From an uncultured Phycisphaerales bacterium (GTDB lineage Bacteria; Planctomycetota; Phycisphaerae; Tepidisphaerales; Tepidisphaeraceae), in contig CAIQIQ010000001.1 of NCBI GenBank assembly GCA_903871935.1, positions 1 through 64,000 on the forward strand: a DNA stretch of 64,000 bases, in the 5' to 3' direction. The position numbers and the translations under genes were made by a program. Positions 1 through 64,000 of this stretch are shown here, in pieces. The first letter of the stretch is position 1, and every line of letters starts with the position of its first letter. Below the pieces are notes generated by a model. It was given only the letters and a program-made list of their open reading frames with translations, made no database searches and was not told the origin of the DNA.

Positions 1-122
1 ATCACGGCGGCCGCATCGCTCTCGGCATCCGACCGGATCGGCCGCAGGGGGAAGCGCCGGACCATATCGAGATAGCTGTCGCGGACGGGGTAATTCATTG
101 TGCCGGTCTTTGACTTCTTCAT
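1..122 (-). CDS. HigA-like antitoxin, N-terminal fragment (cut by window edge)
   Basis: Only the first 40 residues are visible; the frame is open to the left edge. The start reads MKKSKTGTMNYPVRDSY and continues DMVRRFPLRPIRSDAE. The FPLRPIRSDAE block is characteristic of the N-terminus of HigA-family antitoxins, which neutralise a HigB-type mRNA interferase and repress their own promoter through an XRE helix-turn-helix; that domain would lie beyond the window. The ATG at 122 has a purine-rich GGAAGGGTGG ribosome-binding site just upstream. A second ATG nine codons later is possible. No toxin gene is seen upstream between 123 and 484. The family assignment rests on this short stretch only. 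Confidence 0.6.
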   Translation of the reverse strand, partial: MKKSKTGTMNYPVRDSYLDMVRRFPLRPIRSDAESDAAAV

Positions 123-145
123 AATCCACCCTTCCATTGATCTTT

Positions 146-175
146 GTCATATCAGGCGTGATAACAAAATGTCAA
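146..175 (-). promoter_or_regulatory. Promoter with internal inverted repeat for the HigA-like gene
   Basis: On the minus strand a perfect -35 TTGACA (170-175) is followed after 18 bases by TATGAC (146-151). Between them lies TATCA-GGCG-TGATA (150-163), an inverted repeat that overlaps the -10. A repressor bound there would block polymerase, as expected for antitoxin autoregulation. The operator role is inferred. Confidence 0.55.
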
Positions 176-484
176 CACACGCAAGAACGAATCGCCGCAG
201 CCGAGACGACGGGCGCACCGAAACCGGCGTTAAGGAAGACCTTGAAGCACTGCCCTGCGAACCAATTCCGCCCGCCGATACCGCGCCCCCGCGCCCAAGG
301 CCGTCCAATCCCTCCGTTTTCGGCGAAAACGGAGTACAAGTGAGCCGACCTCGAGAAGCCGCCCAAAGTGTCCCGCACCCGGATCACCGGCGCACCTTCC
401 TCAGTCAAGTTGAAGCGCAAGACAGTGTTATATAATCTAACACATGGCGTTTGATTATCTAATGCGCGGAAGTACAATGCCTCC
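176..484. other. Intergenic region without a recognisable gene
   Basis: I see no supportable gene here. Near the right end TATAAT (431-436) could be the -10 of the ATPase gene that starts at 485; the best -35 candidate, TTGAAG at 410-415, is spaced only 15 bases away. ATAATC (432-437) and GATTAT (453-458) form a short inverted repeat around it. Confidence 0.35.
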
Positions 485-1732
485 ATGATTCCACGCCACC
501 TCACCCATTCGCTTCTCCAGGCATTGACGGACAGCCCCGTGGTGCTCCTCCAAGGACCTCGGCAGAGTGGCAAGAGCACTCTCGCCCAGGCTCTTGCCAG
601 CGCCGGCCACAAGGCTCGCTACATTACACTGGATGACGCTGCCGTGCTCTCAGCCGCCGCCCGCGACCCCGGCGGATTCCTGGCCGGCCTTTCCTCGCCG
701 GTGATCATCGATGAGGTCCAGTTGGCCCCCGAGCTCTTTCGGGCCCTCAAACTTGAAGTGGATCGCCAGAGAACGCCGGGGCGTTTCCTGTTGACCGGGT
801 CGGCCAATGTCCTGCTGCTGCCCAAACTCTCCGAATCCCTGGCCGGACGTATGGAGATCCTGACGCTCTGGCCGTTCTCGCAAGGTGAACTGGAGGGCAC
901 CCGCGAGGGCTTCATTGACGCCCTGTTCCGCCCTAGTCCCCTGCCTGCGGTTTCTCCCCTGGCAATGACGCGTGCGAACCTCGCTCAGCGGATCGTTGCC
1001 GGCGGGTACCCCGAGATGTCCCACCGCGCAGATGCCGCCCGCCGCCAAGCCTGGTTCGGGTCCTACATCACCACGATCCTGCAGCGTGACGTGCGGGACA
1101 TGGCGGATATCGACGGCCTCACACAGATGCCCCGCCTCCTGTCCCTGCTGGCCGCTCAGACTGGGGGCCTGCTGAACATCGCCTCGCTCTCGCGCGACAT
1201 CGGTCTGGCCCAACCGACGCTCAAACGCTACCTCACACTGCTCCAGGCTACGCATCTGTACCAGCCGTTGCAGGCGTGGTCGGGAAGCCCCAGGAGACGG
1301 TTTATCAAGCGCGAGAAGGTCTATCTGGATGATTCGGGACTGGCGGCGTACCTCTGCGGCCTGGAGACCGCGCGGCTGACGGAGCCCAGTACCGACCTTG
1401 GCGCGATGCTCGAATCATTCGTCGGACAAGAGTTGCACAAGCAGATCGGCTGGAGCCAGACCAAGCCGGCGCTGTATTACTACCGCACAGCCGACGGCCG
1501 CGAGGTGGACTATGTGCTGGAGGACCGGCGGGGAATGATCGTCGGAGTGGAGGTAAAGGCGGCGACGAATCCCGGCAACGACGACCTGCGCGGCCTGAGC
1601 GACCTGGCCGACGCCACCGGCAAGCGGTTTGTCCGCGGCGTGGTTCTGTATCTGGGGCGGGAAGTCGTGCCCTTTGGGCCGAACCTGCATGCCCTGCCGA
1701 TCGATGCGCTATGGCGCATTCCGGCGGGCTGA
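485..1732 (+). CDS. AAA ATPase with DUF4143 domain
   Basis: The 415-residue protein has the layout of the AAA_14/DUF4143 family. A Walker A loop GPRQSGKST lies at 24-32, a Walker B-like strand PVIIDEVQ at 72-79 and a sensor-like LLTGSAN near 102-108. The C-terminal third carries the DUF4143 part, with DYVLE near 341 and GVEVK near 354, a spacing that resembles a PD-(D/E)xK nuclease core. Family members are full length at about 380-430 residues. They are abundant in accessory regions and their role is poorly defined; some have been linked to toxin-antitoxin-like or defence functions. The neighbouring HigA-like gene and integrase remnants fit such a setting. The first ATG is used because the N-terminal motif IPRHL is typical. 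Confidence 0.85.
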   Translation: MIPRHLTHSLLQALTDSPVVLLQGPRQSGKSTLAQALASAGHKARYITLDDAAVLSAAARDPGGFLAGLSSPVIIDEVQLAPELFRALKLEVDRQRTPGRFLLTGSANVLLLPKLSESLAGRMEILTLWPFSQGELEGTREGFIDALFRPSPLPAVSPLAMTRANLAQRIVAGGYPEMSHRADAARRQAWFGSYITTILQRDVRDMADIDGLTQMPRLLSLLAAQTGGLLNIASLSRDIGLAQPTLKRYLTLLQATHLYQPLQAWSGSPRRRFIKREKVYLDDSGLAAYLCGLETARLTEPSTDLGAMLESFVGQELHKQIGWSQTKPALYYYRTADGREVDYVLEDRRGMIVGVEVKAATNPGNDDLRGLSDLADATGKRFVRGVVLYLGREVVPFGPNLHALPIDALWRIPAG

Positions 1733-1884
1733 CCACAGTAGTGCGGCACACCGTGCAGCGCGGCACACCGTGCCACACATCAACACTCAACCCGCTTCCG
1801 AAGACCCGTGGGGCTGGCGATATGTCGCGTACTGGCAGGCTATTCGGGCGCCCCTCAATCCAGATTCGTATCGTGGAGTATGAT

Positions 1885-2103
1885 ATGACGACACTACACA
1901 GGTCCTGTCTGGAATCCCGGCACACCTTCGGCAGTCAACTGGCAATGAAGGGCGAAAGTCTGTACAAGATATCCACGCTAATGGGCAATTCGCGGGAGAT
2001 CTGGAGGTGGCACTATGCCGCACTGATCCCTGAAGCATTGGGCGATTCCGTTGAGTTCAGCGCCGCATCCGGCAACCGAATTGCCCTAAATAGCTGTGCG
2101 TGA
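1885..2103 (+). pseudogene. Tyrosine recombinase/integrase 3' remnant, copy A
   Basis: An open stretch of 72 codons encodes only the C-terminal end of a phage-type integrase: SRHTFGSQLAMKG (the Arg-containing box), LYKISTLMGNS in place of the usual L-GHS, then HYAALIPEALGD with the candidate catalytic Tyr. Everything N-terminal to this is missing, so the gene is a relic. The DNA from about 1923 to 2057 is repeated in diverged form at 2841-2974. It indicates a past mobile-element insertion in this accessory segment. Confidence 0.7.
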
Positions 2104-2643
2104 TCACGCGCCATGGCTGCTGCTGCCGTCACCAGTTTCCATGCCAGCAATTGTCTCGGTGCAGTCAGGTTGGTGCAGTGGGTCCGGGCCGTGGGCGAGA
2201 CCGTCAAGATATGCACGGGCCTTTCGCAGATGTACCAGAAGTTGGGCTAAGGCGGCGAGCCACACGAGTGTAATGAGTGTCCCGATGATGTTGGGCTTCT
2301 GAGTGAGACACATTGCCAGCGAGGCTACGCTAACGAGGCCAGCGAAGGCCAACTCGCCCCAAGTCAGCATAATCCCCCAGGTTGCAGCCCAGCGCTGCCG
2401 GCGATTCAGTTGAACACCGCAGACCACATAGAGTGTTGCGGGCAGCAACATCCCCAAGCCAACAAGCACGGCCACAACTACGTTGATCGTTTTCCCGAAG
2501 CCTGACGGTGCGGCTCTGAAGTCGCCCAACGTCACTGCCAAAACGCATAAGCCAAAGAATCCGATGATAATACCCAACCACACCATGTTGATGGCTGCCA
2601 GACGGAGAGAGCGGGACGGGGCGTGTTTTTGAAGAAATGCCAT
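2104..2643 (-). CDS. Small four-helix membrane protein, unknown function
   Basis: The 179-residue protein is not a family I recognise. Hydrophobic stretches at about 17-40, 53-78, 88-113 and 117-138 predict four transmembrane helices. A basic loop NRRQR near 80-84 should sit on the cytoplasmic side, and the 40-residue tail is hydrophilic. The ATG at 2643 has a good ribosome-binding site, TAAGGA, about six bases upstream, which supports a real gene. Its stop abuts integrase remnant A, and remnant B lies on the other side, so it looks like cargo between two related insertion scars. Confidence 0.6.
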   Translation of the reverse strand: MAFLQKHAPSRSLRLAAINMVWLGIIIGFFGLCVLAVTLGDFRAAPSGFGKTINVVVAVLVGLGMLLPATLYVVCGVQLNRRQRWAATWGIMLTWGELAFAGLVSVASLAMCLTQKPNIIGTLITLVWLAALAQLLVHLRKARAYLDGLAHGPDPLHQPDCTETIAGMETGDGSSSHGA

Positions 2644-2785
2644 ACATTGTCCTTACCGCATTGTAATGAGTCTACGCGCGGGAGCAAGAAACGATCCTCC
2701 ACCGTGCACCGTGGGCATGCCGGTACTCCCTGAAGAGCGAAGGTAATAGCAAGCTGGCGAGCCCCTCGCCTCGATCCCCGTTGAT

Positions 2786-2821
2786 GGCCAAGATAAGGGG
2801 GTCACTGCTGATCAGTATTGT
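2786..2821. repeat. Direct repeat, copy 1 (partner at 3918-3952)
   Basis: GGCCAAGATAAGGGGG is followed by CTGCTGAT and TATTGT. The same blocks in the same order recur at 3918-3952 with a few changes. Copy 1 precedes integrase remnant B and copy 2 follows the Sel1-repeat gene, so the pair brackets a module of about 1.1 kb. Confidence 0.7.
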
Positions 2822-3015
2822 GTAGTGGCCCCTGCTGGTCCACCTTTGGCAGCCAACTGGCAATGAAGGGTGAAAGTCTGTACAAGATATCCAAGCTTAT
2901 GGGTAATTCGCCGGAGATCTGCAGGTGGTACGTGGCACTCGTGCCCGAGACGCTTGGGGATTCGGTGGAATTTGCCAGCACTGCAGCACCATCATCCTGT
3001 CTCGCCGCAGGATAG
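2818..3015 (+). pseudogene. Tyrosine recombinase/integrase 3' remnant, copy B
   Basis: This 65-codon open stretch contains STFGSQLAMKG, LYKISKLMGNSPEI and WYVALVPETLGD. It is the same integrase C-terminus as copy A at 1885-2103. The DNA of the two copies matches over about 135 bases (2841-2974 against 1923-2057) with scattered substitutions, and the Tyr is retained in both. The arginine of the RHTF box is lost here and no N-terminal part exists. The Sel1-repeat gene starts 21 bases after the stop codon. Confidence 0.7.
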
Positions 3016-3036
3016 GGAAGTCTTGGGAGGTAAGTC

Positions 3037-3912
3037 ATGAAGCCCGGCAGACTGTGTACGCCCTTCTTTGTGTTACTGCTGACGATTTCCGCCACCGTCT
3101 TCGCCCAGTCGCAGCTTACGCTCGACCCCATCCAACATGCGACTTCACCGAGCACCGACATTGCCAGGCTTCGCACTGAGGCAGATCAAGGAAACGCCGC
3201 CGCCCAGAACAACCTCGGCGTGGTGTATGCGAACGGCACTGGCGTCGCGAAGGACCCGGCTCAAGCGGTCTTTTGGTATCGCAAGGCTGCAGATCAAGGA
3301 GACGCCGCCGCCCAGAACAACCTCGGCGTGGCGTATGCGAACGGCACCGGCATCGGGAAGGACGTGGTCCAAGCGGTCGTCTGGTATCGCAAGGCTGCAG
3401 ACCAAGGACATGCTATCGCCCAGAACAACCTCGGCGTGGCGTATGCGAACGGCACCGGCATCGGAAAGGACGTGGTCCAAGCAGTCGTCTGGTACCGCAA
3501 GGCTGCAGACCAGGGACACGCTATTGCCCAGAGCAATCTCGGCGACATGTTTCGAGACGGCACCGGCATCGGAAAGGACATGGTCCAAGCAGTCGTCTGG
3601 TATCGCAAGGCTGCAGATCAAGGATGCGATGCCGCCCAGAACAACCTTGGCGTTATGTATGCCATGGGCGCAGGCGTACCACAAGATATGGTAGCAGCGT
3701 ATATGTGGGCGGATCTTGCCGCTGAAGCATCCGATCGTTCCCACGAGTTCCGAAAGGCCCTTGAGTCGCATATGACCAAAGACCAGGTCGATGAGGGCAA
3801 GCGACTCAGCCGTGAGTGGCTCGCCAAGCATGCGCAGCCAACGGATGGTTCAGAAACGAGAACTGCCCCGGCGGACTTGCATCTCCGGGGCAGTAGCTCG
3901 ATTTCGAATTGA
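3037..3912 (+). CDS. Secreted Sel1-like repeat (SLR) protein
   Basis: The protein has 291 residues. A signal peptide (about residues 1-23, ending TVFA) directs it out of the cytoplasm. Five Sel1-type repeats of 36 residues follow from about residue 48 to 228, each with the pattern AADQG-x-AQNNLG-x-YANGTG-x-KD-x-A-WYRK. Sel1 repeats are alpha-solenoid units that usually mediate protein-protein contacts; no enzymatic domain is visible. GGGAGGTAAGTC precedes the ATG as a strong ribosome-binding site. The gene lies between integrase remnant B and a second direct-repeat copy, so it probably arrived as cargo. The middle repeats are nearly identical in DNA, which suggests recent unit duplication. 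Confidence 0.85.
   Translation: MKPGRLCTPFFVLLLTISATVFAQSQLTLDPIQHATSPSTDIARLRTEADQGNAAAQNNLGVVYANGTGVAKDPAQAVFWYRKAADQGDAAAQNNLGVAYANGTGIGKDVVQAVVWYRKAADQGHAIAQNNLGVAYANGTGIGKDVVQAVVWYRKAADQGHAIAQSNLGDMFRDGTGIGKDMVQAVVWYRKAADQGCDAAQNNLGVMYAMGAGVPQDMVAAYMWADLAAEASDRSHEFRKALESHMTKDQVDEGKRLSREWLAKHAQPTDGSETRTAPADLHLRGSSSISN
3178..3720 (+). repeat. Five tandem 108-bp units inside the Sel1-repeat gene
   Basis: The units start near 3178, 3286, 3394, 3502 and 3610. The second and third are almost identical, and the fourth differs mainly near its middle. The period of 108 bases equals 36 codons, so copy number can change without a frameshift. Confidence 0.8.
3862..3894. terminator. Hairpin at the 3' end of the Sel1-repeat gene
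   Basis: ACTGCCCCGG (3862-3871) and CCGGGGCAGT (3885-3894) form a perfect 10-bp stem with a 13-base loop, inside the last codons of the Sel1 gene. No T-run follows, so it may be a weak terminator for the convergent genes or part of a recombination site next to the direct repeat at 3918. Confidence 0.35.
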
Positions 3913-3917
3913 TCACG

Positions 3918-3952
3918 GGCCAAGATAAGGGGGCGCTGCTGATTATTATTGT
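3918..3952. repeat. Direct repeat, copy 2 (partner at 2786-2821)
   Basis: GGCCAAGATAAGGGGG, CTGCTGAT and TATTGT recur in the same order as in copy 1. This copy overlaps the stop codon of the HNH gene on the minus strand. Confidence 0.7.
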
Positions 3953-4278
3953 ACAGCAACCTCTTTGCTGGCACTCGACACAAGAGCAGACCGAATGACC
4001 ACCGCCACTGAAGCGCGGGTGATGCCGCGAGTTCTGCAGTACGTTGACTCAAGCCAGTCGACGAGATTCTTGGTGCCCTTGCTTGCGTTGCATCCGATGC
4101 AGCATCTGACGATGTTCTGGAGTGTAATGATACGTTCGTCGTTGATGATGTGTTCCCATGACGGGCGGTCGCGCCGACTCTTGCTCTGCCCTGTGAACTT
4201 GACTCCGCAATAGACACAACAGCCATCACGCTCAATGACCTCGCGCTCCAGCCATTCCGGGATGTTCCATCGGTTCAT
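3946..4278 (-). CDS. HNH endonuclease
   Basis: The 110-residue protein has the arrangement of a compact HNH nuclease. Cys21-x-x-Cys24 (CVYCG) and Cys60-x-x-Cys63 (CIGCN) form a probable zinc knuckle. WEHII at 41-45 supplies the first His, and NIVRCC, N64 and the following ASKG fit the Asn-containing helix. HNH proteins cut DNA in mobile elements, restriction systems and homing events; the exact role here cannot be read. It converges on the Sel1-repeat gene and ends inside the second direct repeat. No clear ribosome-binding site is seen before the ATG. Confidence 0.8.
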   Translation of the reverse strand: MNRWNIPEWLEREVIERDGCCVYCGVKFTGQSKSRRDRPSWEHIINDERIITLQNIVRCCIGCNASKGTKNLVDWLESTYCRTRGITRASVAVVIRSALVSSASKEVAVQ

Positions 4279-4357
4279 GTCAGTACCACATGATAAGTCC
4301 GGGTCCGAGGACCACTGCCGATTCCTATTCTTCAGTGGCCCTCTGCCGCTCCAATCC

Positions 4358-5170
4358 CTACCGCAGCACGCCCAGTTTCTCGTAGATACCGCGAGCGTTC
4401 AGGTAGAACACCTTCTCCAGTTGCGGACCAAATCCCGCCCCCACAACGCCCTTGCGCACCCGTTTCAACCCGTCGGCCGTGTAATGCGAATCCGCCCCCC
4501 ACAGCAGTTTCCCGGCCGGGATGGTGCCGGCGACCCTCGGCATCGTCTCCAGCACCCACCAACCTTGTCCGGGCGAGGTATCGACGTAAACATTGGGCGT
4601 CCGCGTCGCCAGCATCACCGCCTCCAGGAATCCGTTGATGCCCCCCATGTGCGCCAGGATGAACGTTGTCTCCGGATGCATCCGTGCAACTTTCTCAAAC
4701 CGCCCGGGAGCCGAGAAGTAGGTGGCCCAGTCCTCCTTGGCCATCTGGCCTCCCCACAACCACAGCCACCCGCAGTGACTGAGCACGGCCATCTTCAGCT
4801 TTTCGACCTCGTCGAAGAACGGCCGCATCTTCGCATCGTCGGGGTAGTACCCCAGGTTTGGGAAGAGCTTGACGAGCCTGACCCCGGCCGCATGGGCGTC
4901 GCGGATGGTCTTTAGCGCGCGTCGGGCATCTCGGGGATCGACATAAACACCCGCGATGATCTTTCCCGGAAACTTCTTCTGTGCCCGCACAACCCGCTGG
5001 TTGTAACGGTCGGTTCGGGCTCGCGTCTCGCACGGCAGACCCATCACGACGGTCGTCTCGATGCCCATCGCCTTCTGACCCTCGACCGTAAGCGAGCCGT
5101 CGTCATCCTCGCGAAAAAGGTGATTGTGGGCGTCAAAAAGCCGTTTCGGCAACTTGAACTCTCTGGCCAT
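4358..5170 (-). CDS. Amidohydrolase-family metal-dependent hydrolase
   Basis: The 270-residue protein has the TIM-barrel amidohydrolase layout. FDAHNH at 12-17 gives the His-x-His metal ligands; LSHCG places a His at 132, LAHMG one at 174, and GADS an Asp at 227. A lysine in VRLVKLFP (101) may be the bridging residue. This matches the amidohydro-rel (2-pyrone-4,6-dicarboxylate lactonase-like) branch; the substrate is unknown. I chose the ATG at 5170 over an upstream start because the family begins with a short lead into FDAHNH and a GAGG sits eight bases upstream. It stands alone, without an operon partner. Confidence 0.8.
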   Translation of the reverse strand: MAREFKLPKRLFDAHNHLFREDDDGSLTVEGQKAMGIETTVVMGLPCETRARTDRYNQRVVRAQKKFPGKIIAGVYVDPRDARRALKTIRDAHAAGVRLVKLFPNLGYYPDDAKMRPFFDEVEKLKMAVLSHCGWLWLWGGQMAKEDWATYFSAPGRFEKVARMHPETTFILAHMGGINGFLEAVMLATRTPNVYVDTSPGQGWWVLETMPRVAGTIPAGKLLWGADSHYTADGLKRVRKGVVGAGFGPQLEKVFYLNARGIYEKLGVLR

Positions 5171-5356
5171 GTCTGGTGCCTCGGGAAGAAGCGCGTGGTG
5201 CATTTGTCCGCTGACGCAACACCTACCATACCACTCCAATTCCCCGCCACAAACAACCGTCAACGCAAATCCGCTTCTCCATTCCGCTCGCAGTTTGGCG
5301 GCCGTGGCAGGCCCTCCGCGCTTCTCTCCTCGATCCTGCCTCTCCTGTCCATCGAG

Positions 5357-6757
5357 CTAGCGGTGGGAGAGGATTTCGCAATCGGCGATGCGGCCGGGGA
5401 GGCGTTGCTCGATTTGGTAATCGGATTGGATGTGTTGCCAGAGATCATGGTCGTACTGGGCGAGGCGGTCGGGGTCGAAGGCGATGAGCCTTATCTTGCG
5501 ATTGGATACGTTTTCGGCCTCTTGCAGTTGGCTGAGGTTGTAGGCTACACCGTCGAGTTGGCCGAACTGGAGGGCGGCCTCGATGGAGGCGATGCCGACG
5601 CCGACAAGCAGGCGATGATCCTGCCGGGTGCGGGTGTAGCCAGCGCGGACGGCATCTTCGATGGGCTGCATGGGGATGCGGAGGACCTGGAGAGAGAGGG
5701 CGGACCAGATGAGCAGGATGGGGATGGCCAGGGCGTAGGCCCATCGCGGGGCGTGGGAGGGGACGAGCCAGCGGGCGAGGGCGGCCATGGAGAGGATGAC
5801 GATGGGGACCAGCCAAATGAGGTAGCGGATTTGTCCGCCGCCGGGAATGGCCAGGGCGCCGATAAGGGCCAGGATGACGGCGATGGCGCAAGAGATGATG
5901 ATGTCGCGACCCATGTTCAGGCGCCAGGCCAATGGGAGGGGCGCCAAGGCCAAGAGAAGCATGAGCCAGCCCCATGCGGCGGTGCCGGGCTGGCAGCCGA
6001 CGATGAGGTGCCAGCCGGTGTAGGGGAGAAGTTGCAGGAGGGGGAAGCCTTCGCCGGTATCGTGCAGGCCGCCCCAGTACTGGGAGATGCCGGTGAATTG
6101 GGGGAGGTAGAGCAGTGCGCTGACAAACATGGCGGAGGAGGCGCAGAGGAGCCATTTGAGGGTGGCGGGGCGACCTTTGGTGAGGGTGAGGATGCCATGG
6201 CCGATCACGGGGGCGACGGCGATGGGTAGGGTCATCATTGCGGCGACGACGGCGAGCATGTATCGCCAACTGAAGCGCGACTGGGCCTGCGGGAGGTAGA
6301 GGGTGGCGAGGATGACCAGAGCGAGCATCAGCGAATAGCCGCGGGCATCGCAACTGAAGGCGAGCAGCCAGGGATAGGAGACGCCGGTGGCGAGGATGAG
6401 GAGGGCGGTTCCGCGATTGGATGGCCAGAATGGCTTGGCAAGAAGCCAGGCAACCCAGATACCGGCAAGTTCGGCGGGGAGGCGGGCTAACTGGGGAGCG
6501 GCCGACCCGGTCATCTCGTAGAGCAGCTTGGCGATGACGGCGTAGAGAATGTGGTTGTTGGGGCTGTAATTGCCCCAGAGCAGATCGCTCCAGGGGCCGA
6601 TAATAGAGTGCTGGATGAAGTAGAGTTCATCATATTTGGGGCTCTGCCAGCTTACGATGGAGCGCAGGATGAAGCCGCAGAGGAAGATGATGGTCAGGAG
6701 CAATCGGTCCTGAGGCCGAGATGCATTGGCCGGGCGAAGTGGCACGGTTACGGGCAT
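5357..6757 (-). CDS. GT39-like polytopic membrane glycosyltransferase
   Basis: The 466-residue protein has about ten hydrophobic segments. The first periplasmic loop contains KYDELYF (about 41-47), in the place of the acidic catalytic motif of dolichyl-phosphate-mannose-type (GT39/ArnT-like) transferases. RLPAELAGIWVAW and a later CDARGYS also fit that family. Such enzymes move a sugar from a lipid-linked donor to protein or lipid on the outer face of the membrane. The acceptor cannot be predicted. TAGAAT lies six bases before the ATG and no ribosome-binding site is seen, so the transcript may be leaderless. A second GT39-like gene is at 51606-53603. Confidence 0.7.
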   Translation of the reverse strand: MPVTVPLRPANASRPQDRLLLTIIFLCGFILRSIVSWQSPKYDELYFIQHSIIGPWSDLLWGNYSPNNHILYAVIAKLLYEMTGSAAPQLARLPAELAGIWVAWLLAKPFWPSNRGTALLILATGVSYPWLLAFSCDARGYSLMLALVILATLYLPQAQSRFSWRYMLAVVAAMMTLPIAVAPVIGHGILTLTKGRPATLKWLLCASSAMFVSALLYLPQFTGISQYWGGLHDTGEGFPLLQLLPYTGWHLIVGCQPGTAAWGWLMLLLALAPLPLAWRLNMGRDIIISCAIAVILALIGALAIPGGGQIRYLIWLVPIVILSMAALARWLVPSHAPRWAYALAIPILLIWSALSLQVLRIPMQPIEDAVRAGYTRTRQDHRLLVGVGIASIEAALQFGQLDGVAYNLSQLQEAENVSNRKIRLIAFDPDRLAQYDHDLWQHIQSDYQIEQRLPGRIADCEILSHR

Positions 6758-6866
6758 GGGGGCATTCTACCGCGAGACGAAACGGTTTGCTTGCGGGTGA
6801 CGACTCTGTGCATCAACATCTGGAGCGAAGTGCGGTAAGCTCTGATGTTGTTGCAGGAGTTGCGCT

Positions 6867-7772
6867 GTGAGTCGATCCATCATTATTGCGCTATTGGTGT
6901 GTTGCCTGTCGGCCTGTGTGTTGGCGGCCGAGACGGGCAAGGCTGAGGCAATCAGCGTGCGCCTGCCGGGGGCAACGCGGCTGCCGGCGTCGCCTGGGTT
7001 CCACAGCGTCGATGCGACGGTGCAGATCGGGCAGGAGCATTTCACGATGACGTTTGGGTTGTTCCTTCCGCCGGGCTATTTTGCCAGCCGGGAGCCGTTT
7101 CCGGTCGTGATGGCGATTCACAACCGCGGGATTGAGGGTGTCGGTGGAGGTGAGGTACTGGGATGCGAAGGCATGGCGCACCTGTGGATTCAGGATGCGT
7201 GGGATGAGCGCGATCCTGCCACGCGGCCGCAGGCTAACTCGCTGACGCTGCGCAAGAGCGCGAAGTTCATTGGAGTTGCCCCGCAGTGTCCGAAGGAACA
7301 TCCGCTGGAAGTGGCACCGATGCCGCAGGTGCTGGCGGAACTGGTGAACCAACTCGGGCGGGCATACCGCGTGGATCAGAACCGAGTTTACCTGACGGGA
7401 TTCAGTTGGGGGGGAACACATACCTGGTTGATTGCGGAGCAGACGCCTGGGCGGTGGGCTGCCATTGTTCCCGTGTCGGGCAAGGGCACCGAGGACCCAG
7501 CGGAGACGGAGGCCCGTCTGGCGAACGTGCCGGTGTATCTGGCCAGTGGCAGCGCTGATCCCTACTTCTCTGGGTTCTGCCAGGAGATGAGTAAGGCGTT
7601 CATCGCGGCGGGGCATCGGGACTTTGTCTATCGGGTGCTGCCTGAAGGCAATCACTTTTGTTATTGTGGCGTGTATACTGATCCCGCCTTCTGGGACTGG
7701 CTGCTTTCCAAGCGACGCAAGGCGCATCCGGCAAGCCGGCCGGCATCGGCGAGCACTACCAGAAAATCGTGA
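6867..7772 (+). CDS. Secreted alpha/beta-hydrolase (esterase/depolymerase-like)
   Basis: The 301-residue protein starts at GTG with AGGAG nine bases upstream. An N-terminal hydrophobic segment (about 4-20) ends in a Cys-containing stretch, consistent with export. The fold is that of dienelactone-hydrolase or polyhydroxybutyrate-depolymerase-like esterases: nucleophile elbow GFSWGG with Ser180, ASGSADPY with Asp231 and EGNHF with His263, a complete catalytic triad. The substrate is unknown. The stop codon overlaps the ATG of the next gene by one base (TGATG), so the two are likely co-translated. The next gene encodes a related domain that has lost the serine. Confidence 0.8.
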   Translation: MSRSIIIALLVCCLSACVLAAETGKAEAISVRLPGATRLPASPGFHSVDATVQIGQEHFTMTFGLFLPPGYFASREPFPVVMAIHNRGIEGVGGGEVLGCEGMAHLWIQDAWDERDPATRPQANSLTLRKSAKFIGVAPQCPKEHPLEVAPMPQVLAELVNQLGRAYRVDQNRVYLTGFSWGGTHTWLIAEQTPGRWAAIVPVSGKGTEDPAETEARLANVPVYLASGSADPYFSGFCQEMSKAFIAAGHRDFVYRVLPEGNHFCYCGVYTDPAFWDWLLSKRRKAHPASRPASASTTRKS

Positions 7773-9202
7773 TGCATCATCTATCCATCGTGTTGACGTT
7801 TTTGTTGCTGCTGATGCCTGTTGTACCGGCAAGAGCGGCGGGGCCAGCTACAGCGCCGGCAAAGACCCAGGGCATTCTCTGCGCTTATTGGCGGGAGATT
7901 CCGGGCAGCCGGGTGGAGGATCTGACGTCGCTGGCTGTGTATCCGGGCTATCCGAATGAGCAGGTGCTGCTCGATCGTTTTGAGATCCCGGAGAATCAGG
8001 AAGGGAATTTTGGCACGGTGATCCGCGGCTATATTCATCCGCTGCAGGATGGCAGTTACAGCTTTTATATCGCGGGCAATAACCAGTGCGAACTGTGGCT
8101 CAGTTCCGATGGCACGCCTGAGGGCAAGCGACTGATTGCTTCAGTGCCGCAGTGGTCGATGCCACAGGAGTGGACAGCATCTCCCGAACAGCAGTCGAAA
8201 CCGGTGCAGTTGAAGCAGGGGGGCAGCTATTACATCGAGGCCCGGCACAAGAATGGCGGGGGAGACAACCACCTTGCCGTCGCCTGGAAGCTTCCTGATG
8301 GAACGATGCAAGGGCCAATCCCGGGCAAGTTCCTTTCGCCGGTAGCGCCGGTGGTCGTGCCGGATCCGGTGGTGACGCTGCACGACTTGCCTGTGAGCGC
8401 CGGCCGGCATCGACTGCAGGTGAATGTGGATTATCTGTTGCAGCACGTTTCGATCCCGGTGCAGGTCACCTTGCCGCAGGGTTACCGGGCTGAGGGGAAG
8501 CAACCCGCGATTGTGTTTTTGCCTGATACGGATCAGAAGCCGGATGCGGAGGGATTCTTTGTGCAGGGGCCCGACAGGCTTGTGCTGGCCGATCCGTTAC
8601 TGAAGTTTATCTGTATATCGCCACAGCCGCCGGCGGGACGAAACTACTCTCAGCGGGTGGCGCTCAAGGCGATGGCCGCGGTGGTCAGGGAGATCTCCAA
8701 CCGTTGCGCGATCGATGGCCGGCATGTCGGTCTGACGGGTGTGGCCGTGGGTGGTACGGCCGTGTGGAGCCTGGCGATGGAGATGCCGGGCGTTTACGTT
8801 GCTTTGGCGCCAGTGAACGGCCGGGAGTTGCTCGATCCGGAGCTTGCGCAGGTGCTGCGCGGCACAAGCGTTCGCATCTATACCGACATCGCTGAGGGAT
8901 TTGCTACAGGGTGCGCGAATCGGATGAACGAGGCACTGGCCAACCTGGATCCCAAGCCTCAGGTGATCTATCTCGGCGAGAAGGAATTGGGGAAAGGCCC
9001 CGCGGCCGACTACTGCTACATTCAGCCCGCCTTTTATGACCAGCTCATGGGCGTCGCCAAGCCGACTGCGCCCGCACCGGCGCAACCAGCACACGTGAGC
9101 GGGCGGGTTCCATGGATCGGTGGGGGTCTGGCTGTCATAGGTGTTGTTGCCCTGGTGTTCTATGTGCGGTCGCGGAGATCGGCACGACAACACGCTGCAT
9201 GA
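7772..9202 (+). CDS. PA14 domain fused to an inactive esterase-like domain, membrane anchored
   Basis: The 476-residue protein has a signal peptide (about 4-23). A PA14-like beta domain follows (about 30-195), with YSFYIAGNNQCELWLSSDG typical of that carbohydrate-binding fold. The second half is related to the preceding esterase, but the elbow reads GVAVGG, with Ala where Ser180 lies in the neighbour, so hydrolysis is not expected. A Pro/Ala linker and a transmembrane helix near 448-466 end the protein. The ATG overlaps the stop of the upstream esterase, which implies coupled expression. A plausible role is substrate capture at the cell surface for the active partner; that is inference. Confidence 0.75.
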   Translation: MHHLSIVLTFLLLLMPVVPARAAGPATAPAKTQGILCAYWREIPGSRVEDLTSLAVYPGYPNEQVLLDRFEIPENQEGNFGTVIRGYIHPLQDGSYSFYIAGNNQCELWLSSDGTPEGKRLIASVPQWSMPQEWTASPEQQSKPVQLKQGGSYYIEARHKNGGGDNHLAVAWKLPDGTMQGPIPGKFLSPVAPVVVPDPVVTLHDLPVSAGRHRLQVNVDYLLQHVSIPVQVTLPQGYRAEGKQPAIVFLPDTDQKPDAEGFFVQGPDRLVLADPLLKFICISPQPPAGRNYSQRVALKAMAAVVREISNRCAIDGRHVGLTGVAVGGTAVWSLAMEMPGVYVALAPVNGRELLDPELAQVLRGTSVRIYTDIAEGFATGCANRMNEALANLDPKPQVIYLGEKELGKGPAADYCYIQPAFYDQLMGVAKPTAPAPAQPAHVSGRVPWIGGGLAVIGVVALVFYVRSRRSARQHAA

Positions 9203-9351
9203 ATGCCCGGCACCATTGATGGGCTTGCGGCATATATGGCGCTGCCGAAGTGGGGACGAATCGGTAGAGTACTGGATAAGCTGACTGAACCATGCCTACC
9301 GTCATCTGGTGGCAGTCGGACACATCGCGCTGCAGAATTAAGGGGTTGCAG

Positions 9352-10326
9352 ATGGAATGCACTGAGGACAGGGGTGTTATGCCTACGATGGGAGACAATA
9401 AGCACCCGCTCGCCACGGATTTCGTGCAGCGTGACCAGTATCACGCGCTGCTGCGGCGAATCTGCGAGTTCTGGCAAAGCCTGCCGGATAAGCCCGATGA
9501 GACGCCGGAGGCGGTCCTGCGAGCGCTGTGGCTGACGGCCGCGGGGACGCCCGTATCGTGTACTCTGGCATTTGCGTTTCCGTTGCCGGAGATCACTGCT
9601 GGACAGAGCCGGCATCTGGATTCGCTGATTGAGGAACGCAAGCGCGGCACACCGCTGGCGCATCTGACTGGCCGGCAGCACTTCATGGGCCTGGAACTGC
9701 TGGCAAGCCATGATGCCCTGATCCCGCGTAAGGAAACCGAGATACTCGCGGCTGCGGCGATTGAGGGAATTCGGAGATGTGTCACGAGCAATGGTACTGC
9801 GATGGTCCTGGATATCTGCACCGGCAGCGGCAACCTGCCGTTGGCGTATGCCGCGCGCATCACCGGCGATATGCGGATCTATGGCGCGGATATCAGTGAA
9901 GAGGCCGTGAGCCTGGCGAGGAGCAATGCCGATCGATTGCAGCTTGGTGATCGTGTTGAATTTCGCTGCGGCGACCTGTTCGCCCCGTTCAATTGTGACG
10001 AATTCATCAACAAGGTCGACGTCATTTCATGCAATCCACCATACATCTCGACGGGTCAGATGGCGAGGATGCCGCACGAGATCGCTGATTTCGAGCCGGA
10101 CGTGGCGTTCAACGGCGGGCCGTTCGGCGTATCGATCATGTTCCGGGTGATTACCGAATCCCCCCGTTACCTGCAGCCGGGTGGATGGTTATTCCTTGAA
10201 GTGGGCGCGGGGCAGGCACCGGCGATCGTGCGCCGTTTCGAAGCCAGAGCGGATATCGCGCAGGTATTGACGTATCCGGACGCGGCCGGAGAGATCCGGG
10301 CTGTTGCCGCGCAATGGTGCCCGTGA
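9352..10326 (+). CDS. PrmC/HemK-like N5-glutamine methyltransferase
   Basis: The 324-residue protein has the two-domain layout of PrmC. An N-terminal helical part is followed by RKETE, a class I SAM-binding loop DICTGSGNLPLA and the catalytic CNPPYIS motif. NPPY marks methylation of a planar amide nitrogen, in PrmC the Gln of the GGQ loop of release factors. The family loop is usually D-GTGSG; here a Cys replaces the first Gly. It may be the genuine PrmC or a relative with another target; prfA is not adjacent. The ATG at 9352 was chosen because AAGGGG lies seven bases upstream. Confidence 0.75.
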   Translation: MECTEDRGVMPTMGDNKHPLATDFVQRDQYHALLRRICEFWQSLPDKPDETPEAVLRALWLTAAGTPVSCTLAFAFPLPEITAGQSRHLDSLIEERKRGTPLAHLTGRQHFMGLELLASHDALIPRKETEILAAAAIEGIRRCVTSNGTAMVLDICTGSGNLPLAYAARITGDMRIYGADISEEAVSLARSNADRLQLGDRVEFRCGDLFAPFNCDEFINKVDVISCNPPYISTGQMARMPHEIADFEPDVAFNGGPFGVSIMFRVITESPRYLQPGGWLFLEVGAGQAPAIVRRFEARADIAQVLTYPDAAGEIRAVAAQWCP

Positions 10327-10350
10327 ACCGGTCATGCCGGGCGACGGCTT

Positions 10351-11175
10351 CTACTGCTCGCCCTGTTCCTTGATCAGTTCGTTATCGTATTGCTCCTCGA
10401 GTTTCTTTACCGTGGCGGACAGGTCTTCATCTTTCTGCACGGCTTCGCTGACCTCGATCTCCCATTTGTTGCTGGCGGAGCGCATCGCCGCGAGGTCAAC
10501 GGGCACGTTGAGGATTTTGGCCAGACGACGTGAAACCGTTTCGATGCTCAGCGGGTTTACGCCTTCAAGGTAGCCGGGGATCTCGGCGACAAGGCTGAAC
10601 ATCTCGATGTCGTGGCTGCTGGCTTGTGCAAGCAGCAGTGTGGAGAAACCGGCCGGACCTTTGTAGTCGCTGGGCTTAACGGCATAGGTCTGCAACTGTG
10701 GCCGGAGGGTGCGGTGGGAGATGGAGCCGAACATGCGCGGCTCGCGCGTATGCGGCACCGTTCCGCCGAACGAACCCATGAAGATAATCCGGCGCACGCC
10801 CGCCTGCCTGGCGACCTCGAAGATACATGAGGCAAACTCCTGCCAACGGAGGTTGGGCTCTTTCCCGATGAAGAAGACCAGATTGGCGGCTTCGTCGCAG
10901 TAGAACGAATTGGAGGGCATATCGAGATCGCGGATCACACCGCCTTTAACCTTCACGGTCGGCCGGAAGAGCGAGGCAACTTCCATCGACCCGGGGAAGT
11001 TGTAGATATAGAAGGGGTCGGCGGTGATCCGTGCGATCTGCTTCACATCCCGGCCGTTCATCAGCATCTTGACGGTGCCTGTTGAGACAGCACCGCCATC
11101 CATCCACCCGGTCAGAGCCAGGAGCATCGTCGCGTTATCGAGCTTGGGGATTCCAAGTATTTCGAGGCTGTCCAT
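10351..11175 (-). CDS. PAC2 family protein
   Basis: The 274-residue protein resembles the PAC2 (proteasome assembly chaperone 2-like) family, known in archaea and in actinobacteria and planctomycetes. The landmarks are LLALTGWMDGG near the N-terminus, FFIGKEPNLRW in the middle and FMGSFGGTVPHTREP, followed by GPAGFSTLL. The C-terminus forms a charged coiled coil ending EQYDNELIKEQGEQ. In bacteria the function is not established. It converges on the prmC-like gene with only 24 bases between. Confidence 0.8.
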   Translation of the reverse strand: MDSLEILGIPKLDNATMLLALTGWMDGGAVSTGTVKMLMNGRDVKQIARITADPFYIYNFPGSMEVASLFRPTVKVKGGVIRDLDMPSNSFYCDEAANLVFFIGKEPNLRWQEFASCIFEVARQAGVRRIIFMGSFGGTVPHTREPRMFGSISHRTLRPQLQTYAVKPSDYKGPAGFSTLLLAQASSHDIEMFSLVAEIPGYLEGVNPLSIETVSRRLAKILNVPVDLAAMRSASNKWEIEVSEAVQKDEDLSATVKKLEEQYDNELIKEQGEQ

Positions 11176-11246
11176 CGCCCCTCCTTCGTATCTACCAGAT
11201 CATAGCGATGCTCAGGGCAGCATAAAGCCTGGGATCGGTAGAGGAT

Positions 11247-11303
11247 GGCGCCATGCACGGCGCCAACCAATGAAGAGCCCCGCGATCAGCAAATCGCGGG
11301 GCT
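11247..11303. terminator. Strong hairpin downstream of the sigma-factor operon
   Basis: AGCCCCGCGAT (11276-11286) pairs perfectly with ATCGCGGGGCT (11293-11303) around a six-base loop. A second small palindrome, GGCGCC-ATGCAC-GGCGCC, lies at about 11247-11264. The 11-bp stem sits just past the stop of the 11328-11681 gene and probably ends that minus-strand transcript, although no T-run follows. Confidence 0.6.
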
Positions 11304-11327
11304 GCGTGTGTGATCAGGATGCGTGAT

Positions 11328-11681
11328 TCACGCGGAGGGCTGTGAACCGGGCGAATCCACGGCATCTGCGTGCCCATGCAAGGGCACATGGGCCAGTGTC
11401 GCCTCAAGCAGATCGCTGGATGGACCGTCAGCTGGCATGGAATCAAGAAGGCCAAGCAATCGACGAACCGCATGTACTCGGTCCATAAAGGCGTTTCTGG
11501 CCATGGGCGAACTGACTTCCATGGACGGCTCCTCAGCATTCAAGAAGAAGTCGACTGCCCGACGATCACTATCTGTAAGCTTAGCGTTCATAGGTACTTG
11601 TGTTGGTTGCGTCTCAGCTACATCCGGCTCACTCAAGGGGCCAAACTGCGTCTGAGCACAGTGAAGGTCTTCTTTAGACAT
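11328..11681 (-). CDS. Hypothetical protein downstream of an ECF sigma factor
   Basis: The 117-residue protein is soluble, with no transmembrane helix. A central helical part contains LTDSDRRAVDFFLN followed by about 40 residues that end in a Leu-rich stretch (RRLLGLLDSM); both flanks are low in complexity. It lies 71 bases after the sigma gene on the same strand and before a strong hairpin, so the two are probably one transcript. Anti-sigma partners often occupy this position, but there is no zinc motif or membrane helix, so the role is open. Confidence 0.6.
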   Translation of the reverse strand: MSKEDLHCAQTQFGPLSEPDVAETQPTQVPMNAKLTDSDRRAVDFFLNAEEPSMEVSSPMARNAFMDRVHAVRRLLGLLDSMPADGPSSDLLEATLAHVPLHGHADAVDSPGSQPSA

Positions 11682-11752
11682 AGAAATACGTTGCCTCGTA
11701 AAGAACGCCTTGATGCCCTCGCGGCCTGTTCAAACGTGGCTTTCGCCGGTTA

Positions 11753-12499
11753 TTACGCTGAACTGTGCCGCGGGTTCACTGCTTCCCAGCGCTCGGCGAA
11801 GTTTGCAACCGCCGCATGTAATCTCGATTTCACCGTACCGAGCGGTATACCCAGCATATCACTGATCTGTCGATACGGGAATTGATGAAAGTAGGAGAGC
11901 AGGAGGATTTCGCGGAAGTGGTGGGGCATCGACATTACGATTCCCTGCACCCGGTCACGCGTCTCCTGTTTCTGCATGGACTCGTCGGGCATGGCGGTCG
12001 AAGCCTGCATCAGATCGATGAAACGACCGCCGCCCTCATCCGCCGATCCGCCAATAGAGGCCTCCAGGGGGTTTGTCGGCCGACGAGCTCGTTGCCGCAT
12101 CACATCGCGAGCCTTGTTTGCCGCAATGGTGAAGAGCCACGGCCGCAGACGCCGATCGAGGTCAAACTGCTCGGCAGACTGATGCACCTGCAGGAAGGTT
12201 TCCTGGAAAACGTCCTCAGCGGCCGCCCGATCGCCCAGAAAACGGACCAGAAAGTGGAATAGCTCACGTTCGTATCGGCGCACGAGCTCGGCAAATGCGC
12301 CACGGTCATCGTTGCGATATCTGTGGAGCAGTTCCTCGTCCGACGGCTCTCCTGGGGCCCGTTGCACGGCCGCACGGGCATGTCCCGGATGCGTGGGTGT
12401 GATATCGGGGTTCAGTTCCTTCGCCTCGGGCGTCTGAGGTTGCTCGCGAGCGTCTCGATTTGTTGATGAAAGGTTCATCTTCCCATTTCCGCCAGCCAT
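11753..12499 (-). CDS. ECF-type RNA polymerase sigma factor
   Basis: The 248-residue sigma-70 family protein contains regions 2 and 4 only. Region 2 holds DRGAFAELVRRYERELF, AEDVFQETFLQVH and the recognition part PWLFTIAANKARD; region 4 holds LLLSYFHQFPYRQIS and LGTVKSRLHAA. About 75 polar residues precede region 2, longer than usual. The ATG at 12499 is preferred because AGAGGG precedes it; a later ATG at 12478 is possible. The gene is divergent from rlmN with about 94 bases between. The gene at 11328-11681 follows it. Confidence 0.9.
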   Translation of the reverse strand: MAGGNGKMNLSSTNRDAREQPQTPEAKELNPDITPTHPGHARAAVQRAPGEPSDEELLHRYRNDDRGAFAELVRRYERELFHFLVRFLGDRAAAEDVFQETFLQVHQSAEQFDLDRRLRPWLFTIAANKARDVMRQRARRPTNPLEASIGGSADEGGGRFIDLMQASTAMPDESMQKQETRDRVQGIVMSMPHHFREILLLSYFHQFPYRQISDMLGIPLGTVKSRLHAAVANFAERWEAVNPRHSSA

Positions 12500-12593
12500 C
12501 AAACCCTCTAGTATTGTGCTGGCATCCAGGAACATCCCTATGGTTGCATTCCTTGCCCATTCGGTCAATGCTCCGTGCCTTCCGAGGAATGAT

Positions 12594-13652
12594 ATGTCGT
12601 GTCCAGTGTCAGTTTCACAACAAAAGCCATTTTTGGGTCTGCTTCCGGCGGAGGCCGACGAATATCTGCAGCAATGCGGTCTGGACCGGTGGCGCGGCGG
12701 GCAATTGCGCCAATGGGTTTATGGCAAACTGGTGAATAATCCCGAGGCAATGACCAGCTTTTCCAAGAAACACCGCCAGCACCTGCGGGAAGCCTTTGTA
12801 TTCACCCCTGCGCAGATGATTCGGCGTCAAGACAGCTCAGACGGCACTGTTAAGCTCCTGCTTGAATGGGAGCCCGGACAAGTTGCGGAAACGGTCATGA
12901 TTCCAGAGGGCGTGCGCCGGACCGCTTGTGTCAGCTCTCAGGTCGGTTGTCCGGTCGGGTGCCGGTTCTGCGCCAGCGGCCTCGGCGGTTCCAAAGGCAA
13001 TCTGTCGGCCGCCCAGATTGTTGAGCAGGTCATACAGCTTAACATAATTATGGGCTCAGAGCAGCGCATCACTAATGTTGTTTTTATGGGAATGGGCGAG
13101 CCGCTGGCGAACTATGCCCAGGTGATTCAGGCTGTTCGCATCCTGCACGATCCTGAATGTCTGAACCTTGGAGCAAGGCGGATCACAGTCTCGACCGTGG
13201 GCATTCCCGCGAGGATACGCCAACTTGCCGGCGAAGATCTGCCGCTGAATCTGGCGATATCACTCCATGCCCCGAATGAAGAACTGCGCAAGCAGCTCAT
13301 CCCATGGGCCGAGCATTTTGCGCTTGAGGAAATCCTGGATGCTTCCCGCGACTATTTTGAGAAGACCGGAAGAGAGATCACCCTGGAGTACATTCTGCTC
13401 TCGGGGGTGAATGATCGGCCGGAGCATGCGCGAGAGCTTGTGAAGGTCTGCAGGACCATGCGGGCGAACGTGAATCTGATCATGTACAACGAAGTGCCGG
13501 AACTTGAGTTTGGCAGGCCCAAGGCTGATGATGTGTCGGAGTTCCGGAGAATTCTGCGAGAGGGCGGCGTCAACGTCCACGTCAGAAAGAGCCGTGGACG
13601 CGACATCGACGCAGCCTGCGGCCAGCTCCGCCGGAAGTACCAGGATCTATGA
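12594..13652 (+). CDS. rlmN: 23S rRNA (adenine2503-C2)-methyltransferase RlmN
   Basis: The 352-residue radical-SAM enzyme methylates A2503 of 23S rRNA and A37 of some tRNAs. The cluster motif CPVGCRFC (Cys-x3-Cys-x2-Cys) is present. VVFMGMGEPLANY, ITVSTVGI and LAISLHAPNEELR are family hallmarks, and the C-terminal Cys in DIDAACGQL is the methyl-carrying catalytic residue. Length is normal. The ATG at 12594 has AGGA six bases upstream. Its stop overlaps the start of the pseudopilin-like gene (ATGA), so the two are coupled. Confidence 0.95.
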   Translation: MSCPVSVSQQKPFLGLLPAEADEYLQQCGLDRWRGGQLRQWVYGKLVNNPEAMTSFSKKHRQHLREAFVFTPAQMIRRQDSSDGTVKLLLEWEPGQVAETVMIPEGVRRTACVSSQVGCPVGCRFCASGLGGSKGNLSAAQIVEQVIQLNIIMGSEQRITNVVFMGMGEPLANYAQVIQAVRILHDPECLNLGARRITVSTVGIPARIRQLAGEDLPLNLAISLHAPNEELRKQLIPWAEHFALEEILDASRDYFEKTGREITLEYILLSGVNDRPEHARELVKVCRTMRANVNLIMYNEVPELEFGRPKADDVSEFRRILREGGVNVHVRKSRGRDIDAACGQLRRKYQDL

Positions 13653-14551
13653 AACGAGATTGCGCTGCAATGCATCGTCTGTTGTCGAGATCTCACGCGT
13701 TTACTCTGCTGGAGCTCATGGTTGCCCTGGGCATCCTGGTGATCCTGGTTGGCATCATTGTGCCCAAGGTCTCGCGCCTGCGCGAGGTCGAACAGCGCGT
13801 GTGTTGTCGAGACAACTTGCGCAGGATTGGCCTGGCACTGAGCGCCTATGGCGAGGAGAACCGCGGGGAACTGCCCCGTGTCATCTATGATCAGGCGCAC
13901 GCGCCGCGATCCTTCACCGCGTTCACCGGCGCCGATGCGCTCTCTCCATTCACCAAGGACAGTGCCGTCGCAGCAAATGATGTGACTGCATCGCTCTGGC
14001 TGCTGATCCGCGGCGGATACATCAAGGAGCCCGTCTCGGCTGTTTTCATCTGCCCGAGTTCGGGCGGCACGCCCGACCCAATGCTCGATGCCCACGGCAG
14101 CCCGACGGCGATCAGGTGGCGCAGCAACTTCCGGTCCCCGAACCATCTGAGCTATTCCTACGCCTCACCCTTCAGCGATGCCCAGGGTTATGGCTTGAAG
14201 TCTGACTTCCTTGAGCCGAAGTTCGTGCTACTGGCCGATCGCAATCCCGGAAAGGGCCCATCGCAGGATGTCACGGCCCCGACGCCCGAGGCGCCGCCGA
14301 TGACGATGCGGATTGCCAATTCGCGAAACCACGGTCAGGCCGGCCAAAACGTGCTCTATGGAGACATCCATGCTGACTTCTGCGAGACCGTCTACTGTGG
14401 CGTCGACGGCGACAACATCTACACAGCCCAGACCGATCAGCCGGTCATGACCGGGCAGGCTCCGACGGCCAATGTGCGTGGTTTCCTGGGCCGTAACATC
14501 GGTCCTGCATGGCCAACCGACAGCTACCTTGTCCCCGCTGAAGGTTACTAA
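13649..14551 (+). CDS. Prepilin-type N-methylation protein (type II pseudopilin-like)
   Basis: The 300-residue protein begins with a short basic leader and then HAFTLLELMVALGILVILVG, the prepilin peptidase cleavage and N-methylation signal with its long hydrophobic helix. The C-terminal region contains NVLYGDIHADF, equivalent to the FADGH-type motif of planctomycete DUF1559-like pseudopilins. Large families of these proteins are typical of planctomycetes; they are thought to belong to a type II secretion or pseudopilus-like envelope system. The ATG overlaps the rlmN stop by four bases. It converges on the UroD-like gene, with a 4-base overlap of the two 3' ends. Confidence 0.85.
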   Translation: MKRDCAAMHRLLSRSHAFTLLELMVALGILVILVGIIVPKVSRLREVEQRVCCRDNLRRIGLALSAYGEENRGELPRVIYDQAHAPRSFTAFTGADALSPFTKDSAVAANDVTASLWLLIRGGYIKEPVSAVFICPSSGGTPDPMLDAHGSPTAIRWRSNFRSPNHLSYSYASPFSDAQGYGLKSDFLEPKFVLLADRNPGKGPSQDVTAPTPEAPPMTMRIANSRNHGQAGQNVLYGDIHADFCETVYCGVDGDNIYTAQTDQPVMTGQAPTANVRGFLGRNIGPAWPTDSYLVPAEGY

Positions 14552-15516
14552 TTGCTGTAGATCGTCCGGTATTTCTCCAACGCGGCGAAGATTGCCTCGA
14601 TATTCTCCAGCGGGTAGTCCATCCCGATCTCGGCTGATACCCACAATCCACCTTCACGTGAACCCAGCTTGGTGATGCACTCGCGCACGTGCTGGTCGAT
14701 CTCTTTGGGCGTCGCAAACGGGAAGAGTTGCCGATCCAGATCCAGGCAGCAACACAGCTTCCCTTTGCATACCTTCACCAGGTTATCGAGTCCGTTGGCG
14801 CGATACTGCGGGTTAATGATCTGCACCCCGCATTCCTGCAGATCAGGAATGACCTCCCAGCAGCAGCCATCAGTGTGGAAGTAAACCATCCGCCCATCCG
14901 CCCGCCAGCGTTGGAAGATCTTCATGAAGCAAGGCTTGAGGTATTTTCGCCACTTTTGAGCCCCCATTGCGAGCGAGGTCTGCATCCCAAGATCATCGCC
15001 AAACCCGTGCAGCTCTCCCTTGGGCAGCTTCTGGCACATTAGTTCCAACCGCTGCATGTTGTGCTCGAGCACGATGTCGATGAGCATCTGGAGTTCGGGC
15101 GCATCTTCGGCGAAGTCGAGCATCAACTCCTCAAACCCGCGCAGATCGCCAAGCCGGAGGTACATGAATCCATGCTTCAGTTCCGGCTTGATCAGATCGG
15201 GCGCTTTGAGCTTCCGCACATCCGCTCGCGTCGGCACGGGATGGTGGGTGACGATCGCCTCCATTCCATCCTGCACGTTGCTCCATACGCAACCCCACTC
15301 ATCGACATGGTTTCCCGCGTGGTACGTCGGGCTCCAGATCGCGTCATAGTTGCTGTTGCCGGCGTATTTCGGGAACAGGATGGGGTGTCGGCGCACGATG
15401 CGATCCAGTTCATCGCGATATTTCATCCAGACGGCCGGTAGAATGCCTGCACTCACGGGTACGGCCGACGGTCGCCCAAACGTCGCGGCCTTCATTTGAT
15501 CCTGTGTCAACGGCAT
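14548..15516 (-). CDS. Uroporphyrinogen decarboxylase-like (URO-D superfamily) protein
   Basis: The 322-residue protein has the URO-D/MtaA-type TIM barrel layout, with a conserved FHTDGC motif in the middle and a CDLDRQLFPF-like strand near the C-terminus. Family members of this divergent type are often corrinoid-dependent methyltransferases or uncharacterised enzymes and not HemE. The Cys-rich CKGKLCCCLD and the DGCCW segment could bind metal. No heme or corrinoid gene is nearby, so the substrate is unknown. Confidence 0.75.
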   Translation of the reverse strand: MPLTQDQMKAATFGRPSAVPVSAGILPAVWMKYRDELDRIVRRHPILFPKYAGNSNYDAIWSPTYHAGNHVDEWGCVWSNVQDGMEAIVTHHPVPTRADVRKLKAPDLIKPELKHGFMYLRLGDLRGFEELMLDFAEDAPELQMLIDIVLEHNMQRLELMCQKLPKGELHGFGDDLGMQTSLAMGAQKWRKYLKPCFMKIFQRWRADGRMVYFHTDGCCWEVIPDLQECGVQIINPQYRANGLDNLVKVCKGKLCCCLDLDRQLFPFATPKEIDQHVRECITKLGSREGGLWVSAEIGMDYPLENIEAIFAALEKYRTIYSN

Positions 15517-15666
15517 CAGAGGTCTCCTGTTCTCACTGGCTATACAACTGTCACCACATGTCCAATCTCATGGGACAGCGAATATATCAGCTCCGTACAC
15601 AACTAAACATGCGCGGCCGTTTCACAAGTGGATAATCCCTTCATTTCGGCTAATCTATCCGCCCCT

Positions 15667-17202
15667 ATGGCCAAGAACATCAAGCCTCGCAGCGAGGATT
15701 ATGCGCAGTGGTATCTCGACGTTATCAAGGCGGCCCAGCTTGCCGATTACGCGCCGGTTAAGGGCTGCATGGTCATTCGCCCCGAGGGGTACGCCATCTG
15801 GGAAGCTATCCAGCGTGAGCTGGATCAGCGATTCAAAGACACCGGCCATGTGAACGCCTACTTTCCGCTGCTGATCCCGCAGAGCTTCCTCACTAAAGAG
15901 GCCGAGCACGTCGAAGGCTTCGCGATGGAATGCGCCATAGTCACCCATACGCGCCTGGAAAAGCAGCCGGATGGGTCGCTTAAGCCCGCCAGCCCGCTTG
16001 ATGAGCCGCTCATCATTCGCCCGACTTCCGAGACGGTCATCGGCCACATGTATAGCCAGTGGATACAGAGTTACCGCGACTTGCCTGTCCTGGTGAATCA
16101 GTGGTGCAACGTCATGCGCTGGGAGATGCGTACCCGCCTGTTCCTCCGCACCACCGAGTTCCTCTGGCAGGAGGGTCATACCGCCCACGAAACCGAGGCT
16201 GAAGCCCAGGAAGAGACGCTCAAGATGCTGGATGTTTACGCTGACTTTGCCGAGAACGTCCTGGCTCTGCCGGTGATCAAGGGCGCCAAGACCGACTCTG
16301 AGAAGTTTCCCGGCGCGGTCACCACCTACTGCATCGAAGCCCTCATGCAGGATGGCAAGGCGCTGCAGGCTGGCACCAGCCACAACCTTGGCCAGAATTT
16401 TGCCAAGGCCTTCGATATCAAGTTCCTCGGCCGCGACCAGAAACAGCAGCACGCCTTCACCACAAGCTGGGGCGTTTCCACCCGCCTGATTGGCGCCACC
16501 ATCATGGCCCACTCCGATGATGAAGGTCTGGTGCTTCCGCCGCACGTTGCCCCCACCGTCGTCGCCATCGTGCCGATCTTCCGCGGCGAGCAGGAAATGG
16601 CCAAGGTCCGCGAATACGTCAACAAGATTCTCATTGCCCTGGTTGGCGAGGAAGAGGTGGCGGCCGCCGCTAAGCGATCAAAGCGCGGCGACATCGAGAC
16701 CTTCTTCTTCGACAAACTGACCCACCAGGCCGTCGTCGTTGACTGGCGCGACGCCCGTCCCGGCGACAAGCAGTATCACTGGGAACAGCGCGGCGTGCCG
16801 TTCCGCTTTGAAGTCGGCCCGCGCGATGTCGATGCCAACGCGATGGTGCTCAAGAAGCGCCTCGACCGCAGCAAGGAGATCATCAATCTCCCTCAGGTTT
16901 CGGGCGGCTGGATGCGCCAGAAGCTCGAGGCTGTGCAGCACGAGATGTATAACAAGGCCCTGGCCTATCGCGAGGCCAATACCCGCTCCGCCACGACATA
17001 CGATGAACTGAAGTCGCTGGTGAAGGATGGCGGCTTCGTCCGCTGCTTCTTCAAGCCCGACCGGGTTGCCGAGGCAAAAATCAAGGAAGAAACCAAGGCC
17101 ACCGTACGCTGCATCCCCTTCACCCAGTCCGACAAGGCCGGCAAGTGTGTCTTCAGCGGCGAAGAGATCACCACTGAAGTGCTTTTTGCGCAGGCGTATT
17201 GA
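15667..17202 (+). CDS. proS: Prolyl-tRNA synthetase (archaeal/eukaryal type)
   Basis: The 511-residue class II synthetase charges tRNA-Pro. RSEDYAQWYLDVI near the N-terminus, RPTSETVI and the WRTRLFLRTTEFLWQEGHT-type motif 2 block are diagnostic, and the HNLGQNFAKAF segment fits the active site. There is no insertion editing domain, and the C-terminal zinc-binding-like extension (CIPF to the carboxyl end) places it in the shorter archaeal/eukaryal-like group that many bacteria also use. An upstream GTG at 15628 is in frame, but the family begins near MAKNIKPRSEDY. TAATCT lies ten bases before this ATG and no ribosome-binding site is seen. Confidence 0.95.
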   Translation: MAKNIKPRSEDYAQWYLDVIKAAQLADYAPVKGCMVIRPEGYAIWEAIQRELDQRFKDTGHVNAYFPLLIPQSFLTKEAEHVEGFAMECAIVTHTRLEKQPDGSLKPASPLDEPLIIRPTSETVIGHMYSQWIQSYRDLPVLVNQWCNVMRWEMRTRLFLRTTEFLWQEGHTAHETEAEAQEETLKMLDVYADFAENVLALPVIKGAKTDSEKFPGAVTTYCIEALMQDGKALQAGTSHNLGQNFAKAFDIKFLGRDQKQQHAFTTSWGVSTRLIGATIMAHSDDEGLVLPPHVAPTVVAIVPIFRGEQEMAKVREYVNKILIALVGEEEVAAAAKRSKRGDIETFFFDKLTHQAVVVDWRDARPGDKQYHWEQRGVPFRFEVGPRDVDANAMVLKKRLDRSKEIINLPQVSGGWMRQKLEAVQHEMYNKALAYREANTRSATTYDELKSLVKDGGFVRCFFKPDRVAEAKIKEETKATVRCIPFTQSDKAGKCVFSGEEITTEVLFAQAY

Positions 17203-17211
17203 CCGCCTGAG

Positions 17212-17697
17212 CTACGGAGCAGTGGCCGGGCTGGGCGATTTCTGTTTCCACTGGCCGTCGCGATAGCGGAGATATTCTCCGGTCGTGGCGGCTTCGAAGC
17301 GCTTCATGCCACTGAGTTCGCTGACATAGGCGAGGCTGGACTGGGCGGAGCGGGCGACGGCCTGGTAATAGGTCAGACGGTCGGCGTTCTCAGCCTTGAT
17401 GAGAGGAGCCAGTTTCGCGTCGGCCACATCGGCCGGGTTGACGATGTCCACATAGCCATCGAACGTCTCGCCGATCTTGCCGGCTTTCTTGGCGGCAAGG
17501 ACATCGGGCAGTCGTTGCTCAAGCCGTTCGCGCAGGGGCGCGGGCATTGCCTCAGCGCTGTTGAGCTGGCTTTCAACGGTCAGCTTCACATCAAGTTTGA
17601 CGTCAATGGGATCGAGCTGGATACGAATGCAGCCGGCAGCGCTGGCGATCGCGGCCATCGCTACCAGCGTTCGTGAGGTTCTGCAGATCAGTCTCAT
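17212..17697 (-). CDS. Lipoprotein combining YnbE-like and YdbL (DUF1318)-like parts
   Basis: The 161-residue lipoprotein has a signal ending AAG-Cys23. The next stretch, IQLDPIDVKLDVKL, resembles the short lipoprotein YnbE. The rest follows the YdbL/DUF1318 pattern: AAKKAGKIGETFDGYVDIV, then the NADRLTYYQAVA block and EYLRYRDGQWK at the end. In Escherichia coli YdbH, YnbE and YdbL are separate and act together in moving phospholipids to the outer membrane. Here the last two appear fused. Its ATG overlaps the stop of the YdbH-like gene (ATGA), so the operon order is conserved. The fusion reading is inferred from motif order. Confidence 0.75.
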   Translation of the reverse strand: MRLICRTSRTLVAMAAIASAAGCIRIQLDPIDVKLDVKLTVESQLNSAEAMPAPLRERLEQRLPDVLAAKKAGKIGETFDGYVDIVNPADVADAKLAPLIKAENADRLTYYQAVARSAQSSLAYVSELSGMKRFEAATTGEYLRYRDGQWKQKSPSPATAP

Positions 17698-19952
17698 TGC
17701 GATCCTGCCTTTCCTGTCGCCGGTTGCGTTGTTGCGCCCTGCGTCGCCGCAGCCTGCGCGGCCGCCACTCCGGCGACAGCGGCCTGGTCTGCCCCTTCGT
17801 TCTTCACCTTGAGGAAATGGCTGACCAGGATGTCCAGATCGGTTGCGGTGATGCTCAGATCCAGCTTATGGGTATCGACGGACTGCTTCGTCTGCGCGTT
17901 GGTCTCGCGTCCGCCGCCGTGGAGGCGAATCGTGGTGAGCTGTTTGCCGCGAGAGTCTCTGGCGAAATCAGCCCGGAAGTCATCAACGTGGAAATCGGCG
18001 ATCGTGCCGACCACCTGCTCGCGGATGGGCGCGAGGATGGCATTGTCCTGGAAACGCGGGTCGCGCAGGCGGAACCAGTTGTCGAGCTGCTGTGCAGAAT
18101 CGGGGAGATGCAGCATTACCGTCTGACCCTTGGTCGGGTCGGTCACACTGATGCGCCAATCGGGACGGGAACTGGCCCAGCCGTTGCCAAAGCGAATTTC
18201 CGGCCAGGAGTAGTCTGCCCACAACTTCATATCGACGATGCCTTCGGCCCATGCCTTGTTGCCGGATACGACCCAGAGGATCTTGCTCAAGTCCAGATCC
18301 TTGGCACCCAGTTCGGTCCGTATGCGTGGTTGGGCAAGATTGACATCAAAGGGGGAGCACCAGACATCGCCGCCGGCCCAGCCGAAGCGCGCGGCGGCGA
18401 CCTTGATGATCTGGCCCTCGCCGGGGAGGCCACTGAGAAGGATGGTGGGGCGCATCTCGCCGGGAATGGCGAACTTTGCTTCGGCGTCGACGACCTCCCA
18501 CTTGCCCATCTGGACGTACTTGGCACTGATGGTCTGATCGATTTCGCTCCGAAGCGGCGAAAATCCGATCAGGGCAAAGGAGGCGTTGATGCCTTGGACT
18601 TTAAGTTCATAGTCGGTGTTCTGCATGTTGGCGTCTTCAAGGCGCACGCTTAACCGAGGCCGGAACGCAGCGCCCTCAATCTGCAGGCTGGCGCTGGCCG
18701 ACAGTTTTCCAGAAAGATTCCACTGCTTGATCTCGGGCACCAGTTTCTCCACGACCGGATTGCGTCCCAGTTCGATGTTGCGCAGCCGTGCGGTGATCGA
18801 TCCAACCAATCCACTGGGGGATGTTGCGACCGTAAACGGACGAAGATCAAGGCCAAAGCGGCTCTTGTCGATGTCGAGGGCAGCACCTTCGCAACTGATG
18901 CCCCAGGAGTCGGGCCCGAAACGGGCATGAGTGGGGGCGAATGAGATCGCTACAGGAACCGGACGAAATGGCGCGGGCGGGTTGATTGAGTCGATCGTCA
19001 GATTGGGTCCGCGAGTGAGGGCCGCGTACCACTCGGAGCCATATTTGTGCACGCTGCCGGCCATGGAGAAGACCATTTGATGGACATCGATTCGGTTCTG
19101 GGCGCCGAAATCGAGACTCGCATTGGGAACGCGGATCGTGACGTCGCTCAGGTCGTAACGGGGCCCAATTACGCGGTCAACATGAATTTGGGCGTCGATC
19201 TCGGCGGGTTCAGTGAGCTTGGCGGGAATGCCGCCGGGGATGAGCGGCCGAAGTGCATCGAGCGTGATGCCCCGGACGGCGATGTCAGCGTCGATGACCT
19301 CGAAGCCCGGATCGGCCGTGCCGGAGACCATGGCCTTGGCCGCTCCAAATCCCGCGGAGACAGAAAAGTCGATCTTGCGGTTAGCTCCGGCTTTGGCTTG
19401 GGCATCTATCAGGACGCTGGTAGGCAGCCCGGTCTCTGGATCGACCAATTCGACGCGAGCGTTAGTGAGACGGGCAGTACGAAAGAAGGGGTCGCGGGGC
19501 GTAGCGGCCGGAGAGGTGGCGGGGGATTCAGGGGAGACGAAGCTTGAAGGTTGGGTGGCAGCTGCGGCAGGAGAGACGCCAAATGAATTCGATGACGGGG
19601 TAGGTGGTTGGCTGACGGGCTCAACCCGCATGAGCAGGCCGCTGAGGAGGATATCGTCCACCTGCCCGGCCAAGAGTTGGCTCGGCGTATAGGTGACCGT
19701 GGCCGATGCCAGCTCGATTCGCGGGCGATCTGGATTACCAATGGACAGATTGGCGAGGGTGGTGCGGTAGAGCCCGATATCGGGTCGCAAGAGACGGACC
19801 GGGCCATAGCCTTGCGCCTCGATGGCGCTTCTGATCTTCGATTGTGCAACGCGGGGAGCGACAACGATCAAGGCTATATAGACGAGCAGGGCGACGATGA
19901 AGATGATCGCCAGAATGAGCTTGCTCCGTCGCTTCAGCTTTGACTCGGCCAT
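17694..19952 (-). CDS. AsmA-like intermembrane transport protein (YdbH-like)
   Basis: The 752-residue protein has an N-terminal membrane anchor (about residues 12-32) and then a long repetitive beta-rich body, as in YdbH and other AsmA-like bridge proteins that carry phospholipids across the periplasm. An Ala/Pro/Thr-Gln-Pro linker occurs near 120-150 and at the C-terminus (TTQPATG). The repeated alternation of short strands with D-L-x-I and V-x-A-x-V patterns fits a beta-taco groove. The ATG at 19952 is chosen because GGAGG lies eight bases upstream. It is followed by the YnbE/YdbL-type lipoprotein in a 4-base overlap. Divergent from nuoI at only 37 bases. Confidence 0.75.
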   Translation of the reverse strand: MAESKLKRRSKLILAIIFIVALLVYIALIVVAPRVAQSKIRSAIEAQGYGPVRLLRPDIGLYRTTLANLSIGNPDRPRIELASATVTYTPSQLLAGQVDDILLSGLLMRVEPVSQPPTPSSNSFGVSPAAAATQPSSFVSPESPATSPAATPRDPFFRTARLTNARVELVDPETGLPTSVLIDAQAKAGANRKIDFSVSAGFGAAKAMVSGTADPGFEVIDADIAVRGITLDALRPLIPGGIPAKLTEPAEIDAQIHVDRVIGPRYDLSDVTIRVPNASLDFGAQNRIDVHQMVFSMAGSVHKYGSEWYAALTRGPNLTIDSINPPAPFRPVPVAISFAPTHARFGPDSWGISCEGAALDIDKSRFGLDLRPFTVATSPSGLVGSITARLRNIELGRNPVVEKLVPEIKQWNLSGKLSASASLQIEGAAFRPRLSVRLEDANMQNTDYELKVQGINASFALIGFSPLRSEIDQTISAKYVQMGKWEVVDAEAKFAIPGEMRPTILLSGLPGEGQIIKVAAARFGWAGGDVWCSPFDVNLAQPRIRTELGAKDLDLSKILWVVSGNKAWAEGIVDMKLWADYSWPEIRFGNGWASSRPDWRISVTDPTKGQTVMLHLPDSAQQLDNWFRLRDPRFQDNAILAPIREQVVGTIADFHVDDFRADFARDSRGKQLTTIRLHGGGRETNAQTKQSVDTHKLDLSITATDLDILVSHFLKVKNEGADQAAVAGVAAAQAAATQGATTQPATGKAGSQ

Positions 19953-19981
19953 TAGACAAGCCTCCGTTGCCCTGCCATAAT
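19953..19981 (+). promoter_or_regulatory. Promoter of nuoI, probably giving a leaderless transcript
   Basis: TAGACA (19953-19958) and CATAAT (19976-19981) are spaced by 17 bases. Only eight bases separate the -10 from the ATG at 19990, so transcription would start at or just before the start codon. The promoter lies directly upstream of the divergent ydbH-like start. Confidence 0.6.
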
Positions 19982-19989
19982 CACTCATA

Positions 19990-20559
19990 ATGAGTGCAAA
20001 GGCGTATTTCCGCAACATCTACGATACCGTGAAAAGCATCTCCATTGGGATGTCCATCACGCTGAAATACTGTTTCCAGAACACTGTGACGGTGCAGTAC
20101 CCGGAGCAGCGGCTGGCTCTGGCTCCGCGCTATCGGGGTATCCACGAGTTCCAGGCGGATCTGTGTATCGCCTGTGACCAGTGCGCCAAGGCATGTCCGG
20201 TGGACTGTATCTACATCGAAAAGAGCGCGCCGCGGAAAATCGACAAAGCCACCGGCAAGGCGGCCGGCGGGGAACTGCAGCGGTTTGCCATCGACTATTC
20301 CAAGTGCATGTTCTGTGCGCTGTGCACCGAGCCATGTCCGACATCATGCATCCATATGGGCAAGCTGCATGATCATTCCGGATACAGCCGACGGGAGGCG
20401 GTGGTGGAATTCACCGAACTGGACAAACTCGGACAGAGGACACCGCTGCCCCTGTGGATGGACCGCAACGCCGACAAGATTCCGTGGGTTGAAGATGAGC
20501 GCAAGCGCATCAAAGCCGGGCAATTGGCTACCAATGCCGCTGATATCCCAGGTCGCTGA
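19990..20559 (+). CDS. nuoI: NADH-quinone oxidoreductase subunit I (NuoI)-like ferredoxin
   Basis: The 189-residue protein binds two [4Fe-4S] clusters through CIACDQCAKAC (Cys59, 62, 65, 69) and CMFCALCTEPC (Cys106, 109, 112, 116), each followed by Pro. The hydrophobic N-terminal helix and the TVQYPEQ block match NuoI of complex I, which passes electrons between subunits NuoG and NuoB. Other nuo genes are absent from the neighbourhood, which is unusual; nuoI is normally inside the nuo operon. No ribosome-binding site precedes the ATG. Confidence 0.85.
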   Translation: MSAKAYFRNIYDTVKSISIGMSITLKYCFQNTVTVQYPEQRLALAPRYRGIHEFQADLCIACDQCAKACPVDCIYIEKSAPRKIDKATGKAAGGELQRFAIDYSKCMFCALCTEPCPTSCIHMGKLHDHSGYSRREAVVEFTELDKLGQRTPLPLWMDRNADKIPWVEDERKRIKAGQLATNAADIPGR

Positions 20560-20598
20560 GCGGGCATTCGCCGGCAGGCAAACCTCAAACGGCAAGGG

Positions 20599-20946
20599 CT
20601 ACTTCTGCTTCTTAAGCAGGTAGACCGACGCGCCTTCCTGGTAGTGCACCTGCGAGATCTCCCAGCCCTGTTCGGCGAAGGCGTTCAGGAAGGCGAATTC
20701 CAGCAGGCCGCCTTTGGCTTCCCGCTCGGTAGTCCACTCCTTACCGCTAATGGTCCGGTACATCTCCGCCACATCGCCCGAACGTACATCGTCGGTCGCG
20801 GTAACGGTCTTGTCGGCCGACTGGAAGGTGGCGGCACGGTTGCCATACAGGAATCGGGCGTATTGGGTTGGGCCCTCGGCCAGAGCAGACTGGCCGAGAG
20901 CGAGTGCAAAGAGCAGGGCGGTCGCGATGGCGATCTTGCGCAGCAT
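20599..20946 (-). CDS. Small secreted protein, unknown function
   Basis: The 115-residue protein has a signal peptide (about 1-22, LALGQSALA). The mature part, about 93 residues, contains ADKTVTATDDVRSGDVAEMYR and ends with the strand-rich WEISQVHYQEGASVYLLKKQK. The final segment resembles small proteins with a DUF4177-like strand pattern, but the match is too weak to name. The ATG at 20946 is chosen because AAAGGAG precedes it; a longer reading to 21063 lacks a signal peptide. Its start lies 95 bases after the stop of the PQQ-repeat gene on the same strand. Confidence 0.65.
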   Translation of the reverse strand: MLRKIAIATALLFALALGQSALAEGPTQYARFLYGNRAATFQSADKTVTATDDVRSGDVAEMYRTISGKEWTTEREAKGGLLEFAFLNAFAEQGWEISQVHYQEGASVYLLKKQK

Positions 20947-21041
20947 GTTGTGGTTCTCCTTTGTGAGTGCCAGACCTTCTGGATGATACGCGCTGCAATG
21001 GAGGTATCCCCGTTTACAGCGGGAACCTGCAGCTTGCGAAT

Positions 21042-22307
21042 CTACTTCGCGATATCGTAGCACATCAGGGCATCACCATGGCGGATATAGAGCCGGCCGT
21101 CGGCGACGGTCGGGTGAGCCCAGTGTTGGTCAGCGCCCAGGGGAACCTTGAATGTGCTGAGCACCTGGCAAGCCTCGGGGTTGGGACGCATCAGACCAAC
21201 CACGCCGTCCTCGGAATAGCAGTAGAGCAAGCCATCGGCGTAGATGATGGAACCGCCTTTGCCGACGCCAGGGGCTTGCCAGGCGAGCCGGCCGGTCGCC
21301 AGTTCGACGCAAGTCCATTTACCCGCGGCCGACTGATGGCTGGAGGCGTAGACGTAGCCATCGACAAGAACCGCTTGCCCATGAGCGGGGTCTTGCCTGC
21401 GCTGCTCCCAGATCTGCTTCACGCTCAAGCCGTCGTCGGCCAGTGCCAGACCAATTGCGCCCTTGCCATATCCGCTGGTGATGTAGAGCAAACCGTTATC
21501 GTAGATCGGCGTGATGGGGTGATTGTTCCGGGGGTTTGCATAGGCGTGTTGCCAGAGCGGTTTGCCGTCGGTCGCCGAGAACGCGACGACGGCGTCTTCG
21601 GTCATCGACACAATGATGCGCTTGCCGCCGCGTTCGACGAGCAGCGGAGAACAAAAGCTGGATCCCTGGCCAAGGGGCTCGCTGGCCCAGACCTGCTGGC
21701 TCGTTTTGCGGTTGAGGGCGACCATAGTTGCCTTCTTGCCGCAGGGAGTGCAGATGACGTTTTCGCCATCGATCAACAGGCTCTCGGCAAATCCCCAGTC
21801 TACCTGCGGTGCATCGTAGAGTTGAAACACATTCGACGACCACACCGATTTGCCGGTCAGTGCATCGAAGCAGGCAAAGTTGCCTACGCCGCTGGCCACA
21901 TAGACCAGGCCATCATGAACCGTTGGTATGCTGCGGGCACCGGGGTAGCTCTTCTCCCATTCGGGGCCATATGAAGCCTCCCACTTAAGCTTCCCATCGC
22001 GCGAGTAGGCGTGCAGCATGCCTTGTTTGTCGACAAGGCCGCTGACATAGATCAGGTCACCGGCGGCCGAGACTTGGGAGAAGCCCTTGCCGATTCCTTG
22101 CATGCTCCAGAGAAGCTTGGGGCCGCCTTCGGGCCACTGCTGCAGGAGCCCCCTGGCGGCGGATCGACCATCGCGGTTGGGGCCGCGAAACTGCGGCCAG
22201 TCCTGACGAGCAGTGAGCAACGTAGACTGCGCCGATGCAGTTCCAATTGAGAGTGCCAGGGCAATCGAAATCAGAGTCAGAGCGATGTGCCAGGCTGGCG
22301 GCTTCAT
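21042..22307 (-). CDS. PQQ-like beta-propeller repeat protein, secreted
   Basis: The 421-residue protein has a signal peptide (about 1-27). It then shows WPQFRGPNRDG, the signature opening of planctomycete PQQ-like propellers. Repeated blocks such as DGLVYVASGVGN, ALTGKSVW, ATDGKPLW and DGLLYITSGYGKG are blades of a seven- or eight-bladed propeller. It may act as a scaffold (BamB-like) or as a quinoprotein; no dehydrogenase domain is seen. The ATG at 22307 has GGAG eight bases upstream. It lies 37 bases downstream of a small gene that follows the mini RNA polymerase. Confidence 0.8.
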   Translation of the reverse strand: MKPPAWHIALTLISIALALSIGTASAQSTLLTARQDWPQFRGPNRDGRSAARGLLQQWPEGGPKLLWSMQGIGKGFSQVSAAGDLIYVSGLVDKQGMLHAYSRDGKLKWEASYGPEWEKSYPGARSIPTVHDGLVYVASGVGNFACFDALTGKSVWSSNVFQLYDAPQVDWGFAESLLIDGENVICTPCGKKATMVALNRKTSQQVWASEPLGQGSSFCSPLLVERGGKRIIVSMTEDAVVAFSATDGKPLWQHAYANPRNNHPITPIYDNGLLYITSGYGKGAIGLALADDGLSVKQIWEQRRQDPAHGQAVLVDGYVYASSHQSAAGKWTCVELATGRLAWQAPGVGKGGSIIYADGLLYCYSEDGVVGLMRPNPEACQVLSTFKVPLGADQHWAHPTVADGRLYIRHGDALMCYDIAK

Positions 22308-22344
22308 GACATGATCTCCAGATAGGTGAGATACGAGGCGGGTT

Positions 22345-22608
22345 CTAGGCCGACGGTTCCTGCCACTGTTTGCCGGTGAGTTGGAAGAACCCGCCGCCAT
22401 CGTTCTTAAGGTAGCCCTTGTCAACGAGCTCATCCCAGATCGCCCGGCCGAACCCGGGCGGCGGTTGCATCGAGACGATCTTGTCTTTGGCCGATCCAAT
22501 AGGCCCGCGGCCAAGCTTGGAGTCTTCCTCAAGCTGGCTGGCGTTGAGCCGCTTGCGGAAGGTATTGAGCGCTTTACGAAGTTCTAGGGCGGTGCTGGGC
22601 ATGGGCAT
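22345..22608 (-). CDS. Small conserved-looking basic protein downstream of the mini RNA polymerase
   Basis: The 87-residue protein is rich in charged residues: ELRKALNTFRKRLNASQLEEDSK, then GRGPIGSAKDKI, IWDELVDKGYLK and a polar tail. The helical N-terminal half followed by a short WDELVDKGYL-type unit could be a winged-helix-like or adaptor fold. It starts 46 bases after the stop of the polymerase gene on the same strand, and so may belong to the same transcript. I do not recognise a family. The ATG at 22608 has no strong ribosome-binding site; the alternative start at 22602 is two codons later. Confidence 0.5.
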   Translation of the reverse strand: MPMPSTALELRKALNTFRKRLNASQLEEDSKLGRGPIGSAKDKIVSMQPPPGFGRAIWDELVDKGYLKNDGGGFFQLTGKQWQEPSA

Positions 22609-22654
22609 GTTGTACCCGGTTCGGTTCGGTCTGGCCACCGATAGACAATCGACC

Positions 22655-25600
22655 TTAGGGGGTCGGCAACCCAATGAATAGGCGCGAGTCGGGATCGGTG
22701 AGAGGATCGGTTTCATTGGCGAGAGCTGCACGTGCGAAGATCGAGCCGGGGCTGAGGCTGCGCATGGCGCGGGCGAGTACACCGAAGCCTTGGGGGGCGG
22801 AAGGTTCGGGGACGCCGTAGGCTTGCCGCATCTGGCCGGTAGGGTTCACACTGCATTGCGCGATTCCCAGACGTGCGCCGATGTAGCTCATGAAACAGGC
22901 CTCGGGCGTCAGGCCGCCCAAGGTATTCGACGCGAAGTAGTGGAGCTTGCGGTCGTAGTCGATGATGGTCCGGCAGATCAGGCCGAATGCGAGCTGCGTG
23001 GTATTGCCGCGGGCGCCGCTCTTGATGGCGAAGAGCTGCGGGCCGAACGGGTGTGTGTCATAGTCGGCGCTGCTGATGACCTGATCGATGGCGGCTTCTG
23101 TAGTGGGTTGGGGATGGGCGGGAGCGATGGTATCGGTAGGGGGAACGGCGGGCATGGCCCGATGGGCGAATGGGTTTAGCGAACAGCCGCTTGATGCGAT
23201 CGTTGCCAAGCCCAGAAGCATCAGGTGGTGGCATACGTCCAAGGTGCGATCCGGGCCGTGTTGGGCCAGATGAGTAGTCATGGCATCGCGGAGGCTGGCG
23301 AGGGTAATGAAGTTGTGGCCGGTGGTACAGTCGGTGCCGGCAATGGCGGAGATCTGCTGGCGACCGGCGGCGGTGCGGCTGAGCCATGCCAGACCGAAGA
23401 GTGGATCCAGCCGTGGAATCATCCAGCGGATGTTTGAGGGGTCGCGGCGCAGATGGGCAGCGCAGGTGAGCTTTTCGCCAGCTTCGGCTTGGCCTGCGGC
23501 CGTGACCGGCAGGTAGAGCGTGACCTGGTCGCCGTCGTGATCGGCGTTGAGCATGGCGCAGCAGAGCGGGTGGAGGCGGATGACGTTTTCTATCCTGCGG
23601 ACGGGGTGGAAGGCGATGATCGACGTGGGCATGACGGCGGGTTCGCGGACCAGAAGAACCCAGTGGCTTGCCATTGTCTGATCGAGGGCAGCGGCCGCTT
23701 CAGGCGAGCGGTTGCGGACGGCATCGGCACCGACCTCGCCTTCGACCATTGGGCCAAAGAGCTTCCATGCGATGGCATCGGGGATACCGCACTGGTATTG
23801 CGTCAGCGTATCACTCGGTGCGATGACGGCACGGGCGGCGAAGAGGGGTCTGCCTTCCATCCGCAAGGCATCGTGGGCAAGGAGTCGGGCAAAGTGGTCG
23901 TTAACCTTTGCCTGAAGCGTGGCGGTGGCCCGCTGCAGCAGGCGAACAGGGGGGCTGGCGCCGAGCATCTGCTGCACAGCAGTGTTTGCCTCTACAATAT
24001 CGGCAGGGGCATGGCCAATGAACTTCAGGGAATGTTCCGGGAGCCAGGGGTGAGGGACGGGAACGGCGAGGGGTAGGTCATCAGAGGTCGGCTGGCGGAT
24101 GGCGAAGATGGCGCGGCCGATGTCGATCTGAAGGGATATGCCGGCAGCGTTCAGGGACTGCTGCAGGCGGGCGCACAGCGGAGTTGTTGGCGACGCCTGG
24201 TCCACGAGGCCGCGTGTGAGACGGCCGAAGAGTGTGACTGCGGCGGAATTATCGGCGGACTGGGTATGGTAGAGATCAAGGATGGTGGCGCAAGCATGCA
24301 GTTCGCGCAGGACGAGATACTGCACGTGGCTTGCGGTTTGGGGCTTGAGGTTCAGGCCGGCCTTGGCGCGGTGTACGGTAAGACCCCAATAGACGGAACC
24401 GACGAAAGTGGTTCGGTCAAACGGGCGGCCGCCGCGGCCGTTGCGGAGCTGCTGCATGCCATCTTCAGGCAGGCCTGCGGAGCGCAAGCGTTCTTGGATC
24501 TCCTCGTCGGTAGGTCCGGCAAAGGGAGGAACGACGACGGGCTGGCCCTGGGCGCGGGCAAGAAGGCCCAGAAGACCCTCGCGGAGTTGGCCGAAACTCA
24601 TGCGGCTTTGCAGACCGAGGAAGCTGAAGATGATATCGACAGGTCTACCATCGGGAGTATGCGGCATCTGCTGATCGGGGAGGATGAGACTGATGACGCC
24701 TTTCTGCCCGTGGCGGTTGGCGAGCTTATCGCCGACCTCGACAGGCTGTTCGGGAGAAAGACGTGCTGCGGCAGAGGTGCTCAGAACGATGCCATCCTCA
24801 AACGTCGCTGCGCCGACGGACATGTAGGCGGTGAGGAGATTCCGTCCGCACCAGAATCCGGGGGCGACCGGTTCGAGGCCAGTCTGAACCAGGGCGGGCT
24901 CGGGATCAGGCAGGGGAACCCATTGGCGTTGCATGTTCACGCCCATGAGCAGGCGATTGGCATCGGTGTGGTTGAAGCAGGGGATGGTGGCGGCGTTCAC
25001 GCCCAATTTTCCCGCGTACGAGCTGTCCACGATGATGAGCTTGCGGTCGCGGATGACAGCGCCGCGGGCGATCGAGAGCACCTTGGCGCAGGCGTGGCTC
25101 TCGGGCGTCTCGAAAGGGCAGGTGCGGTTGAGTTCGGAACTGTCCACCAGGGAAGAGGGATTCGTGTCGGCGGTGCGACGACGCTGTGGAACCACGATCC
25201 GACGCAGGTGGGTAATGCGCGCGAGGCAGTTCTGCTGATCGAGCGATTGTACGGTGCCCCAGCCAAAGAGGGCTTCGACGTCACGATTGGATTGGCCGGA
25301 GAGGAACGACTCAATCCGTTGATCCAGGGAAAGCCAATGTGCCAACAGTTCTGCATCCCACGCCAGGCCGGAAGGTGCGGGGGCGATCCGAGGATCGAGG
25401 ATACGGGCAAGCTGCTCGCCGACACAGAGAATCTCGCCTTCATCCAATCGGCTGGCGGTCGCTACAGGCACGACGACCCGGGCACGCCGGTGGATATAGA
25501 ACACGCCATGCTCATCGCAGTCGGGGATGGTAAAGACGACCTGGACAGCGCCGGATGCCTTGTTCAGACCAATGGTGAGCTGCCAGTTCTCAGGATTGAG

Positions 25601-25726
25601 CCGAGTTGCCTCATACCGGCCCAGTGGGAGGCGTTCGTCCAACAACGCAGGCAGGTATTCGTTGATGAAGCGGAGGTAAGATTGGCGATGCCACGGGGCT
25701 GTTATTGTCGTGGGAATTGTGTTCAT
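22655..25726 (-). CDS. Fused, minimal beta-beta' RNA polymerase (two-barrel RNAP)
   Basis: This 1,023-residue protein carries landmarks of RNA polymerase beta and then beta' in canonical order. Beta-type blocks: GVFYI (about 74-78); LDQQN and THLRR (162-176); RTCPFETPE (201-209); IPCFNHTDANRLLMG and NMQRQ (248-271), the rifampicin/fork region; FEDGIVLS (309-316); GDKLANRHGQKGVIS (332-346), with both Lys that contact the nucleotide in cellular enzymes; GLQSRMSFGQ (371-380); RPFDRTTFVG (434-443). Beta'-type blocks: PVPHPWLPEHSLKFIG (556-571); GRPLFAARAVI and QCGIP (625-649); LHPLCCAMLNADHDGDQ, whose Asp729, Asp731 and Asp733 are the catalytic Mg triad; SGARGN (903-908); GLTPEACFMSYIGARLG (938-954), like the start of the bridge helix. 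No flap, zinc ribbon, clamp coiled coil or trigger loop is seen. Escherichia coli beta plus beta' is 2,749 residues. ATG chosen because AAGGA precedes it. The start overlaps the sigma gene stop (ATGA). Function as a polymerase is inferred. Confidence 0.9.
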   Translation of the reverse strand: MNTIPTTITAPWHRQSYLRFINEYLPALLDERLPLGRYEATRLNPENWQLTIGLNKASGAVQVVFTIPDCDEHGVFYIHRRARVVVPVATASRLDEGEILCVGEQLARILDPRIAPAPSGLAWDAELLAHWLSLDQRIESFLSGQSNRDVEALFGWGTVQSLDQQNCLARITHLRRIVVPQRRRTADTNPSSLVDSSELNRTCPFETPESHACAKVLSIARGAVIRDRKLIIVDSSYAGKLGVNAATIPCFNHTDANRLLMGVNMQRQWVPLPDPEPALVQTGLEPVAPGFWCGRNLLTAYMSVGAATFEDGIVLSTSAAARLSPEQPVEVGDKLANRHGQKGVISLILPDQQMPHTPDGRPVDIIFSFLGLQSRMSFGQLREGLLGLLARAQGQPVVVPPFAGPTDEEIQERLRSAGLPEDGMQQLRNGRGGRPFDRTTFVGSVYWGLTVHRAKAGLNLKPQTASHVQYLVLRELHACATILDLYHTQSADNSAAVTLFGRLTRGLVDQASPTTPLCARLQQSLNAAGISLQIDIGRAIFAIRQPTSDDLPLAVPVPHPWLPEHSLKFIGHAPADIVEANTAVQQMLGASPPVRLLQRATATLQAKVNDHFARLLAHDALRMEGRPLFAARAVIAPSDTLTQYQCGIPDAIAWKLFGPMVEGEVGADAVRNRSPEAAAALDQTMASHWVLLVREPAVMPTSIIAFHPVRRIENVIRLHPLCCAMLNADHDGDQVTLYLPVTAAGQAEAGEKLTCAAHLRRDPSNIRWMIPRLDPLFGLAWLSRTAAGRQQISAIAGTDCTTGHNFITLASLRDAMTTHLAQHGPDRTLDVCHHLMLLGLATIASSGCSLNPFAHRAMPAVPPTDTIAPAHPQPTTEAAIDQVISSADYDTHPFGPQLFAIKSGARGNTTQLAFGLICRTIIDYDRKLHYFASNTLGGLTPEACFMSYIGARLGIAQCSVNPTGQMRQAYGVPEPSAPQGFGVLARAMRSLSPGSIFARAALANETDPLTDPDSRLFIGLPTP
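23528..23548 (-). other. Catalytic NADHDGD codons of the mini RNA polymerase
   Basis: These seven codons encode Asn-Ala-Asp-His-Asp-Gly-Asp. Cellular beta' has NADFDGD at this site, so only Phe is changed (to His). The three Asp that hold the catalytic magnesium are intact. Confidence 0.9.
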
Positions 25727-26304
25727 GGCGTTCCTTCGGGTTTGTCCGGCCACTGACGCTGGAGGTGAGCTCGAGCGTAGTGCAGCCGGCTCTTGACTGT
25801 TCCGCGGGCGATACCGAGCTGCTGTGCTACCTGTGCGATGTCCATGCCTTGCTCGATCATAAGCTGCAGGACTTCGCGCTGGGTGTCGGGCAGCGCATCG
25901 ATCAGGACACGCAGAAGGGCACGGTTCTCCGATTGTTCGCAGAGCAGATCCGGTCCGGCGGACGCGTTGTCGACAATCCCGCGAGAAGTACGGGTGCCAT
26001 CCTCGTCGGGGCTGCCATCCAGCGGCTGGGCCGGACGGCGACGGAGCGTGCGGAGATGGTTGAGCGCAAGGTTCGTCGCTGTACGGATCAGCCAGGCTCC
26101 AGCAGGGCCCGTGCCGGAATACTGTTCCGATCGCGTCCAGACGCGGAGGAAGGTGTCCTGCAGGACATCCTCGGCCGCGGCCTCATCGCGCAACATCCGC
26201 TGGAGGCGACTCTTGATCGCTGTGGCGTGACGGTTGAACAGCTCGTCGAACGCTGTCGCATCGCCCGCACTGATCGCCGAGATAAGCTGCTCGTCGGATC
26301 GCAT
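25723..26304 (-). CDS. ECF sigma factor, translationally coupled to the mini RNA polymerase
   Basis: The 193-residue sigma-70 family protein has region 2 (AFDELFNRHATAIKSR, AEDVLQDTFLRVW and the helix AWLIRTATNLALNHLR) and region 4 (LPDTQREVLQLMIEQG, LGIARGTVKSRLHYAR). Length is typical of ECF factors. The end of the gene is CCATGA: the ATG of the polymerase gene overlaps the TGA, and the ribosome-binding site of the polymerase lies inside the last codons of this gene. Stoichiometric co-production is likely. The ATG at 26304 lacks a clear Shine-Dalgarno; an in-frame GTG at 26352 is an alternative start. It may direct the mini polymerase, or host polymerase may use it to transcribe the operon; the sequence does not decide. 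Confidence 0.92.
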   Translation of the reverse strand: MRSDEQLISAISAGDATAFDELFNRHATAIKSRLQRMLRDEAAAEDVLQDTFLRVWTRSEQYSGTGPAGAWLIRTATNLALNHLRTLRRRPAQPLDGSPDEDGTRTSRGIVDNASAGPDLLCEQSENRALLRVLIDALPDTQREVLQLMIEQGMDIAQVAQQLGIARGTVKSRLHYARAHLQRQWPDKPEGTP

Positions 26305-26391
26305 CTGCTGCGTACTACCGTGGATGACACCGCCGGAGCGGTGGCGGTTCACGGATTGTCGCGCAAGAGCAGGAAGAGGTCCATCGTGGCA

Positions 26392-26410
26392 ATCCTGTTG
26401 GGCACAGGAT
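26392..26410. promoter_or_regulatory. Inverted repeat between the sigma and TPR-alphaCTD genes
   Basis: ATCCTGT (26392-26398) and ACAGGAT (26404-26410) form a perfect 7-bp inverted repeat with a 5-base spacer. It lies about 90 bases upstream of the sigma start and about 40 bases before the -35 of the divergent gene. An operator role is inferred. Confidence 0.4.
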
Positions 26411-26448
26411 TTATGCTGCGCACGACGGCGATCGCCTTGCGGCCGTGG

Positions 26449-26478
26449 TTGACAGGTGCAGCAATGCCAAGTAGTAAT
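26449..26478 (+). promoter_or_regulatory. Promoter of the TPR-alphaCTD gene
   Basis: A perfect TTGACA (26449-26454) is followed after 18 bases by AGTAAT (26473-26478), four of six matches to a housekeeping -10. This gives a leader of about 100 bases before the ATG at 26588. Confidence 0.5.
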
Positions 26479-26587
26479 AACAAATTGCGTCCGTGCGGAT
26501 GGCTTGGTTTCCCGTGGCTACTGCCGGATCGAAGTCGAGGCGGGATGATTACCGGATTGTCCCTGGTTGGAGACGGAAGACACGACC

Positions 26588-27493
26588 ATGAGTGAAATGA
26601 CAGCAGTTGCAGTAAACGAGAAGGCGGCGGAAGAGCAATATCGCAAGGGCATTGATGCCGAGAAGCACGGCCAGGATGAGCAGGCTATTGAAGCCTATGA
26701 GATGGCCCTGGAAGCGAATCCCGACCATGAACAGGCAGTATTCCGTCTGGCGCTGCTTTATGACCGCCGCGCCGAGGATGCCAAGGCGATCGAGTTGTAT
26801 GAGCGGCTTTGCTCCAGCCAGCCGGTGCATGTCAATGCATTGATGAATCTGGCGATTCTGTATGAGGATAACAACCACTACGATGAGGCGTTCCGCTGCC
26901 TCGCGGCCGTGCTGGATACCTATCCCAACCATCAGCGCGCACGTCTTTACATGAAGGATGTTGAGTCGGCCCGCGGAATGTTCTATGACGAAGATGGGAT
27001 GATGGGCGGCTCGCGCGGCATTGTGCTGGAGATACCCATCACGGACTTTGAGCTCTCGGTTCGCAGCCGCAACTGCCTGAAGAAGATGAACATGCGCACG
27101 TTGGGCGATTTGCTGAAGACGACCGAGCAGGAACTGCTCTCGTATAAGAACTTCGGTGAGACCAGCCTGAGCGAGATCAAGGCGCTGTTGGCTCAGAAGG
27201 GCTTGCGACTTGGGCAATCGCTGGAACCTGGTGAGGTCCCGGTGAGCCGGCGAATGCCAGTTGAACTGCCGGAAAACGTTGCGCCGGAGATTCTAAGCAA
27301 ACTCGTGGTTGACATGGAACTGTCCGTGCGCAGCCGCAAGGCGCTGCAGCGGCTGAATATCGGCACTGTGGGGGAACTGGCTCAGCGCACGGAGCAGGAA
27401 CTGCTTGCGTGCAAGAACTTCGGGCAGACAAGCTTGAACGAGATCAAGCACCAGCTCACGCAGTATGGGTTGTCGCTGCGGAAACTGGACTAG
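26588..27493 (+). CDS. TPR protein with two RNA polymerase alpha C-terminal domains
   Basis: The 301-residue protein starts with about three tetratricopeptide units (about 11-118), including AIEAYEMALEANPDHEQA. Two alpha C-terminal domains (alphaCTD) follow, at about 150-209 and 239-299. Domain 1 reads LSVRSRNCLKK and NFGETSLSEIK; domain 2 reads LSVRSRKALQR and NFGQTSLNEIK. In Escherichia coli alphaCTD, Arg265, Asn268, Cys269, Gly296, Lys298 and Ser299 bind the DNA minor groove (UP element). Domain 1 keeps all but Lys298; domain 2 also lacks the Asn and Cys equivalents. No alpha N-terminal dimerisation domain is present. It is divergent from the sigma-mini-RNAP operon with 283 bases between. 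A role as a DNA-binding or adaptor partner is plausible but not proven. Confidence 0.9.
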   Translation: MSEMTAVAVNEKAAEEQYRKGIDAEKHGQDEQAIEAYEMALEANPDHEQAVFRLALLYDRRAEDAKAIELYERLCSSQPVHVNALMNLAILYEDNNHYDEAFRCLAAVLDTYPNHQRARLYMKDVESARGMFYDEDGMMGGSRGIVLEIPITDFELSVRSRNCLKKMNMRTLGDLLKTTEQELLSYKNFGETSLSEIKALLAQKGLRLGQSLEPGEVPVSRRMPVELPENVAPEILSKLVVDMELSVRSRKALQRLNIGTVGELAQRTEQELLACKNFGQTSLNEIKHQLTQYGLSLRKLD

Positions 27494-27528
27494 TTGGGGC
27501 TTGGCTGCGACCGCATGGAAAGGAAGCC

Positions 27529-28779
27529 ATGGGTGAGCTGCGGGCTGCTATTGCTCTGCTGGTGATGGGGCTGATGCTCCTGTGCGGTGGTTGCGCGCCG
27601 CAGGGAGGCGGGGCGGTTCTTCCCAAGGGTATTCCCGTGGTTCGCGTGCGCATCCTGCAGGCGTGCAGCGAGGCGCGCATCGTCGCGACAAGTCCGTTGT
27701 GGGCCAAGAGTCAAGCCGACCTCACGCCGCAACCCGTGAGCTTTCCGGCCGCCCCGGGATCCATACTCAAGCTGGTCAATGGCGGTTGGATCGCCGGTGG
27801 CGTGCCGCTGGGATCTGGCGAACTGACGCTGACACCCGGCCGGGCCGGCACGGTATCGGTTGAAGGGCGTTGCTGCCGTGGGCGCTATCGTCTTGTACCA
27901 GTGGGACAAGGCCTCTTCGATGTCGTGAACGACGTCGACGTGGACAGCTATCTCAAAGGTGTGCTGCCGGTTGAACTGTATTCAACCTGGGAGGAAGAGG
28001 CCTACAAGGCCCTGGCGATTGCGGGGCGGACGTATGCGATCTTCGAGTCGAAGGTGACGGGAGTGCGCCGGGCTTATGACTTGAACAGCGATGAACGTAG
28101 CCAGATGTATAAGGGGATTGCTTCCGAGACGAGCAAGAGCATTCGGGCGGTGGAGGCGACGGCGGGAGTGGTGGTGGCGTACGGGCCGCCGGGGCAGGAG
28201 AGGATCTTCCGGGCGTATTACTCAAGCTGTTGCGGCGGGAAGACACAGTCATCCCATGATGCGTTTGGCGATGACTACTTGCCGCCGCTTGGGGAGTTTG
28301 ACCGGGGAGCCACGTGCAGCATTTCCAATAAGTTCAACTGGGGCCCGGTCGTAATCAGCAAGGCGGAATTGTCGAAGCGGTTTGCAGCGTGGGCCAAGCG
28401 CAAGAGCGAGCAGGAAGGCCAACCGCGGCCGGAACTGAGGATGCAGGGCGTCGCCCGGATCGAACAGGCCTATGTGAACAAGCTTGGCCGGCCGGTGCTG
28501 TTCTACGTGACGGACAATGCGAACCTGCGGTTCATGATGCGGGCGGAGGATGTACGGTTGGCGATCGCAAGCGAAGCCAACGGCGGGCCGACGGTTTACA
28601 GCGGTTACTTCAACACGATCAACGAGGCCGAGCGCATTCGGTTCATCGATGGGCATGGATATGGCCATGGCGTGGGGATGTGCCAGTGGTGTGCGCAGCG
28701 GCAGGCGCTATTGGGCTGGCGGCACGAAGATATCGTGATTGCGAACTTTCCTGGGACGAAGCTGATCAGGGCGTATTGA
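27529..28779 (+). CDS. SpoIID/LytB-domain lipoprotein
   Basis: The 416-residue protein has a signal ending in a lipobox (LLCGGC). The SpoIID/LytB region begins at NDVDVDSYLKGVLPVEL, followed by ALAIAGRTYAIFESK, the SSCCGGKTQ block and the C-terminal HGYGHGVGMCQWCAQ motif, which is usually GHGVGMSQWGA. SpoIID domains are lytic transglycosylases or amidase enhancers that act on peptidoglycan. Here Cys occupies two positions normally held by Ser and Gly. The ATG at 27529 has AAGGA five bases upstream. Its 3' end overlaps that of cstA by 14 bases, so the genes converge. Confidence 0.85.
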   Translation: MGELRAAIALLVMGLMLLCGGCAPQGGGAVLPKGIPVVRVRILQACSEARIVATSPLWAKSQADLTPQPVSFPAAPGSILKLVNGGWIAGGVPLGSGELTLTPGRAGTVSVEGRCCRGRYRLVPVGQGLFDVVNDVDVDSYLKGVLPVELYSTWEEEAYKALAIAGRTYAIFESKVTGVRRAYDLNSDERSQMYKGIASETSKSIRAVEATAGVVVAYGPPGQERIFRAYYSSCCGGKTQSSHDAFGDDYLPPLGEFDRGATCSISNKFNWGPVVISKAELSKRFAAWAKRKSEQEGQPRPELRMQGVARIEQAYVNKLGRPVLFYVTDNANLRFMMRAEDVRLAIASEANGGPTVYSGYFNTINEAERIRFIDGHGYGHGVGMCQWCAQRQALLGWRHEDIVIANFPGTKLIRAY

Positions 28780-30961
28780 CTGGCACTGGGTTGCGTTTGT
28801 CCAGCAGGATTTTAGCCGCAGAGCCCCAGAGCACGATCAGCGTGCAGATCAGCATCAGGGCAATCAGTGACATCTGGACAGCGCTGTTTGCGATGGTGGT
28901 CCAGTTGCGAAGGGCAGCTTCCAGACTGAGCTGAGTTGAGACGCCGCGCCACTGGCTGATCAGCATCTGGATTGCGGCGGTTGAGGTGGTCGTCAGCACC
29001 ACCGCGAGCGGCGCTACGGTCACCCACAGGTATTTGGCCCGCCCTTCGCTGAAGAGCCAGACAGAGATCACGGCCAGGGCGATCACTGCCAGCATCTGAT
29101 TGGCGATGCCGAACATGGGCCAGATGGCGGCCATCGAGTTGGAACTGATGAAATATCCCCAGCCGGCGACCATCATGGCAGTAGAGAGAATGGCGGAGGG
29201 CCACCAATCGGTCTGACCCAATTTGGGGACGACTCGGCCCATCAACTCCTGCAGGACGAAGCGACCGACGCGGGTGCCGGTGTCGATGGTGGTCAAGATG
29301 AACAGCGCCTCGAACATGATGGCGAAGTGGTACCAGTATTTCCACATCGCATTCAGAGCTGCCTGGGAGTTGGTGGCAACGCGGGAGATGGCTTTGTCGA
29401 AGATCTCGGCCATGCCGACGGCGAGGGTGACGGCACCGCCGGTCCGGCCGCGGAGCGATTCCTGGGTGAGCTGCTCGTAGCGCGGCAGGTTGTCCTGCTG
29501 CACATTCAGGTGCTCGATGCCACCTCCGCCGCCGACTTGGAGGATACGTTCCTGGAATACCGGCACCTTTGCCAGGTCGGTGTTCATGGCGTAGTAATCC
29601 TGCACCGGCAGGGCGGCGGCGGCGATCATGGCGGTTACGCCTACCAGGGCCTCGATCAACATTGCGCCGTAGCCGATTGTCCGAGCATCCGACTCCCGCT
29701 TGATCATTTTGGGCGTGGTGCCGGACGAGACCAGCGAATGGAAGCCCGAGATGGCACCGCACATGATGGTGATGAAGAGGAAGGGGAAGATCTGGCCTGG
29801 GACGGTGGGCCCGCCGTTGAGGAATACGTGGTTGACGGCGGGGGCGTGCAGGGCGGGATTGGCGACTATGACGCCGCCAACGAGGGCGGCAATGGTCCCG
29901 ATCTTGAGGAAGCTGGAGAGGTAGTCGCGCGGGCAGAGCAGCACCCACACCGGCAGCACCGATGCGATAAAGCCATAGGCCATCATGCACCAGATGACGG
30001 CAGAATCTCTGAGGTTGAAGAACTGACTGAACGGCTGCTGGGAGACCCATCCGCCGGCGAAGGTCGCGCCAAGTGTGAGAACGGCGCCGATCAGGGAAGC
30101 TTCGACGACATGGCCTTTGCGGATGCGGTACATGTAGAGGCCGACGAAGAGGGCGATGGGGATGGTGCAGGCAATCGTGAAGGCGCCCCAGGGCGAGCCG
30201 GGGACAACGCGGACGGCTGAGGACGGCAACTGGGCGATCCCATTCACAACCGGCATGAGGTTGGAAAACGTCCCATAGTCGCGTGATGGTTCGCGCGTGC
30301 AGAGTTGAAATGACTCCTGGATCAGCATCTCGCCTTGTGGCCAGCGAAGTGTGCTCCCCGCGGGGACCTGGTAGATCAGTTCGTGCGGTGCGCCAACGCG
30401 AGCTCGCTCGCTGTGTTCAGTGATGGACATCCATGTGGGGCGGTCTTTGGGCAATATCAGCACGCTTCCGGCCGGGTACTTGACCTCTTCCCCGCCCAGT
30501 GCCTTTACCACCACCTTGCCCAAGCCCGCGAGGGCGATGATGAGGATGAAGACGATGGCGAGCATGGAGGCGGTGCCGGTGACTTTGCCGATGCGGGCGT
30601 AGGCAATCTGGGCGATGGACTTGCCATCGTGGCGGATGCTCGCGGCCAGGGCGAGGAAATCCTGGACAGCGCCGGCGAGGCAGACGCCGATCACGATCCA
30701 CAGCAGGCCGGGCATGTAGCCGAACTGGGCGGCCAGCACCGGGCCGATCAGTGGGCCTGCGCCGGAGATGGCCGCGAAGTGGTGGCCGAAGAGCACCCAC
30801 TTGCTGGTCGGGTGGTAGTTGTGCCCATCGTTCAGACGGTACGCGGGCGTCTGGCGTGTGTCGTCTAGCACGGCGACTTTGGCGGCCAGGAACGCGCTGT
30901 AGTAGCGGTAGGCCAGCGCCAAGACGCACAAAACGACGATCATGACAGGCATTGCCGACAA
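28766..30961 (-). CDS. cstA: Carbon starvation protein CstA (peptide/pyruvate transporter)
   Basis: The 731-residue membrane protein has the CstA signature near the N-terminus (YHPTSKWVLFGHHFAAISGAG), then PLIGPVLAAQFGY and about 16 hydrophobic helices; a later FHSLVSSGTTPKMI is also typical. Known members import peptides or pyruvate under carbon limitation. There is an insertion of about 100 residues after the fourth or fifth helix (around IPITEHSER), with strand-rich content. The start is probably TTG at 30961 because AGAGG lies seven bases upstream; an ATG three codons later lacks a nearby ribosome-binding site. Confidence 0.92.
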   Translation of the reverse strand: MSAMPVMIVVLCVLALAYRYYSAFLAAKVAVLDDTRQTPAYRLNDGHNYHPTSKWVLFGHHFAAISGAGPLIGPVLAAQFGYMPGLLWIVIGVCLAGAVQDFLALAASIRHDGKSIAQIAYARIGKVTGTASMLAIVFILIIALAGLGKVVVKALGGEEVKYPAGSVLILPKDRPTWMSITEHSERARVGAPHELIYQVPAGSTLRWPQGEMLIQESFQLCTREPSRDYGTFSNLMPVVNGIAQLPSSAVRVVPGSPWGAFTIACTIPIALFVGLYMYRIRKGHVVEASLIGAVLTLGATFAGGWVSQQPFSQFFNLRDSAVIWCMMAYGFIASVLPVWVLLCPRDYLSSFLKIGTIAALVGGVIVANPALHAPAVNHVFLNGGPTVPGQIFPFLFITIMCGAISGFHSLVSSGTTPKMIKRESDARTIGYGAMLIEALVGVTAMIAAAALPVQDYYAMNTDLAKVPVFQERILQVGGGGGIEHLNVQQDNLPRYEQLTQESLRGRTGGAVTLAVGMAEIFDKAISRVATNSQAALNAMWKYWYHFAIMFEALFILTTIDTGTRVGRFVLQELMGRVVPKLGQTDWWPSAILSTAMMVAGWGYFISSNSMAAIWPMFGIANQMLAVIALAVISVWLFSEGRAKYLWVTVAPLAVVLTTTSTAAIQMLISQWRGVSTQLSLEAALRNWTTIANSAVQMSLIALMLICTLIVLWGSAAKILLDKRNPVPVNTP

Positions 30962-31000
30962 GGTTGTACCTCTGGTTCTGAATCAGTTTCCGGGCCGATG

Positions 31001-31918
31001 TCACGGCAGTGTGTTGCCCGCAGCGCAATAGAGCTCGTACCACTGCGGACGAGTCAGCGCTACATCGCAGGCCTTGGCGACCTGGCGGACGCGGTCTGGA
31101 TGGGTGGTACCGACGATCGGCTGAATCCTGGCCGGGTGGCGAAGGATCCACGCGATGGCGATTGTCGTGTTGGTGACGCCATAGGCTTTGGCCATGGCGT
31201 CGATGGCGCGGTTCAGGTCGGGGAATTTTGGGTTATCCAGGAAGACGCCCTCGAAGAAGCCGAACTGGAAGGGCGACCAGGCCTGGATGGTGATCTTTTT
31301 GAGCCGGCAGTAGTCCAGGATGCTGCCATCGCGATCGATCGAGCGCGGGATCTGCATGTTCACGTTCAGGCCGTGGTCGATCATGCCGGTATTGGTCATG
31401 CTGAACTGCAACTGGTTGGCTTGCAGCTTCTGCTGCAAGCTTGCCTGCAGCAGTTCGATCTGGGCGGGGTTGTGGTTGCTCACGCCGAAGTGCCGCACCT
31501 TGCCGGATCGATTCAGGGCGCTGAACGCGTCGGCCACCTCTTCAGGCTCAATCAGCGTATCCGGCCGATGCAGCAGCAGGATGTCGAGGTAATCCGTCTG
31601 CAGCCGCTTGAGGATGCCATCTGCGGAGGTCAGGATGTGCTCCTTCGAGAAATCGAAAGAGCCTTTGCGGATGCCGCACTTGCTCTGCAGGATGAGTTGC
31701 TCGCGCTTGAGACCCAGGCGGGCAACCGAGCGGGCAAAGACTTCTTCGGACTTTCCGCCGCCGTAGATATCGGCGTGATCATAGAAGTTAATCCCCGCCT
31801 CCCAGGCGGTGCGGATCAGGGTATCGGCGGCCTGGTCGCTCATTTTGCTGATGCGCATGCAGCCAAGAGAGACTTCCGACGCCTGCAGGTTCGAGGTTCC
31901 GATGTTCATCATCTTCAT
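31001..31918 (-). CDS. Aldo/keto reductase
   Basis: The 305-residue protein has the TIM-barrel aldo/keto reductase layout with all expected active-site residues: Asp and Tyr in NFYDHADIYGGG, Lys in LQSKCGI, His in LLHRPD. NAD(P)-binding is suggested by GVSNH and by PIVGTT near the C-terminus. It resembles the YdhF branch. The substrate is unknown. The ATG at 31918 has GGAG six bases upstream. It lies 39 bases upstream of cstA on the same strand, so an operon is possible. Confidence 0.88.
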   Translation of the reverse strand: MKMMNIGTSNLQASEVSLGCMRISKMSDQAADTLIRTAWEAGINFYDHADIYGGGKSEEVFARSVARLGLKREQLILQSKCGIRKGSFDFSKEHILTSADGILKRLQTDYLDILLLHRPDTLIEPEEVADAFSALNRSGKVRHFGVSNHNPAQIELLQASLQQKLQANQLQFSMTNTGMIDHGLNVNMQIPRSIDRDGSILDYCRLKKITIQAWSPFQFGFFEGVFLDNPKFPDLNRAIDAMAKAYGVTNTTIAIAWILRHPARIQPIVGTTHPDRVRQVAKACDVALTRPQWYELYCAAGNTLP

Positions 31919-32411
31919 AGCAGACTCCTTCAAGGCGCAGTGTATCGCGCGGTGTAACGGCGACAACAGCCGGGCGGGGGGCCGGAGAGGAAGGAAGATT
32001 GCAGGGGGCGCGCGAATATCTTTAGGCCTTGTAAGGGGTCGTGGGGCAAGGGGCGAGAGTGGTTGTGGATAAGTAGCAGGTGCGCAGGTTCTCGGTGAGG
32101 GTACCCCCTATACGCTAACCCCCATGGAGCCAAGGAGTTAGGCAGAGATTGAGGGAGGAGGTGCGCAGGTTCGGGGCGATTGTGGATAAGTCCGGGGAAA
32201 AGCGGAAAGCGAAAAGCGAAAAGCGGAAACGAAGAGTTCGGAAGTCAGAAGTCAGAAGGGCGTTCCGTTTTGTTCCACTTTGGTTCAACCTCGGAGGCGG
32301 CTCGGAAATAAAGTGGGCAAATTCGGGACATTCTGGGACATTGGCCTGGGAATCGCGCTGGCAAACCTGATGCCAGGGCACGACTCACCGACAGCAGTCG
32401 GTGGGCTTTGA
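31919..32411. other. Intergenic region with duplicated DnaA-box elements and purine repeats
   Basis: No gene is supported here. TGTGGATAA, the reverse complement of the perfect DnaA box TTATCCACA, occurs at 32064-32072 and again at 32181-32189. A GGTGCGCAGGTTC block lies close to each copy. Around 32195-32235 short purine direct repeats (AAAAGCGGAAAGCG) follow. The right part grades into the decayed nuclease fragment. Confidence 0.5.
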
Positions 32412-32993
32412 GTGGTGCGGGTATTCGGGTGCCAAAGAGCCGCCGCCGGAATGGTCGCCACGGCGACTAAACTGCATGCCAAATGGCAAATGCAAAATGG
32501 CGGAGGAAGACCAGCGAAAAGCAGGTCCTCTTATATCGACCTGCTGTTCTACCACCTGCACCTGCGGGCGTTTGTGGTCATTGAACTCAAGGCTCGCAAG
32601 TTTGTGCCCGAGTACGCGGGGAAACTGAACTTCTATCTCTCGGCCGTGGATGACCTGATGCGCAAACCTGGGGGTGCCCCCAGCATTGGGCTGATCCTGT
32701 GCAAGACACGGAACAAGGTGATCGCCGAGTACGCCTTGCGGCACATCAGCCGGCTGGTGGGCGTGGCGCAGTACATCACCAGGTTGACGGAGGAACTTCC
32801 CAAGGAACTGGTGGGGCAACTGCCGACGGTGCAGGAGATTGAGGCGGAACTGTCATCGAAGAGGTGGCAGCGGCGTCCGGCCGCTGAGACAAAGAAGAAG
32901 AGCCGAGACGGCTCTGCCATCATCCTTCCGAGGCGAGTTGGTGCCCACGGATCAGGCGGAACTTCAAGCCGCGGTGTACGCGGCATGGAATGA
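32412..32993 (+). pseudogene. YhcG/DUF1016-type PD-(D/E)xK nuclease, C-terminal fragment
   Basis: The 193-residue open stretch matches only the C-terminal nuclease domain of YhcG-family (DUF1016) proteins. YIDLLFYHLHLRAF gives Asp43 and IELKARKF gives Glu58-x-Lys60 of the active site; NFYLSAVDDL, IGLILCKTRNK and VAEYALR-type blocks follow, ending near residue 150 with LPTVQEIEAEL. The N-terminal half of the family (about 150 residues) is absent, and the first 40 residues are unrelated. It is therefore a remnant. Intact members are common in mobile and defence-associated DNA. Confidence 0.7.
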
Positions 32994-33183
32994 CATGCTT
33001 ATTGACGGCCGGCCGGTAGCGGATGACACGCTGATTGCGGAAGTCTATGGCTGGCATGAGCGGAAGAAGCGGTTTGCACGCGAGCGCATCTTGAAATGCG
33101 TGCGGTGGATGAAAGAGAATGGATGGGTGCCGCGCGGGACGGGGCAGCGGACGGTGACGCGGAATAGCCGCAATCTCCCTTGA
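32941..33183 (+). CDS. Small hypothetical protein with winged-helix-like features
   Basis: The 80-residue reading starts at GTG with GAGG about nine bases upstream. It contains AVYAAWNDMLIDG, a helical DDTLIAEVYGW and KRFARERILKCVRWMKENGW, a pattern suggestive of a small DNA-binding or adaptor fold, then a basic tail. It overlaps the last 53 bases of the decayed YhcG fragment in another frame. I see no named family. A longer in-frame reading back to 32839 is unlikely because it lies in the decayed nuclease. Confidence 0.45.
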   Translation: MPTDQAELQAAVYAAWNDMLIDGRPVADDTLIAEVYGWHERKKRFARERILKCVRWMKENGWVPRGTGQRTVTRNSRNLP

Positions 33184-33232
33184 CACAATGATTTGCGCAC
33201 GTCTAGGCTAGCTGCGGGTAAGAGAGGTCTGT

Positions 33233-33646
33233 ATGTCTATTCAGGTCGAGTTGCACCAGATCATCATCCGCGAGATGGAGCACGAGCAGTTTATCGTGCT
33301 CAAAGAGGTGGACGGTGAGCGCCGGCTGCCTATTCTGATCGGCAGTGCGGAGGCCTTTGCTATCGACCGCCGGCTTAAGGGGATTCCCGCTGCCCGGCCG
33401 CTTACGCATGACCTGCTGGCCAATGTCATCGAGGCGATGGGCGGCGTTTTGGAGAAGATCGAGATTACGCGGTTGGAATACATCGCGGCGGCCGACAACA
33501 CCACGTTTTTTGCCAACCTCTCTATCAGGCACGATGGGAAAGTGCTGACGATCGACTGTCGGCCGAGCGATGCCATCGCACTCGGGGCGGCGGGCAGTGT
33601 TCCCATCTATGTGGCCGAGAAGGTTATGGAACAGGCTGCCGGGTAG
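33233..33646 (+). CDS. Bifunctional nuclease family protein (DUF151/BFN)
   Basis: The 137-residue protein has the hallmarks of the DUF151/BFN family: LPILIGSAEAFAIDRRL, RPLTHDLLANVIEAMGG and the C-terminal IDCRPSDAIALGA. Family members have been reported to have nuclease activity on DNA and RNA, but in bacteria the role is not defined. Length is typical (about 135-150 residues). AGAGG lies five bases before the ATG. It stands alone between the remnant region and the glnB operon. Confidence 0.85.
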   Translation: MSIQVELHQIIIREMEHEQFIVLKEVDGERRLPILIGSAEAFAIDRRLKGIPAARPLTHDLLANVIEAMGGVLEKIEITRLEYIAAADNTTFFANLSIRHDGKVLTIDCRPSDAIALGAAGSVPIYVAEKVMEQAAG

Positions 33647-33952
33647 TATTCCCATTGGGGGCTTGGGGCGCCACTACGAACGGCCGCCTAGAAACTGTGC
33701 AGCATTCACGCATTCACAACGTATCGCCTGTGTTGCGCGCACGGTCTGCCTGAGCGTCTGGCGGATCGGCAGAGCGTGACTTTGCGCATCTTCTGGATGC
33801 AACGCCTGTATCTGCAGCAGGTTACGCACACTATGGGGCTCGCCGCCGGCTCTGTGGCACGCTTGTTGTTCTTTGGATTCCCGGCCATCAGCACGCGCAG
33901 CGCACGTTGCGGGCGTGGGCAGGAACCGACAGAAGCGAGAGGAGCTTGGAGC
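33647..33952. other. Upstream region of glnB
   Basis: These 306 bases hold no gene that I can support. The notable element is the sigma-54-like site at 33855-33870; the GAGAGGAG ribosome-binding site of glnB lies just before 33953. Confidence 0.5.
33855..33870 (+). promoter_or_regulatory. Possible sigma-54 promoter of glnB-amt
   Basis: TGGCAC-GCTTG-TTGTT (33855-33870) matches the -24 element exactly and the spacing of sigma-54 promoters, but the -12 element has TTGT in place of TTGC. It lies 82 bases before the glnB ATG, and glnB-amt operons are classic sigma-54 targets under nitrogen limitation. The imperfect -12 keeps confidence low. Confidence 0.4.
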
Positions 33953-34291
33953 ATGCAGATGATTGAGGCCGTCATCAAGCCATACAAGCTTGATGCCGTG
34001 AAAGGCGCTCTGGCAGCGCTGGGCATCTTGGGGGTCACGGCTATTGAGTGTAAAGGTTTCGGCCGGCAGATGGGGCATACCGAACGATATCGCGGAGCCA
34101 AGCTCGATGTCGGCTTCGTGCCCAAGATCATGCTCAAGGTGTGCGTGAAAGAGCAGGATGCACAGAAGGCCTTGCAGGCCATTGTAGAAGCCGCCCGTAC
34201 CGGCGAGGTGGGCGATGGAAAGATCTTCGTGTATCCCGTCACTTCGGTTGTGCGGATTCGGACCGGGGATATGGATGAGGCAGCGCTGTAA
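33953..34291 (+). CDS. glnB: PII nitrogen-regulatory protein
   Basis: The 112-residue signal-transduction protein senses 2-oxoglutarate and ATP/ADP and controls Amt. MIEAVIKPYKLD, GFGRQMGHTERYRG and TGEVGDGKIFV (the B-loop) are diagnostic. In the T-loop the uridylylation residue Tyr51 is Leu (YRGAKLDVGF), and Asp54 is Gly; Tyr46 remains. Thus uridylylation at the canonical site is not possible. It is followed by amt 66 bases downstream, the usual pairing (glnK-amtB type). GGAG lies eight bases before the ATG. Confidence 0.93.
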   Translation: MQMIEAVIKPYKLDAVKGALAALGILGVTAIECKGFGRQMGHTERYRGAKLDVGFVPKIMLKVCVKEQDAQKALQAIVEAARTGEVGDGKIFVYPVTSVVRIRTGDMDEAAL

Positions 34292-34356
34292 GAGCTGAAA
34301 TGCAGAATAGGAACTCACCACCCGGCACGGAAGAAGACCGGGGTGAGGAGGATGCT

Positions 34357-35817
34357 ATGTGCGTGATGCGTGTTTTGCACTTGCGGGCAATGGTGTTCGC
34401 GGTTCTTGCGTTGGTGCTGCTGGGCGGTTCTGCCATGGCGCAGGGTCCGGCAACCGGCGCTGATTTGGTGAAGATCGGTGAGGTAAAAGACATCAGCGCC
34501 GGCGACACCGCCTGGATGCTGACCAGCTCAGCGCTGGTCCTGATGATGACCGGCCCGGCTTTGGCGCTTTTCTACAGTGGCCTGGTCCGGCGGAAGAACG
34601 TGCTGGGGACGATGATGCAGAGTTTCGTCCTGATGGCGGTGGTTTCAGTTGTCTGGGCGATTGTCGGCTACAGCCTGGCGTTCGACACGGGTACACCGTT
34701 TGTAGGTGGATTCGGATTCGCCTTTTTGAAAGGTGTTGGCGCCGCCCCATGCGAATACGCCCCAACGATTCCGCACACCACATGGATGATCTATCAACTC
34801 ATGTTTGCCATCATCACGCCGGCCCTGATCTGTGGAGCTTACGCTGAACGCATGAAATTCAGTGCCATGCTCATGTTCTCGGTGGCGTGGCTGCTGGTGG
34901 TGTATTGCCCGCTGGCCCATATGGTCTGGGGCAAGGGTGGATTGTTTAACGCCTTCATGGGCGGCAGCATGAACATTCCCACGCTCGACTTTGCCGGTGG
35001 CACCGTCGTGCATGTCAGTTCGGGAGTCTCAGCGCTGGTGGCAGCCTTGATGCTCGGCAAGCGCATGGGCTACGGGAGAACACCGATGGCCCCGCACAGC
35101 GTTGTGCTGAGCGTGATTGGCGCGGCGATGCTGTGGGTCGGCTGGTTCGGCTTCAATGGCGGCAGCGCACTGGCGGCTAACGGCCTGGCTTCGCAGGCCT
35201 TCATCAATACTCATTTTGCCGCGGCTGCCGCCGCATTGGGCTGGATGTTTGTTGAGTGGTTCCGTAGCGGCAAACCTACGGTTCTGGGCGCGATCTCCGG
35301 CGCTGTGGCAGGATTGGTTGTGATCACTCCGGCCGCCGGTTTCACCACGCCGATGTATGCGCTGCTCATGGGCTTCCTCGGTGGCGGGGGCTGTTTCTTT
35401 TCGGCCACGTGGCTCAAGGGCCGGCTCGGCTATGACGACTCGCTGGACGCATTTGGCGTGCACGGTGTTGGTGGCACGCTTGGCGCGATTCTCACCGGCG
35501 TGTTCGCTGTCGCCGCTGTCAATGGCAAGAGCGGCCTGGTTGAAGGCAACGGCACCCAGCTTCTGAATCAGGTCATCGCGACCGCTATGACCTGGGGCAT
35601 CGCGGCCATTGCGAGCGTTGTGCTGCTGAAGATCGTCGATGCGGTCGTGGGCCTGCGCGTGAGTGAAGAGGATGAGTACACCGGTCTGGATCTCTCGCAG
35701 CACGGCGAGTCGGGCTACAACCTGGATGAGTCGTACTCCGGCAGCTATAGCACCGGGTTGGGCTCGATCATGGAGTCCGCGCACCTGGAAAAAGAGGCTG
35801 CTCCAGCCGGCCATTGA
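34357..35817 (+). CDS. amt: Ammonium transporter
   Basis: The 486-residue Amt/Mep/Rh protein has a signal-like N-terminal helix (ending SAMAQG) and eleven further helices. The family blocks are ALFYSGLVRRKN, DFAGGTVVHVSSG (with the pore His), WFGFNGGS and FGVHGVGGTLGA, which holds the second pore His. A C-terminal polar tail of about 50 residues (from VSEEDEYTGL) includes the region that contacts PII. GGAGG lies five bases before the ATG. With the upstream glnB it forms a nitrogen-assimilation operon. Confidence 0.95.
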   Translation: MCVMRVLHLRAMVFAVLALVLLGGSAMAQGPATGADLVKIGEVKDISAGDTAWMLTSSALVLMMTGPALALFYSGLVRRKNVLGTMMQSFVLMAVVSVVWAIVGYSLAFDTGTPFVGGFGFAFLKGVGAAPCEYAPTIPHTTWMIYQLMFAIITPALICGAYAERMKFSAMLMFSVAWLLVVYCPLAHMVWGKGGLFNAFMGGSMNIPTLDFAGGTVVHVSSGVSALVAALMLGKRMGYGRTPMAPHSVVLSVIGAAMLWVGWFGFNGGSALAANGLASQAFINTHFAAAAAALGWMFVEWFRSGKPTVLGAISGAVAGLVVITPAAGFTTPMYALLMGFLGGGGCFFSATWLKGRLGYDDSLDAFGVHGVGGTLGAILTGVFAVAAVNGKSGLVEGNGTQLLNQVIATAMTWGIAAIASVVLLKIVDAVVGLRVSEEDEYTGLDLSQHGESGYNLDESYSGSYSTGLGSIMESAHLEKEAAPAGH

Positions 35818-35873
35818 GGTCAGGGCGATGATCTGTGATCACATGGGTTGCATGGCACCGCCGCGTCTGAGGG

Positions 35874-38800
35874 TCAGTGTTGCCGGGCGGCCAGCGTTAT
35901 AACCACCTGTCCTGAGGCCAACCCATCAATCACCTGCGCCGATGGCGGAGCCACCATGGTGCGTTGCTTTAGCTGGGGCGATTGGGCGATGATCTGCTGC
36001 ACTGCATCGAGCCGGGCTTGGGCGATCTCCAGTGCCATTGCCCGAGCACGACGGCCGGCCTGACGATCGGCGCCGGGACGCTGCAGGTCCAGGAGTTGGT
36101 CCAGCGAGGATTCCACTGCAGCAAGCTGTCGCCAACTGGCCTGCAGATCCTGCAGGTCACCCTGCGCCGCCGCCTCCGACAGCGAAGCCAGCCTCGTTCT
36201 GACGGTTACCGACTGCACATCCTCCTGCGCCAAGAGATCCTGCTTGCGAGATCGCAAGGTGCGGATCATATCCATCGCATCCTCGGGCGATGGATTGGCT
36301 CTCGCCTCGGCCAGTAATCGGTCCGCTTCGGAAAGCTCATGCCGCAGCACCAGTTGAACTGACGAATCGCGGCGAGCCCGCTCGGTCATCTCTTGCAGCA
36401 GCAACATTTCGGATGGGTCCACCGATGCGCTTCCCGGTGCGAAACTGATCACTGCGGTGGGGGCTTCCTTGTGGCCCTTCGGAGCTTCGGCACCGAACAA
36501 TCCGCCCACGCCCTTGACGAGCTTGACCGGGGAGGATGCGATCGCGGTGGCAACCGCCTGTGCCACCGCCTCTAGCGCCGAGTTCACCATCGCCCCATAG
36601 GACAACTGGCCGTTTGTGATCGAGAACTTCGCGGGTAGTGTGATCGAGCCATCGGGGTCTTCCAGGAACCGCAATGTCGTGTCCAGTGGCGTGGAGAGCT
36701 TCATCACTCGGGCAATCGGGCCATCCGGCGGCTCGGAGATGGAAAGATCGGTCACGACGACCCTCGTACGCACATCAGCATCCTTCTGGCTGTGGACTCG
36801 CACGTCCAAATTACAATCGAGGATTCCATCATAGAGGTCCATCTGGAACTGCCTGGCCGCTCCGCCGAACGCCATGAGTTCCAATCCGTTGAGCGATGCT
36901 TTCGCCCATCCGTTTGCCTGCGGGTACAGCGAGATTGCTCCGTTAGCCGTCGCCAGGGAGAAGAGGTCGCGTTGCTCTATTCCGGTCTGCGCACCGGCGC
37001 CAAGCCGGCCGCGTCCACGCTTGACCATCTCAACCCCGGCTGAACCGAGGATCACGGAAAAGCGGATCGGCCTATTCTGTTTCAGCGATGTCGTGCCCAC
37101 ATCCCGCACTTCAACATCGAGTTGATTCAGTGGAACGATTACGGCCGGGCTGAATGCCTTGTCCTCATACAGCACATCGATGCCGCTGACTGTCAGCCTG
37201 CTGATCGCGATGTCCATGGGCGCATTTCCGGCGGCCTTTGCAGGTTCGCCGGTTTCGTCGTTGTGAATCCGAGCAGCTTCGACAGTGGAAGGGGGCTGGT
37301 TTGCGCCGGGCGCCGACAATGGTATCAGCAAGCCCAAGGCGTGCAGACCCGCCACATCTCGAGACACATACGCGGTCGGTTTGGTGATCTCGACACTGGG
37401 CGCCTGCACGAGATGACCGGTCGGATCGACTTTCACTCCTGTTGCCCGGACCTCCTGGACGCCGGCCAGAACGCGAGGATCACTTCCATTCCGCAGTGCC
37501 ACATCGTGAATCGCCAGATCGACCTGGAATTCGTGCTGCAGATCGAACTGCATCGGGCCGTGGCGACCAATGCGAGCTGACGCCTCCAGGTCTGCCTCAA
37601 GACGGCCATCGTTCAGCGTGGAACCGTCGAGTTTCCCCGCCAACTCGGGCACCAGGGCATTGACGCCAGCGCCGTGGATACCGCTTGCATTCACGTGCAG
37701 GTGGGCCGTAGTCAACGCTGCCAGCGGAGCGATCTCGGCGCTGAGGTGAAGCAGGTCCACCACAGGATCCACCCGCACCGTCAGTTCAAAGCGGTTTGGT
37801 GGCTGAGACATGGGATCCTTGCCCAGCCATACAAGACGGTCCAGGTTCCATAGCTGCAGATTCTGTATCGCCAGGGGAGCGGACGCCGGGCGCATAAGGT
37901 CGCGGAAGCGGATTTCCGGCACATCGACGAGTAGCTTGGCGATAGACACTTCGGGCATCGCCTGGCGCGCGGCCGCGAGGATGGCCGAGACTTCCTGTTC
38001 GCCTTGTGGTTGTTGCCGCTCCTTCAGCGCCACGGGGATGGGCCGGCCGACGGCCGAATACGCCAGCGACCGCATTCCGGCAACGAGGATGTCCCCTGCG
38101 GCCGACCGTTCGCCCGACGCGAGGAGCCCATGGACCGATAGTTCATCCAGTGCGATCACCATTCCGGCGGGGTCAATGCGCGAGGCGGATGCCTTGAACG
38201 ACTCCAACGCAAGCAGGGGAGTCGTGCCCGCTGTCTCGCGCAGGTCGAGATTGCGCACCTCGAGAGTTACGGAAATCCCGCCAGAGGGATTGTTTGCCGC
38301 GTTGAGCAATAGCCTCAGGTTCGCCTGGCCGTCGCGTGTTCCGACCGCCAGCGCCGGCGGCAGATAAGCCTCGATCGAGCCGCCTTTGATCCCCTTGGCC
38401 GCCAGCGTTCCATCTAGTCCGAACTCGCCCGGCGATGTCGCGAGCTGACCTTCAATGTTGATATCCTCAACGTTGCCGGGCATGCTCGCGTGCAGCTTGA
38501 GCTTTGCGGCTTCCGCCTTGGTTCCGAGTTTCAGTCCAGTTAACGTCACGTCAGCGCTCGCTCTCATCTGCACCGCGGGCGTGAACATGCGGTCCGTCCA
38601 CTCGACCTGGGCGTTCTCCATCACGAGTTGTTGGGCCGCGATCAGCGGCAGGTTGGGGATCTTTGGGGAGGTTTGGGCAGATCTCGCTGGCGCCGCTGTG
38701 CCGCCAAGTTTCAGCCCAAGCACGATCAGCGAACCATCCGCGTCGCGCGCGACCGCTATGTGCGGCTTGCTCACTTTCGTCGAGTGCACCGCCAGGAGCC

Positions 38801-41114
38801 GCGACTCCATGCGCAGGCCTTCCACCTGCAGGCCATCTACGCCCGCCAGCAGCTTGCCGGCATCTTCCAGTCGGAGGTCATTCAGCAGTAGTTCGGCCGC
38901 CAGCCCTCCGGACGTCAATTCCGCAGACGCTTCGGCATGAGCGCGGAAGCTTCCCTTCTGAAGCATGGACGTAATTCCCGCAGCCGACAGATATGGCGCG
39001 AGCAATCCGCCAGTGATGCCTTCGAGCCGAATGTCCGTAGCGAGCTTCGTTGAGTGGAGGGTAGGTGTGATCGTTCCCTTGACCTGCAGGTCGTCTACTA
39101 CACCCGGGAACTGCATCCACGCCCGCAGTTTGCCTTGCTGTGCCGGCTGCGTGGTCGAAGCAAGTTCGAGGGCCATGTCCGTCAGTTCTATTCCCGCGTC
39201 AGTCATAACGAGTTTTGTCGCTGGCTTGACGAAGTCATCCTGCATATCAAGATGGATGCCCTTCCAGGTGAATCGGTCAATGCGTATGCGCGGGATCGGC
39301 AGGACAACGGCCGTTGCTGGCGTGGAGGCTGGTGCCGCCTGGGCGGGGGCGACGAGCGTTTGCCTCGTAGCCGGTCTTGTCCTGAGCCCAAGAACCGTCA
39401 CCTGGCCCTTGGCATCGCGCCAGCCGGAAACCGACGGGCCGGCGATGTCGATCGCACCGATCCGCACCGCCAGCGTCTTGGGATCCACCTCGCATCCCGT
39501 AATCCGCGCATCGGAGAGCTTCAGCAACGGCCCGCGGTCGCTGAGGCTGAGGTCGCTAGCCTTGATGTCGCCTTCGAGTTTGCCGTCGGCCCTCGCCGAG
39601 AAGGCAGCGGATACCTCGCAGTTCAATGCGGCATTCTCCAGCGTTGACTCGAGCCCGGCTGCTTCGAGGTACGGGCGCACGGCATCGAGGCGAATGCCGC
39701 CAACATGCAGGAGGAATGTGCCGTTTTTCGCCGTCGCAAATGGATCGGCCTTTCCGGTGATCGTGATCGTCTGGGCAATGCCTTCGGCCGATAGTTCCGC
39801 GCTAAGTTGGACGGGCTGGCGTTCGGCCGCCGCATAGGTAGCCAGATTTGCCAGACGCAAAGTTTTAAGTGTCAGGCCCAGCTTTGCAGCCGGGGCAATC
39901 GCCTGGTCTGTGAAGGAGAAGCGCACGTTGCGAATGACCAGTTCGTCCAGCGACACCTTCGGCAGTGCCACCGGTTGTGTCGATGCCACGACAGGAGCGG
40001 CCGGCGCTGTCGCCGGCGGCACGGGGGTCGTCCCTTTCGCCATGCCGGTATATATCAGTCCACCAAAGGCGAATCCCTCGGGCGTATGCGCAGCGCTGGC
40101 CGTGATGTCAGCGATCGTCATCGTCCCTGCGTCGATCCGATCCGGCCCGATATAGCGTGACTTGAGTTCTATACTTCCGATCTTCAGTGCATCAGCGCCG
40201 TCACAGTGGATCCGAATATCGCGGAGTGTCGCCGTCCCTCTGAGTGCCTGCATGGTGCCTTCCACGGCGGATGTCTCCACGGTCAGGTTTGCCGTCATGT
40301 TGATATCATTGCTCGATGGCCGGATGCCAAATGCCTGCAGGTAACCAGGCGCACCGGTCGGGTTGATGCCGTGTGCTTGCACGCGGAACTTCGCCTTGAC
40401 GTTTCTTCCCACGCTGCTCGCTTCGCCATCCAGACGCAGCTCATCGAGCACCTGTTCTGACCAGACGTCGACTTCAATGCGCGCCGGCCGGGCGCCCTGG
40501 CCCAGATCCGAGACGCGCACGTCCGCATTGACCGTCGCCTCAAAGACCGGTGTCACGGACCGATCCTGGATATGGGCGCGCAGGTGCGTGAGCCGGAAGG
40601 CTTCCACCTGGAAGGGCGCGGCCAGATCCAGTTCCCGCGGCGACGCAGCCGAAGTTTGCACGGCCGCTTTCGCAGGGGGTGATGCAAAGCGCTGCAGCAG
40701 AGGGAACGTGCCATCCGCGGGCCGCTGCACATCGACCCATACGCCATCCGCGCCGACGCGCCATACTACCAGCCGTCCACGCAGGAGATTCAGCGTAGAA
40801 ATGGTTGCCTCACAGAACTCGGCTTTGAGGATGGGTTCGCCGCCTTCCCTGGGAGATACGGAGATGTCCCACAGTGTGGCATATCCGCCCGCCAGACCCA
40901 GACGCGCCCGGCTGTAGTCGCAGCTCAGTCCATAGAAACGCGCGGCTCTGTCGATCGCGATCGGCAGCAGGATTGCCAGCGCAATGCGGAGAATGGTCGC
41001 CACGGCCAGCAGAATGATTCCGATGCGAAACAGACGCATCGTCCATGGTCTGCGCCGGCGAATTGGCTTTCGTCCGCCATCCTCGGATACCTGTTTGGAT
41101 GATGAGTCGTTCAT
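35874..41114 (-). CDS. Very large AsmA-like protein, inner-membrane anchored
   Basis: The 1,746-residue protein has one N-terminal membrane helix (about 29-50) after a basic stretch (RRRRPW). The rest is a repetitive beta-rich body, with units such as LRDIRIHCDGADALKIGSIEL and the recurring theme of short strands, Val/Ile-x-Ile pairs and Pro-Ala-Thr-Gln-Pro linkers (STTQPAQQGK). It resembles AsmA/TamB/DUF748-type bridge proteins that carry lipids across the periplasm. A C-terminal coiled region from about 1550 (MTERARRDSSVQL onwards) is charged. Its ATG overlaps the stop of the upstream lipoprotein gene (ATGA), so the two are coupled. It is about twice the length of the YdbH-like protein in this window. 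Confidence 0.75.
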   Translation of the reverse strand: MNDSSSKQVSEDGGRKPIRRRRPWTMRLFRIGIILLAVATILRIALAILLPIAIDRAARFYGLSCDYSRARLGLAGGYATLWDISVSPREGGEPILKAEFCEATISTLNLLRGRLVVWRVGADGVWVDVQRPADGTFPLLQRFASPPAKAAVQTSAASPRELDLAAPFQVEAFRLTHLRAHIQDRSVTPVFEATVNADVRVSDLGQGARPARIEVDVWSEQVLDELRLDGEASSVGRNVKAKFRVQAHGINPTGAPGYLQAFGIRPSSNDINMTANLTVETSAVEGTMQALRGTATLRDIRIHCDGADALKIGSIELKSRYIGPDRIDAGTMTIADITASAAHTPEGFAFGGLIYTGMAKGTTPVPPATAPAAPVVASTQPVALPKVSLDELVIRNVRFSFTDQAIAPAAKLGLTLKTLRLANLATYAAAERQPVQLSAELSAEGIAQTITITGKADPFATAKNGTFLLHVGGIRLDAVRPYLEAAGLESTLENAALNCEVSAAFSARADGKLEGDIKASDLSLSDRGPLLKLSDARITGCEVDPKTLAVRIGAIDIAGPSVSGWRDAKGQVTVLGLRTRPATRQTLVAPAQAAPASTPATAVVLPIPRIRIDRFTWKGIHLDMQDDFVKPATKLVMTDAGIELTDMALELASTTQPAQQGKLRAWMQFPGVVDDLQVKGTITPTLHSTKLATDIRLEGITGGLLAPYLSAAGITSMLQKGSFRAHAEASAELTSGGLAAELLLNDLRLEDAGKLLAGVDGLQVEGLRMESRLLAVHSTKVSKPHIAVARDADGSLIVLGLKLGGTAAPARSAQTSPKIPNLPLIAAQQLVMENAQVEWTDRMFTPAVQMRASADVTLTGLKLGTKAEAAKLKLHASMPGNVEDINIEGQLATSPGEFGLDGTLAAKGIKGGSIEAYLPPALAVGTRDGQANLRLLLNAANNPSGGISVTLEVRNLDLRETAGTTPLLALESFKASASRIDPAGMVIALDELSVHGLLASGERSAAGDILVAGMRSLAYSAVGRPIPVALKERQQPQGEQEVSAILAAARQAMPEVSIAKLLVDVPEIRFRDLMRPASAPLAIQNLQLWNLDRLVWLGKDPMSQPPNRFELTVRVDPVVDLLHLSAEIAPLAALTTAHLHVNASGIHGAGVNALVPELAGKLDGSTLNDGRLEADLEASARIGRHGPMQFDLQHEFQVDLAIHDVALRNGSDPRVLAGVQEVRATGVKVDPTGHLVQAPSVEITKPTAYVSRDVAGLHALGLLIPLSAPGANQPPSTVEAARIHNDETGEPAKAAGNAPMDIAISRLTVSGIDVLYEDKAFSPAVIVPLNQLDVEVRDVGTTSLKQNRPIRFSVILGSAGVEMVKRGRGRLGAGAQTGIEQRDLFSLATANGAISLYPQANGWAKASLNGLELMAFGGAARQFQMDLYDGILDCNLDVRVHSQKDADVRTRVVVTDLSISEPPDGPIARVMKLSTPLDTTLRFLEDPDGSITLPAKFSITNGQLSYGAMVNSALEAVAQAVATAIASSPVKLVKGVGGLFGAEAPKGHKEAPTAVISFAPGSASVDPSEMLLLQEMTERARRDSSVQLVLRHELSEADRLLAEARANPSPEDAMDMIRTLRSRKQDLLAQEDVQSVTVRTRLASLSEAAAQGDLQDLQASWRQLAAVESSLDQLLDLQRPGADRQAGRRARAMALEIAQARLDAVQQIIAQSPQLKQRTMVAPPSAQVIDGLASGQVVITLAARQH

Positions 41115-42523
41115 TTGCCATCCCCTGACGAGGCGCTTCGCGTCATCTGTTCAATGGCTGCTTCGAGCGTCTTGCGCCGTTGATCGACCGGACCCAGCGG
41201 GTCATAGCCCGGGGGCGCTTTGCCCTGGGCGTTGAGCCAGTCATAGGCGCCTACCCGCGCTGCCGGCGAGATGTCCTCAAGGAAGATGTAGTTCTCGGCG
41301 ATCAGCCGGTTCTGGAGGTCCTTCCGGCTGACGGTGCGCCCGATCAACTGGTCTAGCGATGCCGGATCACGTCCAGCCTCGCCAGCGTGCTTGCTCAAGA
41401 CCGCGCGCAATTCGGGCGCAAGCTTATTCGCGATCAATGATCTTCCCATCATCTCAAACGCGATCCGGTCCAGCATCCACCCCAGCGGCCCATGGATCGC
41501 TGTCCGCGCTGCGCTGAGTGAAGCCTTCTCGACTTCGGCGGCAAGTTGCTGCAGCATCGCGTCATCAGCGGCCAGCGCCGCGTCCAGGAAGATTGGGGCT
41601 TGGTCCTGCGTTGCCAGATAGACCAGTGCCGCCCGGCGGTTTTCGCTGCGTTCCGCCACGCGCAGGGCACTGCGCAGCACGAGTTCCTCGTACGAAGCCG
41701 ATGGCGTTGGGCCGGCGCCGCCCGCCAGTTCGCTCCTGGCAACCGCCACGGCCGCAACATGCGCCGGGTCCTTGTTGGCGGGGGTAATGCGAGCCACGAT
41801 CAAAACACTTTGCCTCGCTCCGGGCGTAAAGCTCACCGGCACAAGCACCGCGACGTTAAGATCCTCGCTCTTCGCGTAGGCGACCGCTGCAATGGCGGTT
41901 TCGCGCCGCAACTGCGGCAGCCGCGGAGCCGCTGGCTGGCTCTCGTCGGCTGGAGGCATATAGAGCGATTCTCGCGTCAGAGCCACGCGGATTACCTCGC
42001 TGTGCGCTGGTTGTGAGAAGACCAGTTCCACATCCTGAAAGTCACTCGTCCGGTCGCCGGCGCCCGCCGGCGATACGCGCACTTGGGCACTGATTCCCGG
42101 CGCCAGCACTGTCGTATGTGAATCGAGGTCAACGACGGGTCCCAGCTCGCCACCTGCCGCACTTGCTCCAGTCTGGATGGCCAGAGGCCCGATCCCGATT
42201 CTGGCATCGGCCAATGACGAGGCCACCGCCAGCAGAGGCGTATCGCCGCCGCTCGTGGTTATGAGCTTTGCCTCCGAGACAAACGGCTGCATGACCTGCC
42301 CGGGGACAGCCGCGATCAGGTAGCCCCGGATATCCAGACCCGATGAATTCGCGGCGGTCACATCCGGAGGTGGCGTCTGTGCCCGCCCCAGAGGCGTGCC
42401 GGCATAGTGGGTCAGTTTCACCTCAGGGATGACCATTGGCGCCGGCGGTTGCGAGCGGCAACCCACAACGACCATGATGGCCGCTCCGCAGAAGGCGCCG
42501 AGCCAGTGCGTTTTGCAGTTCAT
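41111..42523 (-). CDS. Lipoprotein coupled to the large AsmA-like protein
   Basis: The 470-residue protein has a lipoprotein signal ending VVVGC (Cys22). I do not recognise the family. The first half contains strands typical of a beta-sandwich (LDIRGYLIAAVPGQVM, VFSQPAHSEVIRVAL); the second half is largely helical, with DRIAFEMMGRS and LENYIFLEDI-type helices and a positively charged end. The gene directly precedes the large AsmA-like gene in a 4-base overlap, so it may be its outer-membrane or periplasmic partner. The ATG at 42523 follows no strong ribosome-binding site. Confidence 0.6.
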   Translation of the reverse strand: MNCKTHWLGAFCGAAIMVVVGCRSQPPAPMVIPEVKLTHYAGTPLGRAQTPPPDVTAANSSGLDIRGYLIAAVPGQVMQPFVSEAKLITTSGGDTPLLAVASSLADARIGIGPLAIQTGASAAGGELGPVVDLDSHTTVLAPGISAQVRVSPAGAGDRTSDFQDVELVFSQPAHSEVIRVALTRESLYMPPADESQPAAPRLPQLRRETAIAAVAYAKSEDLNVAVLVPVSFTPGARQSVLIVARITPANKDPAHVAAVAVARSELAGGAGPTPSASYEELVLRSALRVAERSENRRAALVYLATQDQAPIFLDAALAADDAMLQQLAAEVEKASLSAARTAIHGPLGWMLDRIAFEMMGRSLIANKLAPELRAVLSKHAGEAGRDPASLDQLIGRTVSRKDLQNRLIAENYIFLEDISPAARVGAYDWLNAQGKAPPGYDPLGPVDQRRKTLEAAIEQMTRSASSGDGK

Positions 42524-42717
42524 GTCGGTAACCTTGCCAATCGTAGGGTGGGATCAGGGCGATTTGACAGCCGCTGAGTTCCCTCCGATTTGCACCTCCA
42601 TCCGGCGAGATCGTTCTGGGGGGCGCTTCCCGCGAGGAGTGCGCAAGGCGCATTGGAAATTCAGGAATGCGTCGGGGCATTGTGATGGGGTGCGGTTCGG
42701 TGTAGATTAAGGGCCTG

Positions 42718-43992
42718 ATGCGATTTCAAGCCCTTGGGCTCGATGAAGCCCTGACCAAAGCCGTTCGTGAAGAAGGATATACAACGCCGACCCCGATCCA
42801 GGAGCAGGCGATTCCTAAGGTACTCTCCGGAGTTGATATTCTCGGCTGCGCGCAGACGGGAACCGGCAAGACGGCGGCTTTTGCGCTGCCATTGCTGCAG
42901 ATGATGATGCGACAACCCCCTGCGCCGGGGCATCGCCCGGTGCGTTGTCTGGTGCTGGCGCCGACGCGCGAGCTGGCGGATCAGATCGGCAAGAGTTTTG
43001 AGGTGTATGGCCGGCATACGGGCTTACGCTGCACCACGGTCTATGGCGGCGTCCGGCAGCGAAGTCAGGTTGCGGATTTGCGGGCGGGCGTGGATGTGGT
43101 GGTGGCGACGCCCGGCCGGCTGATGGACTTGATGGGGCAGGGACATGTAAACCTGCGGCATGCGCAGTACCTGGTGTTGGATGAGGCCGACCGCATGCTG
43201 GACATGGGGTTTATCGACGATATCCGCGAGATTATCCGCCATGTGCCCAAACAACGGCAGACGATGCTGTTCTCGGCGACGTTGCCGTATGAGATCCAGC
43301 ATTTGGCTGATGGCATTTTGCGTGATCCAGTACACGTTCAGGTAGCGCCGGTGGCGACAACGGCCGAAGGGATTGACCAGTTTGCATATTTCGTGGAGCG
43401 GATTCAGAAGCCGCACATGCTGATTGAGTTCCTGAAGACGTGCGGCTGGGAAAGGACGCTGGTTTTCACGCGGACGAAGCACTCGGCCGATCGCGTGGCG
43501 TCGGTTTTGAACAAGGCGGGCATCCGGGCGGAGGCGATGCACGGGGACCTGATACAGAGAGACCGCGACCGGGCGATGGAGAAGTTCAAGTCTGATGCGC
43601 CGCCGGTGATGGTGGCAACGGATATCGCATCGCGCGGGCTGGATATCGACGAGATCACGCATGTGGTGAACTATGAGTTGCCGCAGGAGCCGGATGTGTA
43701 TGTACACCGGATCGGCCGGACCGGCAGGGCGGGAGCGACGGGGACGGCGGTGTCGTTCGTGGACCTTGAGGAACGTTCGACGCTGCGCGAGATCGAGAAA
43801 CTGACGCGCCAGAAGATACGCGTTGAGGATGTTCCTGGCACCGTGCCGACGTTGGGACAACTGCTGCGCGGCGAGGTTGCGGATGCGGAAGGGCGCAAGG
43901 CGGCTCCGGTGAAAGAGGAGGAGGTCGTGCATAAGTATGGGGGGTTCGCTTCGCACAAGCATGCACCGGTGCGACGCCGGCGGAAGAAGTGA
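42718..43992 (+). CDS. DEAD-box RNA helicase (RhlE-like)
   Basis: The 424-residue helicase has all family motifs: Q-motif TPTPIQ near 23-28, Walker A AQTGTGKT (45-52), PTREL (82-86), DEAD (155-158), SAT (186-188), ASRGLDID and HRIGRTGR. Length and C-terminal basic tail (RRRRKK) fit RhlE-type cold-shock and ribosome-assembly helicases. AAGG lies five bases before the ATG. It is a single gene, convergent with the HAD phosphatase. Confidence 0.93.
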   Translation: MRFQALGLDEALTKAVREEGYTTPTPIQEQAIPKVLSGVDILGCAQTGTGKTAAFALPLLQMMMRQPPAPGHRPVRCLVLAPTRELADQIGKSFEVYGRHTGLRCTTVYGGVRQRSQVADLRAGVDVVVATPGRLMDLMGQGHVNLRHAQYLVLDEADRMLDMGFIDDIREIIRHVPKQRQTMLFSATLPYEIQHLADGILRDPVHVQVAPVATTAEGIDQFAYFVERIQKPHMLIEFLKTCGWERTLVFTRTKHSADRVASVLNKAGIRAEAMHGDLIQRDRDRAMEKFKSDAPPVMVATDIASRGLDIDEITHVVNYELPQEPDVYVHRIGRTGRAGATGTAVSFVDLEERSTLREIEKLTRQKIRVEDVPGTVPTLGQLLRGEVADAEGRKAAPVKEEEVVHKYGGFASHKHAPVRRRRKK

Positions 43993-43995
43993 CGG

Positions 43996-44688
43996 TCAGA
44001 TGGTTGGTTGATCCGCTACAGAAGACGGGCGCTGAGCATGTGCCAGCAGTATTTCCAGAGGCAGCGCGGCGAGGGATTCAATGCGCAGATCAGCCGCCGA
44101 CAGGTCGAGGTTGCGGGTGAGCGGGTTGGGCACGGCGACGCAGAAGATGCCGGCTGCGGTGGCCGCCGCGATGCCGGTGGGGGAGTCCTCGAAGGCGATG
44201 GCCAACCCGGGTGCTGCGCCAAGGCATTCGAGTGTCGCGAGATAGGGCGCTGGATCGGGCTTGTGCGCGGTTGTGTGTTCCGCACAGGTAATGCAGGAGA
44301 AGCGGCCGATGATTCCCATGCGCTCCAAGTGGCCGCAGACCCACGCCGACGCGGAACTTGACGCGATGCCGACCCGCAGACCCAGCCGGAGGGCATCGCG
44401 AAGATACGTTTGCACGCCTGGTCGCAGTTCCAGATTGACGTTTAACTCGCGTACACGGCGTCGCTTCTCTTCGCGTAGCGACTCGCGATGTATCCTCCGA
44501 CCGCTGAGCTTCTCCAGATGCAGGTAGGGATCGAAAAAGTCGTTAGTCCGCCCGATGTGCTGTGACCAGACACTGAGTTCAAGATGACAGCCGTGCTCGG
44601 CATAGATGGCCTGCCAGATCTGCCACTCGGTAGTTTCGGTGTCGAGGATCATGCCGTCAAAATCGAAGATCAGTGCCTGGATGGGCAT
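43996..44688 (-). CDS. HAD-superfamily hydrolase (phosphoglucomutase/phosphatase-like)
   Basis: The 230-residue protein has HAD motif I DFDGMILDTE (the second Asp of DxD is replaced by Gly-Met-Ile: DFDGM), motif II with SSSASAW, Lys in AHKPDP and motif IV FEDSPTGI. A helical cap lies between motifs I and II, as in subfamily I phosphoglycolate or beta-phosphoglucomutase-like enzymes. Substrate unknown. I begin at the ATG at 44688 because motif I follows it directly; a longer reading would enter the tRNA region. No clear ribosome-binding site. Confidence 0.82.
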   Translation of the reverse strand: MPIQALIFDFDGMILDTETTEWQIWQAIYAEHGCHLELSVWSQHIGRTNDFFDPYLHLEKLSGRRIHRESLREEKRRRVRELNVNLELRPGVQTYLRDALRLGLRVGIASSSASAWVCGHLERMGIIGRFSCITCAEHTTAHKPDPAPYLATLECLGAAPGLAIAFEDSPTGIAAATAAGIFCVAVPNPLTRNLDLSAADLRIESLAALPLEILLAHAQRPSSVADQPTI

Positions 44689-44709
44689 GGCGAAGGAGAT
44701 CCCAAACAG

Positions 44710-44733
44710 AAGGACCGGCATAAGCCGGTCCTT
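44710..44733 (-). terminator. Hairpin downstream of tRNA-Val
   Basis: AAGGACCGG (44710-44718) and CCGGTCCTT (44725-44733) form a perfect 9-bp stem with a 6-base loop. It lies 9 bases beyond the 3' end of the tRNA on the minus strand. Only a weak T-rich stretch follows, but its location supports a terminator for the tRNA. Confidence 0.6.
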
Positions 44734-44742
44734 GGACAGAAG

Positions 44743-44816
44743 TGGGCGGTACAGGGCTCGAACCTGTGACCCCCAGCGTGTCATGCTGGTGCGCTAGCCA
44801 ACTGCGCCAACCGCCC
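44743..44816 (-). tRNA. tRNA-Val (GAC)
   Basis: Read on the minus strand, the 74-base RNA folds as a standard cloverleaf. The acceptor stem is GGGCGGT/ACCGCCC, the anticodon stem CCAGC/GCTGG with loop ATGACAC (anticodon GAC) and the T-arm ACAGG-TTCGAGC-CCTGT. The discriminator is A, and the CCA end is not encoded. Confidence 0.97.
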
Positions 44817-44836
44817 ATCTCATTCGATACAATGGG

Positions 44837-44864
44837 AGTATAACGATAGGCGCCGGTCTGGCAA
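44837..44864 (-). promoter_or_regulatory. Promoter of tRNA-Val
   Basis: On the minus strand TTGCCA (44859-44864) and TATACT (44837-44842) are spaced by 16 bases, about 20 bases before the tRNA. Both hexamers are close to the housekeeping consensus. Confidence 0.65.
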
Positions 44865-44871
44865 GGTCGGT

Positions 44872-44900
44872 TTGACAAACGTGCGATCGCAACCTTTGAT
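44872..44900 (+). promoter_or_regulatory. Promoter of the TIM-barrel isomerase gene, probably leaderless
   Basis: TTGACA (44872-44877) and TTTGAT (44895-44900) are spaced by 17 bases. The ATG at 44912 lies 11 bases after the -10, so the transcript would begin within about five bases of the start codon. It is divergent from the tRNA promoter. Confidence 0.55.
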
Positions 44901-44911
44901 GGGTCAACATC

Positions 44912-45751
44912 ATGCAGCTTGCGTTCTCAACCAATGCGTACACGCGATTTGACCTTGCACGCGCACTGCAGGGGATTCGCGATGCCGGATTTGGCGCCGC
45001 GGAGATCCTGGCCGATGTGCCGCATGCCTATCCGGGCACGCTCAATAGCGCCCTGACCTACCAGATCGCGAGGCTGGTGGAGCGTAGCGGGCTCAAGATC
45101 AGCAATATCAACGCGAATTGCAGTTTCGGCTATTTTCGCGATCCGCCGCCCGAGGCGTTCTTTGAGCCCAGCCTGATCAGCCCAAACTCGGTGCGCCGTG
45201 AGGATCGGATTCGGATGATCGGGCACTGCCTGGAGTTGGCGCGCGCGGTGGGGGCGTTGAATATCTCGATCACCAGCGGGCGGATGACCGGTGGGGTTCC
45301 GCCGGCACGAGCGGCGGAACTCCTGAAAGAGGGGCTGCTGCGGGTATTGGAGATGGCGGAGCGTGCGCGAGTGGATGTCGGGATCGAGTGCGAGCCGGGA
45401 TTGTACATCGAATACGCCAGCGAGCTGCGCGAGTGGATCGACCGGCTTGGGCATCCGCGGCTGGGGGCGAATCTTGATGTCGGGCACAGCCAGGTGCTGG
45501 GGGAGAGCATCCCGGAGGCGATTGCACTGCTCAAGGGGCGGATCTGGAACCTGCATGTGGAAGACATTCCTGGCCGGAAGCATTACCACATGATTCCCGG
45601 CGAGGGGACGATGGATTGGGTGGCCCTGCGCAATGCGTTGCAGGAGACCGGGTATGCGCGAAGCGTAACGGTTGAGTTGTATACCCAGACAGAAGATCCG
45701 GACGGGGCAGCACGTAAGAGCCATGCGTATCTCGGCCGGCTGTTTGAGTAG
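44912..45751 (+). CDS. Sugar-phosphate isomerase/epimerase-like TIM barrel (AP_endonuc_2)
   Basis: The 279-residue protein has the xylose-isomerase-like TIM barrel pattern. STNAYTRFDL starts strand 1, and DAGFGAAEIL, VDVGIECEPG, LGANLDVGHS and NLHVEDIPG give the metal ligands Glu, Asp/His and His; the final VTVELYTQTEDP carries the last Glu. Such enzymes isomerise or epimerise sugars or inositol-related compounds; the substrate is unknown. No ribosome-binding site is seen. Confidence 0.83.
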   Translation: MQLAFSTNAYTRFDLARALQGIRDAGFGAAEILADVPHAYPGTLNSALTYQIARLVERSGLKISNINANCSFGYFRDPPPEAFFEPSLISPNSVRREDRIRMIGHCLELARAVGALNISITSGRMTGGVPPARAAELLKEGLLRVLEMAERARVDVGIECEPGLYIEYASELREWIDRLGHPRLGANLDVGHSQVLGESIPEAIALLKGRIWNLHVEDIPGRKHYHMIPGEGTMDWVALRNALQETGYARSVTVELYTQTEDPDGAARKSHAYLGRLFE

Positions 45752-45812
45752 GTGATTGGGTTAATGCGCTGCTTGAGGTGCGATATGGGCCGAAATGCGG
45801 CATAATGTCGGT

Positions 45813-47195
45813 ATGGAACAGAATCGTTGCACCCCAATTCGAGTTTTATTGGCGGCGGTTGCTGTGATGTTAATCACAGCAGGCTGTTCATCATCGTCGC
45901 ATTGGAAGAATCATCCTGGCAACAGTGCAATGGCCGGGCAGATTGATGCGGTCAGGCTGTCGTCAGATATGGGAGGGCTGCTGGCACGGTTGTCCAGCGA
46001 TGCTATAGCTACCGGGGCTGCGATCGCGGCCAATACCAAGAGCCGTGAAGTGCGGGAAGCCAGTTTGAGCTTTCGCATAGACGTATCTCGCGCGATGGAT
46101 TCGCTTGAGGCCATTGAGGATCCGCGGCAGCAGTTCCTCGCCACATGGCTTGCTATCGTGCAGTTCCGCCAGCGATTGCAGGGTCGCGGCGAAACGTCGC
46201 TGTTTGGTGACCAGCAGGCAACGGCAATGCAGTTGGCGGGGCGCATGGAGGCAGCGGTGCTGGAGGTTGGCCGGCGCTGTGTCTCGGCTGAGAGGATCGA
46301 GGCGGCGGCTGACGATATTGAGTCTTTGGCATCGAGCCGGCCGTCGTTGCTGGCAAATCCGGCCGCGGCAGCACAGCCCATTAATCCACAGACTCGAAGT
46401 GATCTTACAGCGATCGTCTCCATCCCGTTTGCACCCGTTGAGGGACTGCGCGGCGTTGGCGATACACCGGCGGCCATTGATCGGTTCACCAGGCAAACCG
46501 GGTCGTTGGGCATCATTGTTCGCGATTTGCCCCAGGAAGCTCGCTGGAATGCCGAACTTCTCATGCTTGAGGCGGAGAAGTCTGGCGTGCTTGCCCAAGG
46601 GCTGGAGGCGCTGAAGCGGGTGGAGAAGCTGGCCGAGGAGATGCGCCAGGTGGCAGCCACCATGCCGGCGAGCGTGGGCGACCAGGTGGATCGATCGCTG
46701 AAGTCGGTGGCTCAGATGCAGCCGAATGTCGATGCGACGTTGCGCCTGGCGACGGGGGTGGTGCAGAAGACTGATGCGGCATTGGGCCGGGCAGAGCAGG
46801 CAGCGGCAGCAACTTCAGAACTGGCCCGGCAGATACCGGGAATAATCGCGGAGTACGAGAGGGCCGCTAAAGAGACGCGTGCACTGCTGTCGGAGATTAC
46901 GGCGATGCAGCAGAGAGCCGAGGGCAAGCCGGCCCAACCGCCGGACTGGACTGCGCCGTCGATTGAGGCCGCTTCGAAACGGGTGGAGGCGGCGGTCATC
47001 CAGATTCGCGGCGTGCTCTCGGATATCGGGCGTCAGCCGACTGGACCAACCCAGTTCGACGCTGCCGCGGACCGCATGGAGCGTCTGCTGAACCGGGCCG
47101 CGTTGTACGGGGCTGAACTGGCCGTGCTGGTTTTTGCGCTGGCGGTGCTCTATCGCCGCATGGGAAGGGGCAAAGCGGTGGGCGGGCCGAAGTGA
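45813..47195 (+). CDS. Coiled-coil-rich lipoprotein, unknown function
   Basis: The 460-residue protein has a lipoprotein signal (LITAGC). The body is helical, Ala-rich and has heptad-like stretches (ALGRAEQAAAATSELARQIPG, LEALKRVEKLAEEMRQV), resembling the helical parts of methyl-accepting proteins, but there is no HAMP or signalling domain. A single transmembrane helix near 435-453 is followed by a basic cytoplasmic end. CATAAT lies six bases before the ATG at 45813; an ATG 18 bases earlier is possible. Confidence 0.6.
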   Translation: MEQNRCTPIRVLLAAVAVMLITAGCSSSSHWKNHPGNSAMAGQIDAVRLSSDMGGLLARLSSDAIATGAAIAANTKSREVREASLSFRIDVSRAMDSLEAIEDPRQQFLATWLAIVQFRQRLQGRGETSLFGDQQATAMQLAGRMEAAVLEVGRRCVSAERIEAAADDIESLASSRPSLLANPAAAAQPINPQTRSDLTAIVSIPFAPVEGLRGVGDTPAAIDRFTRQTGSLGIIVRDLPQEARWNAELLMLEAEKSGVLAQGLEALKRVEKLAEEMRQVAATMPASVGDQVDRSLKSVAQMQPNVDATLRLATGVVQKTDAALGRAEQAAAATSELARQIPGIIAEYERAAKETRALLSEITAMQQRAEGKPAQPPDWTAPSIEAASKRVEAAVIQIRGVLSDIGRQPTGPTQFDAAADRMERLLNRAALYGAELAVLVFALAVLYRRMGRGKAVGGPK

Positions 47196-47256
47196 AGCCG
47201 CGGCACAGGCGCATCAGGGCTGTGTCCTGGTGTTACCACGCAGGTATACTTCTCCG

Positions 47257-48195
47257 ATGATCATTGATGTGCACACGCATATCTGTGCACTGGGACGCGG
47301 TGGGATGACCTCGGAAAGGCTCATCAGGTCTCCGGCGTTCCGGTTTATGCGCTGGTGGCTGGGTATCCACGGCGAGCGCAGCACGTGGCCCGCTCAGCTT
47401 GAGACGGCAATGCTTCGGACTATCGATGAGTCGGGGCTCGACAAGGCGGCGATTCTCGCCTTCGATGCTGTGCATCGCGAGGATGGCACGCGCGATGATG
47501 CCAATACACATCTGTATGTCGAAAACGATTATGTCGCCGAACTGGCCGCACGGAATGCGAAAGTGCTTTTCGGAGCGTCAATCCATCCGTATCGGCGCGA
47601 TGCCGTGGGAGAGCTGGAGCGCTGTGTGAAAATGGGGGCGGTGTTGGTCAAATGGCTGCCGCTGACGCAGGTTATGAACCCGGCCAATCCCCGTTGCTTC
47701 CCGTTCTATGAAGCCATGGCCCACCACCGCATCCCGCTGCTGTGCCACACCGGTGGCGAACAGACGCTTACCGCGCCGGACAGGACGGTTCGCGATCCGG
47801 CCAGACTGCTGCCGGCGTTGCAGCGAGGCGTGACGGTCATCGCCGCTCACTGCGGAACTCGCTCGTTGTGGTGGGAAGAGAGTTATCTCGAGACCTTCTG
47901 CGAGATGGCGAAGCAGCATGAGCGCTTTTATGGCGACACGGCCGCCATCACGCTGCCAACACGGAACTACTGTCTCAAGCGATTGCTGTCCGATGCGCAG
48001 GTACGCGGCAAACTCGTCCATGGAAGTGATTGGCCGGTCGTATCTTGGCCGCCGGTTCGCCATCTGGGACTACTGCAGAGCTGGCGTTCGCTCCGCGAAA
48101 GGAACTGGATGAAACGTGATATCTTGATCAAGAAGCAACTCGGCCTCGACGATGCCTACTGGCACCGGGTGGCGAGCATTCTTCGCTTGCCGTAG
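47257..48195 (+). CDS. Amidohydrolase-family metal-dependent hydrolase
   Basis: The 312-residue protein shows MIIDVHTHI (the His-x-His metal site), LLCHTGGE, VIAAHCGTRS and KLVHGSDWP with the catalytic Asp, the order expected of amidohydro_2 (TatD/DHPK-like) enzymes. The central VLVKWLPLTQ carries a Lys at the bridging position. The substrate is unknown. The perfect -10 hexamer TATACT (47245-47250) lies six bases before the ATG and no ribosome-binding site is seen. Confidence 0.8.
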   Translation: MIIDVHTHICALGRGGMTSERLIRSPAFRFMRWWLGIHGERSTWPAQLETAMLRTIDESGLDKAAILAFDAVHREDGTRDDANTHLYVENDYVAELAARNAKVLFGASIHPYRRDAVGELERCVKMGAVLVKWLPLTQVMNPANPRCFPFYEAMAHHRIPLLCHTGGEQTLTAPDRTVRDPARLLPALQRGVTVIAAHCGTRSLWWEESYLETFCEMAKQHERFYGDTAAITLPTRNYCLKRLLSDAQVRGKLVHGSDWPVVSWPPVRHLGLLQSWRSLRERNWMKRDILIKKQLGLDDAYWHRVASILRLP

Positions 48196-48241
48196 TCTGG
48201 CGCAGCTTTCGCAACGGAGCGCTGCGCACTATGCTTCGCCT

Positions 48242-49201
48242 ATGGAATTGATCACGATACCGGCAACGACGCTACGTGTGTCCCGGATATGCATGGGAAC
48301 CGCGGACTGGGATTCATCGATTCAAGGCGATGACGTTCGCCGTCTGCTGGAGAGCTATCTGGATCAGGGCGGGAATTTCCTTGATACGGCCCACTGCTAC
48401 GCCGTGTGGCTTGATGGCGGCAAGGGCGATGGTCGCAGCGAGCGAGCAGTCGGGCGGGCGGTGCGCCAGCTCAAGGTCCGCGACCGCGTCATCATCGCCT
48501 CCAAGGGTGGGCATCCGACCATTAACGATGCTTACCAACGGCCGCCGCAGACGCTTGAGCGAAAGATCGTTGAGCGCGACCTTGCCGATAGTCTCGAACG
48601 CCTGCAAATGGACACGATCGATCTCTATTACCTCCACCGCGATGATGGCATCACGCCAGTTGCCGAGGTCATCGAGATGCTCAATGAGTTTGTCCGCCAG
48701 AAGCGCATTCGCTTCTTCGCCGCCAGTAACTGGAGCACGACGAAATTGCAGCAGGCGAACGCCTATGCGGCGACGAAGAGACTGCAGGGCTTCTGCTGTT
48801 CGCAGGTCTGCTGGGCGCTGGCGACACCGACCTGGAAGATTGCCGACGGCGAGCCGACGGTTCGCTATCCGCTCGATGTCGACCGCCGCTGGCACGCTCA
48901 GCACCACTTGCCCATCATGGCCTACAGTGCGACCGCTCGGGGCTACTTCGCTACGGAAGGCAAGGCCAAGGAAGGCTACGATACGCAGGAGAATGCTGGC
49001 CGCCTGGCGCGCGCCCAGCAGCTTGCGAAGCAACTGGGCAAAACCACGAACCAGATCGCTATTGCCTGGCTGATGAATCAGCCGTTCCGGGTAGTGCCGA
49101 TAACCGGTACGGTCAAAGCGGACCATCTCAGCGACACAATGGCGGCGGAGGGCATTCGTCTCACCGATCAGCAGGTGCGCTGGCTGGAGAAGGGGCAGTG
49201 A
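48242..49201 (+). CDS. Aldo/keto reductase
   Basis: The 319-residue protein has the AKR pattern: NFLDTAHCYAVW (Asp, Tyr), IASKGG (Lys), YYLHRDD (His) and the NAD(P)-binding PITGTV near the end. The insert QRPPQTLERKIV is slightly longer than in the AKR at 31001. Substrate unknown. TATGCT lies six bases before the ATG. Its stop is overlapped by the GTG start of the ABC ATPase (GTGA), so the two are coupled. Confidence 0.85.
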   Translation: MELITIPATTLRVSRICMGTADWDSSIQGDDVRRLLESYLDQGGNFLDTAHCYAVWLDGGKGDGRSERAVGRAVRQLKVRDRVIIASKGGHPTINDAYQRPPQTLERKIVERDLADSLERLQMDTIDLYYLHRDDGITPVAEVIEMLNEFVRQKRIRFFAASNWSTTKLQQANAYAATKRLQGFCCSQVCWALATPTWKIADGEPTVRYPLDVDRRWHAQHHLPIMAYSATARGYFATEGKAKEGYDTQENAGRLARAQQLAKQLGKTTNQIAIAWLMNQPFRVVPITGTVKADHLSDTMAAEGIRLTDQQVRWLEKGQ

Positions 49202-50007
49202 TCGCACGACGCCAGGTACTTGCGGAACTTGCCAGTGCCGGTGTTCTCCGCGGCCGGCGCTGGATCTTGCGCAATGTGAGCTTGACGCTGCCGGCGCACA
49301 CCATCTCCGCTGTCATCGGCCCCAACGGCAGCGGTAAGAGCACACTGGCGAAGCTGTTGACCGGCCAGATCTGGCCCAGCGAAGGCAGCGCCCGGGTCCA
49401 CGATGGCAAGCGCCTTGTGGCGGCCGGTACAGGTCGCTCGGCGGTGCGCGTCGTTCAGCCCTCTGCGCCACTGGACTTTGAATCCGCCCTGACAGTTCGT
49501 CAGATCATCTGGACCGGCTTCTTTGGCACGCTGGGGCTCTATCAGCGGCCCACCCGTACGATGCAGCGGCGCACGGATGCCCTGATTGCATCCATTGGGC
49601 TGCAGCAGGTTGGCGACAACCCATACGGGCAGCTTTCCACCGGCGAACGCGTGCGCACTCTGATTGCCCGTGCCATGGCGATCCGGCCGCGCCTGCTGGT
49701 GCTGGATGAGCCGACCACGGGACTGGACCTGCTTGCCCGCGAACAGGTGATGATGACCATCGGCCGAGTGGTGCGCCGGAGCCGCAATACCGCCATCCTG
49801 CTGATCACCCACCACGTGGAGGAACTGCCTCCGCAGACCAAGCAAGTGATGATCCTTGCCCGCGGAAAGGTGATCGCCAGCGGCGAACCATCGGCCATCC
49901 TGACCGGCCAGACCCTCAGCCGAGCCTACGGCGTCAAGGTGGAAGTTCACCACCGGCACGGTCGGTATTACACCACCGTGCACCCACACGCGTGGCGAGA
50001 GCTATAG
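49198..50007 (+). CDS. ABC transporter ATP-binding protein (orphan)
   Basis: The 269-residue nucleotide-binding domain has Walker A GPNGSGKST, the Q-loop region VVQPSAPL, signature LSTGERVR (a variant of LSGGQ) and Walker B LLVLDEPTTGLD. There is an H-loop His in LLITHHVEEL. It resembles ModF/YlmA-type single ATPases that lack their own permease; no permease gene is next to it. It starts at GTG in a 4-base overlap with the aldo/keto reductase. A purine-rich AAGGGG lies four bases before the GTG. Confidence 0.83.
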   Translation: MIARRQVLAELASAGVLRGRRWILRNVSLTLPAHTISAVIGPNGSGKSTLAKLLTGQIWPSEGSARVHDGKRLVAAGTGRSAVRVVQPSAPLDFESALTVRQIIWTGFFGTLGLYQRPTRTMQRRTDALIASIGLQQVGDNPYGQLSTGERVRTLIARAMAIRPRLLVLDEPTTGLDLLAREQVMMTIGRVVRRSRNTAILLITHHVEELPPQTKQVMILARGKVIASGEPSAILTGQTLSRAYGVKVEVHHRHGRYYTTVHPHAWREL

Positions 50008-50068
50008 CGAGAGCTATAGAAAGCATAATTGACCTTCCGGCTCTGTGCCGGGCAGGTAAACTGTCGCT

Positions 50069-51595
50069 ATGGCAACAACTCCGGCGTGCGCGTTGGTGAT
50101 CTTCGGTGCCTCTGGCGACCTGGCACAGCGAAAGCTGGTGCCGGGGATCTATGGTCTGGCGAAGGAGAAGCTTCTGTCGGAACAGTTCATGCTCGTCGGG
50201 TTCGCCCGACATGAAATGACCGACGAGCAGTACCGCGATGAATGCAAGGCGGCCATCGAGAAGCACGCTCGTCTCAAGCCGATTGACGCCGAGGTGCTCA
50301 ACTGGCTTCTGCAGCGGACGTATTATGTCACGGCGGCCGACTATGGTGATGACCAATCTCACAAGCGTCTGCAGGATCGCCTGACCGAACTGGATGCGGT
50401 TCACGGCACCGGAGGCAACCGCCTGTTCTATCTCTCCACGCCGCCAGCACAGTTCGAGCCGATCATCGATTGTCTTGGCCAGCACGGCGCCTGCTCCTAC
50501 GAAAAGGCGGTGCGGCGACTGCTGGTAGAGAAGCCGTTCGGGACGGATCTGACCTCGGCAAGAGAACTCAATGCCATCGCGCACCGGTATTTCGATGAGA
50601 GCCAGATCTTCCGCATTGATCATTTTCTGGGAAAAGAAACAGTCCAGAACCTGATGGTGATGCGCTTTGCCAATGCGATCTTCGAACCGATCTGGAACTA
50701 CAAGTACATCGACCACGTGCAGATCACGGTTGCCGAGTCGCTGGGAGTGGGCACCCGCGGCGGCTATTACGACAAGAGTGGTGCCCTGCGCGACATGGTG
50801 CAGAACCACATCTTCCAGCTTATGGCCCTTGTGGCGATGGAGCCGCCGGTGGCGCTGGATGCGCAGAGCATCCGCGATGAGAAGGTGAAGGTGTATCGTT
50901 CGATTCGAGCCATGCGGCCCGTGCATGTCGATCAGCAGACTGTCCGCGGGCAGTACACTGGCGGTGTGATCGGTACGGTTACGACGGCCGGTTACCTCAA
51001 AGAGAAGGATGTCGCCGCCAATTCCAGGACCGAGACATTCACCGCCATCAAGCTGTTCATCGACAACTGGCGCTGGAGCGGCATGCCGTTCTTTCTTCGC
51101 ACCGGCAAATGTCTGTCCGAGAAGGTTTCGGAGGTCGTGGTTCGTTTCCGTTCCCCGCCCTTAACGCTTTTCCAGAAGCAGTGCGAATCGCCGGTGTATC
51201 CCAACGATCTGATCATTCGCGTCCAGCCGGATGAAGGGATCTCCTGGCGGCTCAACGGCAAGATGCCCGGTGGCTCGATGAACATTCGCAGCGTTGCCTT
51301 GGATTTCTCGTACAAGAGCACGTTTCACGCGGAAGCTCCGGAGGCCTATGAGCGGCTGATCGCTGATGCGATGACAGGGGATCAGACACTGTTCATTCGT
51401 GCCGATGAGGTGGAGGCGGCCTGGGCGGTGATTGATCCGATCGAGATCGCCTGGGCTGCAAGCAAGCGCGGCCCCGAGCCGTATGCTCCGGGGACATGGG
51501 GACCGGAGAGTGCTCAAAAGTTGATCGAACTCGACGGTCGACGCTGGCACGGCAATGGCGAGGAACCTGAGCCGATCATTGCCTGTTCGCTTTAG
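50069..51595 (+). CDS. zwf: Glucose-6-phosphate 1-dehydrogenase
   Basis: The 508-residue enzyme oxidises glucose-6-phosphate to 6-phosphogluconolactone, the entry to the oxidative pentose phosphate pathway. The N-terminal FGASGDLAQRKLVPG is the nucleotide site, and RIDHFLGKETVQNL is the signature with the catalytic His and Lys. VEKPFG and the later GMPFFLRTGK also fit. Length is normal. TAAACT lies six bases before the ATG and no ribosome-binding site is seen. It is not next to pgl or gnd in this window. Confidence 0.95.
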   Translation: MATTPACALVIFGASGDLAQRKLVPGIYGLAKEKLLSEQFMLVGFARHEMTDEQYRDECKAAIEKHARLKPIDAEVLNWLLQRTYYVTAADYGDDQSHKRLQDRLTELDAVHGTGGNRLFYLSTPPAQFEPIIDCLGQHGACSYEKAVRRLLVEKPFGTDLTSARELNAIAHRYFDESQIFRIDHFLGKETVQNLMVMRFANAIFEPIWNYKYIDHVQITVAESLGVGTRGGYYDKSGALRDMVQNHIFQLMALVAMEPPVALDAQSIRDEKVKVYRSIRAMRPVHVDQQTVRGQYTGGVIGTVTTAGYLKEKDVAANSRTETFTAIKLFIDNWRWSGMPFFLRTGKCLSEKVSEVVVRFRSPPLTLFQKQCESPVYPNDLIIRVQPDEGISWRLNGKMPGGSMNIRSVALDFSYKSTFHAEAPEAYERLIADAMTGDQTLFIRADEVEAAWAVIDPIEIAWAASKRGPEPYAPGTWGPESAQKLIELDGRRWHGNGEEPEPIIACSL

Positions 51596-51605
51596 CAGCG
51601 CTCGT

Positions 51606-53603
51606 TCATTTCTCCGGCCGCGTCGTCGCGGGCGTGTTCGGCAGCCGATCGTAGTCCAATTCGTACAGTTGCATCTCCGGCGGCGTGCCTGGCACGCGAC
51701 GCAGGCCCGCGTGCGGCGGATATAGCCCGATGATCGTTCGGGCGTTCGGGTCGTGCAGGTAGTGCGTTGCTCGGTAGTAGCGCGCGATGGCAAATACCTC
51801 CCCCAAGTCGGTTGAGTATGGCAGTCCCACTGCTTTGTTGGTCGCGGCCGCGCCAAACAGCAGTTCCCACGGGTTGCGGCACAGGATCACGGCGGTGGGC
51901 AGGTGTTCTTTGATCCACTCACCGGCCTGCGGGTAGAACGGCTGATCCGCATACGGATAAGACCACATCCCTGTGTGTGCCCGGTGATACGCCTTCAGGT
52001 CGTTCTCGTGAAGGCATGCCCATCCCACCGCGCCAGTGACCAGCACCGCCGTCACTGTCCAGTGCCACCGATCGACCCATTCTTGCCAGCGTCGAAGCCC
52101 TGGCCGTCGCAGCAGTTCGGCGAGGATCGCGATTGCCCAGTTCACCGGCATTTCCACGGCGAGCGCCGCCGCCGTGCAGCCCATTACCGCGATGGCCGGC
52201 AGGCACCCATAGGCGAGTCGTGACATGGGCTGCCATAGATACGAGATGAACAGCCACTGGCTTGTCAGCACGACAAAGATTGCCAGCGTCGGGAAGATCA
52301 GGGGTAGGGGGGGAGGGGCAGCGACCGCCGTCGGCGCGAGTTCTTCGCCCCGAATCTTCCACCATCGCCGCCACAGACTGCCGATGACAACTGCCGGCAC
52401 GGTCCCACATGCCAGTGCACACAGCAGCACAAATGCTCCCACGGTGCATGCCTCCGACACCGGTTCTTGCCACTGATCGATCGGCCGGATCGCCGCCGTG
52501 CTCGTGCCGAACTGCGGCGGCTCTCCATATAGCCAATCACGCACCTTCACCGCGATCGGTCCCAGGTCGTTCCACGCGTTTGCGTTCGTCTCCGTCCCCA
52601 GCAGCGCAAACCGCGCCATATCCGCCCGGTTCAGGTGCGAGATCCACTGGTATCGCTCCGGATCCACCCAGCGGTCACTGGTCCGCGGCAAGTCTCGTCC
52701 CCAGTATGGATGGTAGGTGTACTCATCCCACTCATCATCCCGCACCGACATGCCGTAATAGCCGCTGACATAGTTCTGCGTACTGTGGAACGAGTTTCCG
52801 TATCGCAGCCAATTGGACGCCATCCAGGGCGCCAGGCACAGCGCTGCCGTCAGCATGCCAAGCCACATCCAGCGCCGGGTGATCACCACATACCCGCCGG
52901 CCATGACCGCCAAGAGCGGATACAGTCCCACCAGCAGTATCAACGACCCCTTGGCGTAATACGCCAGTGCCGCCATCATCCCGGCCAGCAGATGCGCCCG
53001 CGGGTGCCGGCGCGTCGCCAGTAGCGCCGCCAGAAACCCCGTCACCAGCATCGCCACCGCCACATCCGATAGCGTCATCAGCGAAGCCGTGAACATCCCC
53101 AGATGTCCCATCATCAGCAGGCCGGCGACGAACCCTACGTACGTCCGCCGGCTGTAGACGTACCCCAGCAGTGCCGTCGCCAGCGGCAGCCCGATCGACC
53201 CGATCAGGATCGGCGCCAGCTTCGCCGCCCAAGCTTCCTGCCCGAACATCCACAGGAACGGCGCGATTGCAAACCCCATGAACGGCGGCCAATGATCTTC
53301 GCGTCGAGTGATATCCTGCGAGTAGGGGATGAAGAAGAAGCTGACATAGTTGACGTCCAGCCCGCGGCCTTGGGCCAGGCTTTGCCCCATTAATGCATAC
53401 GCCGCCGAGTCGGCGTGTCCGATGGTTTTTAGCGAACGGATTAGGTCGATCTTGTACGCCGCCACCCGCCACCCCAGCACGACAATGCCCACGACAACGA
53501 TCAGGATTCCGATCCGTGCGCGAACGTGGCGCAGTGCCGTGGTCCCCGGCCGCGCTTCGGCGCGGCCGGGGGCGACGGCTGGGGCAGACGCGGACTCGGT
53601 CAT
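51606..53603 (-). CDS. GT39/ArnT-like membrane glycosyltransferase
   Basis: The 665-residue protein has about eleven to thirteen hydrophobic segments. The first luminal loop includes GHADSAAYALMGQSLAQG, with the acidic residue expected of the catalytic loop, and the long C-terminal domain from about 540 is hydrophilic with EWIKEHLPTAVILCRNPWELLF. It is of the dolichyl-phosphate-mannose or lipid-sugar transferase type. It is longer than the GT39-like protein at 5357 and shares only general topology with it. It converges on zwf, with ten bases between. Confidence 0.75.
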   Translation of the reverse strand: MTESASAPAVAPGRAEARPGTTALRHVRARIGILIVVVGIVVLGWRVAAYKIDLIRSLKTIGHADSAAYALMGQSLAQGRGLDVNYVSFFFIPYSQDITRREDHWPPFMGFAIAPFLWMFGQEAWAAKLAPILIGSIGLPLATALLGYVYSRRTYVGFVAGLLMMGHLGMFTASLMTLSDVAVAMLVTGFLAALLATRRHPRAHLLAGMMAALAYYAKGSLILLVGLYPLLAVMAGGYVVITRRWMWLGMLTAALCLAPWMASNWLRYGNSFHSTQNYVSGYYGMSVRDDEWDEYTYHPYWGRDLPRTSDRWVDPERYQWISHLNRADMARFALLGTETNANAWNDLGPIAVKVRDWLYGEPPQFGTSTAAIRPIDQWQEPVSEACTVGAFVLLCALACGTVPAVVIGSLWRRWWKIRGEELAPTAVAAPPPLPLIFPTLAIFVVLTSQWLFISYLWQPMSRLAYGCLPAIAVMGCTAAALAVEMPVNWAIAILAELLRRPGLRRWQEWVDRWHWTVTAVLVTGAVGWACLHENDLKAYHRAHTGMWSYPYADQPFYPQAGEWIKEHLPTAVILCRNPWELLFGAAATNKAVGLPYSTDLGEVFAIARYYRATHYLHDPNARTIIGLYPPHAGLRRVPGTPPEMQLYELDYDRLPNTPATTRPEK

Positions 53604-53718
53604 GCGTGTCAGGATAACATCGGGCGCAGGCGGTCGGATAGTTCGTGCTGCGAGATTTTGTCCCAGGAGCGCTGGCTATGGTGCAGGTTGCCCATCGTGC
53701 CACTATACTCCTTGGTCT

Positions 53719-54408
53719 GTGACGCAGGTTGCCAATACGCCATCCCGATTAGTTGTGCGTGATGTGGTGAAGGAGTTTACCACGCCTGCGGGGACCCTGC
53801 GCGTCCTGGATGGCGTTAGCTTTGAAGTGTCGGCCGGCGAGATGGTTGCAGTGACCGGACCGTCGGGATCGGGTAAGACGACGCTGATTTCGGTGATCGG
53901 GTCGCTGGAGAAGCCAACGGCCGGGACGGTTTTGGTTGACGGGGTGGATGTGGGGGGATTGAGCGGGGCAGCTCTGCAGGAGTATCGCGCGAGGCGTGTC
54001 GGGTTCATCTTTCAGGAACATCGGTTGTTGCCGCAACTCTCAGCCGCGGAGAACGTCCTCATGCCAACCCTGGCGGGCGGATGCGCTGCCAATCAAGGAC
54101 GGTGTGGGGAGTTGCTCGATCAGGTGGGAATTGCGGATAAGGCCGGGGCGTATGCCTGGCAGCTCTCCGGCGGGCAACGGCAGCGCGTGGCGATTGCCCG
54201 TGCCCTGGTAAACTCGCCGGGATTGCTGTTGTGCGATGAGCCTACGGGGAACCTCGACCGAGAGAATGCCATTGCTGTTACGGAGCTGCTGCATCAGCTT
54301 GCCAAGACCCATCAGGTGGCGGTGGTGATGGTGACGCACAATGCCGAGGTCGCCCAACGCTGTGATCGCAGGATGAAAATGGCGGGCGGCAAGGCGCAAT
54401 GGGAATAG
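53719..54408 (+). CDS. LolD/MacB-type ABC ATP-binding protein (orphan)
   Basis: The 229-residue ATPase has Walker [11 protein letters not shown]-loop [17 protein letters not shown], signature LSGGQRQR, Walker [13 protein letters not shown] and the H-loop MVTHNAEV. The PTGNLD sequence and the LPQLSA region are typical of LolD/MacB/FtsE-like proteins. No LolC or LolE-type permease is nearby. It starts at GTG; TATACT lies nine bases upstream and no ribosome-binding site is seen. Confidence 0.85.
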
Positions 54409-54470
54409 CTTTCAACGCTCACGAGGTACAAGCATTACACAACCGTATCTGTGAGCTCTGTCGGCCGGGC

Positions 54471-54500
54471 TTGACAGGGTCCGGGTCTGGTTAGTATCTA
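54471..54500 (+). promoter_or_regulatory. Possible promoter of the Gld-type ABC operon
   Basis: A perfect TTGACA (54471-54476) is followed by TATCTA (54495-54500) after 18 bases. It lies 61 bases before the GTG start at 54562. Confidence 0.45.
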
Positions 54501-54561
54501 TCCGCTTGATGCATAAGCAGTTAGCTGTCCTTTTTATGTCCGTAGAGGAGAAGCAACAACT

Positions 54562-55530
54562 GTGATCTCAGTACAGCAACTTACGAAGGTCTACGGAACT
54601 ACGCTGGCCGTTGACCATGTCAGTTTTGAGGTGGAGAAAGGGCAGATCGTCGGATTCCTCGGGCCAAACGCCGCGGGGAAATCAACCACGATGCGCATGC
54701 TGACCTGCTATCTCGCCCCCACCAGCGGAACGGCGACCATCAACGGCTTTGACATCTTCCACCAGTCGCAGCAGGTACGGCAATCGCTCGGGTATCTGCC
54801 TGAGAGTGTGCCGCTCTATGCCGAAATGCGGGTCGACGAGTATCTCGAATTCCGCGGCAAGCTGCGCGATTTGCCGGCTGATCAGCGAAAGAAACGCATC
54901 GACTATGTGGTGGAGCGCTGTTGGCTCGGCACCGTTCGCCGCAAGGTGATCGGGCATCTGTCCAAGGGGTTTCGGCAGCGTGTCGGTCTGGCCGACGCGA
55001 TGCTGCATAATCCCGCCGTGCTGATCCTCGATGAGCCGACGGTGGGTCTGGACCCGAACCAGATTCGCGAGATGCGCCGACTGATCAAAGCGCTCGGCGG
55101 CGATCATACCGTTTTGCTTTCCACCCATATCCTGCCTGAGGTCGAGGCGATCTGCGATCACCTGGTGATCATCGCAGGCGGAAGAATTGTGGCCAAAGGG
55201 GCGCTGGATGAACTCCGCGAGAAGCGGAAGATCGAGGCCCGCGTCCTGGTGGAATGCCAAGGACCGGCCAGTGATGTGAAACTAGCGCTGGAGCGGGTGA
55301 ATGGCGTTGCCAAGGTGGAGTTGCTGGAAAGTGACGTCAAGGGCGTCACGCTGGCAGCAATCAAGGCCAAGGAAGGCTACGACGTCCGCGGTGAAGCCGC
55401 CCGCACCGTGATCCAGCGCGGCTGGCCACTGCGGGAAGTGAAGTATGAGCATGCGACCCTTGAGGAACTGTTTGTGCAGGTAACGGCCAATCAGGCGATG
55501 GCGCGCGTTGAAGAGGAGAAAGCAGCATGA
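54562..55530 (+). CDS. ABC transporter ATP-binding protein (GldA-like)
   Basis: The 322-residue ATPase has Walker A GPNAAGKST, the signature LSKGFRQRVGLA, Walker B LILDEPTVGLDP and the H-loop LSTHILPEV. The C-terminal extension of about 90 residues is typical of GldA and Nod/CcmA-type export ATPases. It is the first gene of a four-gene set with an integral membrane permease, a GldG-like protein and a DUF4340 protein, the common gld-like ABC module. It starts at GTG; GGAG is about eleven bases upstream. Confidence 0.88.
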   Translation: MISVQQLTKVYGTTLAVDHVSFEVEKGQIVGFLGPNAAGKSTTMRMLTCYLAPTSGTATINGFDIFHQSQQVRQSLGYLPESVPLYAEMRVDEYLEFRGKLRDLPADQRKKRIDYVVERCWLGTVRRKVIGHLSKGFRQRVGLADAMLHNPAVLILDEPTVGLDPNQIREMRRLIKALGGDHTVLLSTHILPEVEAICDHLVIIAGGRIVAKGALDELREKRKIEARVLVECQGPASDVKLALERVNGVAKVELLESDVKGVTLAAIKAKEGYDVRGEAARTVIQRGWPLREVKYEHATLEELFVQVTANQAMARVEEEKAA

Positions 55531-56243
55531 GTGTCACAACAACCATCGCCAAGCGCGAATTGAGCAGTTACTTCTTCTCGCCGATCGCCTATGTGGCCAT
55601 GATCCTGTTCCTGGCGGCATGCGGTGTGGCGTTTATCGACGATTTCCGCCCTGGTCAGGTCGTCGCGATGCGGTCGATCTTTGACTGGATGGTGTGGCTC
55701 CTGGTGTTCATTGTGCCCGTGCTGTGCATGGGACTGCTGGCGCAGGAGTTCTCCTCGGGGACGGTTGAGACGCTGATGACGGCGCCGGTGACCGATCAGC
55801 AGGTGGTACTGGGCAAGTTCCTGGGCGCCATGGGTTTCCTGCTGGCGCTGGTGCTTCCCACGCTGCTGTACGTGGTTTTGCTGGCGATCTACGGCCGGCC
55901 GGACTATGGCCCGATCCTTTCAGGCTATCTTGGCATCGTGCTGGTTGGCGCGCTATTCACCGCAGTCGGGCTCTTCTGCTCAGCACTGACGCGCAGCCAG
56001 GTGGTGGCGGCCGTGTCCGCCGCTGCGTTCCTCTTCGCCGTCACTGTCATCCCCTGGTGGGTTCGCGGCAAGGTGATCCTCGATCAATGGATCAGCAAGG
56101 CTGTTGATCAGTTTGTGCAGACGCGCTATGCCGACTTCTCCAAGGGTGTGATCGACACCGGAAATGTCGTGTTCTTCATCGCCTGTACGGTGCTGCTGCT
56201 GTTCCTGACGATAAAGGTCGTTGAATCCAGGCGGTGGCGGTAG
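55527..56243 (+). CDS. ABC-2 permease (GldF-like)
   Basis: The 238-residue membrane protein has about six hydrophobic helices. KRELSSYFFSPIAYVAMI at the start and FSSGTVETLMTAPVTDQQVV in the first half are the ABC-2/GldF signatures. The ATG overlaps the stop of the ATPase gene (ATGA). With that ATPase it would form the membrane channel of the Gld-type ABC transporter. Confidence 0.87.
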   Translation: MSVTTTIAKRELSSYFFSPIAYVAMILFLAACGVAFIDDFRPGQVVAMRSIFDWMVWLLVFIVPVLCMGLLAQEFSSGTVETLMTAPVTDQQVVLGKFLGAMGFLLALVLPTLLYVVLLAIYGRPDYGPILSGYLGIVLVGALFTAVGLFCSALTRSQVVAAVSAAAFLFAVTVIPWWVRGKVILDQWISKAVDQFVQTRYADFSKGVIDTGNVVFFIACTVLLLFLTIKVVESRRWR

Positions 56244-56285
56244 TGGCTGAGATCTGAAATCTCAAATTCGGAATCTAAAGATCCT

Positions 56286-58457
56286 ATGTCCCAAACGAAA
56301 CAACCCCATGCCGATTCGCAGAAGAAGCGATGGCTCAAGTATGGAACGAACGTGGCGATCGTCTCGCTGGTCGCGATTGCGATCTGCGCTCTGGTGGTCG
56401 CGATCTCGCAGATGACCGGCCGGCGGCTGGACACGACATCACAGCGCATCTACAGCCTGAAGCCGCAGACACAGAACGTGTTGCGCGACCTGAAGGGCAA
56501 GCTGCGCATTGTCTCGCTCTATAGCACGCAGACAAAGCCCGATAGCCGCAGCGACCCGGAAGGGCGTTTCGCCGCCGACGACTGGCCAAGCTATGTGCAG
56601 ACGGTTTCCGACCTGCTGCAGGAGTACAAGCGAACCAACGCCAACATCGACGTCGAGTTGATCGACCCGGTCAATTCGCCTGCCAAGGTTGATGGGCTGA
56701 TTGCGGAAGTCACCAGCCGCTATGGTGGTGAGGTCAAGAAATACCAGGGCTTTATCGATCAGTACCCCAAGCAGCTTGAGCAGATCAAGAAGATGGCGAA
56801 CGAGGAAGCAACCGCCATCGGCAAGCTCTCCACGCAGGAGATAGCCAACCAGGATGTGCTGGAGACGCTGCAGCTCTCGGCCGATACGGTGGCAGGCTTT
56901 CCGCCTCTCTTGGACCGCAATCAGGAAGCGATCCAGAAGATATTGAAGCAGAAGCCGCCAGACTACAAAGGCGCTGTTGATGTGACCCAGCAGGCGATGG
57001 ATACCCTCTCGGCCATGCTCAGCCAGATCATCGACGGTTTCGAAAAACTCAAGGCCGATGTGTCGGTGCCGCCGACGATCCGCCAATACATGGTCGATTC
57101 CACGCCTCGTTATGCGGCGATCAAGAAGAGCGCCGATGACCTGCTCAAGCAGATCAAGGACCTCGGCGAACTCAAGCTCGATGATCTGCGGCAGAGCCTC
57201 CGCCAGCAGAATACCATCCTTGTTCTGGGGCAGAGCGATCTGAAGGTCATTCCGTTCAACAAGGTCTGGCAAGAGCCGGCCGATATGCGAGGCTATGCCA
57301 GTGATGTGACGCTCAAGCCCCGCTTTGCCGGCGAGCAGCAGGTGACCAGCGCCATTGTCTCGCTCACCCGTGAGAAAAAGCAACGTGTGGTGATCGTCCG
57401 TCCCGATGGCGCGCCTCTGGCGAGCCCTGGATTCCCACCGTTTGTTCCGGGTGGGCCGATGTCGCAGGCGGGGGCGCGGCTTACCGATCTGAATTATGAG
57501 GTCCTGGAGAAGGATCTTTCCGGCACCTACGCGATGCAGGCTCAGATGCAGCAAATGCCAAGCGCCCCCGATGCCACTGATGAGCAGATGAAGGATGCCC
57601 TCTGGGTGGTGATGGCATTCCCCGCCAGCCAGCAGCGCAATCCGATGATGCAGCAGCCGCCTGCCCCGCTTGCCCAAAAACTGCAGGAGCATCTGGACGC
57701 GGGCGGGTCCGCGGTGGTGCTGATCTCGCCCGGATTGGGCGGCGAAGCACCGGATCTTTCCGCCGCCCTCAAACCGCGCGGCATCGTCGCCAGCACCAAT
57801 GCTGTCATTGTGCATGAAGCGATGCAGGATGATCAGCAGACCGGCGATCAGCTTGACCAGGCCCGCCGGTTGCCGTTCATCTTCGATATCAACCAGTACG
57901 GTGACACGCTCATGACCCGGCCGCTGCGCTCGCTGGCATCGCTGATGGTGCCGCTGGTGCCTGTGAGCACGGAGCCGGCAAAGGGCTATACCGTAACCCC
58001 GATCATCCCGATTCCGCAGAATGTGAAGACCTGGGGAGAAACAGACATTGACGCGCTCTCCAAGGGTCAGCCCTCCAAGTTTGACCCGGCTGTCGATCAG
58101 GCATCGCCAGGGTTCGCCGGGGCGATCTCGCAGGCCGAGAAGGGCGGTCGCCTCGTGGTCATCGGTTCGCCGACCTTCATGTTCAATCGCTACCTGGAGA
58201 TCCCCGAACCGACTCTCGCTCGCCGCGGCACATACGTTTCGCGGTTTCCGGGCAACGCCGAACTGTTCGTGAACAGTGTGCTCTGGGCCTCGGGGCAGGA
58301 TGCGTTACTGGCGATCAGCCCGGCCGCCATGGAAGTCAGCCGCCTGCGCGATATGGGCAACGGTGAACTGGCGATGGTTCGCGTGCTGATCGTGGGTGGC
58401 ATTCCGGCGATTGTGTTACTGGCCGGAGTGATGGTTTATCTGAAGCGCAGGGATTGA
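56286..58457 (+). CDS. GldG-like ABC auxiliary protein
   Basis: The 723-residue protein has an N-terminal helix (about 22-45), then TTSQRIYSLKPQT, which marks the ABC_transp_aux (GldG) family, a long beta-rich extracytoplasmic domain with a coiled stretch around 160-300 and a C-terminal membrane helix (about 697-717) with a basic end. GldG-type proteins pair with GldA and GldF; in Bacteroidota they are linked to gliding and type IX secretion, while in planctomycetes the role is unknown. It lies 42 bases after the permease. Confidence 0.85.
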   Translation: MSQTKQPHADSQKKRWLKYGTNVAIVSLVAIAICALVVAISQMTGRRLDTTSQRIYSLKPQTQNVLRDLKGKLRIVSLYSTQTKPDSRSDPEGRFAADDWPSYVQTVSDLLQEYKRTNANIDVELIDPVNSPAKVDGLIAEVTSRYGGEVKKYQGFIDQYPKQLEQIKKMANEEATAIGKLSTQEIANQDVLETLQLSADTVAGFPPLLDRNQEAIQKILKQKPPDYKGAVDVTQQAMDTLSAMLSQIIDGFEKLKADVSVPPTIRQYMVDSTPRYAAIKKSADDLLKQIKDLGELKLDDLRQSLRQQNTILVLGQSDLKVIPFNKVWQEPADMRGYASDVTLKPRFAGEQQVTSAIVSLTREKKQRVVIVRPDGAPLASPGFPPFVPGGPMSQAGARLTDLNYEVLEKDLSGTYAMQAQMQQMPSAPDATDEQMKDALWVVMAFPASQQRNPMMQQPPAPLAQKLQEHLDAGGSAVVLISPGLGGEAPDLSAALKPRGIVASTNAVIVHEAMQDDQQTGDQLDQARRLPFIFDINQYGDTLMTRPLRSLASLMVPLVPVSTEPAKGYTVTPIIPIPQNVKTWGETDIDALSKGQPSKFDPAVDQASPGFAGAISQAEKGGRLVVIGSPTFMFNRYLEIPEPTLARRGTYVSRFPGNAELFVNSVLWASGQDALLAISPAAMEVSRLRDMGNGELAMVRVLIVGGIPAIVLLAGVMVYLKRRD

Positions 58458-58493
58458 GGCGCATAGCGCATAAAGGTTCTAGAAACAAACGCC

Positions 58494-59915
58494 ATGAATA
58501 CGAAGACGACTTTGCTTCTGGTTATTGTGCTGATTGTGGTTGGCACGGCTTACTACTACGTCGCCAGGCGGGCGGCCGAACCGCCGGTGGTCAAAGCACC
58601 GGCTGGCCAGGTCGTGCAGATCGCTTCGGGTGACATGCAGAAGATCACCATCACGCCGGCCGACGGAAAGCCCGTGGTTCTGGAACGAGCCGGCGCTGAT
58701 TGGAAGATCACCGCGCCTGTTAGCGCCAAGGCTGAGAAGTGGACTGTTGATGACCTGGCCACCTCGCTGGCAGGCCTGAACAGCCGTGGCGATACAGGGC
58801 TGGAGAACAAGTCGGCCATCGGCCTCGATAAGCCCACTCTTGTCGAGATCACTGGCAAAGACGGCAAGTCGGTGAAGCTGGCTATTGGCTCGCGTTCGGC
58901 AGTTGGTGATGTGACCTACGTGCTCAAGGATGATGCGACGTCGGCCCAGATCGTCGCCGCGGATGTCCTGAGCAAGCTGGAAGATCCGGTCAAGAAGTAT
59001 CGGGACCCGAAGCTGAGCGACCTGCTCTCGACCGATGTGAAGCAATTCTCGGTGCGCCGAACCGATGGCGACTACCGGTTTGAAAAGCGCGGCGATGAGT
59101 GGCAGATGATCGATCCGGAGAAGATGCCGGTTGAAGCCACCGAGATGAGTGACATGATCGGTGCTGTGGCGGGCCTGCGTGCTGGTGAAATCGTCGCCGA
59201 AGATGCCAAAGATGCCGCCAAGTACGGCCTGAGCCAGCCTCGGCTGGTGGCCTTCGCTACGACGGTTGCCCCCACAACCCAACCTTCGACCAGCCAGCCG
59301 GCGGGCGTGCAGGTTCGCGTGGGTGGTTATGACGACATTCGCAAACAGAACGTTTACGTGATGGTCGGCGATACCGGCCCGATCGCGAAGGTGGGCGCCA
59401 GCATCATCCAGCAGCTCTCCAAGAAGCCGTTGGATCTGCGCAACAAGAAGCTGTTGGACATTGACCCGGCTACCGTGAATCGTCTGACCCTCGCGACTCA
59501 GACACCTGCTACCACCCAGCCGACCACCCGCGAAGCCAGCAGCAGCACCATTGCCATCGTGCGAAATGCCGTCGCTGCTCCGCCCACACCTGCAACCACG
59601 CAGGCAAGCACCCAGCCCGTCGCTCCCACGTGGATCCTCGAAGGCACGAAGAACGCCGCCGATGAGGCAAAGGTTGTCGAACTTCTCAAAGCTCTGCAGC
59701 CGCTGCGCGTGACCAAATACCTCGCCGCTATGCCCGCCGGGCAACTTGGCGCCACTCACGCCCTTTCCCTCCGTACGGTGGCTGCTGGTGGAGTCGAGAA
59801 GACCTACGACCTGAAGATCACCGAGCGCGGCGACACCGATCCCCCCATCGGCCAGTCCAACGGTCTGACCTTCGAACTCGATCGCGATATCCTGACTAAG
59901 TTGAAGCTGCAGTAG
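58494..59915 (+). CDS. DUF4340 protein
   Basis: The 473-residue protein has an N-terminal helix (about 5-23), then repeats of the DUF4340 type: KITITPADGKPVVL, WKITAPVSAKAEKWTVDDLA and FEKRGDEWQMIDPEKMPV. Thr-Thr-Gln-Pro linkers occur near 260 and 340. DUF4340 proteins commonly follow GldG-like genes and are probably periplasmic parts of the same complex. It lies 36 bases after the GldG-like gene. Confidence 0.85.
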   Translation: MNTKTTLLLVIVLIVVGTAYYYVARRAAEPPVVKAPAGQVVQIASGDMQKITITPADGKPVVLERAGADWKITAPVSAKAEKWTVDDLATSLAGLNSRGDTGLENKSAIGLDKPTLVEITGKDGKSVKLAIGSRSAVGDVTYVLKDDATSAQIVAADVLSKLEDPVKKYRDPKLSDLLSTDVKQFSVRRTDGDYRFEKRGDEWQMIDPEKMPVEATEMSDMIGAVAGLRAGEIVAEDAKDAAKYGLSQPRLVAFATTVAPTTQPSTSQPAGVQVRVGGYDDIRKQNVYVMVGDTGPIAKVGASIIQQLSKKPLDLRNKKLLDIDPATVNRLTLATQTPATTQPTTREASSSTIAIVRNAVAAPPTPATTQASTQPVAPTWILEGTKNAADEAKVVELLKALQPLRVTKYLAAMPAGQLGATHALSLRTVAAGGVEKTYDLKITERGDTDPPIGQSNGLTFELDRDILTKLKLQ

Positions 59916-59923
59916 ACTCGGCC

Positions 59924-59952
59924 TTAACACCATACGCGTTGCGGAGTACAGT
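59924..59952 (+). promoter_or_regulatory. Promoter of the SDR-glycosyltransferase pair, probably leaderless
   Basis: TTAACA (59924-59929) and TACAGT (59947-59952) are spaced by 17 bases. The ATG at 59963 lies ten bases after the -10, so the leader would be only a few bases. Confidence 0.55.
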
Positions 59953-59962
59953 CGAGCGGTTC

Positions 59963-60799
59963 ATGGCAAGAGAACTGCGCGATATGGTCGTGGTCATCAC
60001 CGGCGCCAGCGCTGGCATTGGCATGGAATTGGCGAGGCAGCTCTCGGCCGCGGGCGCGAAACTCGCCCTGGCCGCCCGGCGCGAGGATCGCCTGCGCGAT
60101 CTGAACCGCGAACTCGGTGGCGTACACCTCGCCGTCCGTTGCGATGTGGCGAATCCCGCGGACTGCGACAACCTGATCAACCAGACCATCGCAAAGTTCG
60201 GCCGTCTCGACACACTGGTCTGCAATGCCGGCTACGGCACTTACAAACGCGTCGATGAGACCGATGCCGCCGAGGTGCGGAAGATGCTCGATGTCGATGT
60301 GGTCGGCACGACCGAGTGCATCCGCCTCGCGATACCTCACATGCAGCGCCAGGACCTATCCTCCGGCTGGCGCGGTCAGATCATGATTGTTGCCTCGGCC
60401 GCTTCCCGGCGCGGGACTCCTTTTATCGGCATCTATTCCGGAGCCAAGGCCGCCCAACTGGCGATCGCCGAGGCCCTGCGCGTGGAACTGTCGGATGTGC
60501 GAATCGCGGTGACCAGCATCCATCCGACCCCTACAAAGACCGAGTTTCGCCAGGTTGCCGAGAGGCTGGGCAAATATCGCCTCCCGCCATCGTCGGGTTT
60601 CATCAAGACACAGACGGCCCAAGAGGTGGTTGCGGCGATGGTTCGGGCAATCCGCCGTCCGCGGCCCGAGGTCTGGCCCTGGCCCGCGGCCGGCTGGCTG
60701 CTCTCGGTCGGTACGCTTTGCCCGCGTTGGATGGACCGGCTGATGTACCGCTATTACGATGCCGTCTTGCGCCACAACGGACTGGGGGAGCGCCAATGA
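59963..60799 (+). CDS. SDR-family NAD(P)-dependent oxidoreductase
   Basis: The 278-residue protein has the Rossmann glycine motif TGASAGIG, the CNAGYG box and the catalytic Ser-Tyr-Lys set: Ser in IVASAAS, Tyr-x-x-x-Lys as YSGAK. The N-terminal region matches classical SDRs of about 250 residues with a short C-terminal membrane-like tail (WPWPAAGWLLSVG). Substrate unknown. Its stop overlaps the ATG of the glycosyltransferase (ATGA). Confidence 0.87.
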   Translation: MARELRDMVVVITGASAGIGMELARQLSAAGAKLALAARREDRLRDLNRELGGVHLAVRCDVANPADCDNLINQTIAKFGRLDTLVCNAGYGTYKRVDETDAAEVRKMLDVDVVGTTECIRLAIPHMQRQDLSSGWRGQIMIVASAASRRGTPFIGIYSGAKAAQLAIAEALRVELSDVRIAVTSIHPTPTKTEFRQVAERLGKYRLPPSSGFIKTQTAQEVVAAMVRAIRRPRPEVWPWPAAGWLLSVGTLCPRWMDRLMYRYYDAVLRHNGLGERQ

Positions 60800-61860
60800 G
60801 CACGCGCCTCCTGTTACTCGTCACCGACTTGCTCATCGGCGGTACACCTAGCGTTGTACGCGAACTGGCAATTCGACTGAAACAACAGGGCGTGGATGTG
60901 GAGGTGGCGTGTCTGGCCAAATGGGGGCCGACAGCCGATGTAATCCGCGATGCCGGCGTTCCGGTGACCGCCTTCAACGCGCGCGGGGCATGGGATCTGG
61001 GCGTGATCTTGCGCGTTGGCGACTTCGTGCAGGAACACCGAATCGACGTGATCCTGAGTTTCCTGGTTCACGCAAACGTGGCTGCGGCATTCGTCCACTG
61101 GCGCTTCCCGGCCGTGCGGGTCATCCAGTCGATCCAGACGACCCAGGCCCGCCCACGCTGGCACTGGTTTGCCCAACGCATCGCCGCCCGCAATGCGAAG
61201 CTGGTGGTTGTGGGCTCACCTTCAACTGCCCAACTCGCCCAGGCGAGATCCTGCATTTCCAGTACACGGCTTAAGGTGATCCCTAACGCCATTGACGCCG
61301 ATGCCTTCTCCGAATTGCATCCCCCATCCCTCGATGGGCCAACGGCGAAGATCGGCTTCATCGGCCGGCTCGATCCGATCAAGCGCATTGGCGATCTGGT
61401 CGCGGCCATGGACCTCCTCGGCTCGGGTTACGAGCTTGCCATCTACGGCGAAGGGACGGAGCGTCAAGCCATCGAGAGTCAGATTGCCCGCTCGGCACTG
61501 GGTCGGCGTGTCCGCCTGTGCGGAGCAGTCCCGCGCCCCCAGGAAGCCCTCGCCCAGATCGCTCTGTTGGTGCTCCCCTCACAAGCGGAAGGCTTCGGTC
61601 TGGTGTTGATCGAGGCGATGGCGGCCGGTGTGCCCGTCGTGGCGACCGATGTGCCTGGAATTCGCGATGTGGTCGAGCATGAGCGAACCGGCATCCTTGT
61701 CAAAGCCGGCGACCCACAGCACCTCGCAGACGCCATCATCCGCATGCGCGAAGACAAGGCTCTGCGCGAACGTCTGGTGAACAATGCTCGCGAGATGGTC
61801 CGTCATCGCTATGCTTGGCCAGATGTATTGGCAGCGTACCGAACTGCACTGAACGTCTGA
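60796..61860 (+). CDS. GT4-family glycosyltransferase
   Basis: The 354-residue cytoplasmic or membrane-associated enzyme has the GT-B fold. LLIGGTPSVVRELA is the N-terminal acceptor-side block, and KIGFIGRLDPIKRIGDLVAAM starts the donor domain. EGFGLVLIEAMAAGVPVVATDVPGI contains the EX7E donor-sugar motif. It probably makes a cell-surface polysaccharide or glycolipid. It is coupled to the SDR by a 4-base overlap, with GGAG as ribosome-binding site. Confidence 0.88.
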   Translation: MSTRLLLLVTDLLIGGTPSVVRELAIRLKQQGVDVEVACLAKWGPTADVIRDAGVPVTAFNARGAWDLGVILRVGDFVQEHRIDVILSFLVHANVAAAFVHWRFPAVRVIQSIQTTQARPRWHWFAQRIAARNAKLVVVGSPSTAQLAQARSCISSTRLKVIPNAIDADAFSELHPPSLDGPTAKIGFIGRLDPIKRIGDLVAAMDLLGSGYELAIYGEGTERQAIESQIARSALGRRVRLCGAVPRPQEALAQIALLVLPSQAEGFGLVLIEAMAAGVPVVATDVPGIRDVVEHERTGILVKAGDPQHLADAIIRMREDKALRERLVNNAREMVRHRYAWPDVLAAYRTALNV

Positions 61861-61861
61861 T

Positions 61862-61881
61862 CCGCGGCTGGACGCGGTTTT
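61862..61881 (+). terminator. Terminator of the SDR-glycosyltransferase operon
   Basis: CCGCG (61862-61866), a loop of six bases, CGCGG (61873-61877) and then TTTT directly follow the stop codon. The stem is short but the arrangement is that of an intrinsic terminator. Confidence 0.5.
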
Positions 61882-62013
61882 CGTTGGGGTTGTGCGGCCG
61901 CAATTCATCGGCTTTTCACCGTTCCCACATCCGCATCCCATTTGTACAGTCAAATATGTCCTCGAAAGGATGAGGATGAGGTCGCCCGTGGCGTTGGGGG
62001 TTCCGATGCGTGG

Positions 62014-62023
62014 GTGACGTCAC
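62014..62023. promoter_or_regulatory. Perfect 10-bp palindrome before the DUF2934 gene
   Basis: GTGACGTCAC lies 20 bases before the ATG at 62044, just upstream of the AAAAGGAG ribosome-binding site. It could be an operator or chance. Confidence 0.3.
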
Positions 62024-62043
62024 GATAAAAGGAGTCATAGAAC

Positions 62044-62376
62044 ATGGCTATTCGATCAAACGCAACCCGTGGCAGTTCCAACAGTCCGATCTCTGGTGCC
62101 AAGCCACAGGTCAATGCCGGCAGCCCAGTCCAGCAGCAGGCCGTGCAGTTTGGCACGAAGCCACAGGAGATGAAGGATCAGCCGCAGCGGTCCCAACAGG
62201 TTTCAACGCCGATGCAGATGGCCCACGACGTGAGTGAGGTGAGCGAATCGATGGTTGCCCAGCGTGCCTACGAGATCTGGCAGAGCCAGGGTGGGTCGGA
62301 GCTCGATAACTGGCTGAAAGCCGAGCGCGAATTGCGCGACCGGAACATGGCCGCCGTGCGACGCGCCAGCCGCTAA
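62044..62376 (+). CDS. DUF2934 protein
   Basis: The 110-residue protein is polar and Gln/Ser-rich in its first 65 residues. Its C-terminal part contains VAQRAYEIWQSQGGSELDNWLKAERELR, the DUF2934 signature (RAYELWE...DHWLQAEREL in other members). The function of the family is unknown; it is often found in stress-related or plasmid-borne genes. AAAAGGAG lies about nine bases before the ATG. It forms a separate transcript. Confidence 0.75.
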   Translation: MAIRSNATRGSSNSPISGAKPQVNAGSPVQQQAVQFGTKPQEMKDQPQRSQQVSTPMQMAHDVSEVSESMVAQRAYEIWQSQGGSELDNWLKAERELRDRNMAAVRRASR

Positions 62377-62547
62377 AGAGCGTGATCGCGCCAAGAACTG
62401 GTAAAAGACGGCGATTCCCGCAAAGTTGAGGGCGCAGGAACCGGTATTACGATGGCGGTCTGAGGGAAAGGTCACACAACATGCTGTGCGTTGCGCTGTG
62501 TGCAGCATGAATGAGGCTGCGAGGTCCGCGCTGCGGCCGCCGGTAGC

Positions 62548-63249
62548 TCATGCGCCCGTCGTCTTCTGCTCTCGCTGCTTCTCCTGCGCCTCACGCGCCT
62601 GTTTTTCTCGCTCCAGACGCTCCTTGTCGGCTTGAGCGAGAACTTCATCCTGGGCTTCGAGCTCACCCTCGATCGCTTTGACGATCGCGCGGATGGGGTG
62701 CGCCTGATAGATGAAGTCGTCGAGGATGAACTTGCCAGTCGTGTTATCGTCAAGCGTGTAGTAGGCCGTCACAATCCCCTTGCGGTCCCAGAGTTCCTTG
62801 TCCAATTCATCGATTGAACTCAGCGAAACCGCTGGCGAACCGGGGATGCTAAGCACGCCGTTTTCAAGGCGGATCTCGCCTCGCGATTTCCGCAGCCAGT
62901 ACACGAGCAGGCCAATTCCCACGGGCGGAAGCGTGAACCCCAGGATCTTCTGCAGGAGGATGCTGAATTCCTCGTGGTAACTCATGTCCTTGAGTGCGAA
63001 CGTGACGCTGAGCTTCTTTTCTTCCGGACTGTCAGGCTTCTTCTCCAAGTCGGCAAGTTCGGCCCTGAGCTGGTTGTAGCGCACATTGCTGGCGGGATAG
63101 GCGACAAAACCATCATACATGAACCATGCGCCCATGCTGACAATAATGACAAACATCAGGTAGCGAGCGTTGCGGTAATAGCGGCCGGCTCGAGCGACGA
63201 TCGGGGCGGTGGGGCCTGCATAGTTCAGAATCTGTGGTGGTGTGCTCAT
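62548..63249 (-). CDS. Membrane protein of unknown function
   Basis: The 233-residue protein has two hydrophobic segments, at about 30-48 and 106-124, with a predicted extracytoplasmic loop that includes the charged LADLEKKPDSPEEKKLSV. After helix 2 there is a strand-rich domain (SIDELDKELWDRKGIVTAYY) and a strongly charged C-terminal helix (KERLEREKQAREAQEKQREQ). I do not recognise the family. Its ATG overlaps the stop of the upstream small gene (ATGA), so it is the last gene of a cluster of at least three. Confidence 0.6.
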   Translation of the reverse strand: MSTPPQILNYAGPTAPIVARAGRYYRNARYLMFVIIVSMGAWFMYDGFVAYPASNVRYNQLRAELADLEKKPDSPEEKKLSVTFALKDMSYHEEFSILLQKILGFTLPPVGIGLLVYWLRKSRGEIRLENGVLSIPGSPAVSLSSIDELDKELWDRKGIVTAYYTLDDNTTGKFILDDFIYQAHPIRAIVKAIEGELEAQDEVLAQADKERLEREKQAREAQEKQREQKTTGA

Positions 63250-63503
63250 CGGCTGTCTGACTCCTTGTGCAATGCCGCAATCAGATTGCGCAGAGACATG
63301 ATGGCTGTTCCCTGCTCATCTACCGGTGGCGCCGCCAAATCGGCGCCCGGCGCGTTCCAGTTTCCCTGGCTGCCAGAAGCGTGTTGAGCGAGGTGCTGCA
63401 ATAGTCGTGTCGCAGAATCGCCGGCGCGTTGCAGCATAATCTCATCACATACGTTTTCCTGACCCATCGCGAGGATTGTACTGGCGAGCTGCGAAGCGAG
63501 CAA
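63246..63503 (-). CDS. Small hypothetical protein in the right-edge operon
   Basis: The 85-residue reading is helical, with LQHLAQHAS, and contains ENVCDEIMLQRAGDSATRLLQ. It starts at TTG here; an ATG at 63467 (12 codons later) is a better-looking alternative, giving 73 residues. The stop overlaps the ATG of the membrane protein at 63249. It lies between two larger genes on the same strand. No family is recognised. Confidence 0.5.
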   Translation of the reverse strand: MLASQLASTILAMGQENVCDEIMLQRAGDSATRLLQHLAQHASGSQGNWNAPGADLAAPPVDEQGTAIMSLRNLIAALHKESDSR

Positions 63504-63547
63504 AACCCTGGCTCACGGGTGCTACCTCGCGACAGGCCGCCACGAGT

Positions 63548-64000
63548 TCAGGATCGAGATGCAATGGCTTCGGAGATCGGTCGCAGGACCCGCGGGATTA
63601 CACAGGCGCCGCAAAGGTCATCGGCTTTCTCCGCGAGTTGGACAATCATCTGATCGAGCGCGATCTGCGGGCGATCGCCCCAGTAGCGGCGAACGCTGAG
63701 GTAAACGCTGATCTTCTCCTCAGAGTAGTCGCCGGTGCGCACCTGGTAGCTGTTGGTGCGTGTGATCACGTCCACGCGGGCCTGGAGACGGCAGTCATCC
63801 GAGAGCGAGACCGTGAAAGAGGGCTGGAAATCAACTGGTCGGGCACCGGACTCTTCGGCAAGGGCCCAAAGGGGCGACTGGGCCAGCAGGGTTTCGGCGA
63901 TGATCTCGTCGTGGTTGCCCGTGAAAGCGAGATCAAAGCCAAACAGAACATCGACATACTCGACTTCGAGCATGCTGAGCCCAAGCTGGAACGGCGCCTG
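63548..64000 (-). CDS. Unknown protein, C-terminal part (cut by window edge)
   Basis: The visible 150 residues are open to the right edge, so this is the 3' end of a longer gene. The sequence runs from SMLEVEYVDVLFGFDLAF through EEKISVYLSVRRYWG to a C-terminal helix ending SEAIASRS. It looks like a mixed alpha/beta cytoplasmic domain. I do not recognise a family. The 44-base gap to the small gene downstream suggests one operon. Confidence 0.55.
   Translation of the reverse strand, partial: QAPFQLGLSMLEVEYVDVLFGFDLAFTGNHDEIIAETLLAQSPLWALAEESGARPVDFQPSFTVSLSDDCRLQARVDVITRTNSYQVRTGDYSEEKISVYLSVRRYWGDRPQIALDQMIVQLAEKADDLCGACVIPRVLRPISEAIASRS

Follow-up and report, generated by a model that had tools for sequence, protein, structure and literature searches.

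In the taught picture, a bacterium has a single core RNA polymerase to which different sigma factors bind in turn, and the locus described here raises the question of whether a bacterial chromosome can carry a second, single-chain core with a sigma factor dedicated to it. The window (the whole 64,000-nucleotide stretch of DNA that was analysed, from an uncultured Phycisphaerales bacterium) contains a gene for such a polymerase directly downstream of an ECF sigma gene. The reading that we favour, with a probability of roughly 0.6, is that these two genes constitute a self-activating second transcription system, in which RNA synthesis, sigma-core binding, and promoter function are all inferred.

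The polymerase gene (22655..25726) is on the minus strand, running from an ATG at 25726 to a stop at 22655, and codes for 1,023 residues, with residue n starting at base 25726-3(n-1); the GTG-start version given by the ORF finder has 1,032 residues. A first-pass annotation had placed the gene correctly but did not give its strand. It had also claimed beta and beta' motifs in canonical order in one protein with less than 40% of the length of Escherichia coli beta plus beta', and both statements agree with the results: RTCPFETPE, NMQRQ, GDKLANRHGQKGVIS, QCGIP, and NADHDGD are all found, Pfam matches RNA_pol_Rpb2_3 (3e-6), Rpb2_6 (1e-36), and Rpb1_2 (8e-15) in order on one chain, each exceeding its curated cut-off, and the protein has 37% of the 2,749 residues measured for E. 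coli beta (1,342) and beta' (1,407). Scores against the NCBIfam equivalog models are 163-164 bits for rpoB and 73 bits for rpoC, compared with cut-offs of 801-896 and 963, respectively. Judged from sequence, a single-chain open reading frame with this order of beta and beta' parts is far beyond chance, because homologues with identical part order are present in 18 other genomes. PADLOC has no match for the polymerase, and a role as part of a known defence system is thus rejected; Rfam reports no RNA element above its thresholds in 20000-32000.

Alignment to the E. coli subunits with HHalign defines what is retained. The beta-like half (24119..25693, minus strand; residues 12-536) corresponds to beta 30-147 and 441-1341, with the lobes and flap missing; the match to beta 441-1341 is strong (E 6e-66), and that to beta 30-147 is weaker (probability 75%). 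The beta'-like half (22850..24109, minus strand; residues 540-959) corresponds, with gaps, to beta' 226-787 and includes an equivalent of the clamp helices (23876..24004, minus strand; residues 575-617) that aligns ungapped to beta' 270-311. In canonical enzymes the beta' clamp helices are the docking element for sigma2, and the flap is where sigma4 docks in known holoenzymes. A conserved C-terminal element (22667..22798, minus strand; residues 977-1020), with the pattern LARAMR...DPLxDxDSRLFxGL, weakly resembles the extreme C-terminus of beta' (1328-1354; E 0.34). No counterpart of the beta lobes, the flap, the beta' N-terminus, or the trigger-loop/jaw region is detected in the polymerase by HHalign against E. 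coli, nor is an equivalent of the second half of the bridge helix or of the trigger loop. The protein is a member of neither canonical RpoB nor canonical RpoC, which are full-length subunits on separate chains and have lobes, a flap, and a trigger loop. It shares with them homology over beta 441-1341 and beta' ~226-787, motif order, and catalytic residues, but its family consists of one chain of ~1,000 residues, forms a separate clade, and is present beside the normal enzyme.

Conservation was assessed across 18 polymerase sequences, excluding the copy with an in-frame stop (G988) and not counting two copies (L004 and G1023) past the contig ends that truncate them. The asparagine and three aspartates of the catalytic NADHDGD (23528..23548, minus strand; residues 727-733) are invariant in 18/18, and GDKLANRHGQKG (24698..24733, minus strand; residues 332-343) contains the beta active-site lysines K334 and K342. 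Fourteen of the 51 E. coli positions examined are identical in all 18 sequences, among them E813, R1069, H1070, K1073, and R1106 of beta and R352, P427, N458, D460, D462, and D464 of beta'; at the position of beta K1065, 16 have K and two have R. The earlier statement that active-site residues are intact is borne out for the catalytic residues, although several nearby positions in the window copy differ from the family: H replaces the F of NADFDGD, H211 and A212 replace P567 and N568 (kept in 12/18 and 17/18), and G457 replaces K1242 (kept in 15/18). These departures near the active site count against the two-gene system; polymerase activity is very likely, with RNA synthesis inferred. By block, conservation is high in the barrels (0.52-0.59), falling to 0.29 in the clamp helices and to its lowest, 0.26, in the bridge-helix region. 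The positions of E. coli R275 and E295, which we take to be sigma70-binding residues, are Ala in 13/18 and 12/18, a substitution pattern that would fit a re-tuned sigma interface.

A decaying, non-functional rpoB-rpoC remnant is scarcely credible as an explanation, notwithstanding the many missing domains and the in-frame stop in one of 19 copies (G988), given that frames are open in 18/19 (two of those truncated by contig ends), that the same C-terminal end block is present in every aligned copy reaching that far, that four pairs show purifying selection on the polymerase (dN/dS 0.11-0.38; Nei-Gojobori, own script), and that the family is not nested with host Armatimonadota polymerases (AU p 4e-7).

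The structure models are uneven. Confidence is poor for the model of the whole chain (mean pLDDT 55.9), and a model of the beta' half from a beta'-half alignment has a mean of 67.3, with low confidence past residue ~847; two larger alignments, in which beta' rows fell on the beta half or beta rows on the beta' half, were discarded. The beta' barrel strands (629-738) have block pLDDT values of mostly 84-97 (10/12 blocks), and the clamp-helix region is modelled as helices 575-590 and 594-617, with block pLDDT of 81-85 over residues 578-607. Beta residues 311-450 reach 77-92 in 11/14 blocks, and residues 233-292 are below 50, such that the model covers the beta barrel incompletely. Of the two double-psi barrels proposed as a structural check by the first-pass annotation, the beta'-like one is therefore confident, but the beta one is supported by sequence and only in part by the model. 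With Foldseek the top match of the whole chain is RNAP beta (E 3.5e-13, with a TMq of only 0.15), and that of the second half is RNAP beta' (E 2e-17, TMq 0.51). Among viral proteins, the fold matches comprise ordinary polymerase subunits and unnamed proteins. Taking a two-barrel RNA polymerase to be one with two double-psi beta barrels, of which one has the NADxDGD aspartates and one has conserved lysines, the protein qualifies on the combined evidence of sequence and models.

The window's genome also has normal rpoB (1,267-aa frame) and rpoC (1,487-aa frame) genes, a separate pair whose presence had been proposed as a check. Among 83 named RpoB sequences, none of them from a named planctomycete, those closest to the RpoB of this genome are Akkermansia, Opitutales, Opitutaceae, and Verrucomicrobia records, in keeping with the PVC group, of which planctomycetes are part. 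Normal rpoB is seen in 13/19 carrier genomes, and the lack of a match in the other six is most simply explained by incomplete MAGs. The 18 other genomes carrying homologues include two with copies truncated by contig ends and one (G988) with the in-frame stop. The location in a planctomycete chromosome noted earlier stands, but the family is commoner in Armatimonadota: relatives are present in 17 of the 291 genomes from the phylum of an Armatimonadetes MAG, 15 of them as intact copies of full length, and in 2/397 genomes of the window's class, one being the window's own and the other G040. A TPR-alphaCTD gene adjoins the cassette, which is missing beside the same gene in the eight relatives fetched; the cassette was probably acquired horizontally in the window's genome. 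A contaminant contig is ruled out, the neighbouring TPR-alphaCTD gene being normal for the family.

This sporadic occurrence, the eight empty sites, and the many phages that carry separate or fused beta-beta' are what would be expected of an unrecognised phage or mobile-element polymerase in transit through chromosomes. We nonetheless consider such an origin improbable: Pfam, run on ten window frames, and PHROGs, run on five (frames beyond these were left unannotated), give no phage- or transposon-like gene except generic sigma and polymerase matches, the sigma gene alone is common to 18 loci, no place in 50,697 records of phages and 72,556 of plasmids covers 80% of either query (n=2), and the family clade is separate from sampled phage polymerases. 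In a tree of beta plus beta', 16 family rows (G988, L004, and G1023 being excluded) form one clade at 100, apart both from sampled cellular polymerases and from the 20 IMG/VR relatives placed (13 separate, 7 fused). The tree is a quick one without bootstrap, the order of clades is unresolved, and long branches are flagged, the window's among them. The AU test also rejects a recent derivative of an Armatimonadota host polymerase, with the long branches as a caution.

Early scans of IMG/VR and the genome collection that started from the window protein or from alignments of two sequences (one IMG/VR scan with six peptide patterns, the others with two each) found nothing. A DNA signature of the flap deletion (with the F of FED omitted) is swamped by normal rpoB; among at least 118 genome-collection stretches with this signature one (L165) has both halves in one frame, and the one viral match (L053) is an Rpb2-like fragment ending in a zinc-ribbon-like stretch. 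In an IMG/VR scan with L165, the 80 relatives examined out of 180 are separate-gene or longer fused phage polymerases. A profile of non-universal segments has matches in 49/397 genomes of the class, with cassette matches only in the window's genome and G040; the best remaining matches sit where ordinary rpoB was already seen.

Several known enzymes invite comparison. The rpoB-rpoC fusions of Wolinella and Ca. Adlerbacteria are full length, and AR9 nvRNAP has a promoter-specificity subunit. To our knowledge, no linked ECF sigma factor is known for phage two-barrel RNAPs. These include P23-45 gp64/gp96, with PhiKZ/AR9 nvRNAP and crAss-like gp66 also mentioned in the source (PMC10770324). Like the window polymerase they are outside the cellular core and some are single-chain, but they are phage genes, and the IMG/VR rows are in other clades; gp66 and the P23-45 RNAPs occur neither among the 60 sequence matches that were listed out of 192 nor among the top 50 fold matches. 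The rpoB-rpoC fusions (PMC11515920) likewise combine beta and beta' in a single polypeptide, but there the fusion is the organism's normal enzyme, whereas the window's is 37% of the combined length and additional. YonO of phage SPbeta (PMC5467207) is a prophage-borne, ~100-kDa single chain with two barrels, an aspartate triad, and no trigger-loop homology, its need for a promoter factor being left open. The window polymerase resembles it in all of these architectural features but differs in that its family always has an attached sigma gene. The comparison with YonO-type polymerases made at first pass does not extend to sequence: only the DxDGD patch matches SPbeta YonO (HHalign E 0.18, HMMER 0.03, blastp 0.37), with E values of at least 0.03, and assignment as YonO-like was rejected.

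The ECF sigma gene (25723..26304, minus strand) codes for 193 residues and shares 4 nt (ATGA) with the start of the polymerase gene. We prefer its ATG at 26304, the GTG of the ORF finder at 26352 falling on the promoter motif. Pfam identifies Sigma70_r2 (5e-17) and r4_2 (2e-14), and with sigma2 and sigma4 only and its own GAAC/GTC-type promoter the protein has the predicted attributes of an ECF sigma factor. That an ECF sigma gene lies beside the polymerase had been recognised earlier, and the association proves constant: a homologous sigma gene, identified in the other 18 loci through alignment with the window sigma, is directly upstream of the polymerase in 19/19 loci, overlapping in 15, and is the sole neighbour common to the 18 neighbourhoods compared. 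Sigma and polymerase distances correlate (r 0.898, n=18; 0/10,000 permutations); in the 11 genomes in which both host genes are long enough, r is 0.909 for sigma and polymerase, compared with 0.707 for either one against host RpoBC, and the partial r for sigma and polymerase is 0.82. Linked co-inheritance alone yields correlated distances, a point against the two-gene system.

ECF sigma/anti-sigma operons usually have the anti-sigma gene downstream of, and overlapping, the ECF sigma gene. The cassette is alike in its GAAC/GTC-type promoter and overlapping downstream gene but has a polymerase core in place of the anti-sigma. The polymerase could be a core-derived anti-sigma, a decoy trapping the sigma on its clamp helices, as would suit both the mimicry of gene order and overlap and the retention of those helices with loss of the flap. 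This is more than doubtful, however: a decoy needs no aspartate triad, yet the catalytic residues are invariant in 18/18 and the barrels are among the most conserved parts, with the clamp helices among the least (0.29).

Upstream of the sigma-polymerase operon is a promoter-like motif, TGAAC-N16-GTGTC (26326..26351, minus strand; -35 at 26347-26351, -10 at 26326-26330). The pattern [TC]GAAC-N15/16-GTGTC is present upstream of sigma in 19/19 loci (18/19 upstream regions as first cut, the 19th after a start-codon shift), against 21 of 38,000 shuffled upstreams; its action as a working promoter is inferred. The -35/-10 spacing is that ordinarily found for ECF sigma factors acting with a normal core and could be read equally by the host core with this sigma, which counts against the two-gene system. 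It remains possible, though unlikely, that the sigma and the host's normal core switch the operon on and that the single-chain polymerase is active elsewhere, with its own sequence-specific or nonspecific start or in RNA-templated or primer synthesis. The ordinary sigma2 and sigma4 and the absence of a flap from the mini-core would suit this arrangement, but against it stand the 19/19 linkage, a co-divergence of the two genes tighter than that of either with the host core, and the keeping of the clamp helices despite much other loss.

In the two-gene system that we favour, the ECF sigma and the single-chain polymerase would be made from one promoter, translationally coupled, and would form a small holoenzyme. 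Sigma2 would dock on the retained clamp helices and read and melt GTGTC, and sigma4 would read GAAC although no flap holds it in place; binding of sigma to the single-chain core is an inference, the clamp helices being present and the flap absent. With its two-barrel active site intact and no recognisable trigger loop, the polymerase would transcribe from its own promoter as well as from unidentified targets, that it makes RNA being an inference. By analogy with YonO (PMC5467207), transcription may be of lower fidelity. Besides the points already named, the two-gene system has against it the absent flap, the lack of a detectable trigger loop and of the bridge helix beyond its first half, the poorly conserved bridge-helix region, the low model confidence past residue ~847, the absence of a demonstrated regulon, the six genomes lacking an rpoB match, and the in-frame stop of G988. 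The fuller version of this proposal, a portable orthogonal second apparatus whose single-chain core of ~110 kDa, deep-branching within the bacterial-type polymerase lineage, recruits its own ECF sigma by way of a re-tuned clamp interface, needs neither flap nor trigger loop, and keeps itself going through its own promoter, we regard as evenly poised. If the proposal is true, the one-core rule fails, a chromosome having a second core and a sigma reserved for it, and this would be a natural minimal sigma-dependent RNA polymerase. It would reveal the smallest natural part set still obeying a sigma factor, allow a test of the purpose that the flap and the trigger loop truly serve, and provide an orthogonal transcription tool of only two genes. 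The deep branching, if upheld, would bear on domain loss or gain in two-barrel polymerases.

Across the 19 genomes TGAAC-N16-GTGTC has 135 matches, compared with 59 for the reversed pattern; 13 are the cassettes' own sites, leaving an excess of 122 versus 59 that could reflect k-mer bias or real targets. We claim neither a regulon nor its absence from this search. Nineteen of 20 non-cassette sites in two genomes are inside some ORF of at least 120 aa on either strand, a lax check in GC-rich DNA, and one non-cassette site (L369) has a 368-aa ORF 25 nt downstream.

The polymerase gene (ATG at 25726 to a stop at 22655, minus strand) is a 1,023-aa open reading frame whose translation contains all of the motifs quoted in the first-pass annotation, and Pfam matches to Rpb2_3, Rpb2_6, and Rpb1_2 follow in sequence, confirming that beta-type and then beta'-type elements lie on a single chain. 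The genome also has a separate and normal rpoB (C62, a 1,267-aa open frame) and rpoC (a 1,487-aa open frame), and the ECF sigma gene reported beside the polymerase is indeed there (25723-26304, minus strand), overlapping the polymerase start by 4 bases. The protein is not a full-length rpoB-rpoC fusion, nor is it YonO-like, and no Pfam, NCBIfam, PHROGs, or PADLOC family spans its whole length. Two-barrel polymerases and single-chain phage versions are already known; a chromosomal single-chain polymerase tied to its own sigma factor and promoter appears to be new, in that searches of the open literature returned no title or abstract describing such a pair, although subscription papers, such as surveys of two-barrel polymerases, may contain one. 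A term search of the main text of one polymerase-insertion survey covering Armatimonadetes (PMC11515920) did not find paralog, YonO, or ECF.

The family, comprising this protein and its relatives in 18 other genomes, is organized as a much-reduced core. HHalign comparison of an 18-sequence family alignment with a beta alignment led by Escherichia coli matches residues 87-536 to beta 441-1341 (E 6e-66) and, more weakly, residues 12-87 to beta 30-147, with the beta C-terminus retained to its natural end. The HHalign blocks give no family counterpart for beta 148-440 (the lobes), most of 825-1057 (the flap region), 600-650, most of 707-790, or 1124-1177. In the beta' half, blocks 226-313, 334-520, 577-652, and 681-787 align to residues 540-959; an earlier stretch of the local alignment, covering the beta half, is spurious. 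HHalign detected no family counterpart of the beta' N-terminus or of beta' 788-1327, including the trigger loop and jaw, and residues 993-1019 only weakly resemble beta' 1328-1354 (E 0.34). All copies that reach the end share a block of the LARAMR...DPLxD..xRLFxG type, which rules out a truncated C-terminus, and it cannot be excluded that the conserved LARAMR element hides a degenerate trigger loop. By analogy with YonO, in which trigger-loop homology is not detectable and which is processive, if less accurate (PMC5467207), catalysis could survive without a trigger loop.

The active site is well preserved. The aspartate triad is complete in every aligned family sequence, with F at the position between its first and second aspartates in most sequences, H in the window copy, and Y or N in others, and 14 of the 51 E. 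coli positions examined are identical in 18/18 sequences. The window copy deviates from the family at the equivalents of P567, N568, and K1242. Conservation peaks at 0.52 to 0.59 in the barrel and C-terminal blocks and has its lowest values, 0.29 and 0.26, in the clamp helices and the bridge helix, respectively, a pattern that argues against the neat idea that the polymerase is a core-derived decoy acting as an anti-sigma factor. The polymerase dN/dS values for four close pairs, computed with our own script, are 0.11, 0.20, 0.14, and 0.38.

A homologous sigma gene lies directly upstream on the same strand in 19/19 loci (17 Armatimonadota, the window, and G040, a second genome of the window's class). 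With start codons as we chose them, on which junction lengths depend, 15 of the 19 junctions overlap by 1 to 14 nt, three have gaps of 4 to 14 nt, and one has a gap of 90 nt. In an all-against-all comparison of 18 neighborhoods (up to 8 kb per side, far less on short contigs, and without G040), sigma is the sole neighbor common to all; other widespread clusters proved to be other-frame reading frames within the polymerase and sigma genes. Sigma distances track polymerase distances (r 0.898, n = 18, 0 of 10,000 permutations), and in the 11 genomes with both host RpoB and RpoC the correlation is 0.909, versus 0.707 for either with the host polymerase (partial r 0.82). Judged from sequence distances, the two genes are a heritable pair; binding is not shown, as linkage alone would give the same correlation. 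The chief rival reading is that sigma serves the host core polymerase.

The motif [TC]GAAC-N15/16-GTGTC, the form that ECF promoters usually take, immediately precedes the sigma start in 18 of the 19 loci, and in the 19th as well after its start codon is shifted to the second ATG; shuffled upstream regions contain it in 21 of 38,000 cases. The window motif is TGAACCGCCACCGCTCCGGCGGTGTC (26351-26326, minus strand). Several loci, including the window, share a further GGTA(G) a few bases past GTGTC, near the expected transcription start. The N16 form occurs 135 times in the 19 carrier genomes versus 59 for the reversed pattern, and 19 of 20 non-cassette sites in two genomes lie inside some open reading frame. 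A further exact match to TGAAC-N16-GTGTC elsewhere in the genome that contains the window (L369; G000:C76:12314-12339, minus strand) is followed after 25 nt by a 368-aa open reading frame that may be a target.

The clamp helices, on which sigma2 docks in known enzymes, align without gaps in the family (beta' 270-311) and are predicted as two helices in a structure model (residues 575-590 and 594-617); the equivalents of R275 and E295, which we take to be sigma70-contact residues, are alanine in 13/18 and 12/18 sequences, respectively. We consider it most likely, with binding of the two proteins inferred rather than shown, that the single-chain core pairs with sigma as a small holoenzyme, which would initiate at its own promoter and at other, unknown sites. 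With the flap gone, sigma4 lacks its known seat and would either gain a new one or hold DNA through its linker alone.

Carriers are rare in the window's lineage. Two of 397 sampled genomes of its class have the polymerase, the second being G040, whose copy is 48% identical and ends at a contig edge, and the window's genome is the sole carrier both in a 392-genome phylum sample and among 26 genomes of its order. A flap-deletion DNA signature led to one full-length relative, L165, in an Armatimonadetes MAG, and 17 of 291 genomes in that phylum have a relative (open frames of 887 to 1,205 aa), of which 15 are intact and full length and one (G1023) stops at a contig end. The remaining copy (G988, stretch L271) is interrupted in frame by a TAA near residue 405, reflecting either decay or sequencing error. 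These counts are lower bounds, as no more than the top two candidates per genome were scored in the searches of the class, the phylum, and Armatimonadota. Searches of 50,697 phage and 72,556 plasmid records with two queries gave no match over at least 80% of either query. Of the 19 carrier genomes, 13 have a detected normal rpoB, whereas none was found in the other six assemblies; one of these, G748, yielded just a 35-bit RpoB-like fragment.

A divergent gene for a TPR protein with two RNA-polymerase-alpha C-terminal domains (26585-27493, plus strand) adjoins the cassette and is followed by a SpoIID-like gene (27520-28779, plus strand). The former is present in 23/26 genomes of the window's taxonomic family, and 7/8 fetched stretches have a SpoIID-like gene no more than 3 kb away from it, directly adjacent in six; the window contig thus fits its genome. 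No polymerase or sigma match lies beside the TPR gene in the eight fetched relatives, including one of the same genus (tblastn, E 1e-8), and the cassette therefore fits an accessory insertion at this site. A small open reading frame of about 87 aa (22345-22608, minus strand, with the ATG as we chose it) lies between the polymerase and a PQQ-repeat gene.

In a tree of 64 beta-plus-beta' rows (913 columns, quick search, SH-aLRT support only), the family forms one clade (100) and 22 cellular bacterial rows another (99), with phage polymerases forming further clades, one of 13 rows with separate genes and one of 7 rows with fused genes; the order of all four is unresolved. An AU test rejects a grouping of the family with the seven host polymerases from Armatimonadota (p 4e-7). 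The family stem is long and the window row is flagged as long, so exact branching depth is not fixed. The window copy branches among Armatimonadota copies, which, together with its rarity in its class, would fit horizontal transfer into the window's lineage.

Single-chain phage beta-beta' polymerases of 1,644 to 2,511 aa are present in L235 (IMG/VR), L228, L237, L240, and L248. In L235, merely 26 residues separate the last [FYW]ED from GDK, which may make it a flap-reduced polymerase that does not belong to the family. Two further fused phage polymerases (L230 and L247, from IMG/VR) have an intein-like insert (CVDEETEFLT and CYAADHEILT) right behind GDKL/ADKL at the active site.
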